DNA of 62,758 nt, taken from contig JAJZTA010000016.1 of NCBI GenBank assembly GCA_021849295.1, positions 1 to 62,758 on the forward strand, given 5' to 3'. The stretch comes from Pseudomonadota bacterium (lineage in GTDB: Bacteria; Pseudomonadota; Alphaproteobacteria; Micavibrionales; UBA2020). Shown here piece by piece: positions 1-62,758 of the stretch (positions are counted from its first letter, which is position 1; every line of letters starts with the position of its first letter). Below the pieces are notes generated by a model. It had not been told where the DNA came from. It saw nothing but the letters and a program-made list of their open reading frames with translations, and did not search any database. Both the position numbers and the translations under genes were made by a program.

Positions 1-127
1 CTTCGCCAAGCGGCTTAAAACCCTGAAAGGACTCACGGCCTATGAATACGTCTGTAAAATCTGGACAAAAGAACCGGATCGCTTCAAAATAAATCCGCTC
101 CACCATATCGTGGGACTAAACAACTAA
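1..127 (+). mobile_element. IS481-like transposase, 3' end only
   Basis: The frame starting at base 2 encodes the last 41 residues of an integrase-type transposase, with the motifs LKTLKGLTAYEY and NPLHHIVGLN that are typical of IS481-family C-termini. The first ~123 bases are repeated almost identically in inverted orientation at the right end of the window, where the identity also stops at ...CTAAACA. An ACA end fits the TGT...ACA termini of this family. The stop codon TAA lies just outside the shared sequence, in a flank reading aCTAAa, so it appears to be supplied by the target. The 5' part lies outside the window. Confidence 0.75.
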
Positions 128-129
128 AG

Positions 130-1188
130 CTACTTCTTCGCGGGCTTGATCGCCGCCGCGATTTTGGCCTGATAGGCGGCGGTCTCCGCCGTGGCGGGCG
201 CGGGCTTCAGCAAGTCTAGCGGCGCGATGCGGTCTTTGCGGTTGATCGCGTTCACAAGAGCATAATAGGCGATATTGGCAAAGCTGTTGTTGCTCTCGTC
301 GCGCGTGATGTAATGCGGCAGTTCGTGATAACTTCTACGGTGCAACCACTTGGGATACAGCAGCTGGAAATATTTCTTTTCCGTGCGGTTGCCGTTTTCA
401 TCATACTGCCATTGATAATCCGTCGCACGGACCGGCGCGTTGACGATCACGCTGGTATCGGACAGAGGGCGGATGACCAGCCCGTTTTTGTTGGCGATGC
501 GTTTGGCGAACTTGTTGTAGATCGCGGAGAGCGGCCGCCAGATCAGGTTCTTGGCGCGCATCATGCGGTCGTTGCTGGCGACGAGGAAAAGCGTGGTGAA
601 ACGGTCGGTTTCCTTGGTGTAGCGCGAGACGACGCCCGGCGCGATCAGCACAACTTCGTTCAGCGCGGCGCGCGCGTCCTTTTCGGCATAGCCGATCTTT
701 TTCATCATTTTCAGCTGGGCGTTGTAGGCCTCCTGCGCGACGATGGAGCCCGCGCTATAGCCGAAGAACGTCACGTTACGCAGATTCTTTTTCGCTTCAT
801 CAAGCGGCAGCGGCGTGCCGGTGACATTGCCCTTTTTGTCGCGGGAAAAATCCTTCGCGACCAGAGGCATCAGCACGGCGGCAGCGATATCGAACCCTGC
901 GTCCGACGAGCGCTTCGAGGGATGGCTGTTGTAACGGGCAAGATTGAAAAGATTGCGCAAGCTGGTGTGCGACCAGCCGTAGATCGGCGGCAGCTTCGGG
1001 AATCCATCCTTCAGCAGCACTTCCATGCTCTTGATGCTGCCCGCGACATAGCCGGGGCGGTTGTTGTTAGTCAGAAAGCCGGAGAGATAAATCACCGTCG
1101 GCGCTGTGATGCGCACCTGATCGAGCGGCACCTCCTGCAATTGCGCTTTGCCTTCCGCGTCTGCGGTTCTGCGCCAGAATTTTCCCAT
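130..1188 (-). CDS. predicted alpha/beta-hydrolase-fold protein
   Basis: A 352-residue protein without a signal peptide. Residues 31-40 (TVIYLSGFLT) look like the first core strand and oxyanion region of an alpha/beta hydrolase, and FFGYSAGS at 141-148 is a nucleophile elbow with Ser145 as the likely nucleophile. A later strand reading TTLFLVASNDRMM could hold the acidic residue, and a histidine such as those around the SYHELPHYI segment could complete the triad. The substrate is unknown; lipase/esterase-like is the best guess. It stands alone on the minus strand and its stop codon is only a few bases from the left IS481-like end, so the insertion landed immediately behind the gene without breaking it. 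Confidence 0.6.
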   Translation of the reverse strand: MGKFWRRTADAEGKAQLQEVPLDQVRITAPTVIYLSGFLTNNNRPGYVAGSIKSMEVLLKDGFPKLPPIYGWSHTSLRNLFNLARYNSHPSKRSSDAGFDIAAAVLMPLVAKDFSRDKKGNVTGTPLPLDEAKKNLRNVTFFGYSAGSIVAQEAYNAQLKMMKKIGYAEKDARAALNEVVLIAPGVVSRYTKETDRFTTLFLVASNDRMMRAKNLIWRPLSAIYNKFAKRIANKNGLVIRPLSDTSVIVNAPVRATDYQWQYDENGNRTEKKYFQLLYPKWLHRRSYHELPHYITRDESNNSFANIAYYALVNAINRKDRIAPLDLLKPAPATAETAAYQAKIAAAIKPAKK

Positions 1189-1373
1189 ATTTCACCTCTG
1201 GCGGCATTGTTTTACAAAATGCAATTTTTGTCAATGTTATTATGGAATAATTATACCCTCTGCATATACCCTTGATTTTTAATAACAAGAAATCTCTACC
1301 AGTTTTTTGAAGATTATGATAAGTAATACCCCTTCAGGAATTCCGTTTTGACGTATATGAAAGGTCGCACCTC

Positions 1374-3203
1374 ATGGCTCCCAGAGACACAACGCCGCAT
1401 CCGTGGGAAAAATCCTATCCGCAGGAACTGAAATGGGACGCGGAGATTCCCGACACGACCATTCCGGCCATGTTCGACGAAGCGGTCAAAAAATACGCCG
1501 ACCGCCCCTGCCTCAGCTTCATGGGCAAAAAGCTCACCTATAAGGAAACCGGAGAGATGGTCGACCGCTTCGCCAAGGGCCTGCAGGACCAGGGCATCGG
1601 CAAAGGCTCGAAAGTCGGCCTCTGCCTGCCGAACTCGCCTTTCTACATCATCGCCTACTACGCCGCACAGAAAGTCGGCGCGACGGTGGTGAACTTCAAC
1701 CCGCTCTACGCCGAAAAGGAAATGGAGCACCAGATCCGCGACAGCGACGCGGACATGATGATCGTGCCGAACCTCGAACAGGTCTTCCCCAAGGTCGAGC
1801 GCATGCTGGGCGAAGCCCGCCTCAAAAAAATCGTCAGCTGCGACATGGCGGATTTTCTGCCGGCGAAAAAGGCCGTTCTCTTAAAAACATTCAATAAAGT
1901 CTCCCGCATCGCGCACGCGCAGCCGTTGAAAGCCATCTTCCTCGGCTACGCGGGCAAAAAGGCCGACGCGCTCGGCAAAAAACTCGGCGTGCAGCCTGCC
2001 GCAAAAATCAAAAAAGACAAAAACCACCTGCGCTTCTCCGATCTGGTGAAAACCAAGGGTAAACCCGCGCCGGCCGAGGTTTCGCCGAAGGATACAGCCG
2101 TGCTGCAATATACCGGCGGCACGACGGGCGTTCCCAAAGCGGCGGTCCTAAGCCAGGGCAACCTCGCCGCCAACGTCAATCAGGCGGGCATGTGGTTCCT
2201 CGCCGGCGAAAAGCGCGAAAAGCAGGACAAGATCCTTGCTGTGCTGCCGTTCTTCCATGTTTTCAGCATGACGGCGCAGATGAACCTCAGCTTCAACATC
2301 GGCGCCGAGCTGATCATGATGCCGAAGTTCGACCTTAACGAGTTCCTTGAAACCGTGACCAAAGAGAAGCCCACGATCTTCGCGGGCGTTCCCGATCTTT
2401 ACAAAAAAGTCGTCAGTGCCCCCGATCTCGGAAAATACGACCTCTCCTCGCTGGAAATCTGCATCTCCGGCGCGGCGCCGCTGCCCGACGAAATCAGGGA
2501 CGCCTTCAAACAGGTGACGGGCATCGAATTGCTCGAAGGCTACGGCTCGTCGGAATGTTCCGCCGCCGCCATCGCCAACCCGCTGCATGGCGTCAAGAAG
2601 CCGAAGTCGATCGGCATGCCGCTCCCCGGCACGGAAGTCAAAATCATTCCGCTGGACGATTACCGGGAACCGGGCAAAATCGTGGGCGAAATCTGCCTGC
2701 GCGGCCCGCAGGTCATGCAAGGCTACTGGAAGCAGCCGCAGGAAACGGCGGACGTGATGGAAAAAGACGGCTTCATGCGCACCGGCGACATCGGCTACGT
2801 CGACAACGACGGCTATGTCTTCATCGTCGGCCGCAGCAAGGACATGATCATCCTCAACGGGCTTAAAATCTTCCCGCTTAAAGTGGAAAACGCCATTCGC
2901 AAGCATGACGCCGTCAAGGATGTCAGCGTCATCGGCGTGAAAAACCCCAAGGTCGGCGAAGTCCCCAAAGCCTTCGTCGTGCTGAAGGAAGGCAAAACCC
3001 TGGCCGACGGCGAGATGCAGGAGTTTTTGAAGGGCTATCTCGCCCCTTACGAGATTCCGCGCCGCGTCGACATCCGCGACAGCCTGCCACTCACCGCGAT
3101 CGGCAAGCCGGACAAAAAAGCGCTGCGTAAAGAGGAAGAAGCGAAAGCCGCCGCGAAGGAAGCGCCGAAAACCGGAACGGACAATCCGCAGCCCAAACTC
3201 TGA
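1374..3203 (+). CDS. long-chain fatty-acid--CoA ligase (ANL superfamily)
   Basis: A 609-residue acyl-adenylate-forming enzyme. It is expected to activate fatty acids with ATP and then thioesterify them to CoA, feeding beta-oxidation or lipid synthesis. The phosphate-binding motif YTGGTTGVPKAA is at about 246-257, the adenine-binding YGSSE motif at about 389-394, the RTGDIG hinge motif at about 469, and a C-terminal GRSKDMIILNG / GKPDKKAL domain carries the expected lysines. Length matches FadD-like ligases with a short Lys/Ala-rich C-terminal tail. The start follows the ATG with a purine-rich leader (AAAGGTCGCACCTC). No partner gene is co-transcribed. The distant ETF-ubiquinone oxidoreductase at 55.9 kb would accept electrons from acyl-CoA dehydrogenases in the same pathway. 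Confidence 0.92.
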   Translation: MAPRDTTPHPWEKSYPQELKWDAEIPDTTIPAMFDEAVKKYADRPCLSFMGKKLTYKETGEMVDRFAKGLQDQGIGKGSKVGLCLPNSPFYIIAYYAAQKVGATVVNFNPLYAEKEMEHQIRDSDADMMIVPNLEQVFPKVERMLGEARLKKIVSCDMADFLPAKKAVLLKTFNKVSRIAHAQPLKAIFLGYAGKKADALGKKLGVQPAAKIKKDKNHLRFSDLVKTKGKPAPAEVSPKDTAVLQYTGGTTGVPKAAVLSQGNLAANVNQAGMWFLAGEKREKQDKILAVLPFFHVFSMTAQMNLSFNIGAELIMMPKFDLNEFLETVTKEKPTIFAGVPDLYKKVVSAPDLGKYDLSSLEICISGAAPLPDEIRDAFKQVTGIELLEGYGSSECSAAAIANPLHGVKKPKSIGMPLPGTEVKIIPLDDYREPGKIVGEICLRGPQVMQGYWKQPQETADVMEKDGFMRTGDIGYVDNDGYVFIVGRSKDMIILNGLKIFPLKVENAIRKHDAVKDVSVIGVKNPKVGEVPKAFVVLKEGKTLADGEMQEFLKGYLAPYEIPRRVDIRDSLPLTAIGKPDKKALRKEEEAKAAAKEAPKTGTDNPQPKL

Positions 3204-3207
3204 AGGC

Positions 3208-3717
3208 TCAGCCGTGCGCGCCAGACCATATCTTTTGCCACTGACGGGCATAATCGGATGCGATGCCGCGCGCATTACGGACGACCATGACGTTCTCGGC
3301 GTTGTCGTATTCCGCTGAATAGGTGTAGTTGAAGCTGCCGAGTTCCACGGTTTCTCCGTCGATCACCATGAACTTGTCGTGCATGAGGTTATATTGCTTA
3401 CTGAGGCGCACGGGGATGCCGTGTTCCAGCAGATAGGCGTCGATCTTGTGATTATACTGGTTGCCGTCCAGCACGACGCGCACATCGACGCCGCGATCGT
3501 GCGCCGCGATCAGCGCGCGGGCGATCGGCTTCGAGGTGAAGGAATAGGCGGCGACGATGACGGATTTCTTCGCGTCATAAATCGTGTTCTCGACCAGACG
3601 CGATGCGCCTTCACGCGGCGAAAAAGCGTCTTCTACCCTGACCGCAGAGGCAAAGGAAACGTGCGCGGAAAAAAGCAGCAACGGCAAAGCCGCAAAATAT
3701 CTCATACAGGCTCTCAC
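3208..3717 (-). CDS. secreted single-HKD phospholipase D family protein (Nuc-like)
   Basis: A 169-residue protein with an N-terminal signal peptide (hydrophobic LPLLLFSA, then an Ala-rich cleavage region), so it is probably periplasmic or exported. One HKD motif, HDKFMVID followed by GSFNYT, sits in the C-terminal half. Small single-HKD members such as the plasmid endonuclease Nuc work as dimers that share one active site, and act on phosphodiester bonds in DNA or lipids. The first ATG overlaps the stop codon of the upstream unknown gene, suggesting a two-gene unit; an internal ATG four codons in is an alternative start. Which substrate is cut cannot be told from sequence. Confidence 0.8.
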   Translation of the reverse strand: MRACMRYFAALPLLLFSAHVSFASAVRVEDAFSPREGASRLVENTIYDAKKSVIVAAYSFTSKPIARALIAAHDRGVDVRVVLDGNQYNHKIDAYLLEHGIPVRLSKQYNLMHDKFMVIDGETVELGSFNYTYSAEYDNAENVMVVRNARGIASDYARQWQKIWSGAHG

Positions 3718-5006
3718 GGCGCGGGCGGGCGCTTTTTATGACGCGGTTTTGCGGCTTTCTGCATATCCGCCAGCGCATCGGCAACGGATTTTGGCATCGG
3801 CGGAGGAGTCGTGCCCATTCTGCAGTCCTCATCATCCTTGCGCAGCCACGCATAGGCAGAGGCCGGAAACGGCTTGGCATCTGGCGGGCAGAAGCCGTTT
3901 TTCTTCGCTTTCGGCGCGGCGTTGTAGGTCAAAAAGGTATGCCCCGCCAATTCGGTGACTTGCGGCACGATGCCGTTCACGCCCATCGCCTTGCCGATAT
4001 CGTCTTGCCTGACGTCGAAATTCCCGCGCAGTGCGGCGTAATCGCCAAGGCTGGGCGTATCCGGAACGGCATTGATAACGGAGGCGAGACGGCGGCCTTC
4101 CGGCGTATCGGTGCGCGCCTTGACGATATATTCCCCGCCGCCGCGCGCTTCCAGCACAAAGGCGGGGGATGGCGGCGCGGGCACGGTCTTGCCCGCGTTC
4201 CAGAGGTCGTCCTTCCCTTCGCGACGGACGGAGAGCAGCAAGGTCGCTTTGCCGCCGCCGTTGCTGTAATAGCTATAGCTAGCGCTGATGCGCACATCTT
4301 CTCCGGATGGCAACGCCGCCAGAATTTTCGGCCTGTCCTGTTCCACCACCGCTTCTATCGCATGGCAGGCGGTTTTAAGGCGCCGCTGCCATTCCTCCTT
4401 GCGCGCGTTGTAATCGGCCACGGCGGCAAGGCTGCGGCCTGCGGCCAGAAAAGTGACGCGGTCGTTCTTTATATAAGGGAAGGCTTTGCGCAAGGCGCTT
4501 TGCGACGGCAGCGTATAGTCCGCGGGCGTGGCGACGCCCTGCTTCGTCACCGAGACGATCGGCGCGTTGCCGAGCCAGCCGCCGGCGAACAGGCGATCGC
4601 CGGTGATCCGCTCTTCCCTAGCGTTGAGCAGGATGCCGTCGACGGGCGCGAAGTGCCTGCCCTTGTAATCGACCGGCACATACATGAAATATTCCGGATT
4701 TTTTTCCGGCGAGAGGAAGATATGCGGCACCTCGGCATAGGCGCGCGGCAGGGTCTGCGGCTCCTGCGAGACTTGCACGGCGCGGTCGTTGAGCCCCGTC
4801 AGTCGCAGCACCTCCGGCGCCTCGCGTTTCAGCCGCGCCAGCAAACCCTTATAGAGAGCGCTCCAACTGTCGCCGATCTCCTTGAACGTGCCCGTGTTCT
4901 GCACCGGCACGGTTTCGAGCTCGCGGCGCAGTTCTTCTTCCAGACGCATCGCGGCAGCAAGGCTGCGGCCCTGAAGTTTATAAACGATCATGCCATTATT
5001 TTTCAT
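3714..5006 (-). CDS. hypothetical protein, 430 residues
   Basis: Not recognised. The N-terminus is predicted to be helical and rich in Leu, Glu and Arg (about 10-50). The middle contains two Tyr/Gly-rich stretches that look beta-structured (around the ASYSYYSNGGG segment), and the C-terminus ends in a basic Pro/Lys tail (PRHKKRPPAP). It has no signal peptide or membrane segment. It is upstream of, and translationally coupled to, the Nuc-like phospholipase D protein, so the two may act together. The opposite strand also carries a long open frame, but codon character and the overlap with the next gene support the minus-strand reading. Confidence 0.6.
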   Translation of the reverse strand: MKNNGMIVYKLQGRSLAAAMRLEEELRRELETVPVQNTGTFKEIGDSWSALYKGLLARLKREAPEVLRLTGLNDRAVQVSQEPQTLPRAYAEVPHIFLSPEKNPEYFMYVPVDYKGRHFAPVDGILLNAREERITGDRLFAGGWLGNAPIVSVTKQGVATPADYTLPSQSALRKAFPYIKNDRVTFLAAGRSLAAVADYNARKEEWQRRLKTACHAIEAVVEQDRPKILAALPSGEDVRISASYSYYSNGGGKATLLLSVRREGKDDLWNAGKTVPAPPSPAFVLEARGGGEYIVKARTDTPEGRRLASVINAVPDTPSLGDYAALRGNFDVRQDDIGKAMGVNGIVPQVTELAGHTFLTYNAAPKAKKNGFCPPDAKPFPASAYAWLRKDDEDCRMGTTPPPMPKSVADALADMQKAAKPRHKKRPPAP

Positions 5007-5312
5007 AGTAATTATCCTTTTGCCGCTAAATTGCGGAATATTGCCGCCTATTGGAAATTTTTATGATTAATACTCTCGGACATAAACCTTGTCAACGGAC
5101 CCGTAACGGGAAGGCCGGGCCTGCGGCATGCCTCCTAACCCGTTAAAAATCACTGTCGCAGGTTTAAATCGGCGGCGGCCTTTTTTGATTCGTTTTTTCT
5201 TCACCGCCGCTTTACATCACGGCGTTTTTTGTTGCGGCGCAATATATAAAAATACGTCCTCCTCCGCGTGAACCCTTGCGCGGCTTGGTGTTTCCTATAA
5301 GCTTGAAAAAAC
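5007..5312. other. intergenic region upstream of malic enzyme
   Basis: About 300 bases between the start of the unknown minus-strand gene and the malic enzyme gene. It should hold divergent promoters. I see GC-rich stretches but no convincing operator, terminator or small gene. Confidence 0.4.
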
Positions 5313-6971
5313 ATGAAGTACCATTTCAATACGCTTTCAGCGCAAGTGCGCGACCAGTTCATGAAACGCGCGGCGCAGTGGCCCGTGATGCGGGCGACGC
5401 GCAAGAAGCAGCACACCCATGCCGCGCCCGCGCAAGACGAACGCGAAAAAACGGTTCTCGATCAGCTGCGGCAAAAAAAATCGGACATTGAAAAATATCT
5501 TTATCTCTCAGTGCTGCAGCAGCGCGATGAAAAACTGTTTTATTCCGTCGCGCTGCGCAACATCGCGGAAATCATGCCGCTGATCTACACGCCGACCGTC
5601 GGCGAAGCCTGCCAGAAGTTCTCGCACCTCTTCAGCGAGAAAAAAGGCATGACCATCACAGCCGCCGATAAAGGCAAGATCCGACAGAAGCTCGACCAAT
5701 GGCCGGAAAAGGATGTGCGCTCCATCGTCGTGACCGACGGCGAGCGCATTCTCGGCCTCGGCGACCTCGGCGCGAACGGCATGGGGATTCCCGTCGGCAA
5801 GCTCGCGCTTTATACCCTCTGCGGCGGTCTCGACCCGAAAAAATCCATGCCGGTGATGTTCGACGTCGGCACCAACAACGAAGCGCTTTTGCAAGACCCT
5901 CTCTACAACGGCGTGCGGGAAAAACGCCTGCAGGGAAAAGAATATTTCGAACTGATGCAGGAGCTCATCGACGCCGTCAACGACAAATACCCCAAGGCGC
6001 TCGTCCAGTTCGAGGACTTTTTCGGCGACAACGCCTACAAGCTGCTCGGCGACTACCGCGACAAAACCCTGTGCTTCAACGACGACATCCAGGGCACGGC
6101 GGCCGTCGTTCTGGCGGGCGTCTATACAGCGCTGAAAGTGAACAAGGAAGACCTGAAAGACCAACGCTTCGTATTTCTCGGCGCGGGCACGGCCAACATC
6201 GGCATCGCCGACCTTGTCGTCAAGGCGCTGGAGGAAGCGGGGTTGACGACGGAAGATGCGCGCAGCCGCATCTGGCTGGTGGACAGCAAGGGGCTTGTGA
6301 CTGAGGAGAGCAAAAATCTTACGCCGCAAAAAAAACTCTACGCCAAAAAGCACGCGCCGATGAATTTTCTCGACACGATCAAGGAAGTGAAGCCGCAAAC
6401 GCTGATCGGCGCGACCGGCAAAGGCGGCGCCTTCACGCAGGAAATTATTGAGGCGATGGCGGACGTCAACGACCGCCCGCTGATTTTCGCGCTCTCCAAC
6501 CCGACGCCGCAGTCCGAATGCACGGCGGAACAGGCTTACAAATGGAGCAAAGGCAAGGCGCTGTTCGCGACCGGCAGCCCCTTCGCACCCGTGACGCAGG
6601 ATGGGCAAACTTTCAAAGCGGGGCAGGCCAACAACTCATACATATTCCCCGGCGTCGCGCTCGGCGCGCTGGCTTGCGAATCATCCCGGGTCACCGACGA
6701 AATGTTCCTCGCCGCCGCGAAAGCGCTCTCGAATGAAGTCACCAAAGACGATCTCGACGCGGGTACGCTCTATCCGCCGCTGAAAAACATCCGCGCCGCC
6801 TCGGCCAAAATCGCCGAAGCGGTGATGAAGACGGCGGAAAAGCAGCATCTTGCCGGACTGCCGCTGCCCAAAGACATTCCGGCGTTTCTCGCGAAAATGA
6901 TGTATGATCCGGACGCGTCTGCGCAGCCGCAAAAACCCGCCGCCAACCAGAACAAAAAACCCGCGCCCTGA
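5313..6971 (+). CDS. maeA: NAD-dependent malic enzyme
   Basis: A 552-residue enzyme that oxidatively decarboxylates malate to pyruvate and CO2, linking the TCA cycle to pyruvate. The signature YTPTVGEACQ at about 92 and the TDGERILGLGDLGANG block are those of the NAD-type (SfcA/MaeA) family. The metal site reads FEDF...CFNDDIQGTA around 235-265. The dinucleotide-binding loop is FLGAGTANIGIA, followed by SNPTPQSECTAEQA. The length is that of the roughly 560-residue class without a phosphotransacetylase extension. NAD rather than NADP use is inferred from family resemblance. The C-terminal Pro/Lys tail is a local peculiarity seen in several genes of this genome. It is monocistronic; the next gene lies on the opposite strand. 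Confidence 0.92.
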   Translation: MKYHFNTLSAQVRDQFMKRAAQWPVMRATRKKQHTHAAPAQDEREKTVLDQLRQKKSDIEKYLYLSVLQQRDEKLFYSVALRNIAEIMPLIYTPTVGEACQKFSHLFSEKKGMTITAADKGKIRQKLDQWPEKDVRSIVVTDGERILGLGDLGANGMGIPVGKLALYTLCGGLDPKKSMPVMFDVGTNNEALLQDPLYNGVREKRLQGKEYFELMQELIDAVNDKYPKALVQFEDFFGDNAYKLLGDYRDKTLCFNDDIQGTAAVVLAGVYTALKVNKEDLKDQRFVFLGAGTANIGIADLVVKALEEAGLTTEDARSRIWLVDSKGLVTEESKNLTPQKKLYAKKHAPMNFLDTIKEVKPQTLIGATGKGGAFTQEIIEAMADVNDRPLIFALSNPTPQSECTAEQAYKWSKGKALFATGSPFAPVTQDGQTFKAGQANNSYIFPGVALGALACESSRVTDEMFLAAAKALSNEVTKDDLDAGTLYPPLKNIRAASAKIAEAVMKTAEKQHLAGLPLPKDIPAFLAKMMYDPDASAQPQKPAANQNKKPAP

Positions 6972-6975
6972 ACCG

Positions 6976-7494
6976 TCAGCCTTCGTCGGCGCCGCGGGCG
7001 GCAAGCATCTCCGCTTCCAGCTTTTTGATGAGATTGATCAGCTCCTGCACTTCCGTCGCGCGCAGCTGGTCGATCTTCTGGTGCAGCAGCTCGATCTCCA
7101 GTTCCGCCTTGATATTCACGTCGTAATCGTGCCGCGCGTCATTCCGGTCCATCGCCGCCTGCCGGTTCTGGCTCATCATGATAAAGGGCGCGGCGTAGGC
7201 TGCCTGAAACGACAGGGCCAGTTTGAGCAAAATGAAGGGATAAGGGTCCCAATGATGGATGTAGGCGGTGATGTTGAGAACCATCCAGCCGATCAGAATG
7301 AGGCTCTGGGTGATGATGAACGGCCACGAGCCCATCATCGCCGCCACGCCGTCGGCAATGCGGTCGCCGAAGCTTAAGGTGGGCGCGGCGTATTCCGGAC
7401 GTTCCAGCCATGCGCGGCGTTTGTCGCGCAGCTACTTTAACAGCGCGATTTCATCTTCCTGCAGTCGGTGATAAAGGCGACTGATCGTGTTCAT
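6976..7494 (-). pseudogene. DUF1003 membrane protein, interrupted by in-frame TAG
   Basis: Read through, the frame encodes about 172 residues from an ATG at 7492-7494. The body is a clear DUF1003 protein: GSWPFII, a tryptophan-rich membrane segment, WDPYPFILL, a second hydrophobic segment, and APFIMMSQNRQ followed by a coiled-coil tail. Codon 21 (7432-7434) is TAG in the context ...ALLK-stop-LRDKRRAW. A glutamine codon CAG changed by one C-to-T transition would restore it. Translation could still begin internally, for example at the Met-Met pair near 7345, which keeps both membrane segments but loses about 49 residues. The family has no firm function. Confidence 0.75.
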
Positions 7495-7540
7495 GGATGC
7501 CCCCTGTTTTTTTTTATATTGATTCAATCCGGTGGTTTTT

Positions 7541-8050
7541 TCAAGCCGCACCGGAGCAGGCAGTCTGCAGGTGCCGCATAATCTTGACGGCGACCTCCTG
7601 TGGCGGAAGATCGTTCATAATCACGAGCGCGTCCCGCGGCGTCTCCAGAGTCTCGAGCTGGCTTTGCAGCAGACCGTTGTTCATATATTCATGGCTGCGC
7701 GCGGCGAGCCTTGCCGCCAGCAGCTCTTTTTCCGCGTCCAGCATGACGAAATGCACCGCGCCTTCAGGCATCCCACCGCGCAAAACCGCGCGGTATTGCT
7801 CTTTCAGCGCCGAACAGGCCATCACCCCGCCCGCGCCGGACCCGTGCCACTGCAGCAAGAGCCCATTCAGGGTCTCGAGCCACGGCTGGCGGTCTTCGTC
7901 GTTCAACGGCATGCCGCCGTGCATCTTTTCCTTGTTTTTTGCAGAATGATGGTCGTCCGCATCGATAAACGGCACGCCCATCTCTTCGGCCAGCACCGTG
8001 CCGACGGCCGTCTTGCCCGCGCCCATCACGCCCATTAACACGACGATCAT
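7541..8050 (-). CDS. gntK: gluconokinase
   Basis: A 169-residue kinase that converts D-gluconate to 6-phosphogluconate. The P-loop GVMGAGKT is at about 7-14, followed by FIDADDHHSAKNKEKMHGGMPLNDEDRQPWL, here only summarised, which is the GntK-specific substrate region. ACSALKEQYRAVLR is the family's central helix. The length fits the compact GntK type. A GGAG ribosome-binding site stands about seven bases from the ATG. It is divergent from the 6-phosphogluconate dehydrogenase gene across 113 bases, so the two genes for consecutive steps probably share a control region. Confidence 0.93.
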   Translation of the reverse strand: MIVVLMGVMGAGKTAVGTVLAEEMGVPFIDADDHHSAKNKEKMHGGMPLNDEDRQPWLETLNGLLLQWHGSGAGGVMACSALKEQYRAVLRGGMPEGAVHFVMLDAEKELLAARLAARSHEYMNNGLLQSQLETLETPRDALVIMNDLPPQEVAVKIMRHLQTACSGAA

Positions 8051-8163
8051 GAAAATTCTCCAATCCGCACTTGTTTCGATGCGATTTTAGACCGAAACTA
8101 AACAAAACGCCATGGCATCGAGGTCCGGTGCCTTCCCCGAAAACGGCAAAACAGGAGCGCGGC
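8051..8163. promoter_or_regulatory. divergent gntK / gnd control region
   Basis: A 113-base gap between the divergently transcribed gluconokinase and 6-phosphogluconate dehydrogenase genes must carry both promoters. I cannot pick out a definite operator. AGGAG at about 8153-8157 is the ribosome-binding site of the dehydrogenase. Confidence 0.4.
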
Positions 8164-9141
8164 ATGCAACTCGGTATCGTTGGCCTCGGACGGATGGGCG
8201 GCAACATCGCCTTGCGCCTCATGAAACACGGACACAGCTGCGTCGTTTACGATAAAAGCGCCGATGCCGTAAAAACGCTGGCCGGTCAGGGCGCGGCGGC
8301 GACAAAGAGCCTTGCCGATATGGTGGCGCAACTGCAAGCGCCGCGCATCGTCTGGGTCATGCTGCCGGCAGGAAAAATCACCGAAGAAACGGTGACGGAG
8401 CTGGGCAGGCTGTTGCAGGCCGGGGACATCATTATCGACGGCGGCAACACGCTTTATAAAGACGATGTCCGCCGCGCCAAAACCTTAAAGGAACAGGGGA
8501 TCGTTTATATCGACGTCGGCACCTCCGGCGGCGTATGGGGCCTCGCGCGCGGCTACTGCCTGATGATCGGCGGCGAAACCGAACCCGTCAAGCACATCGA
8601 CCCGATCCTCGCCGCGCTGGCGCCCGGCGCGGGCGACATTCCCCGCACACCGGGCCGCGAGGCGCGCAACCCGACGGCGGAGCATGGCTACCTGCACTGC
8701 GGCCCCGCCGGCGCGGGCCACTTCGTCAAGATGATCCACAACGGCATCGAATACGGCATGATGCAGGCTTACGCGGAAGGTTTCGACATTCTCAAAAACA
8801 GGAACAGCGCGGCTTTGCCCGAAGACCAGCGCTTCGATCTCAACCTCGGCGACATCGCGGAAGTGTGGCGGCGCGGCAGCGTCGTGACTTCCTGGCTGCT
8901 CGATCTCACCGCCGCCGCGCTGGCGAAGGACGAAGCGCTCGATGCCTTCAGCGGCGACGTCGCGGACTCCGGCGAGGGCCGCTGGACGGTCGATGCCGCG
9001 GTGGAGGAAGCCGTGGCGGCGCCGGTGCTGGCCTCGTCGCTGTTCGCACGCTTTCGCTCGCGACAAGGCCACACGTTCGGCGAGAAAATTCTCTCCGCCA
9101 TGCGCTTTGGCTTCGGCGGACACATGGAACATAAAAAGTAA
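8164..9141 (+). CDS. gnd: 6-phosphogluconate dehydrogenase, decarboxylating (short type)
   Basis: A 325-residue enzyme that oxidises 6-phosphogluconate to ribulose 5-phosphate and CO2. The dinucleotide-binding motif GLGRMGGN is at about 7-14, [11 protein letters not shown] and [10 protein letters not shown] follow, and the catalytic block is GTSGGVWG with [23 protein letters not shown]; the lysine and asparagine there are the family's catalytic pair. Length is that of the YqeC/GndA-like short subfamily, which is often NAD-preferring. I chose the ATG at 8164 because AGGAG precedes it and the sequence starts at once with the Rossmann strand; the open frame extends further upstream but without homology. 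It works with the divergent gluconokinase. Confidence 0.92.
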
Positions 9142-9156
9142 ACTTTGGGGGAACAT

Positions 9157-10509
9157 ATGCTGCTTCAAAACTGGTGGTTCACGACGCTGCTCGGCGTGGA
9201 AAATCCGATCAATCCGCCGCTGACGACGGATATAGAGGCCGATGTGCTGATCATCGGCGCGGGCGTGGCGGGCCTCACCGCCGCAATGCACCTGATGAAC
9301 AAAGGTCTCAACGTCGTCATTCTCGAGAAAAACATCTGCGGCGGCAGCTCTTCGGGCAAAAGCTCGGGCTTTCTGACGCCGGACAGCGAGCTCGAGCTCG
9401 CCGACCTCATCCGCCGCTTCGGCAAGACCGGCGCGCTCGACCTCTGGGGCGCAGGGCAAAAAGGCGCGGACATCATCGGCGCGAACGTGAAACAATACGG
9501 CATCGACTGCGACTATCAAATGCAGGACTCCCTGTTTCTCGGCATCGGCGCGGGCGGGTGGAGCGACATCAAGGCGGAAATGGAAGCGCGCAAATCCGTC
9601 GATTTCGCGCAAACGCTCTACGACAGGGAACAGGTGAAAAGCATCATCGGCTCGCAGGCCTATTCCGGCGCGGTGCGCTATCCCAACACGGCAGGAATCA
9701 ATTCGATGCGCTATTGTCAGGGATTGAAAAGGGTTTTGCTCGACCACGGCGTGCATATCTATGAAGCGTCGGAAGTCGTTTCCGTCGCCGGCCATTGCGC
9801 GAAAACCCATCTCGGCTCCGTCACGGCGGACCAGATCATCTTCTGCGCCGACAAGCTCGCCCCCTCCCTCACGCCCTTTGCGAACCGCGTCTACCATGCC
9901 GAGACCTTTCTTTCCATCAGCGAGCCGATCAGCGAAAAAAAAATCGACGAGGCCTTTCCCGCAGGAAGGTTCCAGTGCTGGGATTCCGACCTCGTCTACA
10001 GCTACTTCCGCCTCACCGGCGACAACCGGCTGCTGCTCGGCGGCGGCGACATAATCACGACCTACGCGAAGAACAACGTCAACTCCGCGCGGGTCATCGA
10101 CAGCGTCCACCGCCGCTTCAAGGAAAAATTTCCCATGCTGCGCGATCTGGAGTTCATCCAGTACTGGCCGGGGCGGATCGATACGACGCGCGACCTGCTC
10201 CCCACCATCGTGCGCGATGAAAAAACACCCTGGCTGCACTTCGTCCTCGGCTGCGTCGGCCTGCCGTGGGCGACGTTCTGCGGAGATTTCGTCGCGCGGC
10301 ACAGCACCAGCGGCGCGGCGTGGGACGACCATCATTACTACGAATATTTCCGCGACGACCGGAAATTCATGCTCCCGCTCTGGCTCGAAAAGGCTGTCGG
10401 CAAACAGCTCGTCTTCTCGCTCAACAACGCCTGGGCGAAATACTACCAGAAGGATCTGGAGCTCGACCCTGCGTCAAAGGAGATCGTCCACAAGCGGGAG
10501 GCGGGCTGA
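9157..10509 (+). CDS. FAD-dependent oxidoreductase (DAO family)
   Basis: A 450-residue flavoprotein. Residues 29-40 carry the FAD-binding VLIIGAGVAGLT motif, followed by a conserved acidic strand end (VVILEKN), and a second FAD contact is RLLLGGGD near the middle. The plan resembles gamma-glutamylputrescine or other amine oxidases (PuuB-like), but the substrate is not evident. The first ~20 residues (LLQNWWFTTLLG) are aromatic and could associate with the membrane. ATG at 9157 is preceded by GGGGGA, which decides the start. It begins 15 bases after the 6-phosphogluconate dehydrogenase stop, so the two are probably one operon. Confidence 0.8.
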   Translation: MLLQNWWFTTLLGVENPINPPLTTDIEADVLIIGAGVAGLTAAMHLMNKGLNVVILEKNICGGSSSGKSSGFLTPDSELELADLIRRFGKTGALDLWGAGQKGADIIGANVKQYGIDCDYQMQDSLFLGIGAGGWSDIKAEMEARKSVDFAQTLYDREQVKSIIGSQAYSGAVRYPNTAGINSMRYCQGLKRVLLDHGVHIYEASEVVSVAGHCAKTHLGSVTADQIIFCADKLAPSLTPFANRVYHAETFLSISEPISEKKIDEAFPAGRFQCWDSDLVYSYFRLTGDNRLLLGGGDIITTYAKNNVNSARVIDSVHRRFKEKFPMLRDLEFIQYWPGRIDTTRDLLPTIVRDEKTPWLHFVLGCVGLPWATFCGDFVARHSTSGAAWDDHHYYEYFRDDRKFMLPLWLEKAVGKQLVFSLNNAWAKYYQKDLELDPASKEIVHKREAG

Positions 10510-10530
10510 CCTCCAAAGCCGGTACCCCGT

Positions 10531-12201
10531 CTAGGAAGCGGTTCCGCCCGTTTTGCCCTGCGTGATTTGCACGGGGCTGTGTTTCATTTGCTCGACCTGC
10601 TCCTGATCAGGCTTATAATCCGGCGCGACGCGCGGCTTGGAAAACCAGTAGCCCTGCCCGTAGCCGATGCCCATGCTCTTGAGCAGCATCGCCTCCTTGG
10701 CCGTCTCGATGCGCTCGGCGACCATGCCGACCTTGAGATCGGCGCAAAGCTGCGCGAGGTGGCGCACGATCATCTGGTCCTTGGGCGTATCGAAGATGTG
10801 CTGGACGTAGGCGCCGTCCAGCTTGATGAAGTCGACCTGCAATTTCTGCAGATACTGGTAGGAGGCGGAACCCGCGCCGAAATCGTCGAGACATACGCTG
10901 AAGCCGTCACTCTGCAGCAGGCCGATGACGTTGTTCACCTTCTCCAGATTCTGGATGCAGGCGGACTCGGTAATCTCGAACGTGACCGCGCCCTGCTCCA
11001 GCTTGTACATGTCGAGCAGACGCCGCAAATCGCTGACGAATTGGTCGTTTTCGATCGACTGGCCCGAGACGTTGAGCGTGAATCTGTTGTTTTTGGGGTT
11101 TTTCGGGAGCTTTGAAATAATGTCGATGGCCTTCTTGCAAACGGCCAGATCGAAATCCATCGCCAGTCCGACCGCCTCGCCGAAAGTGATCAAGTCATAA
11201 GGCGACCCACCCTCGGGAAAACGCGTCAGAACCTCGTAATGCGAAATGCCGAGGCCGTTGAGATATACGATCGGCTGGAAATTGAAGGTGAAGTTTTTCT
11301 CCGCCACCATTTTCTTGAAAGCCTGTATCTTGTCTTTGCTTTCCTGCAGGAATCCGGAAAAGCCGTCCTTCATATTCTTGACCTTCGCGTCCGCGCCAGA
11401 CTTTTCAAACGCGTTCAGCGTGTAAAGCAGGGCGCGCGAGGCCTCTTTGTCGTTCAGATTGCCGATGTTGGCGTCGACGGAGACGCTCCTGATGACGGTA
11501 TCCTGCAGCTCGGGATCTATATGCTTCAGCATTTGCGAAATCTGGTCCTGCAGCGTATCCAGCTCCGTGTTTTTGTCGCGCAGCATGCTGTAACGGTTGT
11601 CGGACAGTTGCGTGACCGTACCGCCGTCGACCGACGCCGATTTGATGAGATCCGCCATCATGGTGTGCATTTCTTCCCATTTTTCGGGCGGCATGCGGTC
11701 TTTCATGTCCTGCAGATCGGGCAGTTCGAGCAACGTCAGGTCGACCTGCTTGCCGGACTTGATCGCCTCGCTGATCGCCTTTTGCGTCGTTTTGATGAAC
11801 TCTTCCTTGCTGGCGACCGTTTCCTCCTGAGCCATGTGCCGCTTCATCAGCTCGTTGGGAGCCGCCAGCGTGATATAGACGGACTGCTTCTCCGGCATTT
11901 TGATGGCCGAGAAAAGGACGCTCTCGCCGTTTTTGAGGGTGACCATCAGCGGGCCGCAGCGCCGGCCCGGCGTCATGCCGCCGATCATGTTTTTCAGGAT
12001 GATGCCGTCGTCCTCAATAAAGAGATCTATCCATGACCGGCTGCGCAAGTTCGCCTCGTCCGCGCCAATCAGCTTCTTTATCGCGCCGGAAACAAAACCA
12101 ACCCTGTCCCCCGGGCCAATCTCGATGAGCAGGTCTGCGGATGCAAAGGCAAACGCCAGAAAAAGGTCACGCTGCTTGACGATCGTCTCTGTTGTGGACA
12201 T
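10531..12201 (-). CDS. c-di-GMP phosphodiesterase, PAS-like N-terminus plus EAL domain
   Basis: About 556 residues from ATG 12199-12201 (an in-frame GTG 30 bases upstream is an alternative start). The N-terminal ~120 residues look like a PAS sensor, the middle is helical, and the C-terminal ~250 residues form an EAL domain. Catalytic signatures are present: EVLTR in place of the EALxR motif, NVSGQS, EITES, LDDFGAGSAS, KLDG and ERIET. The metal- and substrate-binding residues therefore look intact and the enzyme should cut c-di-GMP to pGpG. It has no membrane segment. Two GGDEF loci at the right end of the window are potential opposing enzymes. Confidence 0.88.
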   Translation of the reverse strand: MSTTETIVKQRDLFLAFAFASADLLIEIGPGDRVGFVSGAIKKLIGADEANLRSRSWIDLFIEDDGIILKNMIGGMTPGRRCGPLMVTLKNGESVLFSAIKMPEKQSVYITLAAPNELMKRHMAQEETVASKEEFIKTTQKAISEAIKSGKQVDLTLLELPDLQDMKDRMPPEKWEEMHTMMADLIKSASVDGGTVTQLSDNRYSMLRDKNTELDTLQDQISQMLKHIDPELQDTVIRSVSVDANIGNLNDKEASRALLYTLNAFEKSGADAKVKNMKDGFSGFLQESKDKIQAFKKMVAEKNFTFNFQPIVYLNGLGISHYEVLTRFPEGGSPYDLITFGEAVGLAMDFDLAVCKKAIDIISKLPKNPKNNRFTLNVSGQSIENDQFVSDLRRLLDMYKLEQGAVTFEITESACIQNLEKVNNVIGLLQSDGFSVCLDDFGAGSASYQYLQKLQVDFIKLDGAYVQHIFDTPKDQMIVRHLAQLCADLKVGMVAERIETAKEAMLLKSMGIGYGQGYWFSKPRVAPDYKPDQEQVEQMKHSPVQITQGKTGGTAS

Positions 12202-13920
<1,719 letters not shown>

Positions 13921-13921
13921 A

Positions 13922-15394
13922 ATGAAAGGTCAGACGGCATCGCAAACCCTGAAACAGCTCGATTTTACAAATTTCACAACAGCGCATCACCCGCGTTCTT
14001 ACGCCAACGCCATGGTGCGCCACCACCACCCTTTCACGCCCGCGGACCGGCTGGACGCGGCGCTCAAGGCGGGATGGAACGTGTTCCAGTTTCCCTCCGA
14101 GCGGCTGACCGGCGGCGACCTCCTGTCAGATTCCGGCACGACGACGCTGACCGCCGAGCAGTTTTCCGCGCTGATGCTGGGCGACGAGGCCTACGGCAGC
14201 AACTGGGGCTATTTCAAGCTGATGGAGACGATGGAAAACGTCTTCGGCATCAGCTTTGACGAATGGGAGTTTTATCTCTTCCATCAGGGCCGCGCCGCGG
14301 AGCATGCGCTATTCGGGCAGATCAAGGGCGAGAACCTGATCGTCCCGTGCAACAGCTTTTTCGACACCACCCGCGCCAATGCAGAGGCCTGCGGCATCGA
14401 CGCGCGCGATCTTGTCGGTCATGTGGGCGGCGGCGAAGGCGGCGATTTCAAAGGCAACATGGACCTTGAAAAACTCGAAAAGCTGCTGGAAGAAAACAAA
14501 GGCCGCGTGCCGCTGGTCTTCTCGACCATCACCAACAACACCGCGGGCGGGCAACCCGTTTCGCTGGACAACCTGCGCGCGACGCAAAAGTTATGCGACC
14601 GCTACGACATTCCGTTCTTTCTTGACGCCTGCCGTTTCGCCGAAAACGCCTGGTTCATCGAGGAACGCGAAAAGGGCTATAAGGACAAGCCGATTATCGA
14701 CATCGTGCACGAAGAGTTCGCCGCCTGCGAGGGCTTCACCATCTCGTTCAAGAAAGACGGCCTCGCCAACATGGGCGGCGCGCTCTGCATCCGCAAGGAT
14801 TCGCGCCTCGTCAGACGCTATCCCGACCTGCTGGAAAAACTCCGCGACCACCAGATTCTCGTCGAGGGCCACCCGACCTACGGCGGACTTTCTGGGCGCG
14901 ACATCATGACCATCGTCATCGGACTGCAAACCGCCGTGCGCGACCAATATTTACGCGGCCGCATCGGTCAGGTGGCCGCGTTCGGCGCCTATATGCAGGA
15001 ACTCGGCATCCCCGTCGTCGCGCCGTTCGGCGGCCACGCGGTCTATATCGACACCGACAAGTTTTTCGCAGGCACGAAATTCAGGCGCGGGCATTTCGGC
15101 GGCATTTCTCTCACCGCGCTGCTGCTGCTCAAAGGGGTGCGGCTTTGTGAGCTTGGCGCCTTTGCTTTCGGCACCTTCAATCCGCAAACGCAAAAAGAGA
15201 CGTTCCCGCAGCACAATCTCGTCCGCGCCGCCGTTCCGCGCAACAAATACGAGATGGAAGACCTGTTTTACGTGGCGGATTGCGTCAAAGGCCTCTACGT
15301 CCGCCGCGACGCGCTACCCAGAGCCGTCGCCGTTTACGGCAAGGACAAGACCTTGCGCCACTTCAAGGCACGGTTCGCGCTCGAAGACTTCTAA
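13922..15394 (+). CDS. second beta-eliminating lyase (tryptophanase/TPL family, divergent)
   Basis: A 490-residue paralogue of the preceding enzyme. The fold-type I PLP core is intact: [48 protein letters not shown], and the PLP lysine in ISFKKDGLANMGG at about Lys278. At the position of the TPL-specific Arg the sequence reads VRLCELG, closer to the VRAVEIG type of tryptophanase, so phenol release from tyrosine is unlikely. It has an N-terminal extension of about 40 residues and a reworked segment around AFAFGTFNPQT. Tryptophanase or another amino-acid beta-lyase is possible; I leave the substrate open. It is translationally linked to the tpl gene. Confidence 0.8.
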   Translation: MKGQTASQTLKQLDFTNFTTAHHPRSYANAMVRHHHPFTPADRLDAALKAGWNVFQFPSERLTGGDLLSDSGTTTLTAEQFSALMLGDEAYGSNWGYFKLMETMENVFGISFDEWEFYLFHQGRAAEHALFGQIKGENLIVPCNSFFDTTRANAEACGIDARDLVGHVGGGEGGDFKGNMDLEKLEKLLEENKGRVPLVFSTITNNTAGGQPVSLDNLRATQKLCDRYDIPFFLDACRFAENAWFIEEREKGYKDKPIIDIVHEEFAACEGFTISFKKDGLANMGGALCIRKDSRLVRRYPDLLEKLRDHQILVEGHPTYGGLSGRDIMTIVIGLQTAVRDQYLRGRIGQVAAFGAYMQELGIPVVAPFGGHAVYIDTDKFFAGTKFRRGHFGGISLTALLLLKGVRLCELGAFAFGTFNPQTQKETFPQHNLVRAAVPRNKYEMEDLFYVADCVKGLYVRRDALPRAVAVYGKDKTLRHFKARFALEDF

Positions 15395-15494
15395 AGGCTT
15401 ACCCCTTTTTCCACACCGGTTGCCTTTTAAAGCCGGCGGCGATAGCATACCCGTTGCGTCTACTTTTATAATGGCAACAAGCGGGATCAGGCAC

Positions 15495-18194
15495 ATGAAG
15501 GACATATCGTCGCAACTACCTGCCTCCGCCGCAACGTCCTGGCACGCCCTCAGCGTAAAAGACGTTTTGCCCCGCCTGCAAAGCCAGCCGCAAGGTCTGA
15601 CGGAAAAAGAAGCCGCCCGCCGTCTGCAGGCAAGTGGCGAAAACACCGTTCCAGCGGCGGCGCGCATATCGCATGTGCGCCGCTTTCTTCACCAGTTGCA
15701 TGATCCGCTCGTCTACGTTCTGCTCGCGGCAGGGCTGACGACTGCGCTGCTGCGGCACTGGACGGACACCGGCGTGATCGCCGCGGTGATTCTTCTCGAT
15801 GCGCTGATCGGATTCATACAGGAACAAAAGGCGGAAAACGCGCTCGACGCCATCCGCCAGCTTTTGTCGCCGCAGGCGCTGGTGCTGCGCGACGGCAAGA
15901 CGCATCTTATCCCTGCGCGGCAGTTGGTCACCGGCGACATCGTGCTGCTTGCCGCGGGCGACAAGGTACCGGCCGACCTCAGGCTGCTTTCGGCGCATAA
16001 CCTCTATACGCAGGAAGCCGCCCTGACCGGAGAGTCGCTGGATGTGGAAAAGTCAGCTGCCGCCACCGCGGAAAACACAAATTTAGGTGACCGCGCCTGC
16101 ATGGTTTACAGCAGCACGCTCGTCACCCGCGGACAGGGCAAGGGCGTTGTGACGGCGACGGGCGTAGAGACCCAGATCGGGCGCATCGGCAGCCTGCTCG
16201 GCACGCTGGAAACGCCGGAAACGCCATTAACCCGAAAATTCGCCGTGTTGTCGCGCTGGCTGGCCGGCGGCGTGGCGGCGCTGGCAGCGGCAATTTTCAT
16301 TTTTGGCGTTGCGGTGCGCGGCCTGCCGCCGCCTGACATGTTCATGGTGATGATCGCCATCGCTGTAGCCGCCGTGCCGGAAGGGCTGCCCGCCGTCATC
16401 AGCATCACCCTCGCCGTCGGCGTCAACGCCATGGCAAAACGCAGCGCCATCGTCCGCCATCTGCCGGTGATCGAGGCGCTGGGCAGCGCCACCGTCATCT
16501 GCACCGATAAAACCGGCACGCTGACGAAGAACCAGCTGACGGTCACCGACGCCATCACCCGCGAAGGGCTTTTTCAGGTCGCGGGCACGGGCTATGCGCC
16601 GGAAGGCGGCGTCACGCAAGACGGCAGGGAAACAAAAGCGGCGGCTCATCCCGCGCTTTCCGCCATGGGGCAAGGCGCGCTGCTCAACAACGACGCCGCG
16701 CTGGTGAAAATAAACGACACATGGGACATGAACGGCGACCCGACCGAAGGCGCGCTGCTGGCCTTCGCCTTCAAAGCGGGGCAAGTGCGCGAACAAACCG
16801 AAAAAGACTGGCCGCGCGCCGACGTTCTGCCTTTTTCATCGGAAAACAGATATATGGCGACCCTGCATCACGGTGCAGATGAAAGCGTCATCTACGTCAA
16901 GGGCGCGCCGGAAAATATTTTTGCCATGTGCGCGCACGAACGCCGCGGCAGGCACGATGCGGCGTTTGACCCCGCCTATTGGCAGGAACAGGTGGACGCG
17001 CTGGCGCGGCAGGGCAAGCGCGTGCTGGCCATGGCCTGCCGCGCCGTCAATAAGGATCACGGCTCGTTAAAACACGATCATGTGCGCGAAGGCCTGACGC
17101 TGCTCGGCCTGTTCGGCATCATCGACGCGCCGCGCGAGGAGGCGCACGCCGCCATCACCGCCTGCCGCAAGGCGGGCATCGCCGTCAAGATGATCACCGG
17201 CGACCATGCACTTACGGCCTCTGCCATCGGAAAAATGCTCGGCATTCCGCACAGCGAGCGCGTGATGACCGGCGCCGATATGGAGAAGCTGACGGAAGAA
17301 CAGCTTGCCGCCGTCACGCATGATACCAACATCTACGCCCGCATGCAGCCGGTGCATAAAATGGCATTGGTCAAGGCCCTGCAGATCAAAGGCGAGGTGG
17401 TGGCCATGACCGGTGACGGCGTCAATGACGCGCCGGCTCTCAAGAGTGCGGACATCGGCGTGGCGATGGGCAAAAATGGCACGGAGGTCGCCAAGGAAGC
17501 CGCCAGTCTCGTCCTTGCCGACGACAACTTCGCCACCATCGTCCATGCCGTCGCGGAAGGGCGCAACGTCTACCGCAACATCCGCCGCACCATCCAGTTC
17601 ATGCTGGTGACGGACGGCTGCGAAGGGCTGACTCTGGTCATCGCCACGCTGGCAGGATTCACGCTGCCTGTCACGGCCCTGCAAATCCTCTGGGTCAACA
17701 TGGTCACCGCCGTGACGCTCTCCCTCTCCTTCGCCTTTGCGCCCTACAGCCCCGACGTCATGCACCACGCTCCGCTGCCGCTCAAAGCACCGGTCTTTTC
17801 GCGCAACGAGGTCCTGCTGTTCCTTTGTCACGTAGCCATTATCGCCGGCGGCACCATCTGGATGTTTTTCTACACGGCGCACGGCGCCAGCACCGCCGCC
17901 GCCCGTACCGCCGCCGTCAACACGCTGGTCTGCTTTCAGGTCTATTATCTCTGGAGCCTGCTGCTGGAGCAAAAAGGCGCGAAGATCATAGCCTTTACCG
18001 CGCCGCTCTTCTCGACTGCCGCGATCGTCGCGCTGCAGCTCGTTTTCACCTATGCGCCATGGATGCAAAAAACCTTTTCCACCGCGCCTCTCAATGCGCG
18101 CGATTGGGGCGCCGTCATCGCGACCGGCGCGCTGATCTCCTTGTGGCTATGGCTCGAAGTCCGCGTGAAAAACATGAAGGAAAAGAAAAAATGA
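15495..18194 (+). CDS. P2-type cation-transporting ATPase (Ca2+-ATPase-like)
   Basis: An 899-residue membrane pump. An N-terminal cation-ATPase domain (LSVKDVLPRLQ...GLTEKEAARRL) is followed by the actuator loop with TGES at 178-181, the phosphorylation site DKTGT with Asp338, and the hinge TGDGVNDAP at 639-647. Membrane helix 4 carries PEGLP, typical of SERCA/PMR1-like pumps. In helix 6 the expected NLVTD reads NMVTA, so the Asp that ligates Ca2+ in SERCA is replaced by Ala. Ion specificity is therefore uncertain. ATG at 15495 follows GGATCAGG; the open frame runs back into the lyase gene but that part is spurious. The stop overlaps the next start (ATGA), and that gene is a Na/Ca exchanger homologue. 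Confidence 0.88.
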   Translation: MKDISSQLPASAATSWHALSVKDVLPRLQSQPQGLTEKEAARRLQASGENTVPAAARISHVRRFLHQLHDPLVYVLLAAGLTTALLRHWTDTGVIAAVILLDALIGFIQEQKAENALDAIRQLLSPQALVLRDGKTHLIPARQLVTGDIVLLAAGDKVPADLRLLSAHNLYTQEAALTGESLDVEKSAAATAENTNLGDRACMVYSSTLVTRGQGKGVVTATGVETQIGRIGSLLGTLETPETPLTRKFAVLSRWLAGGVAALAAAIFIFGVAVRGLPPPDMFMVMIAIAVAAVPEGLPAVISITLAVGVNAMAKRSAIVRHLPVIEALGSATVICTDKTGTLTKNQLTVTDAITREGLFQVAGTGYAPEGGVTQDGRETKAAAHPALSAMGQGALLNNDAALVKINDTWDMNGDPTEGALLAFAFKAGQVREQTEKDWPRADVLPFSSENRYMATLHHGADESVIYVKGAPENIFAMCAHERRGRHDAAFDPAYWQEQVDALARQGKRVLAMACRAVNKDHGSLKHDHVREGLTLLGLFGIIDAPREEAHAAITACRKAGIAVKMITGDHALTASAIGKMLGIPHSERVMTGADMEKLTEEQLAAVTHDTNIYARMQPVHKMALVKALQIKGEVVAMTGDGVNDAPALKSADIGVAMGKNGTEVAKEAASLVLADDNFATIVHAVAEGRNVYRNIRRTIQFMLVTDGCEGLTLVIATLAGFTLPVTALQILWVNMVTAVTLSLSFAFAPYSPDVMHHAPLPLKAPVFSRNEVLLFLCHVAIIAGGTIWMFFYTAHGASTAAARTAAVNTLVCFQVYYLWSLLLEQKGAKIIAFTAPLFSTAAIVALQLVFTYAPWMQKTFSTAPLNARDWGAVIATGALISLWLWLEVRVKNMKEKKK

Positions 18195-19157
18195 CGGCAG
18201 CTCTGGTGCAATTTCTTCTCGCCGCGGCGGTCATCACCGCCGCAGGCGTCTGGCTCGCCCGTTTCGCGGACGGCATCGTCGAAAGCACCGGCCTCGGACG
18301 GCTGCTCACCGGCAGCCTGTTTCTTGCAGCCGCGACATCGATGCCGGAAATCACCGTCAACTTCAACGCCGTCAGCATGCATCTGCCGGACATCACCGTC
18401 GGCGATCTGCTCGGCAGCAGTCTGCTCAACCTGCTGATCCTGATGGCGGCCGGGCGTTTTTCCGCGTGTCGGAAATGCCGCCGCCACACCCGCAGCGCCA
18501 GGCTCTGGCGGCCACACTCTCCATTGTGCTGACGGCGATCATCGGCGCGGGCATCGTCGCCAACCTCGATGTCGCGTTTCTTCGCGCCGGACTTTTCAAC
18601 TGGCTGGCGTTTTTATTTTATCTCGGCGGCGTCTGGCTCCTCTTCCAACAACCGCCCGAGGAAGGCATCGAGCAGCGTGGCACGAAGCAACGCCTCGCCG
18701 CAAGCATCCCCGGCTATCTCGGCTGCACCGTCGTCATTATTCTGGCCGGACCCTATTTTTCTACCTCCGCCGACGGGCTGGCGCGCATAAGCGGACTCGG
18801 CCACAGCTTCATCGGCACGACGCTGGTCGCGCTGGCGACGTCGCTGCCGGAGCTTGTCGCCACCGTCGCCGCCTTCCGCATGGACAGGCCGGAGCTGGCC
18901 ATCGGCAATATCTTCGGCAGCAACATGTTCAACATGGCCATGTTCCTGCCGCTCGACTGGTATTATAAGGGCAATCTCCTGCACGCCGCCGCCGACGTCA
19001 ACGCCGTGACGGCGCTCGGCGTCATTTTCTGCACCGGCGTCGCCGTAGCGGCGCTTCTGGCGGGGTCGCGCACCTCCCCGCGGTGCTGACCGGCAACGCG
19101 CTGGTCGCGGGCAGCAGCGTGGCCGTGCTGCTGCTGATATACCGCCTGCACATTTGA
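18191..19157 (+). pseudogene. sodium/calcium exchanger (CaCA family), two frameshifts
   Basis: Three consecutive frames together encode about 320 residues of a CaCA-family antiporter, the normal size. Part one (18191 to about 18450) carries the first alpha repeat (AAATSMPEITVN ... GDLLGSSLLNLLIL). Part two (about 18450 to 19068) carries the second repeat (GHSFIGTTLVALATSLPELVATVAA ... GNIFGSNMFNMAM). Part three (about 19070 to 19157) is the last membrane helix ending LLLIYRLHI. Each join corresponds to loss of one base, near GGCCGGGCG and in the GGGG run. The start overlaps the ATPase stop by four bases, implying a shared mRNA for Ca2+ handling. The lesions could be real or homopolymer base-call errors. 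Confidence 0.8.
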
Positions 19158-19382
19158 TCTGAGCTGATTTGCAGACGCGGGATTGAACACGAACAGAACG
19201 CCAAAATCAGTACCGCTGAAGGCCGCTTAATCAGGACCGGACAAAAAAATAAGACTTTATGATAAGTGTCTATTGATCTTGTTGGGTAAATGTTGTCTTT
19301 TTATAGCAGGATTCATCACTATTTTTTGAACTATTCCATTCCGGATACCAACCAACCTTTTCGATACTTTTGGAGAACAACA
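19158..19382. other. intergenic region upstream of autotransporter
   Basis: An AT-rich stretch around 19235-19330 probably contains the autotransporter promoter. A GGAG ribosome-binding site lies about nine bases before the ATG at 19383. No other signal is clear. Confidence 0.4.
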
Positions 19383-22300
19383 ATGGGTAGATTCCGTAAA
19401 AACCTCACCGCCACAACTGCGCTTGTCGCGGCCGCCATGCTCGCCCTGCCAACCGCCGCGGAGGCCTGCGCCAACAGCAGCATCGTCATTTCCACCGCCG
19501 GCGCCGCCGCGCAAACGCTGAATTGCGGCGGCGACACGCTGACGGTCAACTCCGGCGCGTCGATCACGGCCAGCTCCCAGCCCGTGACCGTCAATCTGGG
19601 CAGTTCCATTACCAACACGGGGACGATCAAGGCGACGTCATATTCGGATATCTACCTCAGCGGCACGGCGGCGATGAGTTCGATCACCAACAGCGGCACG
19701 ATCTCGCTCACGAACAACGCCGCCTCCGCGTCGAACGCCGCCATTTACATCTCCAGCGGCGCATCCGTCAGCAACGCGCTGACCAACAGCGGCACGATCA
19801 AATCGGACATGACGCAAAGCGGCAGTACGGCTGCGCTGAAAGGCTACGGGCTGTATATGACCGGCGGCACCATCAAGGACCTCGATAACCAGAGCGGCAG
19901 CACCCTCTCCGCCAAGGCCGTCAGCCAGAGTGCCGCGACGGTTCAGGCAACGGCGGCGGGGGTCTATCTCGACAACAACGCCGGCATCACCGGCGCGGTC
20001 ACCAACGCGGGCACGATCTCCGGCGACGCATCGGTCACCAACGCGACTCTCTATCTCCACGCCTACGGCTACGGCGTCGCCGCCCTGAACAGCAGTTCGA
20101 TTGCCAGCATCACCAACAACGGCACGATCTCCGGTTCTATCGAGGGATCAAAATCCCCCTCGCTCAGCAGCGTATCCGCCGCGGGGGTTTATCTCAATAA
20201 CGCGACGATCAGCGGCGCGCTCACCAACAGCGGCACGATCAAGGCCAGCCTGTCCGTTCCCTCGATCTATGGCACGGTGAAAGGCAACACCATAGCTGAT
20301 ACGGCCGTGACCGGCCTCAAACTGACCAACGGCAGCTCGATCAACAGCGTCAACAACAATGGCGGCACAATCGAGGCCACGGTTTCCATCGTGCCGACGG
20401 TCAGTGCGGCAAACGCGACCCCCTCCAGCGCAACCAAAGTCGCCGTATTCGCAGCAGGCATGGCTCTCCACGGCTCGACCGTCACGAACGCAATCACCAA
20501 CTCCGGAACCATCAAGGCCACGGCAACCGTCACCGCCAAATCCATATCCTACGACTGGGCTATGGGCATTGACGCCACCGGCACCAGCAACATCGGCAGC
20601 ATCACCAACAGCGGCACGATTTCTGCCACGGCCAAAGGCACGGCTACGGCCACCGGCGCAACGACCACCAACTACGCGTCGGCCAGCGGCATGTATCTGA
20701 ACGGCGTCACCTTTTCGGGCGGCATCACCAACAGCGGCACGATCTCCGGCACGGTGACAGGTGTGGTCGCAAAAGGCGGCAAGATCACAGGCTATGTCCG
20801 CGGCGCGAACATCGTCAGCGCCACCTCGCTCACAGCATTGACCAACAAAAGCAGCGGCGTAATCTCGGCCGCGGCGAACCTCACGGCCCAAAGCGGCACG
20901 GCCGTGGCTACGGCCTGGGGTGTGAGCCTTGAAAGCGGCATCGGCAGCATCGACAACGCCGGCACGATCGAAGGCACGGCCACGCTGAAAACGACATCCC
21001 TCAATAAAGCAAAAGGCATCGTATACGGCGCAGACATATGGAACGGCGGCAGCATGACTGGCGGCTTTACCAACAGCGGCACGATCGAAGGCATTGTCAC
21101 CGCCGGCGCGTCGGCGACAGGCTCCAACACCGGCACCGCCTACGGCCTCTCCGTCGATGGCGGCACCGTTACCGGCGCGCTGACCAACAGCGGTACGATC
21201 AAGGCCAAGGTGGACGCAGGCTCCACCGGCATATCCGAGAAGGCCTATGGCCTTTACCTGAACAACGCGACCCTCGGTGGCGGCTTCACCAACACCGGCA
21301 CGGTCGAAGGCACGGTCGCCCACACATGGGGCACGGGCTACGGCATCTACATCAACGGCGGCGGCGGCACGATCACCAATACCGGCACGATCAAGGGCTC
21401 GACCGACGCGATTTACATGACCGGCCTGAGCAGCGCGACGAACATCGACATCAACGGCGGCACCGTCAGCGGCGGTATCGTCGACGCCGGCTGGACGGGC
21501 GGACATTCAACCCTCACGCTTGGCACCAACCTCACCACCAGCGGCAACATCACCGTGTCCAACCTCGCCATCAACTCCGGCGACACGCTGACGATCTCCG
21601 CCGGCAACGCCGTCAAGCTGAACACCATGACGGCGCCGCCCGCCGGCACGCTGGCGCTGGCCGTCAACGGCACGGGCGCGGGCAACTTCGGCAGTCTCAC
21701 GGTCAGCGGCGGCCCCGTCAACATCGCCAACACCGGCAGCATCACCGTTGCGGTGGGCTCGAGTTCCTCCGGCCTCGCGGCGGGCCACATGATGGTCGTC
21801 ACCGGCACGGGGCAGACAGAAGTCAACGGCGCCGCGCAATCCGTCAACGTCGCGACTGTTTCCGGCAGCTCCTACATGTGGAACTTCGCTTTGCAAGACG
21901 GCACGACATCCACGTTCGGCACGAACAACCAGCTCTATCTGGTCGTCACGCAAAGCCATACGATTTCAGGCTCGGCGACGAACAGTCTCACCTCCGGCGT
22001 CGCCGCCGCACTGCAAAGCCAGATCAACTCGGCCAACCCCATCATCCAGTCGATGATCTCGGCGGTCAACGCCGCGCCGAATCAAACGGCGGTCAACAAC
22101 CTGCTGCAGACCTACCAGACAATCGTCGGCGGCGGGGCGGCGATGGCCGCCTTCGGGGTCGGCTCCAGCACATCCGACCAGTTCGGCAACCGCGAGGATG
22201 CGCTGCTCGATGGCACCGGCAACACCACCGGCATGGCAGCGGGCGATTTTTCGCACGGCGTCCATATGTAGGGACAGGGCTTCGGCGACTGGTCGAGCCA

Positions 22301-23090
22301 GGACGTCCGCAGCGGCATCTCGGGCTATAACGCCAGCACTTACGGCATGACGTTCGGCGTCGACAATGAAAACCTGTTCAAAAACGCCGTGGTCGGCGTC
22401 GCGGTCAGCTACGCCAAAACCAACGTCAACTCCAGGACGGTGACGACCGCGGGCACGGACGTCAATTCCTACCAGTTCGCGCTCTATGGCCGGTACAATC
22501 TCGATGCGCGCGACTTCCTGAGCGGCATGGCGGCCTACGGCTTCCATACCAACAAGACCTCGCGCGAACCGGCTGCGAACAAATTCGCCCACGGCAGCTA
22601 CAACGCCAACCAGTTCACCTTGCAGGGCGAATTCGGCCGCCACTACCATTACCGCGATGCGCTGGTGACGCCGAACCTCTCTTTGATGTGGTCGCATTAC
22701 ATGGCGGGCGGGTATACCGAAACCGGCGCACCCGGCGCCAACCTTGTCGTCGGCAGCAGCACCCTCGATATGGTGCAAGGCGGCATCGGCGTCGAGTCCG
22801 GCTGGAAGTTCCGCCAGAAGAACGGCGACGTGCTGAAGCCGGAAGTGCATGCCAGGTATCTCTACGACTTCGCCGGACAGGCCTTGAGCATGACGGCGCA
22901 GTTTTCTGGCAGCGGCGTGGCGGGATGGACAGCGAGCGGCGCCAGCCCCGCGCGCAGCACTTTCAATGTCGGCGGCAGCCTGCATCTCTACCGCACCAAC
23001 AACTGGGATTTCTCGGCAAGCTACGATTTCCGCTACAAGACGGGCTATACCGACAACGCCGTCATGCTGCGCGCCGAGTACAATTTCTAG
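19383..23090 (+). pseudogene. type V autotransporter, in-frame TAG before the beta-barrel
   Basis: The reading frame covers 1,235 codons. A signal peptide (LTATTALVAAAMLALPTAAEA) is followed by a long passenger built from degenerate repeats with the core ITNSGTI, separated by Ala/Thr/Gly-rich strands, which should form a beta-helix on the cell surface. The C-terminal ~270 residues are an autotransporter barrel ending in the outer-membrane signature AEYNF. Codon 963 (22269-22271) is TAG, in HM-stop-GQGFGDW, exactly where barrels usually read WGQ; a TGG to TAG change explains it. Without readthrough the passenger is made but not anchored or exported. The start is set by GGAG before ATG 19383. 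Adhesin-like function is inferred from architecture only. Confidence 0.85.
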
Positions 23091-23102
23091 GCAAAGAGAA
23101 GC

Positions 23103-25094
23103 TTAAGCGGGCCCCTGCGGCCGGGCTGCATTTTTCGGTGCCGGCTGTTTGCCTGGCACTGCGGCGGCTTGCGCCGTTGCGGATGACGGCGTAGCGGCCT
23201 CGACCTTTTTTCCCGCCTTCAGCTTGTCGCGGATCTTCTTGATCCTTTTCGCACGGCGTCTCACTTCGCGGCGGTGCTTGCCAAGCGCGATGGTCATATC
23301 GCCCCAGACGTTGATGGCCGTCTGCGACATGTCGAGGATGCGGTCGCCGGGGATGACCATGTCGTAAACCTTCTGGATCGCCGCGTTGGAAAGACCGGTC
23401 AGGCCGAGCACCGGCGCGAGCAGGCTGAGGTTCGACGACGGCATGCCGGGCGCGCCGTAGCCGTGCAGCGCAACGATGGCCGCCACCGCGACCTTGTGCA
23501 TCAGGTCCATGGTGTGGCCGAAGATGGCGTTGGCCGCGAAGACCGTGGTGCCGAGATAGAGCGAGGTGCCAAGCATGTTGAAGTTCGCGCTCAAGGGAAC
23601 GACCGAGTCACGGGTCTTTTGCGGCACGCCCATGACTTTCAGGCTTTCCTTGGTCGTGGGCATCGTCGCGATGCCCGACGATGTGCCGAAGGCCGTGCCC
23701 AGCGTCGTGCCGATGGCCTTCGCGTCCTTCAGGCGACGCGCGCCATAGAGGTAATCCACGACGGCAAGCGCCGCCGCGCCGATGGCCATGCCGGTGAAGA
23801 CCGTCGCATAGTAGCCCGCGTAGCCCATGACCGCGCCGATACCGTGGCTGAAGGTGGTCGACATCATCAAAAACACCGCCGGCGCGCCGACGTAATTCAT
23901 GTAGCCGCCGAAGGCCTTGTCGGTGAAACCCGCGGCCTTTTCGGCAAACTGCCCCGCTTTGACGATGGCCGGAGCGGTAAAACGGTTGACGAAAGGCAGC
24001 GCTGCCATATTGAAGGTCTTCGCGAGCTTGCTTTTCTTCGCCCAGGCGGCGGCGCGCTCGTCGGCGGGCTTCACTTTTTCCTTGGCCATCTTGTAGAGGC
24101 CGGAGCCGATGGCGCCGCCCGCCATGACCTGCATGATGTAATGGAACGGGCTGAAGCCCGCGGCGCCCGCCGCGACTTTCACGGCAGCCACGCCCGCCCC
24201 CGCGACCGCGAGGTGCGGCAGCATGCCAGCCATCAGCGTCACGACGCCGGCGCCGATCAGAAAGCCGCTGAGCATCATCACGCCGAAGCGGGCGAAAGTC
24301 TCCGCTTCCTGACTGACGTTCTTTTCCGCGAAGGCGCGGAAGATGCTGAGACCCATGAACGGCACCGCGATATAAGGCAGCCCCGCGAAGAATGTGCCCG
24401 GCACGCCGGCGAGCACCGGAATCTGCGCCGCCACGTTGACGCCGCCCAGACCCATCACCGCGCCGCCCGCCGCGGCGATGAGGAAGCGGAAATCGCCGAC
24501 CTTGTCCCAGACGGTTTTGGGCTTTTCGCCGGCGACCATCTGCTGGCTGACCTCGTCGAAGGTGATGCCGTTTTTGTGGCAGTATTGCTCGAAGGACGCG
24601 ACGTTCTCCAGAACGGCGTCGAGCGGACGTTTGCGCGAAAAGACGTTGAAGGCTTTCGACACATAGCCTTTTTGCTTCTTCGCCTCGTCGCGCAGGGCCC
24701 CCAGCTCGGCCTTGATCTTGGCGACGTTCGTCAGGCCTTCCTGCAGCGCCTTGTAAAAGGCCTGCTGCTGCAGCGGCGTCTTGCGCTGCTGGCCGAGCAG
24801 CGCGGCGTCGATCGTGCCGTCGGCCGCGCCGAGCGCCTTCAGCCCTGCGGCGAGATCATTGACCGACATCTGTTCCTTGTTTTCGCGCAGCCGCTGCCAG
24901 CGGGTTTCGCCTTTGGCGTTGTCGTTGGAAGGTCCCTTGCCGACCGAGCTGTCGTTGGCGGGCGTGGCGAGGAGCACCTTCAGGATCTCTTCGCGTTCCG
25001 CCGCGCCGTTGACCAGCGCGTCGAGGAGCTGGCGCTGGTAGAGCGCACTGCTGCTCAACATGGTACTTGATTTCAACTGGTTGCCGTTGCTCAT
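23103..25094 (-). CDS. DAACS-family (glutamate/dicarboxylate:cation symporter-like) membrane protein with N-terminal extension
   Basis: A 663-residue protein. The first ~190 residues are soluble, helical and charged, with no recognised domain. Residues about 195-620 contain many hydrophobic segments and the DAACS hairpin signatures: AFGTSSGIATMPTT near 465-478 matches the serine-rich HP1 loop, and PLSANFNMLGTSLY near 498-511 matches the TM7 NMDGT motif. In the latter Asp is replaced by Leu, so the usual Na+ coordination is altered. A basic linker (REVRRRAKRIKKIRDK) and an Ala/Pro tail end the protein. Substrate and even transport activity are uncertain. It is transcribed towards the autotransporter, with 12 bases between the stops. 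Confidence 0.7.
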   Translation of the reverse strand: MSNGNQLKSSTMLSSSALYQRQLLDALVNGAAEREEILKVLLATPANDSSVGKGPSNDNAKGETRWQRLRENKEQMSVNDLAAGLKALGAADGTIDAALLGQQRKTPLQQQAFYKALQEGLTNVAKIKAELGALRDEAKKQKGYVSKAFNVFSRKRPLDAVLENVASFEQYCHKNGITFDEVSQQMVAGEKPKTVWDKVGDFRFLIAAAGGAVMGLGGVNVAAQIPVLAGVPGTFFAGLPYIAVPFMGLSIFRAFAEKNVSQEAETFARFGVMMLSGFLIGAGVVTLMAGMLPHLAVAGAGVAAVKVAAGAAGFSPFHYIMQVMAGGAIGSGLYKMAKEKVKPADERAAAWAKKSKLAKTFNMAALPFVNRFTAPAIVKAGQFAEKAAGFTDKAFGGYMNYVGAPAVFLMMSTTFSHGIGAVMGYAGYYATVFTGMAIGAAALAVVDYLYGARRLKDAKAIGTTLGTAFGTSSGIATMPTTKESLKVMGVPQKTRDSVVPLSANFNMLGTSLYLGTTVFAANAIFGHTMDLMHKVAVAAIVALHGYGAPGMPSSNLSLLAPVLGLTGLSNAAIQKVYDMVIPGDRILDMSQTAINVWGDMTIALGKHRREVRRRAKRIKKIRDKLKAGKKVEAATPSSATAQAAAVPGKQPAPKNAARPQGPA

Positions 25095-25398
25095 CGCAAC
25101 ACCTCTTGCAAGTTATTAACCTGAATATGAAATTTGAAGCTGACAGATGTAGTACACTCCTTCATGAAGCGTCAAGAAGTTTTTGCATAAAGACGCCTAG
25201 TATTAAAAAAATTCATTATATTTCAATCTATTAAATATGCATTCACCTTTGCTGCAATGCAAAAAATTCCTAGCCGGAAAGCGCGCCGCCGGAGCAGAAT
25301 CCGCTCTCCGGACAGCTTTTGTTTTGGTTGCTTGGGCATCGACTCATGAGGCCAAGAAAAGCTACTATAGATGTTGCCGATATAATATTGGTGGGGTT
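25095..25398. other. divergent intergenic region
   Basis: About 300 bases, AT-rich from 25190 to 25240, between the divergent DAACS-like gene and the receiver protein gene. Promoters for both should be here. The frame of the receiver gene is open from 25237, but the GC-rich upstream part shows no coding homology. I see no RNA gene or clear operator. Confidence 0.4.
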
Positions 25399-26250
25399 AT
25401 GGCTATAGTAATCTTCGAAACGGATGCCGAGCGCGCGCTGATCAGCGCGCTGGAGGAGGCGCGCCAAAAGACAGCCCCCGGCGTTATCCTGCAGTGCAAG
25501 CTCGGCAAACTGCAAAACGGCATGGCCCCTTCTGATCTCGCCAGCGCGCTGCAGGGCGATCTTGCAGGCAAGGACTGTTCGCTGTTCTTTTGCGCCGACG
25601 GCGACGTTTTCATCTGGTGGAACGGTCAGGCGAGCGAAACCATCGGCCAGATCGAAAAAACCCTGCGCAACGCCCTGAAAATAGAAGACCCGATCGGCTT
25701 GTTCCGCCAGTACGACGGCGCCATACAAAGAAAAGTGCTGCAGCAGGTCTGCCGCGAGAAAATCCAGATCAGGATTGAAAAAGAGGGCACTGCGGCGCCG
25801 CTGACGGAAGAGGAAAAACAGGCACTCTCAAAGCAGCAATGGGAGACCTTCGCGCATGCGCGGAAAAAACGCAACGGGCGCACCAAACCCGAGATCATGA
25901 TCGTCGAGGATGTCGAGATCACCCGCAAACTCCTGCGCGCGATCATCGGCAACCAGTATGTCTGCCATATGGCAGCCGACGGCGCGGAAGCGGTAAAACT
26001 CTACACCGAGAACGCGCCCGACATCGTTTTTCTCGACGTTGAACTGCCGGATTGCAGCGGCCACGACCTTGCCTCTTTGTTCGGGAAGAACGATCCCGAC
26101 GCCTACCTCATCATGGCGACCGCGAACCACTATGAAAGCGACATCAACGCGGCAAAGGAAAACAAGGTCAAGGGATACGCGGTCAAGCCGCTGACGCTCG
26201 AAAAAATAAAGAAGTTTCTCGACAATTACGCCGCCCGCGGTTCCCACTGA
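25399..26250 (+). CDS. response regulator with unknown N-terminal domain
   Basis: A 283-residue cytoplasmic protein. Residues about 163-280 form a CheY-like receiver: acidic pocket in IMIVEDVEIT, phosphoacceptor Asp213 in DIVFLDVELP, conserved Thr in IMATAN and Lys in YAVKPLTLEK. The N-terminal ~140 residues (LISALEEARQKTAPG ... DGDVFIWWNG) have no DNA-binding signature; GDVFIWW suggests an alpha/beta domain of unknown role. With the receiver at the C-terminus and no effector behind it, output must be through the N-terminal domain or protein contact. ATG 25399 is preceded by GGTGGGG. No histidine kinase is adjacent. Confidence 0.75.
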   Translation: MAIVIFETDAERALISALEEARQKTAPGVILQCKLGKLQNGMAPSDLASALQGDLAGKDCSLFFCADGDVFIWWNGQASETIGQIEKTLRNALKIEDPIGLFRQYDGAIQRKVLQQVCREKIQIRIEKEGTAAPLTEEEKQALSKQQWETFAHARKKRNGRTKPEIMIVEDVEITRKLLRAIIGNQYVCHMAADGAEAVKLYTENAPDIVFLDVELPDCSGHDLASLFGKNDPDAYLIMATANHYESDINAAKENKVKGYAVKPLTLEKIKKFLDNYAARGSH

Positions 26251-26467
26251 GGCCACGCCGCTTTCGGACCCGTTTCTTCCGTCATTATTGATCAATGATT
26301 TGCGCCCTATTGTCCGGCTCAACCCCACCCAGAGCGCACTCCCTGAATAAAAACGGTCCATGCTCTGGTCTGGCTCATGTTTAGAAAAAACTTTCATAGA
26401 CACAGGCCCTTGTTTATAGTGGCTCATGTTTTCGACATAAAGCCCTTAACAAGAGTTAAAAAATGCC

Positions 26468-26482
26468 CTCAAACAGAAAACC
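26468..26482 (+). repeat. target-site duplication, left copy
   Basis: CTCAAACAGAAAACC directly precedes the left terminal inverted repeat and recurs directly after the right one at 27592-27606. A 15-base direct repeat at this place is best explained as duplication of the target on insertion; one more C could belong to it. Confidence 0.85.
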
Positions 26483-27591
26483 GGGGTATAGTGTAAGGCC
26501 AGAGATGTCTGATTTCTGACCACACACCCAAAGATAAAGAAACAGCCCCTGCCATTAATTTGGTAGGGGTTGTTTTTTGTCAGTGCGTAAGCGTTACCAA
26601 ACACACAAAGAAGCTGCGCAAATCGCCGCCATATACAAAAACACATCATTAAATAAAGAAAAAACAGCATTAAAGCCCTGAAATGTAGACGTTTCTACGC
26701 TTGACCAAGCGCAAAAATTCCCATATATTACAAGCAGATTTGCACAGGTTGTCTGTGCAAAATCCGGGGCGTTCAAACCCCATAGCAATGCGGCTGGCAT
26801 CAGCCGTGACTGATGCATTTCTTCAGAGAAAAGCATCAGGGATGCCGCTTCTCGGTCTTTATGACCGGGTGTCCTCACTCTGTACAGGAAGCACAAAACC
26901 CTTTTCCTTTCTAAAATAGAATTTGAAATCGCGGATCGGGCAGCGCACTCTTATGAAGTGTTTGAATATGGACGTATTTGGAAAAAAAACAAAAGATACC
27001 TGAAGGAATATGCCAGTGGGAAAAGCAGTTTAAATCGAAGAGTACTAAAAGCGTTTATTGTTCTGGCACGCCTAGTATCTATGGGCAGGGCTATTTTTTC
27101 AGACCCCATGCCATACCTTGAAGAAATAGAACCATTATTATGTTCCGCCGTCAATCTGAGGCCATGCGCTGCATACATGGTTTTAAGGCGGGAAGGTAAT
27201 TGCCGATCTTGCGGGAAAAAGCGATATTCTTCCCGCTGCTGCGGATAATGCGTGAAGCCGCATTTAATCAATAAAGTACCGCAATGCACATTCAGCTTGA
27301 TGCCATGTCCGCTTAATACAAGCGGCTTTCTTCCATCATGGCCTCTATTCTTAGGCGCAATGCATCATCTGATTCGCTCATGCCATCAAGGGATTTCGCG
27401 GCGGCATGGAGCTTTGTCATTGCCCTTTTCCTTTGTTTAAAACAGGAAGCAAAGGCTAGCAAATATATCTGGACAAAATGAAGGATACTTGATGTAGAAA
27501 ACAGCCCCTACCGGATTAATGGCAGGGGCTGTTTCTTTATCTTTGGGTGTGTGGTCAGAAATCAGACATCTCTGGCCTTACACTATACCCC
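26483..27591. mobile_element. 1.1-kb element with long terminal inverted repeats
   Basis: The element is 1,109 bases long. The first and last 77 bases (26483-26559 and 27515-27591) are perfect inverted repeats beginning GGGGTATAGTGTAAGG, and similarity continues imperfectly for about 18 more bases. Inside each repeat CAGCCCCTGCCA pairs with the following TGGTAGGGG-type arm, giving a terminator-like hairpin facing inward. The interior is AT-rich and has only broken short frames; I see no DDE or other transposase, so it is non-autonomous or decayed. It sits after codon 6 of an outer-membrane protein gene, flanked by a 15-base duplication. I cannot assign it to a named IS family. Confidence 0.8.
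26958..27248 (+). CDS. short frame inside the inverted-repeat element, unrecognised
   Basis: A 96-residue frame starting with GTG and rich in Arg, Lys and Tyr (KKNKRYLKEY, RSCGKKRYSSRCCG). The same frame stays open about 70 bases upstream. No family is recognised and it may be the remnant of a longer gene once carried by the element. Confidence 0.25.
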   Translation: MFEYGRIWKKNKRYLKEYASGKSSLNRRVLKAFIVLARLVSMGRAIFSDPMPYLEEIEPLLCSAVNLRPCAAYMVLRREGNCRSCGKKRYSSRCCG

Positions 27592-27606
27592 CTCAAACAG
27601 AAAACC
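27592..27606 (+). repeat. target-site duplication, right copy
   Basis: Second copy of CTCAAACAGAAAACC, immediately outside the right terminal inverted repeat. It continues in frame into the outer-membrane protein gene. Confidence 0.85.
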
Positions 27607-28408
27607 TCTTTATTTTGCCGCCATTCTTGCAACCGTCTTGACGATGGCGCCGTGCGCGGCGCAAGCAAAAAAGACTTTCCTTCCCGGAGTAGCGGCCATC
27701 AACGGCGACATAGGCGCAGCGGGCGCGGTCATCGACGGCTATAGTTCGGTCATCGTTTCCGGCAAGTCCGCTGTCCCTGTTACGGGTCCATTCGGCGCGC
27801 AGATCGGCGGCGCCGCATCTGTCGGCAGCATTGACAGCAGCGCCATTGCGGCGCACCTGTTCGCCCGCGACCCCGCGCGAGGGCTGATCGGCGTGACAGG
27901 CATGCTGGCAAAAGTCGACAACTGGAATTTTAAAACGACGAACATGGGCTTTCAGGATATTTACAGACTCGGCCTCGAAGGCGAAATTTAACTCGACCGG
28001 TTCACCTTTCATCTCGGCGGCGGCCTTCAGGACCAGAGGAACCATGCCAATTTCGTCACCACCACGAAGTTCGGCGGGACAACCTACGGCAACGCCGGGG
28101 TCAGCTACTATCCCACTGGAAACCTAAAGCTCTCACTGAACGCTGCGGCCTTTCGCAATGAGAGCAGCGGCGGTGGCGGCATCGAATGGAAGCCCCGCAT
28201 GTCTTCCCCGTTTTCGCTGTTTGCCGACGGCGGCGTGGCCAGCTATTCCTCCGGCTACGCCCTTACCGGCATCCGCTTCAGTTTCGGCAGCAGCGGCGTA
28301 TCGCTCCAGGAACAGGACCGCGCCTACGATCCTCCGAACGCCGCCGATGATTTTATCAATCAGGAAAGCGGTTCCGTCGGCCACAATATCGTGCCGCCTG
28401 CCTAATAT

Positions 28409-28538
28409 GCCTGAGTCCATCCGCACGGATTTTCGCGCAGGTGTATCCAAAGATTGGCGGATTGGTGATTTGACGGTTGGCATCGAAGCCCCATCGTACC
28501 AACAGTTTGCTCATTACGCTGTTTATCTGGGAAAATAG
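28409..28538 (+). pseudogene. possible remnant of a beta-barrel C-terminus
   Basis: A 42-codon frame starting four bases after the stop of the preceding barrel pseudogene. Alternating polar and hydrophobic residues (GVSKDWRIGDLTVGIEAP, then QQFAHYAVYLGK) look like outer-membrane beta-strands. It may be the displaced 3' end of the same gene or a separate remnant. Homology cannot be shown here. Confidence 0.3.
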
Positions 28539-28592
28539 AGGATATTTCCGCCGATTTTTCCCGCGGTAAAATTAACAGAAGCTGGCATGGCT

Positions 28593-31500
28593 TTACGTTT
28601 GCAACCGTCGCATAAGGTAGAGCGCAGGAATGAGGTTGGTGCTCAAGAGGGCGCTCCAGATCACGCCGCCCATGATCACGACGGCCAGCCCCTGTTCCGG
28701 CGCTGCGCCCGCGCCGATGCCCAGCGCCGTCGGCAACATGCCAAGCACTGCTGTCGCTGTGGTAAGCGCGATCGGGCGGAAACGTACGCGCACCGCTTCT
28801 TCGACCGCGGATTTGACGTCCATGCCATCCCTTTCGTTGCGACGTGCACGGTAGAGCAAAACTATCCCGTGATTGAGGCTGACGCCGACGAGCGTGAGAA
28901 ACGCAATCAACCCCGTGGCATTTAAACCCACTCCGCTGACAACCAGCGCCGCCGCGCCGCCGGTGAGAGCCAGCGGCATTTGCAGCAGCAACAGACCGGG
29001 TACAAGAAACCCTTCGAACTGCAATGCCATGATGCCCGCCATAAGTGCCAGCGCGGCGACAAGCGCGGCAGCAAGGCCGAGTGCGGCATGTTCAAGTTCA
29101 GGATACAACCCGCCGAAAGCGATGCGATACCCTTGCGGGAGACGGATGCCCTGCAATGCCTGTTTTGCCGCAGCAATAACGCCGCTCAGGGGTGCGGTCG
29201 GCGTGGCAAGGATGTCAAGCATGCGTGCGCCGTCAAGATGGCGGATCAGGTTCGGACGGCTGACGAGTTTAAGCTTTGCAAGCTCGCCGAGCGGCGTCCA
29301 TCCCTGCGGCGTTTTGACCGGCAGTCGTTCCAACATAAGCGGTGATTTTTGCGTTGCGTCGGCAAGGCGCACGTAAAGCGCGAGCGGCACGTTTCCCGCA
29401 GGCACAAGCGCCGCCGTTTCGCCATGGAGCAGCGGACGGATTTGCGCATTAAGAGATGCAGGTGTAAAATGTGCCACCGCCAGCGCGGCGACGTTCGGCG
29501 TTACCTGAAGCGTGCTTACCGGATAGGCATCATTGTTGAAAACGTCGGCAAGTCCGGGTACGCCGTGCAACCGTTTTGAGATTTTTTTTGCCAGTATGCG
29601 CAATCCCGTAATGCTATTGCCGAAGACGTGGAGCGCGAACGGCTGCGGCAATCCGGACAGGCTTTCTCCCGTGCGCTCGATCGTCGGCGTGTCGATGCCA
29701 GCCTGCACGTCCGTCATCCGGCTTTCTTTCAGCAGGCGAGCGCCGAGGGCGTCGAGACTGTTGGCGTCGGCGCCGGATTTTAGCGTGATCTGGATTTCCC
29801 CTGCATAGGCGGGCTCAGTATAGGCCGTGTCCGAGGCCGAGCCGATGCGGGCATAAACGTGATCGACGACGGAATCGGATTTCAGTTTTTGCGTGATATG
29901 ATCGACCGCCGCGCGTGTATCGGCCAGAGATGTACCGGGCGGCAGGGTAAAGCTTTCCAACAACACACCTTCATTCGGCAACGGCAGAAAGTTGACAGAA
30001 ACAATCACAAGTCCCGCGAGGCTGACAAACAAAAAGGCAACGCAGGCGAAAAGACTAAGGCGTGGCCGATGCGCGACGGCATGAAACAATTTTTCATTCA
30101 AATGCCTCAGTTTCTGCAGAAAAACACCTTCATGCACCGCAGCGCGTGTTTTGATAAAGCTTAGCCCCATCGGAATCAGCGTCAGGGAAACAAACAGAGA
30201 CGCCAGTAGCGCGAACGTCATGGCGAGCGCAAAGGGAATGAAAAACAGCCCCGCAAGTCCGCCGACAGCGAGCAGTGGCAAGAAAACCGAAACGGTGGTA
30301 AGTGTGCCGGTGACATCGGGGCTGGCAATGTCACTTAAGCCCGCGGCAACGCTTTCCTCCCTGCTCGCGCCTTGCTCGCGACGGTGCTGGATGCTTTCAA
30401 GCACGATAATCGCGTCGTCGGCGAGCAGCCCGACGGCGACGGTGAGCGCGCCGAGGGTGATGAGGTTGAGACTCTGTCCCGCCGCGTGCAGAAGGCCGAT
30501 CCCGATGAACAAGGACATGGGAATGCTCAATGCCAGAAGCCAGACGCCGCTCCCCGCACCGAGTGCGAGCAATAACGCACCAATGGCAAGCAGGCCACCG
30601 AGCACGAGGTTGCGGCCCAGATCGCGGCCGATCAGATGCACCAGATAGCCCTGATCGTAAATGCGCACCCACTTGACGCCCTTCGGTAGTGCGCCCGCCG
30701 TCCCGACCAGCGTCTTTTGCACGGCACGGGTGACAGGCATCGTGCCCGCATCCGGTTGCTTCAGGATGGTGAGCGCGACAGCGGGATGCCCGTCGAGCAA
30801 GACAGCATTGTGCGTTGGCACGCCCGCCCGCACGATGCGCGCGACGGATCCAAGCGGGATCATTCGTCCCTGCGCGCTTGTCACGGGGATTGCAGAAAGA
30901 TCGCTGATATGCAGTGGAAGATTTTGCACTTCGATCGGGATGTCCTGGTGACCTGCGCTGACATACCCGCCAGAAACGGTCACGACAAACTCTTTCAGGG
31001 CACGCATGATCGCCGGAACGGAGACATTGTATCTATGCAGTTCTGCAAGGTCCGGCTGTATCCACAGGGCTTCGCGTCCCGCACCGTAAACCTCTACCCG
31101 CTGCACGCCCGCAAGTGCGCGCAGCGCTGGCACGATATTGGCGCGGATGGCATTTTCGGCGTCCGCCGGCGAGACGGCGGTTGGAATGACCGCCGCATAG
31201 TCCGCCACTTCGTTGACGGCGTTGCCCATGATGTTCGCTTGCGGATGCGCGTCAGGGGGCAGTTCGGCCCTTGCGCGGTCAATCGCACCGTTGACGGCAA
31301 GCAGGTCGGCGGCCGCCTTCGTATCCTGCCGAAAGCGTACGTCGATTTCCACTGCGCCATCGCCCATGACCGAGCGCACGGAAGAAACGTCCGGAAGCGC
31401 GAGGATTTGCCCTTCGAGCGGGCGCACGATTTCGGTTTCAAGCGCCGTCGCTGCAGCGCCCGGACGATGGACGATGACGGATATCTGGGGAAAATTGAAC

Positions 31501-31607
31501 CTCGGCAACACCTCGGCGGGCGTGACGAGAAGGGCATACACACCGTAAGCCGCAAGCGCGCCGTAAATCAGAAACCAGAGTAAAGGGCGGGAGAAAAGGC
31601 TCTTCAT
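28593..31607 (-). CDS. RND efflux transporter, inner-membrane subunit
   Basis: A 1,004-residue proton-driven exporter of the AcrB/CzcA superfamily. The first membrane helix is followed by the conserved P-A-E-V-L-P-R-F-N-F-P porter start, a duplicated large periplasmic domain, and in helix 4 GLLADDAIIVLESIQ with the Asp-Asp pair that relays protons in drug (HAE-type) pumps. The second half repeats the plan (FALHVFGNSITGL ... GVSLNHGIVLLYRARRNERDGMD). It ends just after the last helix. It starts 15 bases after the adaptor gene stop with AGGA upstream, so both form one operon. No TolC-type gene adjoins. Substrates cannot be told. Confidence 0.9.
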   Translation of the reverse strand: MKSLFSRPLLWFLIYGALAAYGVYALLVTPAEVLPRFNFPQISVIVHRPGAAATALETEIVRPLEGQILALPDVSSVRSVMGDGAVEIDVRFRQDTKAAADLLAVNGAIDRARAELPPDAHPQANIMGNAVNEVADYAAVIPTAVSPADAENAIRANIVPALRALAGVQRVEVYGAGREALWIQPDLAELHRYNVSVPAIMRALKEFVVTVSGGYVSAGHQDIPIEVQNLPLHISDLSAIPVTSAQGRMIPLGSVARIVRAGVPTHNAVLLDGHPAVALTILKQPDAGTMPVTRAVQKTLVGTAGALPKGVKWVRIYDQGYLVHLIGRDLGRNLVLGGLLAIGALLLALGAGSGVWLLALSIPMSLFIGIGLLHAAGQSLNLITLGALTVAVGLLADDAIIVLESIQHRREQGASREESVAAGLSDIASPDVTGTLTTVSVFLPLLAVGGLAGLFFIPFALAMTFALLASLFVSLTLIPMGLSFIKTRAAVHEGVFLQKLRHLNEKLFHAVAHRPRLSLFACVAFLFVSLAGLVIVSVNFLPLPNEGVLLESFTLPPGTSLADTRAAVDHITQKLKSDSVVDHVYARIGSASDTAYTEPAYAGEIQITLKSGADANSLDALGARLLKESRMTDVQAGIDTPTIERTGESLSGLPQPFALHVFGNSITGLRILAKKISKRLHGVPGLADVFNNDAYPVSTLQVTPNVAALAVAHFTPASLNAQIRPLLHGETAALVPAGNVPLALYVRLADATQKSPLMLERLPVKTPQGWTPLGELAKLKLVSRPNLIRHLDGARMLDILATPTAPLSGVIAAAKQALQGIRLPQGYRIAFGGLYPELEHAALGLAAALVAALALMAGIMALQFEGFLVPGLLLLQMPLALTGGAAALVVSGVGLNATGLIAFLTLVGVSLNHGIVLLYRARRNERDGMDVKSAVEEAVRVRFRPIALTTATAVLGMLPTALGIGAGAAPEQGLAVVIMGGVIWSALLSTNLIPALYLMRRLQT

Positions 31608-31622
31608 AATCCTACGCTTCCT

Positions 31623-32687
31623 TTAATCCGGCGGCTGATAACGGCTGGCGATGTCGCGATGAAACAGAGCGTAGGCATTGTCCGTGACGACGGCGGCACC
31701 CGCATTCAGTCCGTGTTTAATGAATGTCTGCCAGCCGCGCGCGGCTCCGATTGTGACTTTGCGCTTTTGCGGGCCTTTATCCGTTTGCACCAGCACCCAC
31801 CATTGCCCTCGGTCGAGAATAAGTGCGCGCGTGGGCACGGCGAGCATCTTTTGCTCCGTGCCGTCAAGCGTTACGCTGCCGTAAGCGCCGTCCTGAAACT
31901 CCGCATTTTTGGCAGCGAGCATCATACCGGTTTCCCTTCCGCCGTCAGGAGAAATCGCGGCAAAGACATTCCGCACGATGACAGGCTGGGGTTTGCCGCC
32001 GCTTGCCGGCTTAAAGACGCCGCGCATGCCGTTATGAATCATTTCTGCATCCGTTCCGTAGAACTCGGCCGTGAGCCACAAGCTGTCGTCCGGCCTCAGC
32101 GTGAGGATGGGTTCCCCGCCTGATACGCGTTCTCCGCTCGCTATGGCGCGTGCGAGGATAATACCGCTCATAGGCGCTTTAATCTCCGCCATATCCTTTA
32201 GTTTCTGCAAATTCGCTTCTGCTGCGGTATACGCTGCTTCTGCGGCGGCGAGATCGCTTTTGGCGCGCGCGAGGGTCTGGCGCGTGCCGAGACGGTCAGA
32301 GAGTGTTTTTTGAGCGATGGCAAGGAGCTGTTTCGCGGTATTTGCGCGGGCATCTGCCGTATTGACTGCGGCTGTGGCCTGCGCCATCTCGGCCGTCATG
32401 ACCGCACCGTTGAGCGTGGCAAGCGTTTCACCGGCCTGCACGCGATCGCCGGGGACGACTTTCAGTCCCGTGAGAGTTCCCTCTGCCCACGCGCGCACAT
32501 GCAAGAGGGCGATAGGCGACACGCGGGCATAAGCGGTAAAGTGCGGCGTCAGCGTTTGTTCCTGCACAGGCACTGTTTGTATAAGGCCAGACGTACCGGC
32601 TGCGCGCGCGATTGGGGAAAAAAATACAGCAGCAACCAGAGCAGCGTAAATAGCGCGCTGGCTACGACGGAAAAAGTCAATGCGCAT
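31623..32687 (-). CDS. RND efflux periplasmic adaptor (membrane fusion protein)
   Basis: A 354-residue adaptor linking the RND pump to an outer-membrane channel. An N-terminal signal peptide ends in PIARAAG. The barrel-sandwich/lipoyl halves are visible as ALLHVRAWAEGTLTGLKVVPGDRVQAGETLA and as MAEIKAPMSGIILARAIASGERVSGGEPIL (quoted loosely), separated by an Ala-rich helical hairpin of about 75 residues. A C-terminal beta-barrel and membrane-proximal domain follow (VPTRALILDRGQWWVLVQ). It is the first gene of the pump operon. Confidence 0.88.
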   Translation of the reverse strand: MRIDFFRRSQRAIYAALVAAVFFSPIARAAGTSGLIQTVPVQEQTLTPHFTAYARVSPIALLHVRAWAEGTLTGLKVVPGDRVQAGETLATLNGAVMTAEMAQATAAVNTADARANTAKQLLAIAQKTLSDRLGTRQTLARAKSDLAAAEAAYTAAEANLQKLKDMAEIKAPMSGIILARAIASGERVSGGEPILTLRPDDSLWLTAEFYGTDAEMIHNGMRGVFKPASGGKPQPVIVRNVFAAISPDGGRETGMMLAAKNAEFQDGAYGSVTLDGTEQKMLAVPTRALILDRGQWWVLVQTDKGPQKRKVTIGAARGWQTFIKHGLNAGAAVVTDNAYALFHRDIASRYQPPD

Positions 32688-32795
32688 AGAACTTCTTTTC
32701 TCCCTATTTGGGCTGCAACGAGATCCGGCAGCCGGACGAGAAATTCATAGATAGCACAACAGGAAGAAAACGCACTTTCAAAGCTTGTTTCCTTC

Positions 32796-33002
32796 GTGTT
32801 TCCGGCAGATGCTTCACCTGTAGAAGCCCGTAAATTTTACGCAACACGCATACATATGAACAGAATAGAAAAGCGAGCTTACAAGAAACTTAACTATACG
32901 CAATATCACGCCAATATAGCATCATCTATAAAACGAACAAAAAACAGCGAGCCCGTTTCCCCCATGGCCAACGGATTTGAAATTCTCGCCGCCACTTTTT
33001 AA
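32796..33002 (+). pseudogene. remnant of a serine recombinase 3' end
   Basis: The last residues of this frame, MANGFEILAATF, match the end of the intact island recombinase (ITDGFEILASAF) and are followed by the same kind of ~48-base att-like repeat. Upstream residues do not resemble a recombinase body. I read this as the leftover tail of an earlier element that used the same tRNA-Gln site. The ORF's N-terminal part is probably fortuitous. Confidence 0.6.
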
Positions 33003-33381
33003 GCGCCCTCACCCGGTAAACTAGCGGGGATTACTGCCCGCATTTTCTCGGGACATGTCGAAAGTAAGGACTTGGTGGTTGGCGCCGAAGTCGCATCGAA
33101 CGGAAAGCTCGGGTTTTTACCCAGTTTTCGGGTAAAAATATTGAAATTTTCATCGGTTGACGGCGGCAATAAAATGATCCTACATGGAGCAAATGCCCGA
33201 TATATCGGGCTTATTTGAGGCTGATGAAAAAGTAAGCAAGAAAAGTATCAGGGAATTTTAAGAGGGGTATCAGCGTAATTATTTTCGAGAACAGGGACAA
33301 AAATTCTCGCTATCAGGGAGCAAGAAGTTAGATCAACTAGTTTTTTGAGATCCCAGATTTTGGCTCTTATGATTTCGTATG
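33003..33381. other. island left border and intergenic region
   Basis: Holds the left att-like repeat (33034-33082) and two strong inverted repeats: a 9-base stem TTTTTACCC/GGGTAAAAA at 33114-33138 and the perfect 16-base palindrome GCCCGATATATCGGGC at 33195-33210. These could be transcription terminators for the converging conjugation operon or recombinase/excisionase sites. There is no gene. Confidence 0.5.
33034..33082 (+). repeat. left attachment-site-like direct repeat
   Basis: Matches 50215-50262 over about 48 bases with a handful of substitutions and one indel; the last 15 bases, GGACTTGGTGGTTGG, are identical. In the right copy this segment overlaps the CCA end and last acceptor bases of tRNA-Gln, so this left copy is the displaced tRNA 3' fragment created by integration. 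Confidence 0.75.
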
Positions 33382-34269
33382 TTATGACCACTTAGCAAGG
33401 CCTATTTCACAGAGTAGCGTTCCTACGCATTGAATGGCCAAGTCTGCATCCTGCTCCCGGATTGGATACAAATTTCTTTTTTCCTGCTCCGCAGGTTTTG
33501 CGCGGGCGTGCAGACGAGCAATAATATTAGCGGCATCTCCTGCAATAGTGAGTTCGTCATCCTTTAAACGCTTAATCAGCTTACCCAAATCCACCGCGTC
33601 ATTTTTCTGTAAATTATAGTGGGACAGCAGTGCATGCGTCGCGACATCGCGTGCCCGGTCAATGACAGAAACCGGCGAAGAACGATGTACCTCGTCCATG
33701 AAGGTATTCAGCGTCTCATCCAGCTTCGCCTGAAAGGCTTCGGGGATTTTCTCCTTAATCATCACCGGAAGAATGCCAAAGCTACTCCGCGCCTTAAGTG
33801 TCACCAGATCTTCGCCCGTGACAATGGATTCCACGCTGATAATTGTCCATGCAGTAAAACGGTCATCTATCCCTAAAAGGACTAGCGGCATCTCCCGCTT
33901 TCCCTGAATAAAAGTATACCAGATCGGATTGCCACGGAAGGTTTCTAAACTTTTGCTTTTTGCATGCACTTGCGGATCAATCGCATCCAAGGGAAAGCCG
34001 GGATGATGTGAACACCGCGTCCATTGCATAGGCTGTTGTTCGGCCGCATGATAAAAACGTCCACGCCGGATCCGCGCTATAGGATCGAATGAGTCTTCAC
34101 GAAATCGATATCCAAAATGATCGGAAGAAGAATGGGCCTTCAAATTTCCTTCAGACGGGTAAACGAACTTGGCGGGGGTAATCACGGGCGCTGGCCAAAG
34201 ACCACGCCCATAGTTACCATCGCCTTCATAAACAAGGCCATTATGTTTTTCGATACCTATATTGATCAT
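33382..34269 (-). CDS. unrecognised fourth component of the ubiquitin-like operon
   Basis: A 295-residue soluble protein of unknown family, last gene of the minus-strand operon, 15 bases after the E1 gene with a GAGGAA ribosome-binding site. The N-terminal ~120 residues are rich in aromatic and His residues (GRGLWPAPV, FYHAAEQQPMQW, CSHHPGFPLD) and look beta-structured. The C-terminal ~95 residues are predicted helical (DRARDVATHALLSHYNL ... DADLAIQCVGTLLCEIGLAKW) and recall HEPN/DUF4145-like helical bundles, without a convincing catalytic RxxxxH motif. Its position suggests an effector, adaptor or target of the conjugation machinery. This is inference from context only. Confidence 0.65.
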   Translation of the reverse strand: MINIGIEKHNGLVYEGDGNYGRGLWPAPVITPAKFVYPSEGNLKAHSSSDHFGYRFREDSFDPIARIRRGRFYHAAEQQPMQWTRCSHHPGFPLDAIDPQVHAKSKSLETFRGNPIWYTFIQGKREMPLVLLGIDDRFTAWTIISVESIVTGEDLVTLKARSSFGILPVMIKEKIPEAFQAKLDETLNTFMDEVHRSSPVSVIDRARDVATHALLSHYNLQKNDAVDLGKLIKRLKDDELTIAGDAANIIARLHARAKPAEQEKRNLYPIREQDADLAIQCVGTLLCEIGLAKWS

Positions 34270-34284
34270 ACGTTCCTCGCAATA

Positions 34285-35160
34285 TTAAGATGCTTTTACT
34301 CGCCGAAGATGTGGAATTTCAAGATACCGCTCTATGCCCGCCGCGGAACCCTTGCCCCATATTCCTTTGCAACGATGACAATCGGGTCGCGGCAGGTCTC
34401 TCCCTACGGTCACCATCGACATATGCCCACGATATCTCAAAAGGCTGGCTGGGGCCCTCAGACCCGTCACAGCCACCATAAACTCCATTGCCGCAAGCGA
34501 GGCGATAACTCCGTTGAGTGGCGCAACCGAAGGCCCTTTTTCTTCCAATGCCATTTTATCAATACCGTAAATAGCGTTCTGCTGCGCAAGATTGTCTGCC
34601 GTTTCAAAATATCGACGAACAGCATCGTGGTCGAGCTCGCCCAAGCAATCTAAACATCCATCATTACCTAGGGATACACATACACGTCCGCCATACCCGG
34701 TTTGCTCCGGCACGTCCGAAGCCAGATCAATATAAGGTTTTTTGTAGGCTGCACAAAGCTCGTTCAGGATGGCGCGCGGACCATCTCCGTCGAAGCAGCC
34801 AAAGACCCAATCCACCGCTTTTACAGCCTCAAACGCCGCTTCTGATATAATGCTATATGGCAGAGGAATGCTATCGACGTCTGGGTTTATCTCTTTAATA
34901 TTGCGATCTGCAATTAATACTTTACTCATACCGATGGGATCCGTAGCGCGAGCTCCGATTAAACGGTTACGATTGGTTTCGTCCAGCCCTTCGTCATCGA
35001 CCGAAGCAATACTTTTCACACCGAGAAGCGCCAAGGGCTGAATAATGGCGCTGCCAAGACCTCCTGCACCGGCGACGAGCACGCTGGTATTGCGTAGCTT
35101 CTTCTGGCCCTCGGCGCCGAACATGAGGATATTGCGATGATAGCGTTCTGAGAGGGTCAT
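34285..35160 (-). CDS. E1-like (ThiF/MoeB superfamily) activating enzyme
   Basis: About 291 residues. The nucleotide loop VLVAGAGGLGSAI is at about 27-40, followed by the adenylation motif SVDDEGLDETNRNRL, in which the Arg and Asn/Asp residues contact ATP. Cys residues at about 161, 169 and 172 (VCVSLGNDGCLDC) and a later CHRC supply two CxxC-type pairs for zinc or an active-site thiol. PSVAPLNGVIASLAAMEF is the typical ThiF crossover helix. It should adenylate the C-terminus of a ubiquitin-like protein. The start is ATG 35158-35160, overlapping the JAMM gene's TAA by one base; an in-frame ATG lies nine bases upstream. Confidence 0.88.
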   Translation of the reverse strand: MTLSERYHRNILMFGAEGQKKLRNTSVLVAGAGGLGSAIIQPLALLGVKSIASVDDEGLDETNRNRLIGARATDPIGMSKVLIADRNIKEINPDVDSIPLPYSIISEAAFEAVKAVDWVFGCFDGDGPRAILNELCAAYKKPYIDLASDVPEQTGYGGRVCVSLGNDGCLDCLGELDHDAVRRYFETADNLAQQNAIYGIDKMALEEKGPSVAPLNGVIASLAAMEFMVAVTGLRAPASLLRYRGHMSMVTVGRDLPRPDCHRCKGIWGKGSAAGIERYLEIPHLRRVKAS

Positions 35161-35675
35161 TACTTCCATCCTTCGATTGAATTATTTGTCGGGCTTAAAA
35201 GACGCCCATCCGCAATAAGGCCGTCAAGTTTATTAGGTACCTTCGGATTGTCGAGCCAGACCAGCGCATCAAATCCGCTCGGAGCAACGACAATGGCGAT
35301 ATAAGGACGTTTTTGCAGGCGCCACCACATGTGTGGCACGGTCTCGCCAAGCCCCCGCCTATCTGCCCGTGAAAACTCCGCCGGCCAAGGGCCGGGATGC
35401 GAATGCATCTCTATCAAGGATGTGTTAAGATCGTGCGCCTTTTTAATCAGACGTATGCGCGTTTCGTCGTGAAGTTCCAAATAGTCATCCTCTTGTGTCT
35501 CAAAGTCTGTCGCCGCCAACATCTCCACTTCTACGACGTCGAAAGCAACACCGCCGTTTTCTGGTCGAGCTTTTGCAAACAAGAAGGCTGCTTCTTCACG
35601 TGAGCTGTCAGAAGGTAAAAGATGTCCGACGAGGTCTGCATGCGCCCCATCCGGGAGATTGAGAAGAATTTTCAT
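35160..35675 (-). CDS. JAB/MPN+ (JAMM) metallopeptidase
   Basis: A 171-residue protein with the zinc motif H91-S-H93, Ser102 and Asp105 (MHSHPGPWPAEFSRAD), and a candidate catalytic Glu in REEAAFLFAK near 27. This is the JAMM deubiquitinase fold: it would process the precursor of a ubiquitin-like modifier or remove it from targets. Its length is that of the isolated MPN domain. It lies between the UBL-E2 and E1 genes and overlaps both (4 bases and 1 base), so stoichiometric co-expression is likely. Confidence 0.88.
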   Translation of the reverse strand: MKILLNLPDGAHADLVGHLLPSDSSREEAAFLFAKARPENGGVAFDVVEVEMLAATDFETQEDDYLELHDETRIRLIKKAHDLNTSLIEMHSHPGPWPAEFSRADRRGLGETVPHMWWRLQKRPYIAIVVAPSGFDALVWLDNPKVPNKLDGLIADGRLLSPTNNSIEGWK

Positions 35676-36343
35676 GCTCCCTCCTTAAGGCGTTGCGCAA
35701 AGCTACGCGTCCAATGCACAAGGTTTTGCCCTTTATTGATATCGCCGCTCGCGCACCATTGAGCCGGCGCCCAAGAGAAAAGAACATATTTATCCCCGAA
35801 AGGCGTAATAAAGCCGTCCTTGGCATTCCTGGGCGGCGTTCCTTTGAAATTAATTCCTGCAGGTGCCGCAAAAGCATATGGCGCCGCCGACGGATGCCCT
35901 GCGACCACCTTGAATGTAATTGGCGCATGAGAAATTGGCGTTTGTCCGATACGCCATCCTTCAGGAAATGGATAAGCGGGAATTTGAAACCAATCTTCTC
36001 CGCCATCTTCCTTATGCTTGATATCGGGGTAGTACTTGCGCAGCAGATCAAGTTCTTGCTGGATGCGCTCCCTGATCAGGCCCCGCTTCCATTTATGCTT
36101 TTTACCGAAGCCATGCCCGAGCTGAATTTTTACGGGTACCCCCGGCGGCAAGGTGCGCTCATTGTTATCTTTATCAACCTCAATTACACCCTGAGCCGGA
36201 TCCCAGCCGCCAAGCTCGGCGATCTTCTCTGGCAGAATGGTCTCTTGATCCCAATCAAAATCCTTTCCCTCAATGGTTAAAAGCTGGTTATGGACTTTGC
36301 TTTCGGCTGCCTGCTGCGCGTTCGATGCGTTTTCGTCTTTCAT
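35672..36343 (-). CDS. ubiquitin-like domain fused to an E2-like domain
   Basis: A 223-residue protein, first gene of the operon. Residues about 18-78 (LLTIEGKDFDWDQETI ... LPPGVPVKIQLGHGFG) resemble the multi-ubiquitin beta-grasp domain, with its GKxFxW start. Residues about 88-220 resemble the prokaryotic E2 family E: WFQIPAYPFPEGW, TFKVVAGHPSAAPYAF, GDKYVLFSWAPAQWC and NLVHWTRSFAQRL. Cys197, in QWCASG, is the only cysteine in the protein and is the obvious candidate for thioester transfer. The UBL is followed by a Gly-ending, Lys-rich linker (GHGFG, then KKHKWKRG) that could be a processing site. Family assignments are from remembered motifs. Confidence 0.8.
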   Translation of the reverse strand: MKDENASNAQQAAESKVHNQLLTIEGKDFDWDQETILPEKIAELGGWDPAQGVIEVDKDNNERTLPPGVPVKIQLGHGFGKKHKWKRGLIRERIQQELDLLRKYYPDIKHKEDGGEDWFQIPAYPFPEGWRIGQTPISHAPITFKVVAGHPSAAPYAFAAPAGINFKGTPPRNAKDGFITPFGDKYVLFSWAPAQWCASGDINKGQNLVHWTRSFAQRLKEGA

Positions 36344-36561
36344 TGTTCGACTCCTCGTCGTTTAGGTTATAGAAAGGGCGCAGATTGCATGACCTTGACT
36401 TATGTATATCTTGTATTTCTAGGTCTGAACCTTATTGCCCCGATGTTTTAAGGGTAACGCGATTCGAAGTTAAATGTCAAATTGAATAGAATTATTTTGT
36501 GTATATCATTAGAATTTCCAAAGACATTGACAATTTAAATGACAACCTATATAGAAATAGC
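36344..36561. promoter_or_regulatory. divergent promoter region, conjugation operon / XRE gene
   Basis: About 220 AT-rich bases between the ubiquitin-like operon (minus) and the XRE regulator (plus). For the XRE gene, TTGACA at 36527-36532 and TATAGA at 36550-36555, spaced 17 bases, form a near-consensus promoter. Transcription would start about at the ATG at 36562, implying a leaderless mRNA. The XRE protein is the likely controller of both directions. Confidence 0.5.
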
Positions 36562-36939
36562 ATGAACAACGACCTGATTTATAAACGCATCGGCAGTATT
36601 ATCAGAAACCGCAGGAAGATTCTTAAGCTGACACAAGATGCATTATCTGAACGACTTGAAATATCACGAGCCTCATTAGCCAATATTGAGACCGGGCGTC
36701 AAAACTTTCCCGTGCACCAGCTCTACAATATTGCGCGTGAGCTCGAACTGACCCCAACAGATCTGCTGCCCGTTTTTGTCTCGGCGCCTCAAAAAGGGAA
36801 ACCTACAAAGATTCCGCTGCCCTCGGATTTGAACCCTGAACAGAGACAGCAGATTGTTGCATTGCTTGAAGATGTACAATTTACAACTCCAGAAGATAGA
36901 GAAGTCATCAATGCCAAACAAACAAAAGCAAGATCCTAA
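36562..36939 (+). CDS. XRE-family transcriptional regulator
   Basis: A 125-residue repressor-type protein. Residues about 8-64 form a Cro/C1 helix-turn-helix (IGSIIRNRRKILKLTQDALSERLEISRASLANIETGRQNFPV, quoted loosely). The C-terminal part (PSDLNPEQRQQIVALLE) is probably a dimerisation segment. ATG 36562 fits the HTH start; the frame is open from an upstream GTG, but the predicted promoter lies inside that extension. It overlaps the following ImmA/IrrE peptidase gene by 29 bases, the classic pairing in which the peptidase cleaves the repressor to derepress mobile-element or defence genes. Confidence 0.88.
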   Translation: MNNDLIYKRIGSIIRNRRKILKLTQDALSERLEISRASLANIETGRQNFPVHQLYNIARELELTPTDLLPVFVSAPQKGKPTKIPLPSDLNPEQRQQIVALLEDVQFTTPEDREVINAKQTKARS

Positions 36940-37459
36940 GACCTCCGCTCAAGAACTTCTTGAAAAATGCAATATTCATAGCTTTCCTGTGCCTATAGAA
37001 AAAATTGCAAAGTTTCTTGGAGCGCAGATCCGCTTTTCGCCCCTCGATAAAGAATTATCTGGGATGGTTTATATTAAAGATGGCATGCCCATCATCGGTG
37101 TGAACGCCTTGCATCATCCGAACAGACAACGGTTCACTATTGCACATGAAATTGCTCACATTGTTCTCCACAAGGAAAAACTTTCTGAAGAAGTACATGT
37201 GGACAAGCAGTTTCCTATACTAATGCGTGATCATCTAGCTTCTACCGGTACAGACCAGACAGAGATGGAAGCAAATGATTTTGCAGCAAATCTTTTAGTG
37301 CCACGGGAAACTCTTGAAAAAGCACTGAAAGATATGACTACAGACATTGACGATGATAAGCCTTTAGATGACTTGGCCAAAAAATTCCGCGTTAGCAGAC
37401 AGATGCTGGAATACAGGATCAGGAACCTGCCTCAGGAAACAAAGAAGCCAAAAAACTAA
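36911..37459 (+). CDS. ImmA/IrrE-family metallopeptidase
   Basis: A 182-residue zinc protease of the COG2856 group. The HExxH motif reads HEIAH at about 78-82, in RFTIAHEIAHIVLHKE, and a downstream Glu in EMEANDFAANLLVP is the third zinc ligand, both exactly as in ImmA. It probably inactivates the XRE regulator encoded just upstream. ATG 36911 gives the full N-terminal helix; the overlap with the regulator gene indicates coupling. Confidence 0.9.
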   Translation: MPNKQKQDPKTSAQELLEKCNIHSFPVPIEKIAKFLGAQIRFSPLDKELSGMVYIKDGMPIIGVNALHHPNRQRFTIAHEIAHIVLHKEKLSEEVHVDKQFPILMRDHLASTGTDQTEMEANDFAANLLVPRETLEKALKDMTTDIDDDKPLDDLAKKFRVSRQMLEYRIRNLPQETKKPKN

Positions 37460-37554
37460 TAGACTCGGCAGATCCTGTTTCTATAATATTCTGATCATTC
37501 AGCGAATCATTGGCAAAAGCGCCGTATAAACTGCTCAGTGCCTTGAGAGGACGT

Positions 37555-38961
37555 ATGAGCTTTGTATTTTACGATACCGAAACTACGGGTACGAAGGTCC
37601 CCTTCGACCAAATCCTTCAGTTTGCCGCTATTCGCACAGATTCTGAATTTAATGAAATTGACCGATTTGAGATTCGATGCAAATTGCAGGATCATGTGGT
37701 GCCGGCGCCTATGGCTATGCACATCACGGGTGTTACGGCAGCGCGTCTAACAGAGGTATCACTTCCATCACACTATGAGATGGTTAGAGCGATACGTGAA
37801 AAACTTCTTTCCTGGTCTCCATCTATTTTCATTGGATACAACTCCCTGGAATTTGATGAGCCTCTACTGAGGCAAGCTCTCTATAAAACTCTCCATTCTC
37901 CTTACCTGACAAATACATCGGGGAACTCTCGATCCGATGCTCTGCGGGCCGTTCAGGCAACATCATTGTTCACACCTGATGTTTTTAAAATACCTGAGGG
38001 CAAAAAAGGTCCATCTTTCAAATTAGACCAAATTGCACCTCTCAACGGATTTGATCACAAGCACGCGCACGATGCCATGTCCGATGTCGAAGCGACTATA
38101 TTTCTTTGCCGTATCGTAGCAGAAAAATCACCGGAGGTCTGGTCGTCATTTATGAGATTTAGCCAGAAATCTGCAGTGATCGACTATGTCACATCGGAAA
38201 ATATCTTTTGTTTCACGGATTTCTTTTTTAGTAAGCCATATTCAGCAATAGTAACTACTATTGGCGATGATCCAGACAACGGCTCAAACTTTTATATTTA
38301 CGACCTTTCAATAAACCCGGAAGATCTCGCCGACTTGTCCCATGACAGTCTCATTAAGCGCTTAGGACGGTCTCCAAAACCTATAAGAAAATTGAAAAGC
38401 AACGCAGCTCCTATCCTCATGCTAACCGAAGATGCTCTCGACATTGCGGCTGCAAAAAAGTATGACCTTGAGGAACTGGAGAGACGTGCGAATTTACTGC
38501 AGGGAAATGAAGAATTGCGGCAGCGTCTGATTGCATCTACACAATCTACCTATAAGGAACGAGAGACTTCTCCTCATGTCGAGGAAAGAATCTACGATCA
38601 TTTCTTCTCTGAAGTGGACCAGTGTATCCTGGATGAGTTTCACTCTGTGCCATGGGAGAATAGGCCACCCCTTTTAGAAAAGTTACAAGACGTCCGCTTG
38701 CGCGAACTTGGGCAACGTTTGATCCATACCGAAAGACCAGACCTCATGGAGAAAAGTGAATGTATCAAGCATGACAGGCTGCGCGCGCAGCGCATTCTCG
38801 GGAGTAATGATAATAAGTCATGGCTAACACTACCGGAAGCTATTCAGGATATTGATAAACTTTTGGAATCCGCCAATAAAGAGACAGCGCTCTTTTTAAA
38901 TGAACATAAAAAACTTTTGCTAGAGCGCTTGGCTGGCGTGAATACAATTTTAGTATCTTGA
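37555..38961 (+). CDS. sbcB: exonuclease I (SbcB/XonA-like)
   Basis: A 468-residue 3'-5' single-strand DNA exonuclease, close in length to E. coli ExoI (475). The DEDDh motifs are YDTETTG at 6-12, IGYNSLEFDEPLLR around 100, and HKHAHDAMSDVEATI around 178-192. The ExoI-specific SH3-like and C-terminal helical regions follow (NPEDLADLSHDSLIKRL; ERIYDHFFS). I start at ATG 37555 behind GAGAGG; the frame begins 45 bases earlier at a TTG. An island-borne copy with AT-rich codon use is probably acquired and may act on foreign or damaged DNA rather than replace a host copy. Confidence 0.85.
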   Translation: MSFVFYDTETTGTKVPFDQILQFAAIRTDSEFNEIDRFEIRCKLQDHVVPAPMAMHITGVTAARLTEVSLPSHYEMVRAIREKLLSWSPSIFIGYNSLEFDEPLLRQALYKTLHSPYLTNTSGNSRSDALRAVQATSLFTPDVFKIPEGKKGPSFKLDQIAPLNGFDHKHAHDAMSDVEATIFLCRIVAEKSPEVWSSFMRFSQKSAVIDYVTSENIFCFTDFFFSKPYSAIVTTIGDDPDNGSNFYIYDLSINPEDLADLSHDSLIKRLGRSPKPIRKLKSNAAPILMLTEDALDIAAAKKYDLEELERRANLLQGNEELRQRLIASTQSTYKERETSPHVEERIYDHFFSEVDQCILDEFHSVPWENRPPLLEKLQDVRLRELGQRLIHTERPDLMEKSECIKHDRLRAQRILGSNDNKSWLTLPEAIQDIDKLLESANKETALFLNEHKKLLLERLAGVNTILVS

Positions 38962-38973
38962 CCAGAGAGCTAT

Positions 38974-39753
38974 ATGACCACAAGGAAAACAGCTCTAAAC
39001 CGCCGCCAAGAGTCTCCCGACTTCCCGTCGGCCGTTATCAAAGCTAAAAAAGATCTGGGAAAGAGAAACGATGATTACTTCCGCGTCATGAAAAAACTGA
39101 CCGAGACGAAGGATCTGCACTTATCAACAGCGCTCGAAAAAATGTGGATCTCACTCGAGAACGCTGAAAGAAAAAAGTACGGTAAACAGCATCTCAAAAA
39201 CAGCGCATGGGTTCATTATTTTATAATGCACGTGACCTGCCATTCCGACCTTCCGGATTATTTCTATCAAAACAAGACGCAGAGGAAAAAGCTTTTTGAA
39301 AATATAAGTACACGTTCAGGACATTTAAAAAATATATTGCAGCGTTATCGGCTTGACTATCGTCTCGCCTATTCCGGGCGTCGTAAAATTTTTGATTTTC
39401 ACAAAGGATTCTCGCCGGATAATCCTCGCGGCGTAGCTGAAAATGAAATCGAGGCACCGAAAGCTTCCGAGCTACTGGACCGGCTCCTTCAGCATATTGA
39501 AGATGACTTAAATAAGGCTCCGACAGCCAAGATCGATAAAAAGGAGAAGGCGCGGCAGTTTGTATATGATATGGCGCTGTATTTTAAAAATACCTATGAC
39601 ACGCCGCTGAATGCGGTCATCGCGACAGCGACACACGCAATTCATAACGTTAATTACACCGAGTCTCAAATCAGGAAAATTCTTATAAGAACGGACATGG
39701 GCAAAGACGATGACGAATTTCGTCCCTTTGCCCATCCCTATACCGCGGTATAG
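38974..39753 (+). CDS. hypothetical protein, 259 residues
   Basis: Not recognised. It is Lys/Arg/Asp-rich, predicted mostly helical and soluble. Notable patches are WVHYFIMHVTCHSDLPDYFYQNK (aromatic, His/Cys), and a C-terminal half reading EKARQFVYDMALYFKNTYDTP. It starts 12 bases after the exonuclease stop, so it is probably in the same transcript and may modify or restrain the exonuclease. Confidence 0.6.
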   Translation: MTTRKTALNRRQESPDFPSAVIKAKKDLGKRNDDYFRVMKKLTETKDLHLSTALEKMWISLENAERKKYGKQHLKNSAWVHYFIMHVTCHSDLPDYFYQNKTQRKKLFENISTRSGHLKNILQRYRLDYRLAYSGRRKIFDFHKGFSPDNPRGVAENEIEAPKASELLDRLLQHIEDDLNKAPTAKIDKKEKARQFVYDMALYFKNTYDTPLNAVIATATHAIHNVNYTESQIRKILIRTDMGKDDDEFRPFAHPYTAV

Positions 39754-39804
39754 CTGGCATCCTGATCCTATAGGCACAACGAATCGTGCCGAAAGGACAA
39801 CAGG

Positions 39805-41121
39805 ATGCTTGAGATTAAACCACGAGATATCAATAACTTAAAGCCATATGAGGGCAATGCCCGCACGCACAGTGACAGACAGGTCGGCAAGATCGCCGCC
39901 AGTATCAAGCAGTTCGGTTTTAATAACCCCGTTCTCATCGACAAAAACAGCATCATTATAGCCGGGCACGGGCGGTGCCAGGCGGCAAGAAAGCTGGGCA
40001 TGAAGACCGTTCCCACCATATGTCTCGATCATCTGACAGATGCAGAGATTAAAGCCTACATCCTCGCAGACAATAAGCTTGCAGAGCTGGCCGGCTGGGA
40101 CCGGGAAATTCTCGCCATCGAGCTGCAGCATCTGACGTCACTGGAGCTGGATTTCGACGTAGAGATCACAGGCTTCGGCGCCGGAGAGATCGATTTCATC
40201 ATTGGTGGCGCCGTCGAGGAAAAACTGGACCCCGCCGATGAAATTATAGAACCGGAAAAAGAAAAACCTCCGGTTACAAGATCCGGAGACCTCTGGCATC
40301 TCGGCAACCATCGTCTTATTTGCGGCAACAGCCTGGACGGAGCCAGTTATGCTGCCCTTATGGGAGACGAGAAGGCACAAATGGTCTTCACCGACCCTCC
40401 CTATAACGTCCCCATAGACGGGCATGTCTGCGGCAATGGCGCCATAAAACACGCCGAGTTCGAAATGGCCGCCGGCGAGATGTCGGATGAAGAGTTTACC
40501 GCCTTCCTGACAACGTCGATGGGACTCTTCCGGTCGTATTCAGACGATGGCGCCATTGCTTTCTGCTGCATGGACTGGCGCCATATGGCCGAAATACTGC
40601 ACGCCGGCATGCGGAGCAGTTATGAATTTAAAAATTTATGCGTCTGGGTGAAAGATAACGGCGGCATGGGGTCTCTTTACCGCTCCCGCCACGAGCTCGT
40701 GTTTGTCTTCAAGAACGGGGATGCGCCACATATAAATAATGTCGAACTCGGAAAAAACGGGCGCTACCGCACAAACGTCTGGGAGTACCCCGGCGTCAAC
40801 ACCATGCGGAAGGATCGGCTGGAGGAGCTTGCTATGCACCCGACCGTGAAGCCGATCCTCCTTGTCGCAGACGCCATCAAGGACTGCTCGAAAAGGCGGG
40901 GGATCATTCTCGACCCCTTCGGCGGCAGCGGCACGACACTGATCGCGGCCGAAAAGACCGGCAGGCAGGCGCGGCTGATCGAGCTCGATCCGCACTACTG
41001 CGACGTCGTCGTCATGCGGTGGGAAAAATTAACGGGCGAAAAAGCTTTTCTGGAGGGGGAAGAAACGACCTTTGAAGAGGTCAGACAGCAACGCAATCAA
41101 GAGGAGTATGAAAATGACTGA
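39805..41121 (+). CDS. ParB-domain DNA methyltransferase (beta class)
   Basis: A 438-residue protein. Residues 1-95 are a ParB N-terminal-like nuclease/NTP domain (KPYEGNARTHSDRQVGKIAASI ... IIAGHGRCQAARKLG, quoted loosely). The C-terminal ~290 residues are an N6-adenine or N4-cytosine methyltransferase with motif IV DPPY at about 196-199 and motif I DPFGGSGTT near 371, the order expected for the beta class. Such ParB-MTases are common in prophages and islands of alphaproteobacteria, often with a small DUF5681 partner, as here. No cognate endonuclease is adjacent, so it may be a solitary or anti-restriction methylase. Confidence 0.9.
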   Translation: MLEIKPRDINNLKPYEGNARTHSDRQVGKIAASIKQFGFNNPVLIDKNSIIIAGHGRCQAARKLGMKTVPTICLDHLTDAEIKAYILADNKLAELAGWDREILAIELQHLTSLELDFDVEITGFGAGEIDFIIGGAVEEKLDPADEIIEPEKEKPPVTRSGDLWHLGNHRLICGNSLDGASYAALMGDEKAQMVFTDPPYNVPIDGHVCGNGAIKHAEFEMAAGEMSDEEFTAFLTTSMGLFRSYSDDGAIAFCCMDWRHMAEILHAGMRSSYEFKNLCVWVKDNGGMGSLYRSRHELVFVFKNGDAPHINNVELGKNGRYRTNVWEYPGVNTMRKDRLEELAMHPTVKPILLVADAIKDCSKRRGIILDPFGGSGTTLIAAEKTGRQARLIELDPHYCDVVVMRWEKLTGEKAFLEGEETTFEEVRQQRNQEEYEND

Positions 41122-41617
41122 TATACTGGAAAAAATCGGTTACGGACGTCCCCCGAAAAAGTACCAGTTCAAAAAAGGGCAATCCGGCAATCCCGGCGGC
41201 AGGCCAAAAAAATCAAGAAGTACAGACGACACGATTATAAAAAGCTTAAGAAAGCGTGTGCCTGCACGCATCAACGGCAAGCCCGTAAACGCAGACGTAC
41301 TGGATGCTATTATCATGGCTCAGACAGAAAAAGCGCTTAAAGGCGACACGAAAGCAGCGAAATTCCTGATGGATATGAACCATCAGGCCGAGCAGCGGAG
41401 ATATTATGCGGAAACTGCGATGGACTATCTCAATAAGCAGATTACAAAAGCTCTCCACAAGGCCACATATGATCCGAAAGCAGCACAAAAGATCTTTGAC
41501 CATGTGCGCGCTTTTGCCGATACCGTCGTTGAAAAGTACGAAGAAGACGGCGGCGGGGAATATCGCACGGAAATCGGCGCCCTGCTGGAAGCGGGAGCCG
41601 CCGCGGTCAACGCGTAA
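41114..41617 (+). CDS. DUF5681 domain protein
   Basis: A 167-residue protein with the signature FKKGQSGNPGGRPKK near the N-terminus that defines DUF5681, followed by a helical body with AKFLMDMNHQAEQRR. Start ATG 41114 overlaps the methyltransferase gene's 3' end; GAGGAG upstream is its ribosome-binding site. Its function is unknown. The constant pairing with ParB-methyltransferases suggests a shared role. Confidence 0.82.
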   Translation: MTDILEKIGYGRPPKKYQFKKGQSGNPGGRPKKSRSTDDTIIKSLRKRVPARINGKPVNADVLDAIIMAQTEKALKGDTKAAKFLMDMNHQAEQRRYYAETAMDYLNKQITKALHKATYDPKAAQKIFDHVRAFADTVVEKYEEDGGGEYRTEIGALLEAGAAAVNA

Positions 41618-41891
41618 CGCTGAAAAGACCCGTAGAAAGATAATTTACGGATAGATACTGCTGCGAATACGCCATTTCCTGACTGTACTCATGGATATGT
41701 CCGGCACCATTTATTTGAGAATTAATCCTATAGTAGCTAAATTTCAGAAAATATTACGAAATAATATTTAATAAAACCATATAGATAGAACAAAACATCT
41801 TATTTCATTGGAAAAGTCGCTTAGAAATTAACTTTATATTAACCACTAAATGACATATTGTTATTCGATTTATTATTATGGAGAATAAAAA
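41618..41891. other. cassette left junction
   Basis: About 270 bases. It holds the left copy of the 20-base direct repeat (41664-41683) and then turns sharply AT-rich (41715-41890), with GGAG before the GTG start of the cupin gene. This is the change of composition expected at an insertion boundary. Confidence 0.5.
41664..41683 (+). repeat. cassette direct repeat, left copy
   Basis: CGAATACGCCATTTCCTGAC, differing by one base from 46710-46729. The two copies bracket the AT-rich cupin to FBP cassette of about 5 kb. Confidence 0.7.
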
Positions 41892-42557
41892 GTGAATTCT
41901 ATTATAAGCTATACGCAGACCGGAGATAATACTCTGGAAAAATTCGGCGCTGAATATTATATGCCCGGCCAGAAGATGATTGCCAAATCCAAAGCCGATA
42001 GCCTCTATATGTTCACCACATATGTAGGCGAGCATGATGTCAATATCGAGGCTGGAGATTCTCTTTACTATATAGAAGCTGGTGTTGCCCACCTAAAAAG
42101 GGGTCCTGTGAAAGTACAGTCCTCTGCTATCGCTACAGTTATCCGAGGATATAACGCTCCAGATCGTTCTGCACAGATAGGTCGAATGACTACTTTGCCT
42201 TTTATTAATGGCTGCTCTACCCGACAAATCTTTTCGCCTGAACGTATAGGCGACCCCACACTGCAATTGCTTTACATTCCACCACATTCCAGCGAGCAAG
42301 AACATCATTTACATTCGACTGCTCGGGTTGCTTACGTTCTCGAAGGACAGGGGACTTGTATCATCGGCACAGATGAACAATCACATCATCAAAAAATTGT
42401 TCCGGGCACTACAATTATTATACATCCTATGTGCCCTCACCATTTTGAAACTAACAACGAAGCCCTCCTTGTTGCTCCGCTACATGTATTTAGTTCGGCG
42501 CCTGGAGGCATGGAATTCAACCATCCCATGTATAATGGTAGTCACTTGTTAAAATAG
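41892..42557 (+). CDS. cupin-domain protein
   Basis: A 221-residue protein starting at GTG behind GGAG. The C-terminal half has a cupin core: PPHSSEQEHHLHSTARVAYVLEGQGTCIIG and VPGTTIIIHPMCPHHFE (quoted loosely) give the two conserved motifs with His residues for a metal. The N-terminal half may be a second, degenerate cupin. It starts the four-gene cassette. Candidate roles are sugar isomerase, dioxygenase or small-molecule sensor; nothing in the sequence decides. Confidence 0.72.
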   Translation: MNSIISYTQTGDNTLEKFGAEYYMPGQKMIAKSKADSLYMFTTYVGEHDVNIEAGDSLYYIEAGVAHLKRGPVKVQSSAIATVIRGYNAPDRSAQIGRMTTLPFINGCSTRQIFSPERIGDPTLQLLYIPPHSSEQEHHLHSTARVAYVLEGQGTCIIGTDEQSHHQKIVPGTTIIIHPMCPHHFETNNEALLVAPLHVFSSAPGGMEFNHPMYNGSHLLK

Positions 42558-42579
42558 CCCATAATCAAGGAGAATGTGC

Positions 42580-45492
42580 ATGCTTTTAGGTGATGGAAAG
42601 ACTGATGACTGGAAGCTAATCAACTACAGGCAAGTTGGTGATCTTGTCGTCGCAGAGTTCCTCCATGACCTCTACAACCAAGCCGTGATTGATCTCAATC
42701 CAGTTCGCTTTCGAAATACTGTATGCGTGATAGAGAACGGTGAATTTAGAAGTTTCGCGCCACAGAAAGAGTGGGACTACTTGGCAGAGACCCTTGGCGA
42801 ACGGCTTGTTAAAGATCCGGATGCGCGTAAAAAGTTTTCAACCTATCTTGAGCGCTCACAAGACGACTTAACGAATCTCATGGAGAAGCTACAAGAAAAA
42901 TATAAAGACAACAAAACGGCGATTAACAGTAAAGATGCCTTTTATGATCTTTCTGACCTGCAATATATGGCGCTGGATCGCATCTATGCCATTAATTTGG
43001 TGCAGTTTGAACACGCCCTTGGCCATGCCCTTGCAAATATCTTGAATGTCCCTAAAGAAGATGTTGATAAACTGCTAAAATCTTCTGAACTGACTATTAG
43101 TGGTCAAGAAGAAATGCGTGCCATTGATCTGTCTCTTCAAATAACTTCCGGAAAATTATCTCTTGAGCAAGCTGCAGAGATACACGAAAAAGAGTTTGGC
43201 GGCATCCACCTCGCCTATGGTGCGGAACGTGATAATTTTGATAGTCACAGCAAAACACGATTAGAGGAACTGTTCAAGACGCCCGAGGCAGACCGTCAAA
43301 AACGTCTAAAAGACCTCCAAAATGCGCCTGCACAAAAAGTTGAAATCGCCGGAGACAATGTTGTTCAAGAGCTTGCGGAACTTGCCAAGAAGCTAGGGGA
43401 GCGGCGCGATAGAAATAAAGCCCTAATGGGGCGTGTATCAAGTGTACGGGCAAATATTCTTAATAAAGTCGCAGAACTCGGTAACATTGAAAGATCAGAA
43501 CTGCGCCATTACTTCTTAAAAGATATATTTGACCTTTTGTCGAAAAACAAAAAGCTCTCTCCCGAAGAAATAGAAAAAAGAAAAGGCCGTCTTGTTCTGC
43601 AACGGCAGGAACATGAAGTATATGGCGTAGAAGCAGTATCTATCTCTGAAAATGTGCTGCCCAGTTTATCTCAATTACAATCAACGACCGAATTACAGGG
43701 CATCCCAGCAAGTTCCGGCGTCATACGGGGAAAAGTCCGCAGAGTTTACACGATAGAAGAAGCCCGCAAAGTTCAGCCGGATGAAATCATGGTTGCCTAT
43801 GGCACAGATTTTGACTTAATGGTTGGCCTTCAAAATTGCGCTGGTGTCATAACAGAAGAAGGCGGCCTTCTTAGCCACGCATCCGTTATCTCAAGAGAAC
43901 TTGGAAAACCCTGCCTTATTAATGTTAAGAATGCTATGAGCCTTCTTAAGGACGGAGACACCATTGAGATTGATACGACTAAATCCATAGTCAATGTTAT
44001 TGATCGCGTACAAAATCAAGTCACTGAAGCCAATGCGGTCACGCGCCTTGAAGATGCTAAAATAGATGAAATTAAGGGGGCTAAAGCGAAGAATCTTCGC
44101 CTCCTCCGTGAAGCTGGCCTACCCACCTTACCAGCTGTGCTGGCGTCTGTAGCCGACCTCTCTAATAAAGAGAAAATCGCTGAGAATATTCTGGCTGTTT
44201 TTGGAAACAATGGCGTTGTAGCAAATTCTTTTATTGTACGTAGCAATACAGAAAACGAAGATATCGAGGGCCAATCGATGGCGGGGCAATATAACTCCCT
44301 CGTATCCCGGTCTGAAAAGAAAGATTTAGCTGAAGCAGTTTCAGCAGTTATAGAAGCCTATAAAAATACAAAAGTAGAACAACTCAATACCGGAAAAGAT
44401 CCCGGCAATACAGTCCTTATTCAACCTTACTATGCGCAACAATATGGCGGAGTTGCTTTCAGCCACCATCCGGTTACAGGAAAATCTGGTGTGGTCATAG
44501 AAGCCAGCGATAAGGGGGCTGGAGCTGTTGTTGAAGGGCAGAAAACATTACCTGAGAAGAACCTCCCTGAAAACATCCGTAAAGAAGTCACTTCTGCAAT
44601 TGAAAAGATTGAAAAAGTCCTGAAATGCCCTGTGGATGTTGAATGGGGATATGGCGCGGATGGCCTAAAAATATTCCAAGCTCGCCCTATTGTTTTTAAG
44701 GATACCACACCTCAAACAACACTAAAGAACCTTATTTTGATAGCTGGCGGTGAAGGATCTCGCATTAGAGAAATGTTTAATGACAAAGCCGCACCATTTA
44801 CAAAGCATTTTCTTCCGCTACCGGAAAAAGGTGGGTCAATCATCGGAGCAATCGTCGAAAAAAGCAAACCTCACTTCGATAAAATCGAGATAGCTGCCAG
44901 CAAGAATACAATGGACTTTATGGCGACAACATTTGAAGAGCAGGAAAAAGTTGAAGTTTCAAATGACGACAAGATGATTGGACCTCTTGGGCCGCCCCTT
45001 TTGAGGTTGCTTGCAGAGGGCAAACGGGTCTTTGCTTGTTGCGGAGACGTTTATAGCAATTTTGATTGGAACGAGATGGAAAAGTTCCATGAAAAAAGCG
45101 GCAATGCTGTTACAATCCTTGTTGCGAAAAGTTTCCCCGCAGAAAAGGCGGCTTGCTTCAACATAGATGACAGCGGAAAAATTACAGGATGGGACAGAAA
45201 GAAAAAATCAACGGAGAATGACTATATAAACATCGGAGGCTATATTATAGACCCTTCTCCCGAGGTTATAAAGATTGCTAAAGAATTGGTAGAACAAGGA
45301 CACTGCAAAGAGGACGTTTTTTTTGAAAAATGCATAGAGGCTGGCATTATCTCTGGCTTCAAAGACAAAGGCTTCTCATGTAACGTTAATACGCCTAGCG
45401 TATATCAAGCGCTGGTGTCTAAACTCATTAAAGAAAAATCAGCAAGAAAGACTACTCCACCAAAACCTCCACAACAAAACAGACATCCCTAG
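42580..45492 (+). CDS. PEP-synthase-like phosphohistidine/ATP-grasp enzyme fused to a nucleotidyltransferase
   Basis: A 970-residue fusion. Residues about 1-360 are helical and may bind substrate. About 365-460 is a swivelling phosphohistidine domain with EEGGLLSHASVISRELGKPCL, His near 433. About 480-705 is a complete PPDK/PEP-synthase ATP-grasp domain: GAKAKNLRLLREAGLPTLP, IVRSNTENEDIEGQSMAGQY, GGVAFSHHPVTG and VDVEWGYGADGLKIFQARPI. The order is inverted relative to PPDK, PpsA and rifampin phosphotransferase. From about 717 a sugar-type nucleotidyltransferase begins with LILIAGGEGSRI. Start is ATG 42580, seven bases after AAGGAG; an ATG six bases upstream is too close. It probably transfers phosphate to, and then nucleotidylates, an unknown small molecule. 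Confidence 0.8.
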   Translation: MLLGDGKTDDWKLINYRQVGDLVVAEFLHDLYNQAVIDLNPVRFRNTVCVIENGEFRSFAPQKEWDYLAETLGERLVKDPDARKKFSTYLERSQDDLTNLMEKLQEKYKDNKTAINSKDAFYDLSDLQYMALDRIYAINLVQFEHALGHALANILNVPKEDVDKLLKSSELTISGQEEMRAIDLSLQITSGKLSLEQAAEIHEKEFGGIHLAYGAERDNFDSHSKTRLEELFKTPEADRQKRLKDLQNAPAQKVEIAGDNVVQELAELAKKLGERRDRNKALMGRVSSVRANILNKVAELGNIERSELRHYFLKDIFDLLSKNKKLSPEEIEKRKGRLVLQRQEHEVYGVEAVSISENVLPSLSQLQSTTELQGIPASSGVIRGKVRRVYTIEEARKVQPDEIMVAYGTDFDLMVGLQNCAGVITEEGGLLSHASVISRELGKPCLINVKNAMSLLKDGDTIEIDTTKSIVNVIDRVQNQVTEANAVTRLEDAKIDEIKGAKAKNLRLLREAGLPTLPAVLASVADLSNKEKIAENILAVFGNNGVVANSFIVRSNTENEDIEGQSMAGQYNSLVSRSEKKDLAEAVSAVIEAYKNTKVEQLNTGKDPGNTVLIQPYYAQQYGGVAFSHHPVTGKSGVVIEASDKGAGAVVEGQKTLPEKNLPENIRKEVTSAIEKIEKVLKCPVDVEWGYGADGLKIFQARPIVFKDTTPQTTLKNLILIAGGEGSRIREMFNDKAAPFTKHFLPLPEKGGSIIGAIVEKSKPHFDKIEIAASKNTMDFMATTFEEQEKVEVSNDDKMIGPLGPPLLRLLAEGKRVFACCGDVYSNFDWNEMEKFHEKSGNAVTILVAKSFPAEKAACFNIDDSGKITGWDRKKKSTENDYINIGGYIIDPSPEVIKIAKELVEQGHCKEDVFFEKCIEAGIISGFKDKGFSCNVNTPSVYQALVSKLIKEKSARKTTPPKPPQQNRHP

Positions 45493-45506
45493 AAGAGTGA
45501 TACCGC

Positions 45507-46157
45507 ATGGAAAACCTTGACGTTTTTGACGAACTTTATACTCCCCTTGATCCCGCTACCGCATCTATAGATGAGGTACATAAAAAAGGGCTTTGGCATC
45601 AAACTTTTGCCTGCTGGGTCGTCAATCCGCAGAAGCATTCTGTCCTATTACAGCTCAGAGGTCCTCGCAACAGAATTGATCCGGGCAGTCTTGACGCATC
45701 AGCTAGTGGTCACCTCGCGGCAGGAGAGAGTCCGGAAGATGGTTTTCGAGAACTTCATGAAGAGCTTGGGATTTCTATCCCGAAAGCAGATAGAACATAC
45801 CTTGGCATCTTTCGAAATATCGCCCTGCGCGGGAGTTATATCAATCATGAATTTTGCCATGTGTTCCTAGCAAAAAGCAGCGTTTCACCCGGCTCCTTGA
45901 CCCTTCAAGATGGAGAAGTTAATGGCGTCTTTGAAGCAAGCATAGAAGGTGCTATAGATTTATTCTCAGGCAAAATAAAAGAAATAAAAGCTCCAGGAAT
46001 AGAATGGAACGGAAACGAGTACGCTCTGGTAGAAAAACCTGTCTCTCTCCAATCTATGTGCAACTGGCGCGAACGGGGAGAGGTATCAAAAACTTACCTA
46101 AAGATCATGCAGGCGGCGCGTGGATTCCTACGCGGAGAAGAAATACTCGCCATATAG
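45507..46157 (+). CDS. Nudix hydrolase (IPP-isomerase-like)
   Basis: A 216-residue protein. The Nudix box is GHLAAGESPEDGFRELHEELGI at about 70-91, matching GX5EX7REUXEEXGU. The lead-in (KGLWHQTFACWVVNP ... LLQLRGP) is that of the isopentenyl-diphosphate isomerase-like Nudix group. It would hydrolyse a nucleoside diphosphate linked to another group. Its place behind a nucleotidyltransferase fusion suggests it acts on, or clears, the product of that enzyme. It begins 14 bases after the fusion gene. Confidence 0.85.
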   Translation: MENLDVFDELYTPLDPATASIDEVHKKGLWHQTFACWVVNPQKHSVLLQLRGPRNRIDPGSLDASASGHLAAGESPEDGFRELHEELGISIPKADRTYLGIFRNIALRGSYINHEFCHVFLAKSSVSPGSLTLQDGEVNGVFEASIEGAIDLFSGKIKEIKAPGIEWNGNEYALVEKPVSLQSMCNWRERGEVSKTYLKIMQAARGFLRGEEILAI

Positions 46158-46160
46158 AAC

Positions 46161-46634
46161 ATGACCACGGGCAACAAAGAAATCATTACAGGTGCATTTT
46201 CCGCTAAAGATAGAAAACATCTTTGGATCCCGGAACATATTGCAACGACCGAAAGCATTTCAGACCGAAAAATTATCACATGGACACATAAGTCAGGGCA
46301 TTTAGGATATGCCATCTATAATTGGAATGGTCATTTGTCAGGGATAATACTGAAACGCGCTCCATTGGTGGCTAGCCAAGGAAAGTCTTGTATGTGTGAC
46401 TGGTGTCTTTCCGTCTATCCGGCATCTAAAATCGCCAGTTTCTCTCTTAAAAAATCCAGAACATCTTTTGTCAGTTATCTTCTCTGTAGCGATCTAAATT
46501 GCGAACAACGCATTTTATCTCCGGACACGAACAATGTTCACGATATGCGTGAAACTCTTTCAAAGAAAGAACGCATCACCCGTTACTATGCTAATATAGA
46601 AAAATACTGGAAAGAACAGGTAACACCCCTTTAA
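46161..46634 (+). CDS. FBP-domain (FusB-type treble-clef zinc finger) protein
   Basis: A 157-residue protein starting three bases after the Nudix gene. The zinc finger is visible as CMCDWC (near 74-79) and a later CSDLNC (near 110-115), with SVYPASKIASFSLKK between them. This resembles the C-terminal domain of elongation factor G-binding proteins (FusB/FBP), which bind EF-G and rescue it from fusidic acid. A ribosome-linked protective or regulatory role in the cassette is possible. Confidence 0.7.
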   Translation: MTTGNKEIITGAFSAKDRKHLWIPEHIATTESISDRKIITWTHKSGHLGYAIYNWNGHLSGIILKRAPLVASQGKSCMCDWCLSVYPASKIASFSLKKSRTSFVSYLLCSDLNCEQRILSPDTNNVHDMRETLSKKERITRYYANIEKYWKEQVTPL

Positions 46635-46709
46635 TTTTTTTGAAAATTTCAGTTAAAACCAGAAAAAAATGATACTTCTACAGGGGTTATTTCTGGACAA
46701 ATAATGATA

Positions 46710-46729
46710 CGAATACGTCATTTCCTGAC
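46710..46729 (+). repeat. cassette direct repeat, right copy
   Basis: CGAATACGTCATTTCCTGAC, one mismatch to 41664-41683. It lies about 65 bases upstream of the structured RNA's first hairpin. Confidence 0.7.
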
Positions 46730-46795
46730 GATTTCAGGAGATGGCGTTATTCGCGTTGATACCCCGCCGCAAAAGAGTTAATGTCATAAGTGCAT

Positions 46796-46996
46796 GGGCG
46801 TTCTGCGCCCCTGTCGGGACTTTAGAACCCCGTACGAACGGTCGGCGTGACCGTTATCACGCCGCTTCTCGAGCTTTATGCCCGGGAGGCGGCGGCGTAT
46901 GTCCAGCCCGTAAGGGTAAAGGCCGTCGCGGTCGTTTCGTACGGCTTCTAAACTCCCGGTCGCCAGAGAAATCTGGCGGCCGAAAGTTTTTTAAGG
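46796..46996 (+). ncRNA. structured RNA, HEARO/omega-RNA-like candidate
   Basis: Nested helices are readable by eye. Hairpin 46796-46810 is GGGCG/CGCCC. A long-range stem pairs 46816-46819 with 46954-46957, 46821-46827 (TTTAGAA) with 46946-46952, and 46831-46837 (CGTACGA) with 46937-46943. Inside it an 8-base hairpin pairs 46843-46850 with 46857-46864, and a GCCC-GTAA-GGGT hairpin follows. A final hairpin, CGCCAGA-GAAA-TCTGGCG, is at 46961-46978. It is GC-rich in an AT-rich neighbourhood and ends just before a start codon, as HEARO/omega RNAs do in front of IscB. The class assignment is a tentative recollection; the structure is directly seen. Confidence 0.6.
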
Positions 46997-47003
46997 AGCT
47001 GGC

Positions 47004-47981
47004 ATGATGCGACGAGACCCCCCAAACCCCACCACAGATTTTTCCAAGATCACCCAAGCGAAATACATCAAACTGGGAGAAAAAGGGAAATGGGATAACT
47101 TGTGCTTCAAAGACGGCACACTCCGGCTTGGATATGACGAAGTTGCGGCAGATTATAGTACCCCCCAAGGAAAAAAACCTGTTTTTGATCTATATAAAAA
47201 ACAAGGAAAAACAGACGGTGCCGCTTCAAATCATGCCCGCCAAGTGCATGACTTCTACGCAGCTGGCTCTGAAACACTTTGGATTACGTTTTCAGATGAC
47301 AAGCTATGGTGGTGTCAGGCACGCGGTCCGGTAGAATTTATCAGTCACGATAAAGAAATTGCCAGCAAACAGGGAAGCCGCTTACGGCGCACCGTATCGG
47401 GCTGGCATGATGTCTCATCCATGGGAAAGATATTGCACATGGGAAAAATGAGCGGGCGACTGACCAAGATATCCGGTTTTCGTGGCACGATATGTGATTT
47501 ACAGCCCACAACTTTTGAATATCTCTTTCTGCTTTTGCAGGGAAAGAATATACCTGCGGTTGAAAAGGTTCTTGCGGATAAAGAAGAACTACTCGGCTCT
47601 ATAAAAAAACTTATCAAAGATCTAAATCCGTTTGATTTTGAGCTTCTCGTAGACTTAATCTTTAGTGCATCGGGATGGCGCCGCATTGGCATTATCGGCG
47701 GGACGCAGAAAACAAAAGATCTTGAATTAATTATGCCGGTGACAGAAGAACGTGCCATCGTGCAGGTCAAATCATCCACGACACAGCAACAATTCAATGA
47801 ATATCTTGATAGGTTCGAAGGTTTTCCTGCCGACAAGATATTCTACGTCTACCATACGCCAGAACGTGATTTAATGTGCAATGCCGAAGAGACAAACATA
47901 GTGCTGATCGGGCCAAAAGCGCTCGCCGAAAACGTTTTACGCGCAGGACTTGTCGATTGGCTTATTGAAAAAGCAGGATAA
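47004..47981 (+). CDS. Mrr-like PD-(D/E)XK restriction endonuclease
   Basis: A 325-residue protein. The C-terminal half has the Mrr-type core: LNPFDFELLVDLIFSASGWRRIG, then KDLELIMPVTEERAIVQVKSS, where Asp-Leu-Glu and Gln-Val-Lys supply the D...QxK catalytic residues. The N-terminal half (about 20-180), with LWITFSDDKLWWCQA, may be a recognition domain, perhaps for modified DNA. Start ATG 47004 follows AAGGAG seven bases upstream, immediately downstream of the structured RNA. A second ATG follows directly. It is a plausible type IV or stand-alone nuclease of the island. Confidence 0.72.
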   Translation: MMRRDPPNPTTDFSKITQAKYIKLGEKGKWDNLCFKDGTLRLGYDEVAADYSTPQGKKPVFDLYKKQGKTDGAASNHARQVHDFYAAGSETLWITFSDDKLWWCQARGPVEFISHDKEIASKQGSRLRRTVSGWHDVSSMGKILHMGKMSGRLTKISGFRGTICDLQPTTFEYLFLLLQGKNIPAVEKVLADKEELLGSIKKLIKDLNPFDFELLVDLIFSASGWRRIGIIGGTQKTKDLELIMPVTEERAIVQVKSSTTQQQFNEYLDRFEGFPADKIFYVYHTPERDLMCNAEETNIVLIGPKALAENVLRAGLVDWLIEKAG

Positions 47982-47996
47982 TCAAGGAGGATTAAA

Positions 47997-48116
47997 ATGC
48001 AATTCGCAATAGGATCTATACTATTTTTGGGAGCCGTATATTTTGCAGATAAGTATCCTCGCACTGTTACGACCGTTATGATCATCATCGTTATAATATC
48101 GATGATAATACATTGA
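47997..48116 (+). CDS. small membrane protein, 39 residues
   Basis: A very short gene with a perfect AAGGAGGA ribosome-binding site. It reads MQFAIGSILFLGAVYFADKY followed by a second hydrophobic stretch (TTVMIIIVIISMII), so two membrane segments with a short charged turn are likely. It begins 15 bases after the nuclease stop. It could be a toxin-like or membrane-signalling partner; nothing more can be said. Confidence 0.55.
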   Translation: MQFAIGSILFLGAVYFADKYPRTVTTVMIIIVIISMIIH

Positions 48117-48123
48117 GAAAAAT

Positions 48124-48201
48124 ATGGCTGATGCAGAAGATACAGAACCTAGACATTGGCTTATTGACTGGACTTCTGCGCCGGAAAGAGCGTCCATGTA
48201 A
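48124..48201 (+). CDS. possible small protein, 25 residues
   Basis: ATG to TAA frame, Trp/Glu-rich (PRHWLIDWTSAPERAS), seven bases after the small membrane protein. It has only a weak purine-rich leader (GAGAAAAAT). It is included because it fills the gap in a tight operon; it may be chance. Confidence 0.3.
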   Translation: MADAEDTEPRHWLIDWTSAPERASM

Positions 48202-48217
48202 GTAGGAGGTAGCTTAC

Positions 48218-48661
48218 ATGGCGAAGATTCTTACAAAACCTGATAATAGTATTACTCAGCTATCACTGACCGAATTACGCATGAAATGGGCCGAATGCTG
48301 GGGTATGGCGCCACATACGCTGATCGGGCGCACAATGCTGGAGAAAAGCCTTGAGTTCAAGCTGCGGGAGCTGGAAACGGGCGGTCTGGCGCCCGAACAG
48401 CAGGCTCGTCTTAATCAGCTGATCAAAAATTACAAGCGTAATCCACGCTGTTTCGATGACAACGAGCCGGAGATAAAGCCCGGCACCCGGCTCGTGCGCA
48501 TGCATAAAGGTGCACGGCATGTCGTCCTCGTACTGTCACAGGGGTACGAATATCAGAACACCAAATATAGCAGCCTTTCTGAAATAGCATCCCGGATCAC
48601 CGGATGTCGCAGAAACGGATGGGTATTCTTTGGCCTGAAGCGCAAGGATGATGGGGCATGA
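48218..48661 (+). CDS. DUF2924 protein
   Basis: A 147-residue basic protein with GTRLVRMHKGARHVVLVLSQGYEYQNTKYSSLSEIASRITGCRRNGWVFFGL (summarised), which is the DUF2924 core. This family is regularly encoded just upstream of large serine recombinases in alphaproteobacterial elements, and may assist DNA binding or direction of recombination. AGGAGG lies before the ATG. Its last four bases overlap the recombinase start (ATGA). Confidence 0.85.
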   Translation: MAKILTKPDNSITQLSLTELRMKWAECWGMAPHTLIGRTMLEKSLEFKLRELETGGLAPEQQARLNQLIKNYKRNPRCFDDNEPEIKPGTRLVRMHKGARHVVLVLSQGYEYQNTKYSSLSEIASRITGCRRNGWVFFGLKRKDDGA

Positions 48662-50067
48662 AAGAAGGTATAAAACACTGCGCCATCTACACCAGAAAAT
48701 CTACCGACGAGCGGCTGGACATGGAATTCAACTCACTGGATGCGCAGCGTGAATCATGTCTGGCATATATTCAAAGCCAGAAATCTGAAGGATGGGCCGC
48801 ACTGAAAAAGTCATATGACGATGGCGGTTTTTCGGGCGGCAGTATGAACCGCCCGGCACTCGCAGAACTGCTCGAAGACATAAAATCTGGTAAAGTGAAC
48901 ATCGTTGTCGTTTACAAAATTGACCGTCTGACCAGGTCTCTCATGGATTTTGCAAAGCTGGTGGAGATTTTTGATCAGCACGGCGTCACTTTCGTCAGTG
49001 TCACGCAATCATTCAACACCACAACATCCATGGGGCGCTTGACTTTGAACGTCCTTCTGTCGTTTGCTCAATTCGAGCGCGAAGTTGCTGGCGAGCGCAT
49101 TCGGGACAAGATTGCTGCCAGTAAGAAGCGTGGTATGTGGATGGGCGGGACACCGCCAATCGGTTACAAAGTCACAAACCGACAGCTGATAATCGATGCC
49201 AATAATGCAAAACTGGCGCGGCATATTTTTGATAGATATGCTGCGCTGGGCAGCGTATACAAACTGACAGAAGAGCTAAATTCGCAAGAGATTAAAAACC
49301 CCGTACGGATATCCGAAAAAGGATGGAAATACGGAGGCACCGAATTTTCACGAGGTGCTGTTCACAACATTCTGACGAACCCCATTTATGTCGGGAGAAT
49401 CAAGCATAAAAACAATTCCTACGATGGGCAGCATGAGGCTATTATCCCGCAGGATGTATGGGATGACGTCCAGAAGAAACTACAAGAACAGGCACCTTCT
49501 CCACGCGGTTGCACGAAAGCGAAGGACATCAATTTACTGCAAGGACTTTTGTTTGATGCGAATGGGCAATCCTATGGACCGACTTTTTCTATCAAGAACG
49601 GCAGGCGTTACCGTTACTACATCGAACAAAGCTTGCGTCGCACAAACAAGGGGAACAGAATCCCTGCCTTTGAAATCGAGACACTTGTCGAACAAGCCGT
49701 TCGGAAGCACCTGAAGGCACAGGAAGAGCTGCCCGCGCAGGAATTAACCAGAGCAATTGAACGAATTGAACTACGACAAAGCGAAATACTCATTACCATG
49801 CGTTCGGATAATTTCGTTATCCATGTGCCATACAAGCGTGACAAGTCCTTTAAAGGCGCCATCGTCATCAGGCCGAAAGGGCCGCACGATGATATTCTAG
49901 ACCTTCCCAGCCATAAGCTCAGAAGGCTTGTAGAGGGGATCATCTGGCAAGAAGAACATTTTGCGGGAACGGCGGTCAAGGATATCGCGATTCGCGAGAA
50001 GCGCTCCGAATCCTATGTTGGCACCGCCATTACGGACGGATTTGAAATCCTCGCCTCTGCTTTTTAA
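48658..50067 (+). CDS. large serine recombinase (site-specific integrase)
   Basis: A 469-residue enzyme. The resolvase-type catalytic domain (1-150) starts AIYTRKSTDE with Ser15 as nucleophile and contains the arginine-rich GGSMNRPALAELLEDI and VVYKIDRLTRSLMDF motifs. A recombinase domain follows (about 160-260, with GGTEFSRGAVHNILTNPIYVGRIKHK, summarised), then a DNA-binding region where the usual zinc-ribbon cysteines are absent. It ends 188 bases from tRNA-Gln, next to the right att repeat, and is therefore the likely integrase of this island. Confidence 0.92.
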   Translation: MKEGIKHCAIYTRKSTDERLDMEFNSLDAQRESCLAYIQSQKSEGWAALKKSYDDGGFSGGSMNRPALAELLEDIKSGKVNIVVVYKIDRLTRSLMDFAKLVEIFDQHGVTFVSVTQSFNTTTSMGRLTLNVLLSFAQFEREVAGERIRDKIAASKKRGMWMGGTPPIGYKVTNRQLIIDANNAKLARHIFDRYAALGSVYKLTEELNSQEIKNPVRISEKGWKYGGTEFSRGAVHNILTNPIYVGRIKHKNNSYDGQHEAIIPQDVWDDVQKKLQEQAPSPRGCTKAKDINLLQGLLFDANGQSYGPTFSIKNGRRYRYYIEQSLRRTNKGNRIPAFEIETLVEQAVRKHLKAQEELPAQELTRAIERIELRQSEILITMRSDNFVIHVPYKRDKSFKGAIVIRPKGPHDDILDLPSHKLRRLVEGIIWQEEHFAGTAVKDIAIREKRSESYVGTAITDGFEILASAF

Positions 50068-50214
50068 ACATCACGATCCCTTATCAAAACCTGCCCGCCG
50101 ACACGCTGCAAAACTGGCCACTGAGCAAAGCCCCCATTTTCGGCCGAAATTAACCATTGCTCAGCGCGTGCCGGAAATGGTGAGCGCGCGAAAGCGCGCT
50201 GTTGGCGGCCATTT

Positions 50215-50262
50215 CTGCCCGTATCTGCTCAGGTCGTGTCGAAAGGAGGACTTGGTGGTTGG
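50215..50262 (+). repeat. right attachment-site-like direct repeat
   Basis: Partner of 33034-33082. Its right edge overlaps the CCA end and the last acceptor-stem bases of the minus-strand tRNA-Gln, the usual place for island integration that keeps the tRNA functional. Confidence 0.75.
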
Positions 50263-50330
50263 GGTGCCAGGGATCGAACCTGGGAATGGCGGTACCAAAA
50301 ACCGCTGCCTTACCGCTTGGCTACACCCCA
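50256..50330 (-). tRNA. tRNA-Gln (anticodon UUG)
   Basis: On the minus strand: acceptor TGGGGTG/CACCCCA, D-arm GCC...GGC, anticodon arm GCGGT-TTTTGGT-ACCGC with anticodon TTG, and T-arm CCAGG-TTCGATC-CCTGG. It has discriminator A and an encoded CCA (50256-50258). It is the integration site of the island; the displaced 3' fragment is at the left att repeat. Confidence 0.95.
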
Positions 50331-50592
50331 ATAAAGATTGAGTCTGGAAGACTCCAGCCGAGGGAGGATATAAAAAAAAACCGTTCCCCGCAAGGTCAAC
50401 ATAATACAAGTTTCTATATTATGTATAAAAAATAACCCCGCAACGGCCTATTAAAGTCCGTTTTGGCATCCTGACGAAAAATCAAGAGTTAAGCGCTGTC
50501 TTTTTAAGCGAGAATCTGCTACATTCCATTTCATAATCTTTAACAGCAAAGTCAACCGTGGCGTGTTTTGAAGGACGGAGGCGTCTCGCTTC

Positions 50593-52335
50593 ATGGGTAC
50601 TGTCAGCAAAATCAAGGCACAGCGCCTGCTCGACCCGGCGAACGGCACTCTCGAAGGGCAGGCAAAGGTCAATGCCGAAATCTTCACCGCCGTCGAGATT
50701 CTCGGCCGCAAACTCGAGCGTGTGTCGGAGGAGCGCGACCGGCTGGCGCAACGGCTGGCGCTGATCGAATCACAGGCCTCCGTCGATGAAAAAACCGGCA
50801 AGCTCTACTTGCCCGTCGTCGTCAATCCCGAAACGCAAATACCGGTCGCCGCCGCGGCGCCACGCTGGATCATTCCCGCTTCGCTGGCCAGCATCGCCCT
50901 TGCGCTGTTCGCCGCCGGCGTCGTCCTCTTCCGTCCGTCCGCGCCGCCGCTGACCAAGAGCCAGATCGCGGTGCTGAACGCCTTGAGCGCGTCGCAGTTC
51001 ACCCAGCTCGAGGCGGACAGCAAAAAATGGAAGACGCTGGCCGAAGCGCAGCAGACAATCCCCTCCGCGCCTCAGCAATCCATCGTGACGCCGACGATCG
51101 CGCCGCCGCCCACAACGCCGCTGGCCGAACCTGCAGCGGTTGCACCGGTGCCGACAGTAAAAGCCGTCCCTGTCGATACGGCGGTGACATCCCAGCCGCC
51201 AGCACAAATAACGGACACCGCGACCGCGGCGGCTACGGCTCCTGTTCCTTCTCCTGCGCCGGAAAAAACCGCGCAGGAAAAAGTCGCCGCGCCTGAGACG
51301 CAGACGTCCCCGAAAGTTGCCGCAACGGAAACGACGCAAACGAATACCGCAGCGGTGAAGCCCGCGGTCACAAGGACGGCCGTGGCAAAACCCGCCACGG
51401 AAAAAACGCCTGCGAAAAAGACAGCGGTCGCCAAGACTGTAACAGCGCCAGTGGTCAAAACCGCCGCGAAAAGCGCGGTTCCGGAGACGGCCGCGGCCGG
51501 CGGCATCGCGCCGGATACAACGCTGACCGGAGACCTCGCCGCTTTGCAAAAACGCGCCTACGCCGGCGTTCCGGCGGCGCAGCACGACCTTGCGACGCGG
51601 TACGCCGCCGGCAACGACGTGCCGCAGGACTATGTCCGCGCGCGCTTCTGGTTCAAACAGGCCGCCCTGCAGGGCGTCGCCAACGCCAGCTACAACCTCG
51701 GCGTGATCTATCATCAGGGCCTCGGCGTGAAGGCCGATATGAAGAAGGCGATTTACTGGTATAAAAAAGCGGCTGACCGGGGGCATCCGGAAGCGATGTA
51801 CAACCTCGGCATTTCCTACATCGAGGGCATCGGTACAAAAACCGACATCCCCAAGGGCGTCGCCTATTTCGAAAAGGCCGCGAACGCCGGCGTCTCGCAG
51901 GCAGCCTACAACCTTGGCGTCCTTTACGAGAGCAACTTTATCGGCCCGATCAACATACCCGAAGCGGTCAAGTGGTACCGCATCGCCGCCAGACAGGGCC
52001 ACCCGCAGGCGGAAGCGGCCTTGCGGCGCATCGAAGGCGATACTCTGAAGGCCGGAGGTCATTCAGCCTATGCCGATCAGGCCGTGCGGCACGCAGTCGA
52101 CATCACGCCTGCCGCAGGCAGTAACACCGACGAACCGCACACCCTGCTCGGCGATATTCAGCGCATCCTGATCCAGCAAGGGTTTCTGACCGGTCAGCCG
52201 AATGGCGCCCTGAACCAGCAAACGCAAGCCGCTATCCTCGCCGCGGAGAAAAAACTCGGCATGACCCAGGACGGCCAGCCTTCGGAATCTTTGCTCGACA
52301 GGCTTTTGCAGATGCCGCCGACGATGGGCGAATAG
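50593..52335 (+). CDS. Sel1-repeat protein with membrane anchor and peptidoglycan-binding-like C-terminus
   Basis: A 580-residue protein. The N-terminal ~90 residues are cytoplasmic with a short coiled coil (RVSEERDRLAQRLALIE), a membrane helix is at about 95-115 (IPASLASIALALFAAGVVLF), and a long Ala/Thr/Pro/Lys linker reaches to about 300. Four or five Sel1-like repeats follow (AQHDLATRYAAGNDVPQDY; ASYNLGVIYHQGLGVKADM; AMYNLGISYIEGIGTKTDI; AAYNLGVLYES). The last ~70 residues (LLGDIQRILIQQGFLTGQPNG) look like a peptidoglycan-binding-1 domain. The plan recalls PodJ-type polarity or envelope scaffold proteins. A GGAGG site lies 12 bases upstream of the ATG. Confidence 0.78.
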   Translation: MGTVSKIKAQRLLDPANGTLEGQAKVNAEIFTAVEILGRKLERVSEERDRLAQRLALIESQASVDEKTGKLYLPVVVNPETQIPVAAAAPRWIIPASLASIALALFAAGVVLFRPSAPPLTKSQIAVLNALSASQFTQLEADSKKWKTLAEAQQTIPSAPQQSIVTPTIAPPPTTPLAEPAAVAPVPTVKAVPVDTAVTSQPPAQITDTATAAATAPVPSPAPEKTAQEKVAAPETQTSPKVAATETTQTNTAAVKPAVTRTAVAKPATEKTPAKKTAVAKTVTAPVVKTAAKSAVPETAAAGGIAPDTTLTGDLAALQKRAYAGVPAAQHDLATRYAAGNDVPQDYVRARFWFKQAALQGVANASYNLGVIYHQGLGVKADMKKAIYWYKKAADRGHPEAMYNLGISYIEGIGTKTDIPKGVAYFEKAANAGVSQAAYNLGVLYESNFIGPINIPEAVKWYRIAARQGHPQAEAALRRIEGDTLKAGGHSAYADQAVRHAVDITPAAGSNTDEPHTLLGDIQRILIQQGFLTGQPNGALNQQTQAAILAAEKKLGMTQDGQPSESLLDRLLQMPPTMGE

Positions 52336-52341
52336 TCTTCT

Positions 52342-53187
52342 TTAAATCACTTTTGCTGCACGAATCCACCAGGAGGGGTGCGCCGCCGCCAGCGACTCTT
52401 CCGCCTGCCGCGCCAGATACGCCTCTGCATAAAACCCGAAGCAGGTCGCGCCGCTGCCGGACATGCGGGCGAGCCGGCATCCGTTCGTTTTCCCGATCGC
52501 CTGCAGGACATCGCCGATTTCCGGCGCAACGGCGGAGGCGGCTTGCGTCAAATCGTTGCGACACATACCGAGAAAATCCGGCGTGATTTTTTCCGGCACC
52601 GGCAGGGGAGCGCTGAAATTTTCCTGCCGTCTTTTAAAAACCTCCGCCGTCGGCACAGGAACGCGGGGATTGACCAGCACGAGATGCAGCGCGGGCATGT
52701 CCGGCACCGCCGTCAGTATGTCGCCGATGCCGTCGGCAAACACCGCGCGGCTGTCGATACAGGCGGGCACATCGGCGCCGAGGCGCAGCCCGAGCGTGCG
52801 CAGGCGCGCCACGTCTTCAGGCAAATTCCACAGCCGCGCAAGGCCGCGCAAGGCCGCGGCCGCGTCAGCCGATCCGCCACCGAGGCCGGAAGCGACGGGC
52901 AGGTTTTTCGTCAGCGTGATTTTCCCGCGCCGCGGCACGTCATATTCCGCCGCCAGCAGCCGCGCGGCCCTGTCTATCAGATTGTCTTCCGTTTCCGGCA
53001 ACGCCCCCGCGAAAGGCCCTGCCGTTTCGATGATAAATCCGCCGTGTTCGGCGAAAGACAAAGTATCACCCGCATCGGCAAACACCATCAGGCTTTGCAG
53101 GGTATGATAGCCGTCGTCACGTTTTCCGGTGACGTGCAAAAAGAGATTGACCTTGGCGGGCGCAAAAACCTGAAAAGAGTGCAGCAT
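52342..53187 (-). CDS. ispE: 4-diphosphocytidyl-2-C-methyl-D-erythritol kinase
   Basis: A 281-residue GHMP kinase of the non-mevalonate (MEP) isoprenoid pathway; it phosphorylates CDP-methylerythritol at the 2-hydroxyl. N-terminal FAPAKVNLFLHVTGKRDDGYHTLQSL and the ATP loop LPVASGLGGGSADAAAAL (summarised) are diagnostic, and MSGSGATCFG near the C-terminus is GHMP motif III. I start at ATG 53185-53187, since the 62 residues further upstream in the frame match the shadow of the neighbouring TPR gene. The tail of that TPR gene lies just upstream, an arrangement common in Rhodospirillales. Confidence 0.93.
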   Translation of the reverse strand: MLHSFQVFAPAKVNLFLHVTGKRDDGYHTLQSLMVFADAGDTLSFAEHGGFIIETAGPFAGALPETEDNLIDRAARLLAAEYDVPRRGKITLTKNLPVASGLGGGSADAAAALRGLARLWNLPEDVARLRTLGLRLGADVPACIDSRAVFADGIGDILTAVPDMPALHLVLVNPRVPVPTAEVFKRRQENFSAPLPVPEKITPDFLGMCRNDLTQAASAVAPEIGDVLQAIGKTNGCRLARMSGSGATCFGFYAEAYLARQAEESLAAAHPSWWIRAAKVI

Positions 53188-53245
53188 GCAAAAAAATAGA
53201 CGATCGGGGCGCGGTTGTCGAGGGTCTTGGCGCCCAAGCTTTGCC

Positions 53246-54985
53246 CTAGGGCGCGCTGGAAGACAGTTCGTTCGGCACCGTGATGCCGTGGGCGATCTTT
53301 TGCGCCGCCAGCGCCCTGAACGAGGCGTTCTGGCTGATATCCCGCGCATGGCGCCATTGGGCGCGCGCTTCAACGCGGCTTCCGGCCTCCCAATAGGCGT
53401 CGCCGAGGTGGTCGAGCAGCGTCGTGTCGTCCGGCACTTGCGCCACCGCCTGCTTCAGCCAGTTGACTGCCCGCCTGTAGTGCGCGAGGCGGAACAGCGT
53501 CCAGCCGTAGCTGTCGAGGATATAGCCGTCGTCGGGGCGCAACGTCACGGCGTGTTTGGCATAGGCCAGCGCCTTGTCGAGATTAACCCCCTTGCTCGCC
53601 CAGCTATAGGCGAGGAAATTGAGAATCATCGGGTTGTCCGGTTCGAAGGACAGCGCCTGCGTGAGGTCTTTTTCGGCGGCGGACCACTGATCAAGGCGCG
53701 ATTCCGCCATGCCGCGCGCATAAAGGATCGGCCACTCGCTCTTGGTTATTTTCGGACGGGCGGCGAGCACCTGCGTATAGGCGGCCACCGCGTCGGCGTA
53801 TTGCCCGTGGCGGCGGTAGGTGTCGCCGAGAGAGACCAGCGCGCCTTCGCGGGCGAAGGGGTTTTTCTCCATCGCGGTCAGCATGGCGATGGACTTGTCC
53901 GTCTGTCCGGCCGTTTCATAAACTTCTGTCAGGCGCACCTGCGCGATCCAGCGCAGCGGCGCGGACGGCGGAACGGCGCTGTAGTCCGCGATGGCGGCGG
54001 CGTAATCGCCGTGGAAGGACGCGATATCCCCCTGCATCAGGTGCGCGAAAGGCGAGTGGGGCGACAGCAGGGCGACGAGATTGCCGTAGATTTGCGCGCT
54101 GTCGTAAGCATGACGCTCATACAGAACGGAGGCGAGATCGAACAGCGAAATCGCCGCGCCGTCCGCCGCGGTGCGGAGGTTGGGCGGAATGATGCGGTGC
54201 GGGTCACTGTGCTCCATCGCGCTGATGTAAGGGTTGTAGGGGTAGAGTGCGGCCAGCTGATGATAGACCTGACGGCTGATCTCGGGCTCGCCGTAACGGG
54301 CGAAGAAGCTCGCCGTCAGCACGGCCTGATGCAGGCTCAGCCCGCCCGACATCGCGCCTTTGTAATCGTCGGCGGCGGCGTTCATGTTTCCGGCCAGCTC
54401 ATCCATCAAGCCCGAATACATCGCATACATCGGGCCGTCCGGCGCGTCGGCGACGGACAAGGATTTCAGCGCGCCCGTTGTGTCGTGCATGCCCATCTTC
54501 GCCCATGCGATGAGCACGGGCTTGGTGTAGGTGCCGAAGCCCGTATCGGGCAATTTTTTCAAGTAAGCCAAAGAGCCCTTGTAATCGTGGCGGCCAATCG
54601 CATCGCAACCCATGAAGATCAGCGCCAGCGCGTCCGAGCCTGTCGGAGGGATGGCGGTGCCCTTGCCTCTCGCCAGCATTCTTTTGGCCAGACTCCGCGC
54701 GGTATCGAAATCCGCCGCACCGACGGCGAGCAGGAATGTCCGCTGCATCAGCGCCGTATTGCTGCTGTCATAGGCCAGCGCGTCACTCATATATTTCTGC
54801 GCGCTGTTCCAGTCGCCCTGCTGCTGCGCGAATCGTCCGGCGAGATAGCTGCCAGAAAACGTGGCTGTCGCAGGTGTCACTTCCAGCGCGGCCGCTTTGC
54901 TGATCTGGTGGGAGGAACAAGCGCCGAGCCCGGCCGCAACAACCGTCACCAGCGCCAGACAATAGAAAAACCTTAATTCACGCAC
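53246..54985 (-). CDS. TPR-repeat lipoprotein
   Basis: A 579-residue protein. The N-terminus is a lipoprotein signal with lipobox LGAC, so the mature protein begins at Cys23 and is anchored in the outer or inner membrane facing the periplasm. It contains about ten TPR-like helical pairs, clearest in the C-terminal part (PMILNFLAYSWASKGVNLDKALAYAKHAVTLRPDDGYILDSYGWTLFRLAHYRRAVNWL, summarised). It lies directly upstream of ispE. In alphaproteobacteria this TPR gene sits between ispE and ETF-QO, as here. Its role is unknown and probably a scaffold. Confidence 0.85.
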   Translation of the reverse strand: MRELRFFYCLALVTVVAAGLGACSSHQISKAAALEVTPATATFSGSYLAGRFAQQQGDWNSAQKYMSDALAYDSSNTALMQRTFLLAVGAADFDTARSLAKRMLARGKGTAIPPTGSDALALIFMGCDAIGRHDYKGSLAYLKKLPDTGFGTYTKPVLIAWAKMGMHDTTGALKSLSVADAPDGPMYAMYSGLMDELAGNMNAAADDYKGAMSGGLSLHQAVLTASFFARYGEPEISRQVYHQLAALYPYNPYISAMEHSDPHRIIPPNLRTAADGAAISLFDLASVLYERHAYDSAQIYGNLVALLSPHSPFAHLMQGDIASFHGDYAAAIADYSAVPPSAPLRWIAQVRLTEVYETAGQTDKSIAMLTAMEKNPFAREGALVSLGDTYRRHGQYADAVAAYTQVLAARPKITKSEWPILYARGMAESRLDQWSAAEKDLTQALSFEPDNPMILNFLAYSWASKGVNLDKALAYAKHAVTLRPDDGYILDSYGWTLFRLAHYRRAVNWLKQAVAQVPDDTTLLDHLGDAYWEAGSRVEARAQWRHARDISQNASFRALAAQKIAHGITVPNELSSSAP

Positions 54986-55174
54986 GTAGATGACCCTTCA
55001 AAAGCGGGAACAACACTATAGATACAGAGTCGCACAGAGAAATTAATAACTCGTAACCGAGGGCCTGTTTTTATAATATTATTACCCAAAAACAGCATTA
55101 AAATTGATAAACGGGCATTTAACTGCTATGCAGGTGGCCTTCACATAGCGTTTCCCGCGAGGAGAAAAGAACCC
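54986..55174. other. intergenic region, TPR lipoprotein / hydrolase
   Basis: About 190 bases, AT-rich in the middle (55040-55100), with divergent promoters expected. GCGAGGAGAA before ATG 55175 is the hydrolase ribosome-binding site. Confidence 0.4.
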
Positions 55175-55849
55175 ATGAGCTGGAAGGGACATGCCCTCAA
55201 CACAGCCGAAGCTTTCCGTGCTGCAGCAACATACCGCAAATTTATCAAAGGCTGGCCCGCCTTGCGCGATTCGGCGCCGCGCGGCGACGGGCATCCGGTT
55301 CTGGTCCTGCCGCCCTTCGGCTATACGGATACCGTCACGGCTGCCTTCCGCGACGCGCTCGCAGAAATGGGATACAAAGTCTACGGCTGGGAAGCGAGCC
55401 TCAACAGCGGCTTCAACGCGGAAAAAGGCAAACACTTGCGCAAGCACCTGAAAAAAATCCATGCCGACAACGGCAACCGGAAAGTCACGGTGATCGGCCT
55501 CAGCCTCGGCGGCATTTACGCGCGCGAACTGGGGCGGGAATTTCCCGAGCTGGTGCGCGGCGCGATCAGCATCAATACGCCGTTCGGCGCGGGTCTCAAC
55601 AAAGACACCACGCCGAACTTTCTGATCGCCGCGATCGAGGCCCTGAGCGACGACAGCGTTTCCCTCAAAGCGGACGGCGGGCACCTCGCCGGCATCTGAA
55701 ATCTCGAGGCCGTCAAAGTCATTCTCGATCGTCTGGCGCAGCCGGAAGATAACTGGAAGCCGTATCAAAAGGACGGCGCGCACGCGCCCAAGCCTCCCGC
55801 ATGGCATAAAACGCAGGCGGCGAAAAGAAAACTCTTCCCGAAAGACTGA
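55175..55849 (+). pseudogene. alpha/beta hydrolase, in-frame TGA and shortened
   Basis: The frame reads MSWKGHALNTAEAFRAA, the strand HPVLVLPPFGYTD, and a nucleophile elbow GLSLGGIYAREL with Ser near 110. TGA at 55697-55699 interrupts it (GGHLAGI-stop-NLEAVKVILDRLAQPEDNWKPY), after which the frame stays open to TGA 55847-55849 and still matches hydrolase C-termini of this type. The segment between NTPFGAG and GGHLAG is much shorter than usual and seems to have lost the acid-bearing strand, so the gene was probably inactive before the nonsense change. A transition (TGG or CGA to TGA) explains the stop. Confidence 0.7.
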
Positions 55850-55852
55850 TTT

Positions 55853-57475
55853 TTACATGCCCGTGTAGTTCGGCCCGCCGCCCCCTTGCGGGACGACCCA
55901 GTCGATGTTCTGCGTCGGATCCTTGATGTCGCAGGTCTTGCAATGCACGCAGTTCTGGGCGTTGATCTGCAGGTAGGGCTCGCTATGCTCGTCGGCGACG
56001 ATCTCATAGACGCCCGCGGGACAATAGCGCTGCTCCGGCGCGTCGTATTCCGGCAGGTTGATCTTGATCGGCACGGTCGGGTCGATCAGGCGCAGGTGGC
56101 ACGGCTGGTCTTCCTCATGGTTGGTGTTGGAGAGAAAAACCGATGACAGCCTGTCGAACGTCAGAACGCCGTCCGGTTTCGGATAATCGATTTGCGGCAT
56201 GTCCTTGGCAAGCTTCAATAACGTGTGGTCGGCGTGGTTTTTAAACGTCCACGGCGCATTGCCGCGGAAGATATAGGTGTCGAGCGCCGACAAGATCAGC
56301 CCCGCCCACAATCCCCAGCGGAAACCGGGGCGGATGTTGCGCGCGGCGTGCAGCTCGTCCTTCAGCCAGCTTTCCTCGAACTTTTTGCGGTAACCCTCGC
56401 ATTCCCTGCCGGACGGATCGCCGTTCCTGAACATATCGACCAGCGCTTCGGCGGCCAGCATGCCGGATTTCATCGCCGCATGGTTGCCCTTGATCTTCGG
56501 CACGTTCAAAAAACCCGCCGTGTCGCCGATCAGCAGGCCACCGGGGAAAGACAGTTTCGGCAGCGACTGCAAGCCTCCCTCCGACAGGGAGCGCGCGCCG
56601 TAGCTGATGCGCCGCCCGCCTTCGAGCGTTTCACGGATGGCGGGATGCGTTTTGAACCGCTGCATCTCCTCGAACGGCGAAAGATGGGGGTTTTGATAGT
56701 CGAGGCCGACGACGAAGCCGATGGAGACGATATTGTTTTCGGCATGATACAGGAACGCGCCGCCGTAGGTGCTTTTGTCGAGCGGCCAGCCGATGGTGTG
56801 GACGCAGAGACCCGGCTGGTGTTGCGCCGCCGGCACTTCCCACAACTCCTTGATGCCGAGGCCGTAGGTCTGCGGGTCGCAGTCGCGGCGCAATTTGAAT
56901 TTTTCAAATAAAGTCTTGGTCAGAGAACCGCGGCAGCCTTCGGCGAACAGCGTCTGTTTGGCGCGCAGCTCGATGCCCGGCTGGTAGGCGGCGGTATGTT
57001 CGCCCTTTTTGTTCACACCCATGTCGCCGGTCGCAACGCCGATCACGGCGCCATTGTCGTCGTATAGAACCTCCGCGCCCGCGAAGCCCGCATAAATTTC
57101 CACGCCCAGCGCCTCCGCCTCTGCCGCCAGCCATTTGGCCAGCACGCCGAGGCTGATGATGTAGTTGCCCTTGTTGTGCATTTGCGGCGGGGTCGGCAGT
57201 TCGAAGGATTTGTTTTTGCTCAAAAACAGAAAACGGTCTTCCGTCACCGCCATGTTGAGCGGCGCGCCTTTTTCCTTCCAGTCGGGGATCAGTTCGGTGA
57301 GCGCGCGCGGCTCGAACACCGCGCCGGACAAAAGATGCGCGCCGACCTCCGATCCCTTCTCGATCACGCAGACGGAAAGGTCCGGCTTCAGCTGCTTGAG
57401 ACGGATCGCGGCGGAGAGCCCCGCGGGGCCGGCACCAACCACAACAACGTCATAAGCCATTATTTCTCTTGTCAT
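55853..57475 (-). CDS. electron-transfer flavoprotein--ubiquinone oxidoreductase
   Basis: A 540-residue flavo-iron-sulfur enzyme that passes electrons from reduced ETF to ubiquinone at the membrane. The FAD motif VVVVGAGPAGLSAAIRL is at the N-terminus, GLGIKELWEVP and GGAFLYH are family signatures, and the C-terminal ferredoxin segment YCPAGVYE ... NCVHCKTCDIKDP carries the four Cys of the [4Fe-4S] cluster. A nearby in-frame ATG, 15 bases downstream, is an alternative start. The length matches bacterial ETF-QO. It is divergent from the uracil-DNA glycosylase gene. Confidence 0.95.
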   Translation of the reverse strand: MTREIMAYDVVVVGAGPAGLSAAIRLKQLKPDLSVCVIEKGSEVGAHLLSGAVFEPRALTELIPDWKEKGAPLNMAVTEDRFLFLSKNKSFELPTPPQMHNKGNYIISLGVLAKWLAAEAEALGVEIYAGFAGAEVLYDDNGAVIGVATGDMGVNKKGEHTAAYQPGIELRAKQTLFAEGCRGSLTKTLFEKFKLRRDCDPQTYGLGIKELWEVPAAQHQPGLCVHTIGWPLDKSTYGGAFLYHAENNIVSIGFVVGLDYQNPHLSPFEEMQRFKTHPAIRETLEGGRRISYGARSLSEGGLQSLPKLSFPGGLLIGDTAGFLNVPKIKGNHAAMKSGMLAAEALVDMFRNGDPSGRECEGYRKKFEESWLKDELHAARNIRPGFRWGLWAGLILSALDTYIFRGNAPWTFKNHADHTLLKLAKDMPQIDYPKPDGVLTFDRLSSVFLSNTNHEEDQPCHLRLIDPTVPIKINLPEYDAPEQRYCPAGVYEIVADEHSEPYLQINAQNCVHCKTCDIKDPTQNIDWVVPQGGGGPNYTGM

Positions 57476-57542
57476 TTTCCGCGCTTTCCTTCATTGCCGA
57501 ATAGATGTAGTTTATCTGACATCATATTGCAAAGGAAGACTG

Positions 57543-58327
57543 TTGGAACACGCCGAACTCGCGGAATTGCTGCAATGGTACGAGGCCGTCGGCGCCGACG
57601 AGGCGATCGGCGACGCGGCGCAAAGCAGGCTGCGTGTTCCGGAAAAAACACTCCCAAAATCAACTGTTCTGCCGCTCGCCCAAGGCCGAAAAGCCGAAAA
57701 AGACGAGCCTGCGCCCGTGATGGGCGCCATAGAGGCGATGAAGGAGGCAGCCGCGCTGGCGGCGGCGGCGAACAATGTGACGGAATTGCGCGTCGCGGCG
57801 GAGAATTTTAACGGTCTCGCACTCAAGCGCACGGCAACGCAAATCGTCTTCGCCGATGGCAGCGCGGATGCGCGCATCATGGTGATCGGAGACGCGCCCG
57901 GTACGGATGAAGACCGCGCGGGCGTCCCCTTCGCAGGCGCAAACGGACAATTGCTGGATAAAATGCTCGGCGCCATCGGCCTCACGCGAACGGAGAACGT
58001 CTACATCGCCACCATCCTCAACTGGCGCACGCCCGGCAACCGCGCGCCGACGAAAGAGGAAATCGACATCAGCCTGCCGTTCATCCGCCGCCATATCGAG
58101 CTTGTCAATCCGGCCGTGATCGTGCCGGTCGGCGGCGCGGCGGCGAAGATCCTGCTTGAAAGCAAAGAGCCGCTCGCGCGCCTACGCGGCAAGTGGCTGG
58201 ACTATAAAGGCACGCCCGCGGCAGTGCTATATCATCCCGAATATCTGCTGCAGAGTCCGACGCAGAAAAAAGCGGCATGGGAGGATTTGCAGATGATTCA
58301 GGCGAAGCTGAAAGAGCTGGGCGCGCT

Positions 58328-58331
<4 letters not shown>
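57543..58331 (+). CDS. uracil-DNA glycosylase family 4/5-like, cysteine-free
   Basis: A 262-residue base-excision repair enzyme. Conserved blocks are [49 protein letters not shown] and [22 protein letters not shown] (summarised). These are motifs of the family with the GE(A/G)PG loop and terminal HPxYLL motif; here the loop reads GDAPG. The family normally binds a [4Fe-4S] cluster through four Cys, but this protein has no cysteine at all. The N-terminal ~90 residues form an Ala-rich helical extension typical of alphaproteobacterial members. Its stop overlaps the end of the converging uvrA gene by a few bases. Confidence 0.85.
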
Positions 58332-61258
<2,927 letters not shown>

Positions 61259-61409
61259 GGGAACATATATAGAACAAAATTTTGAGCCGGAAAAGAACAA
61301 AATGGGTATCTCCCGAGCAATATTAGGATTGCTTTAACACTCCTGTGTTATTTTTCAAGCGTAGGGAATTATTTATCCTCCTCCGTGCGGTTCATTTTAA
61401 GGAAGCCCC

Positions 61410-61819
61410 ATGGCGCTGATCGACTTCGACAGTTTCAAAGCGATCAACGACACCCACGGCCATCCGGCGGGCGACGCCTGTCTGAGGGCGCTGGCGCAGA
61501 AGCTGAATGACTGCGTGCGCGTGCTCGACGGCGCGGGACGCGGCTGGGCGCCGACGAATTCGTGGTCATTTTCACCCAGATCAACGCCGCCACCGCCGGT
61601 CGCGTGCTGGGCAAGATCGGACGCGCGCTGCAAAACCTGTCGCTGGATTGGTATGGACAGAAAATCGACTTCGGCGCAAGCTTCGGTGGCGCCTTTGTGA
61701 CGCAAGAGCGCTCTTACGCCGAGGTTTACAAACTGGCCGATCAGGCGCTCTACGCCCATAAACAGCGGCGTCATGCCGAAAATATACAAAATACGACAGA
61801 AGAATATGACTGGATATAA
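61410..61819 (+). pseudogene. GGDEF domain fragment, frameshifted
   Basis: The frame starts inside a GGDEF domain (LIDFDSFKAINDTHGHPAGDACLRALA) without the preceding DPLTGLxNRR segment. Near 61540 the frame changes: GAGRGWAPT in the first frame, LGADEFVVIFTQ in the frame two bases on. Comparison with the neighbouring intact copy (ARIGGDEF) suggests an extra CG dinucleotide in ...GGACGCGGCTG. The signature would then read GADEF, with the second Gly of GGDEF changed to Ala. The remainder continues to YDWI at 61819. It looks like a decayed tandem duplicate of the next gene. Confidence 0.78.
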
Positions 61820-61937
61820 TATATATTAATATCAATAAGATATATAATAATTATGAATAATAAAAAGAGCTATGTCCTCGATTTTACTTGCTTTCTAAAA
61901 ATATTATGTTATTTATAATGCAGCACGGGAGTGTGAT

Positions 61938-62621
61938 ATGACGAACATGGAACCTCCAAATCTGGCGCCCTTGCCGTCGAACGACAGTGACCTCGGCCAC
62001 ACCGAAAAAACCTCGGCTGACGGCTGGTGGCGCACCCAAAGCGCGACGCTCGCGCTGCTGAAACACGCCTATCACCTGCTCGGCGCGTCAGAGCGCCGCA
62101 TCGCCGAACAGGACCGCCGCATCCGCGAGCTCGAAGACCTCGCCGCCACCGACCCCCTGACCGGCCTGATGAACCGCCGCGGCTTTGAAAAGTTTTTTGA
62201 AATGGAGCAGGCGCGCATCCACCGCAAGCACTCGCCCGGCGCGCTTCTGGTCCTCATCGACCTCGACCTCTTCAAACCCATCAACGATACCTACGGCCAT
62301 ATGGCGGGCGATGCCTGCCTGCAGGCCTTAAGCCGGAAGATGCTGCAGTCGATCCGCATGCTCGACGGCGCGGCGCGCATCGGCGGCGACGAATTCGCGA
62401 TCCTGCTGACCCAGCTGCCGCCGGAAAACGCCGCCGAACATCTGGAGAAGATCCGCGCCCTGCTCGCGGAAACGACCATCGACTGGCAAGGCAAAAAAAT
62501 CGCCTTCTCCGCCAGCGTCGGCGCGGCGATAGTGACGGAAGAAAGCCTCTTCACGTCGGTTTACGACGCCGCGGACGCCGTGCTCTACACCGACAAGAAA
62601 CAGCGCCGCGAGCGCGCCTGA
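61938..62621 (+). CDS. diguanylate cyclase (GGDEF)
   Basis: A 227-residue soluble protein. A short N-terminal helix with a coiled coil (RRIAEQDRRIRELEDL) leads into a complete GGDEF domain: DPLTGLMNRRGFEKFF, LIDLDLFKPINDTYGHMAGD, and the active loop ARIGGDEFAILL. No RxxD inhibitory site precedes the loop (the residues are DGAA), so product inhibition may be absent. It should make c-di-GMP from GTP. GGGAGTG lies before the ATG. Its stop is 12 bases from the right IS481-like end. Confidence 0.88.
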   Translation: MTNMEPPNLAPLPSNDSDLGHTEKTSADGWWRTQSATLALLKHAYHLLGASERRIAEQDRRIRELEDLAATDPLTGLMNRRGFEKFFEMEQARIHRKHSPGALLVLIDLDLFKPINDTYGHMAGDACLQALSRKMLQSIRMLDGAARIGGDEFAILLTQLPPENAAEHLEKIRALLAETTIDWQGKKIAFSASVGAAIVTEESLFTSVYDAADAVLYTDKKQRRERA

Positions 62622-62626
62622 AATTT

Positions 62627-62758
62627 CTAGCTGTTTAGTCCCACGATATGGTGGAGCGGATTTATTTTGAAGCGATCCGGTTCTTTTGTCCAGATTTTAC
62701 AGACGTATTCATAGGCCGTGAGTCCTTTCAGGGTTTTAAGCCGCTTGGCGAAGTTGTA
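62627..62758 (-). mobile_element. IS481-like transposase, 3' end only (inverted copy)
   Basis: Minus-strand frame ending ...NPLHHIVGLNS-stop, sharing about 123 bases with the start of the window. The shared part ends at CTAAACA; the flank reads gCTAGa, the NCTAGN target preferred by IS481, and the TAG stop codon lies in it. The rest of the element is outside the window. Confidence 0.75.

Follow-up and report, generated by a model that had tools for sequence, protein, structure and literature searches.

A cluster of four genes on the minus strand of the 62,758-nt stretch of DNA analysed here (the window) raises the question of what kind of ubiquitin-like conjugation system joins its modifier (UBL) to an E2-like enzyme in one chain, and whether the unrecognised gene that ends the cluster, here called X, belongs to it. 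A sequence-only reading had taken the four genes for a distinct or undescribed E1–E2–JAMM variant in which X replaced a free modifier. Our analysis indicates a Bub-type operon with a one-UBL–E2 fusion and split JAMM and E1 genes, a variant within the known Bub kind.

The operon and its setting

The four close-packed genes that the reading had described were all found as ORFs spanning 33382-36343:

35672-36343, minus strand: UBL–E2 fusion, ORF of 223 aa
36080..36343, minus strand: UBL (beta-grasp) part of the fusion, residues 1-88, ending in WKRG88
35672..36079, minus strand: E2/UEV-like part of the fusion, residues 89-223 and stop
35774..35776, minus strand: codon of the conserved Ser190, likely replacing the E2 catalytic Cys (alignment of 42 rows)
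35753..35755, minus strand: codon of Cys197, sole Cys of the fusion, not conserved (same 42 rows)
35160..35675, minus strand: JAMM/JAB metallopeptidase (BubD-like), 171 aa, Prok-JAB match
34285..35169, minus strand: E1-like adenylating enzyme (BubC-like), 294 aa, ThiF match
33382..34269, minus strand: X, 295 aa, with an N-terminal beta-rich domain and a C-terminal HEPN-like domain
33391..33756, minus strand: HEPN-like domain of X, residues 172-293 (conserved residues, 77 rows)

The UBL–E2 and JAMM ORFs overlap by 4 nt and the JAMM and E1 ORFs by 10 nt. Between the E1 stop and the start of X lie 15 nt, and a GAGG motif ahead of X was read by eye. The operon is not a chance arrangement, because homologous operons occur elsewhere. 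Together with its regulators it occupies the left end of a predicted island of 17 kb, and the proposal that this island is tRNA-borne was borne out by the presence of a tRNA-Gln, a serine recombinase and direct repeats that share a 16-nt identical core:

33024..33082, plus strand: left att-like direct repeat, 81% identical over 59 bp to the right repeat (E 2e-7)
48658..50067, plus strand: large serine recombinase (Resolvase 3.4e-38, Recombinase 2.2e-17)
50205..50262, plus strand: right att-like direct repeat, overlapping the 3' end of the tRNA-Gln
50256..50330, minus strand: tRNA-Gln(TTG), predicted target of the island

Divergent from the operon are the regulators and a possible operator:

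36562..36939, plus strand: XRE repressor, CapH-like (ORF opens at 36499, ATG at 36562; HTH_19 4.2e-12, PADLOC capH 1.2e-8)
36911..37459, plus strand: M78 peptidase, CapP-like (ORF opens at 36854, ATG at 36911; Peptidase_M78 5.4e-27, PADLOC capP about 1.8e-31)
36467-36494 and 36532-36559, no strand: two 28-nt direct repeats of 75% identity in the divergent promoter region, a possible operator seen as a pattern only, of a kind (short two-copy families) that often arises by chance

The XRE/ImmA pair of the earlier reading is thus CapH/CapP-like by PADLOC, and the window shows the arrangement by which a CapH+CapP pair is recognised, that is, an XRE repressor and an M78 peptidase beside a putative immune operon. 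The M78 protein is labelled CapP-like only, because its match covers profile positions 2-150 of 242 and leaves the C-terminal part of CapP uncovered. Relatives of both regulators accompany the Bub locus L142 (1.7e-13 and 3.5e-39 against the window proteins), and the M78 protein of a Trinickia locus described below matches capP at 9.7e-14. According to the excerpted text of PMC13373217, CapW or CapH+CapP adjoin 219 of 544 Bub operons.

Kinship with the Bub system

The fusion protein gave no Pfam match, even at an E-value of 1, and its assignment is based on relatives and structure comparison. The reading had offered to give up its beta-grasp/E2 identification should profiles and structure prediction both fail; the profiles were negative, yet structure comparison and relatives back a UBL–E2 fusion. 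Three of the features by which a Bub operon is recognised are present in the window, namely a Multi_ubiq-type beta-grasp modifier, a BubB-type E2 fold without a catalytic Cys and a JAMM peptidase with an intact metal motif. The proteins show kinship with the BubA, BubB and BubCD structures, BubB being the closest structure to the E2 part.

Ser190 and Trp196 are each found in 42/42 rows of an E2 alignment made of 32 fused proteins and 10 from loci, with one duplicate (L092 repeats the protein P0008). The underlying UBL–E2 alignment (A1) omits P0001, P0020, P0029, P0032 and P0036-P0053, which are near-identical, partial or UBL-only. The reading had counted one cysteine in the fusion, and there is exactly one, C197; it occurs in 1/42 rows, that of the window alone, and no conserved Cys was found in the E2 part. 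Judged from the alignment, Ser190 likely occupies the position of the usual E2 cysteine, and we infer that ester, not thioester, chemistry runs through it. Papers by Gong in 2025 and Ye in 2026 are said to define Bub chemistry, and the latter, a mechanism paper, reportedly describes ester instead of thioester intermediates. This E2 group was judged likely inactive, for want of the Cys, in the excerpted text of Iyer et al. (2006; PMC1779556).

These observations bear on the suggestion that the locus is a BilABCD-like antiphage system, tagging phage proteins through a Cys E2. The same functional enzyme classes are indeed present, and the fold matches of the UBL part include 8u38, named Ubl-BilA by its depositors. 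Kinship with Bil is not supported, however, by an E2 that is nearest to BubB and has no conserved catalytic Cys, and the window E1, at 294 aa, has just one adenylation module, unlike BilD, for which an E1 of two lobes is described (excerpt of PMC11354881), so that we regard this explanation as highly improbable.

The JAMM protein carries the HSH...S..D signature that had been claimed for it, within the motif HSHPGPWPAEFSRAD (HxH, S, D), and matches Prok-JAB at 25.1 bits (cut-off 25). Its PDB matches are to Citrobacter BubCD only and are weak (E 0.037-0.040); the HxH..S..D residues are conserved in the Tenderia relative. The single JAMM–E1 chain of Citrobacter BubCD is absent, JAMM and E1 being separate overlapping genes in the window, L087, L092 and L142. 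We treat that chain as typical of Bub but not defining, since adjacent separate JAB genes are reported in such operons in the available text of PMC1779556.

The E1 has the GAGGLG motif and the two CxxC pairs ascribed to it (ThiF, E 1.8e-38). Among 11 aligned rows each Cys of the pairs is conserved in 10/11 and C125 in 11/11. A thioester on the E1 through the invariant C125 is possible; the motif around this residue is common in ThiF/MoeB too. Another explanation is that the locus serves a cofactor or sulfur-carrier pathway with a ThiF/MoeB-type E1, and ThiF proteins do score best against the PDB (the BubCD match, at 1.4e-7, is lower), with matches to the ThiF and MoeB models at E 4.8e-26 and 2.4e-25. 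The protein nevertheless falls far below the curated cut-offs (91.4 against 275.25 bits for TIGR02356, 89.2 against 266 bits for NF004281). In the E1 tree the Tenderia and Trinickia E1s are its clade mates (100/99), and six high-scoring ThiF-family rows from other genomes form a separate clade (98/98). The genes beside it in the operon also speak for a BubC-type module. Only starred clades of this tree were used, as it has 9 open forks, including one that joins the window E1 to other Bub E1s, and three very long rows; the comparison rows, L107 excepted, were ThiF-family proteins above the Pfam cut-off. The grouping with MoeB/ThiF cofactor enzymes that the reading had named as evidence against itself was not seen, the E1 clustering instead with those of two other UBL–E2/JAMM operons, and no cofactor gene was detected by Pfam among four Tenderia and two Trinickia neighbours. 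A cofactor role can hardly be credited.

The junction between modifier and E2

The same fused gene order, UBL–E2 followed by JAMM and E1, is found on a plasmid of Candidatus Tenderia, where there are three UBL repeats. A Trinickia genome has it too, together with divergent XRE and M78 genes; the UBL–E2 of the Trinickia locus is P0008, named Trinickia symbiotica. In the three loci of this type that were read (window, L087 and L092) the fusion has a JAMM gene of its own next to it. In seven genomes (L098-L104) the E2 stands by itself and JAMM is joined to E1, their UBL genes being identified in L099-L101 and, for L103, in L086, while L105 combines a three-UBL–E2 fusion with JAMM–E1. The UBL–E2 profile matched 3/398 genomes of the phylum and 2/55 relatives (the window's own genome included in each), 1/11 genomes of the genus Trinickia and 6/398 of its family, and the UBL profile 2/385 genomes of the class, again with the own genome. 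The fused type in these draws is confined to the window and the Trinickia genome. As a positive control, 11 Bub loci were matched 11 times by the UBL–E2 profile, 11 by E1, seven by UBL alone and four by JAMM. The UBL–E2 profile (A1) missed a fusion at a further locus, L063, and BubB-type E2s can therefore escape it.

The strongest new result is that the fusion joint matches the point at which free modifiers end. In the alignment of fused proteins every row has R87 and G88 (32/32). A search with the UBL part only gave 241 protein matches; among the 120 listed, 116 are free UBLs whose last residue is the Gly of a WKRG or FKRG motif, three extend one residue past it and one extends five, the motif being WKRG in 119 and FKRG in one. 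Of eighteen other UBL proteins, from the first search, 6 stop at the Gly, 11 run two residues on and one is longer. L142, from the same class as the window, supplies an unfused version: its UBL ends FKRG-stop with a one-base overlap with the E2 start, JAMM and E1 follow, and the XRE and M78 genes are divergent. From the free C-termini and L142 it follows that the fusion places the E2 directly behind the last Gly of the modifier, and a JAMM cut there would likely be a prerequisite for use by the E1. The 116 free UBLs need no trimming, so that the JAMM does not serve maturation in their case. The JAMM of the window could likewise act on conjugates only.

We think it probable that this Bub-type operon works in the following way. 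Modifier and E2-like protein would be made as a single chain, which the JAMM likely cuts after Gly88 (WKRG|), giving a modifier that the E1 can activate. Transfer is predicted to proceed through the E2, with its conserved serine at the likely cysteine position, and conjugation to targets would follow. The divergent CapH/CapP-like pair would control the operon in response to DNA damage.

It is appreciably less likely that the fusion stays uncut, in which case the UBL would be a permanent docking or scaffolding part of the E2 and another UBL, or none, would be conjugated. In two other UBL–E2 fusions of BubB type, those of L105 (three UBLs) and L063, no KRG is present where the two parts meet, and JAMM is fused to E1 in both. 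The window's own genome gave a single match to the UBL profile, the fusion itself, and thus no second free modifier of this type. Against an uncut chain stand the invariance of R87 and G88, their agreement with the C-terminus of the listed free relatives and the retention of a separate JAMM gene in the three fused loci.

The fourth gene

X is, as had been stated, unrecognised; profile searches with Pfam, NCBIfam and PADLOC at E 1 and with PHROGs at E 0.01 gave nothing. Its C-terminal half resembles HEPN domains and has the helical fold expected of them. Of 82 sequences (81 loci and the window), 77 remained after ORFs below 270 aa had been dropped, and in these rows D204 is conserved in 73, R207, H254 and R256 in 76 each and K258 in 77. 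The classical RX4-6H ribonuclease motif is not conserved, H212 being present in 4/77. The excerpted text of PMC3710099 describes HEPN families with alternative active sites, for example an alternative His in the family of 2hsb, and links no fewer than 16 HEPN clades to restriction systems. The search with X gave 832 protein matches, 120 of them listed (P0055-P0062 being 75-81% identical), and alignment A2 holds 53 of these 120 together with the window.

The 81 X loci (80 from genomes and one viral) had flanks of at least 5 kb on both sides in 52 cases and of less than 5 kb on a side in 29, with less than 1.5 kb on one side in 15. A frequent place for X is the stop codon of a type I restriction specificity gene. 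An HsdS-like cluster lies within 6 kb in 25/81 loci and HsdM-like genes in 22/81 (labels from reading representative sequences), and Methylase_S accounts for 15/51 scanned ORFs upstream of X, these being 51 of 68 candidates from the 81 loci, with shorter ones dropped by hand and some of them probably not genes. Three of six plasmid relatives were viewed, and they lay near a Zorya gene, a BREX gene and a toxin-antitoxin pair, one each. X leads to a large defence-island family that has no Pfam name and tends to follow type I restriction genes.

Whether X belongs with the core genes was approached from both directions. X is absent beside 11/11 other Bub loci tested (L087, L092, L098-L105 and L142), of which Tenderia, Trinickia and L142 share the core of the window. 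One of the 81 X loci, L063, contains a Bub operon (UBL–E2 fusion and JAMM–E1) that shares the strand of X and is separated from it by about 7 kb with other genes. In L061 a gene of E2–E1 type is found about 0.5 kb away from X, in surroundings that resemble type II CBASS. The fetched flanks of the remaining 79 showed no UBL–E2, UBL, JAMM or E1 profile match. The survey for the same four-gene order that the reading had proposed thus found the core recurring without X, and the idea that X is a system member replacing a free UBL is not supported, its relatives being mostly in other contexts.

X might still be the effector, a HEPN ribonuclease checked or switched on by Bub conjugation within a four-gene abortive-infection unit. 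The spacing, GAGG motif and shared strand, a gap too short for a promoter, the HEPN-like fold, the habit of X of riding in immune operons and the neighbourhood of L063 all speak for this. Its absence from the other Bub loci, the lack of a UBL, UBL–E2 or JAMM profile match in the fetched flanks of 80/81 X loci (short of 5 kb on a side in the 29 noted) and the unconserved RX4-6H motif speak against it, and we consider it unlikely. X is most likely a separate HEPN-type defence gene and not part of the tagging machine. It is probably co-transcribed with the core genes, and the 15-nt gap to the E1 and the plausible ribosome-binding site would allow a working link at the window locus. More doubtful again is a zymogen-like cassette that would unite these elements, in which an inert chain is switched on by a JAMM that frees modifier and E2 in equal amounts, transfer is by a Cys-free serine ester and the ribonuclease-type HEPN gene from restriction islands is the killing arm.

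Comparison with known systems

If the favoured reading of a chain cut after Gly88 is true, the peptidase would activate the system besides erasing its tags. Both G88 as cut site and the serine in the E2 are predictions about one residue each, within reach of simple experiments. The operon would also use the same trick as the eukaryotic ubiquitin–ribosomal protein fusions UBA52 and UBA80, except that the partner of the modifier is the pathway's own transfer enzyme; there too the modifier is the N-terminal part and is cut after its last Gly (excerpt of PMC11354881), whereas the partner in the window is an E2-like protein and the cleavage is predicted.

X shares its C-terminal HEPN-like fold with restriction-tied HEPN proteins such as PrrC/RloC (excerpt of PMC3710099) and often follows HsdS. 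It differs from them in having no ABC ATPase part and no RX4-6H motif, and has instead H254-x-R256-x-K258 with D204 and R207.

BilABCD, the bacterial ISG15-like antiphage operon, likewise has UBL, E1, E2 and JAMM in one operon; the window differs from it in having no conserved E2 Cys, a single-module E1 and a single UBL fused to the E2. A role in phage defence, which the reading had thought probable, may be supposed for the window operon; according to the excerpted text of PMC13373217, protection of a host against phage has not been shown for Bub operons.

The claim of a ubiquitin-like E1/E2/JAMM operon with a real UBL–E2 fusion holds, but the system cannot be called undescribed, since Iyer et al. 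had pointed out polyUbl–E2 fusions in operons of this sort in 2006 (PMC1779556, Table 1 row 6e, as excerpted) and Bub operons beside CapW or CapH+CapP are known. The polyUbl operons of row 6e share with the window the UBL (in one to three repeats), an 'inactive' E2/RWD-like protein, a JAB and an E1. As far as the excerpt allows comparison, the window differs in its single UBL on the E2, its separate JAB and E1, the conserved serine known from the present alignment and the absence of a metal-binding C-x3-C protein beside the operon.

The closest likeness is to Bub itself (Citrobacter BubCD, BubCD-BubB and BubCD-BubA; 9ea4, 9ea5, 9ea8, 9eae and 9eav), which has the same UBL, Cys-less E2 fold, JAMM and E1, and to which the E2 fold nearest to BubB and the CapH/CapP-like divergent regulators also point. 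The differences are that the window has a single UBL fused to its E2 in one chain, that JAMM and E1 are separate genes and not the one chain of Citrobacter, and that the UBL ends in WKRG where four classic Bub UBLs that were read have FG-x-x.

The X family and type I restriction

Relatives of X, the 295-aa protein with a HEPN-like C-terminal domain encoded behind the E1 gene, are found in a recurrent setting. Among loci L004-L081, the X-family gene recurs at the stop codon of an HsdS gene or overlapping that codon, and in L009 it lies between an HsdS-like gene and an HsdR-like gene. With this placement, the HEPN-like X family is a candidate for a partner of type I restriction.

Other cargo of the island

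Features of the island in the window:
37510-38961, ExoI/SbcB-like exonuclease gene, directly after the CapP-like gene (PADLOC RTasSbcB, 1.7e-111)
39805-41617, gene for a ParB–DNA methylase protein, then gene for a DUF5681 protein
42574-45492, gene for a protein of 972 aa that combines PEP-utiliser, PPDK_N and nucleotidyl transferase parts

Among the scanned proteins of the island, no reverse transcriptase appeared. The ParB–DNA methylase and DUF5681 genes form a pair of phage-like kind within the island; in L003, a locus of an X relative, a DUF5681 gene lies upstream of X, its end 30 bp away. The gene for the 972-aa protein is adjoined by cupin, NUDIX and FBP_C zinc-finger genes, an unusual cargo for an island. 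The island proteins encoded at 38974-39753 and 47004-47981 gave no convincing Pfam match and no PHROGs match.

Ubiquitin-like genes in the genome and at other loci

In the window's own genome assembly, which is 88% complete, there are only two ThiF-family matches: one is the E1 of the window, the other a frame of 403 aa. At classic Bub loci elsewhere (L086, L098-L104) the E2s have FSWH and are without a conserved Cys, and in four of these (L086, L099, L100, L101) the UBL C-terminus is FG followed by two residues. Genes of E2 and E1 type also occur at two X loci:
L063, 459-2980, BubB-type Bub operon, with a JAMM–E1 chain and a UBL–E2 fusion that carries WSRH
L061, 9800-13152, X gene and an E2–E1-type gene (597 aa), near and facing each other (by eye)

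In L063 the operon is followed by a gene for a small CPCGC protein, and the X gene is found in the same stretch, approximately 7 kb away. The E2–E1-type gene of L061 is surrounded by JAMM-like and nucleotidyltransferase-like ORFs, and this gene set, likewise judged by eye, reads like type II CBASS.
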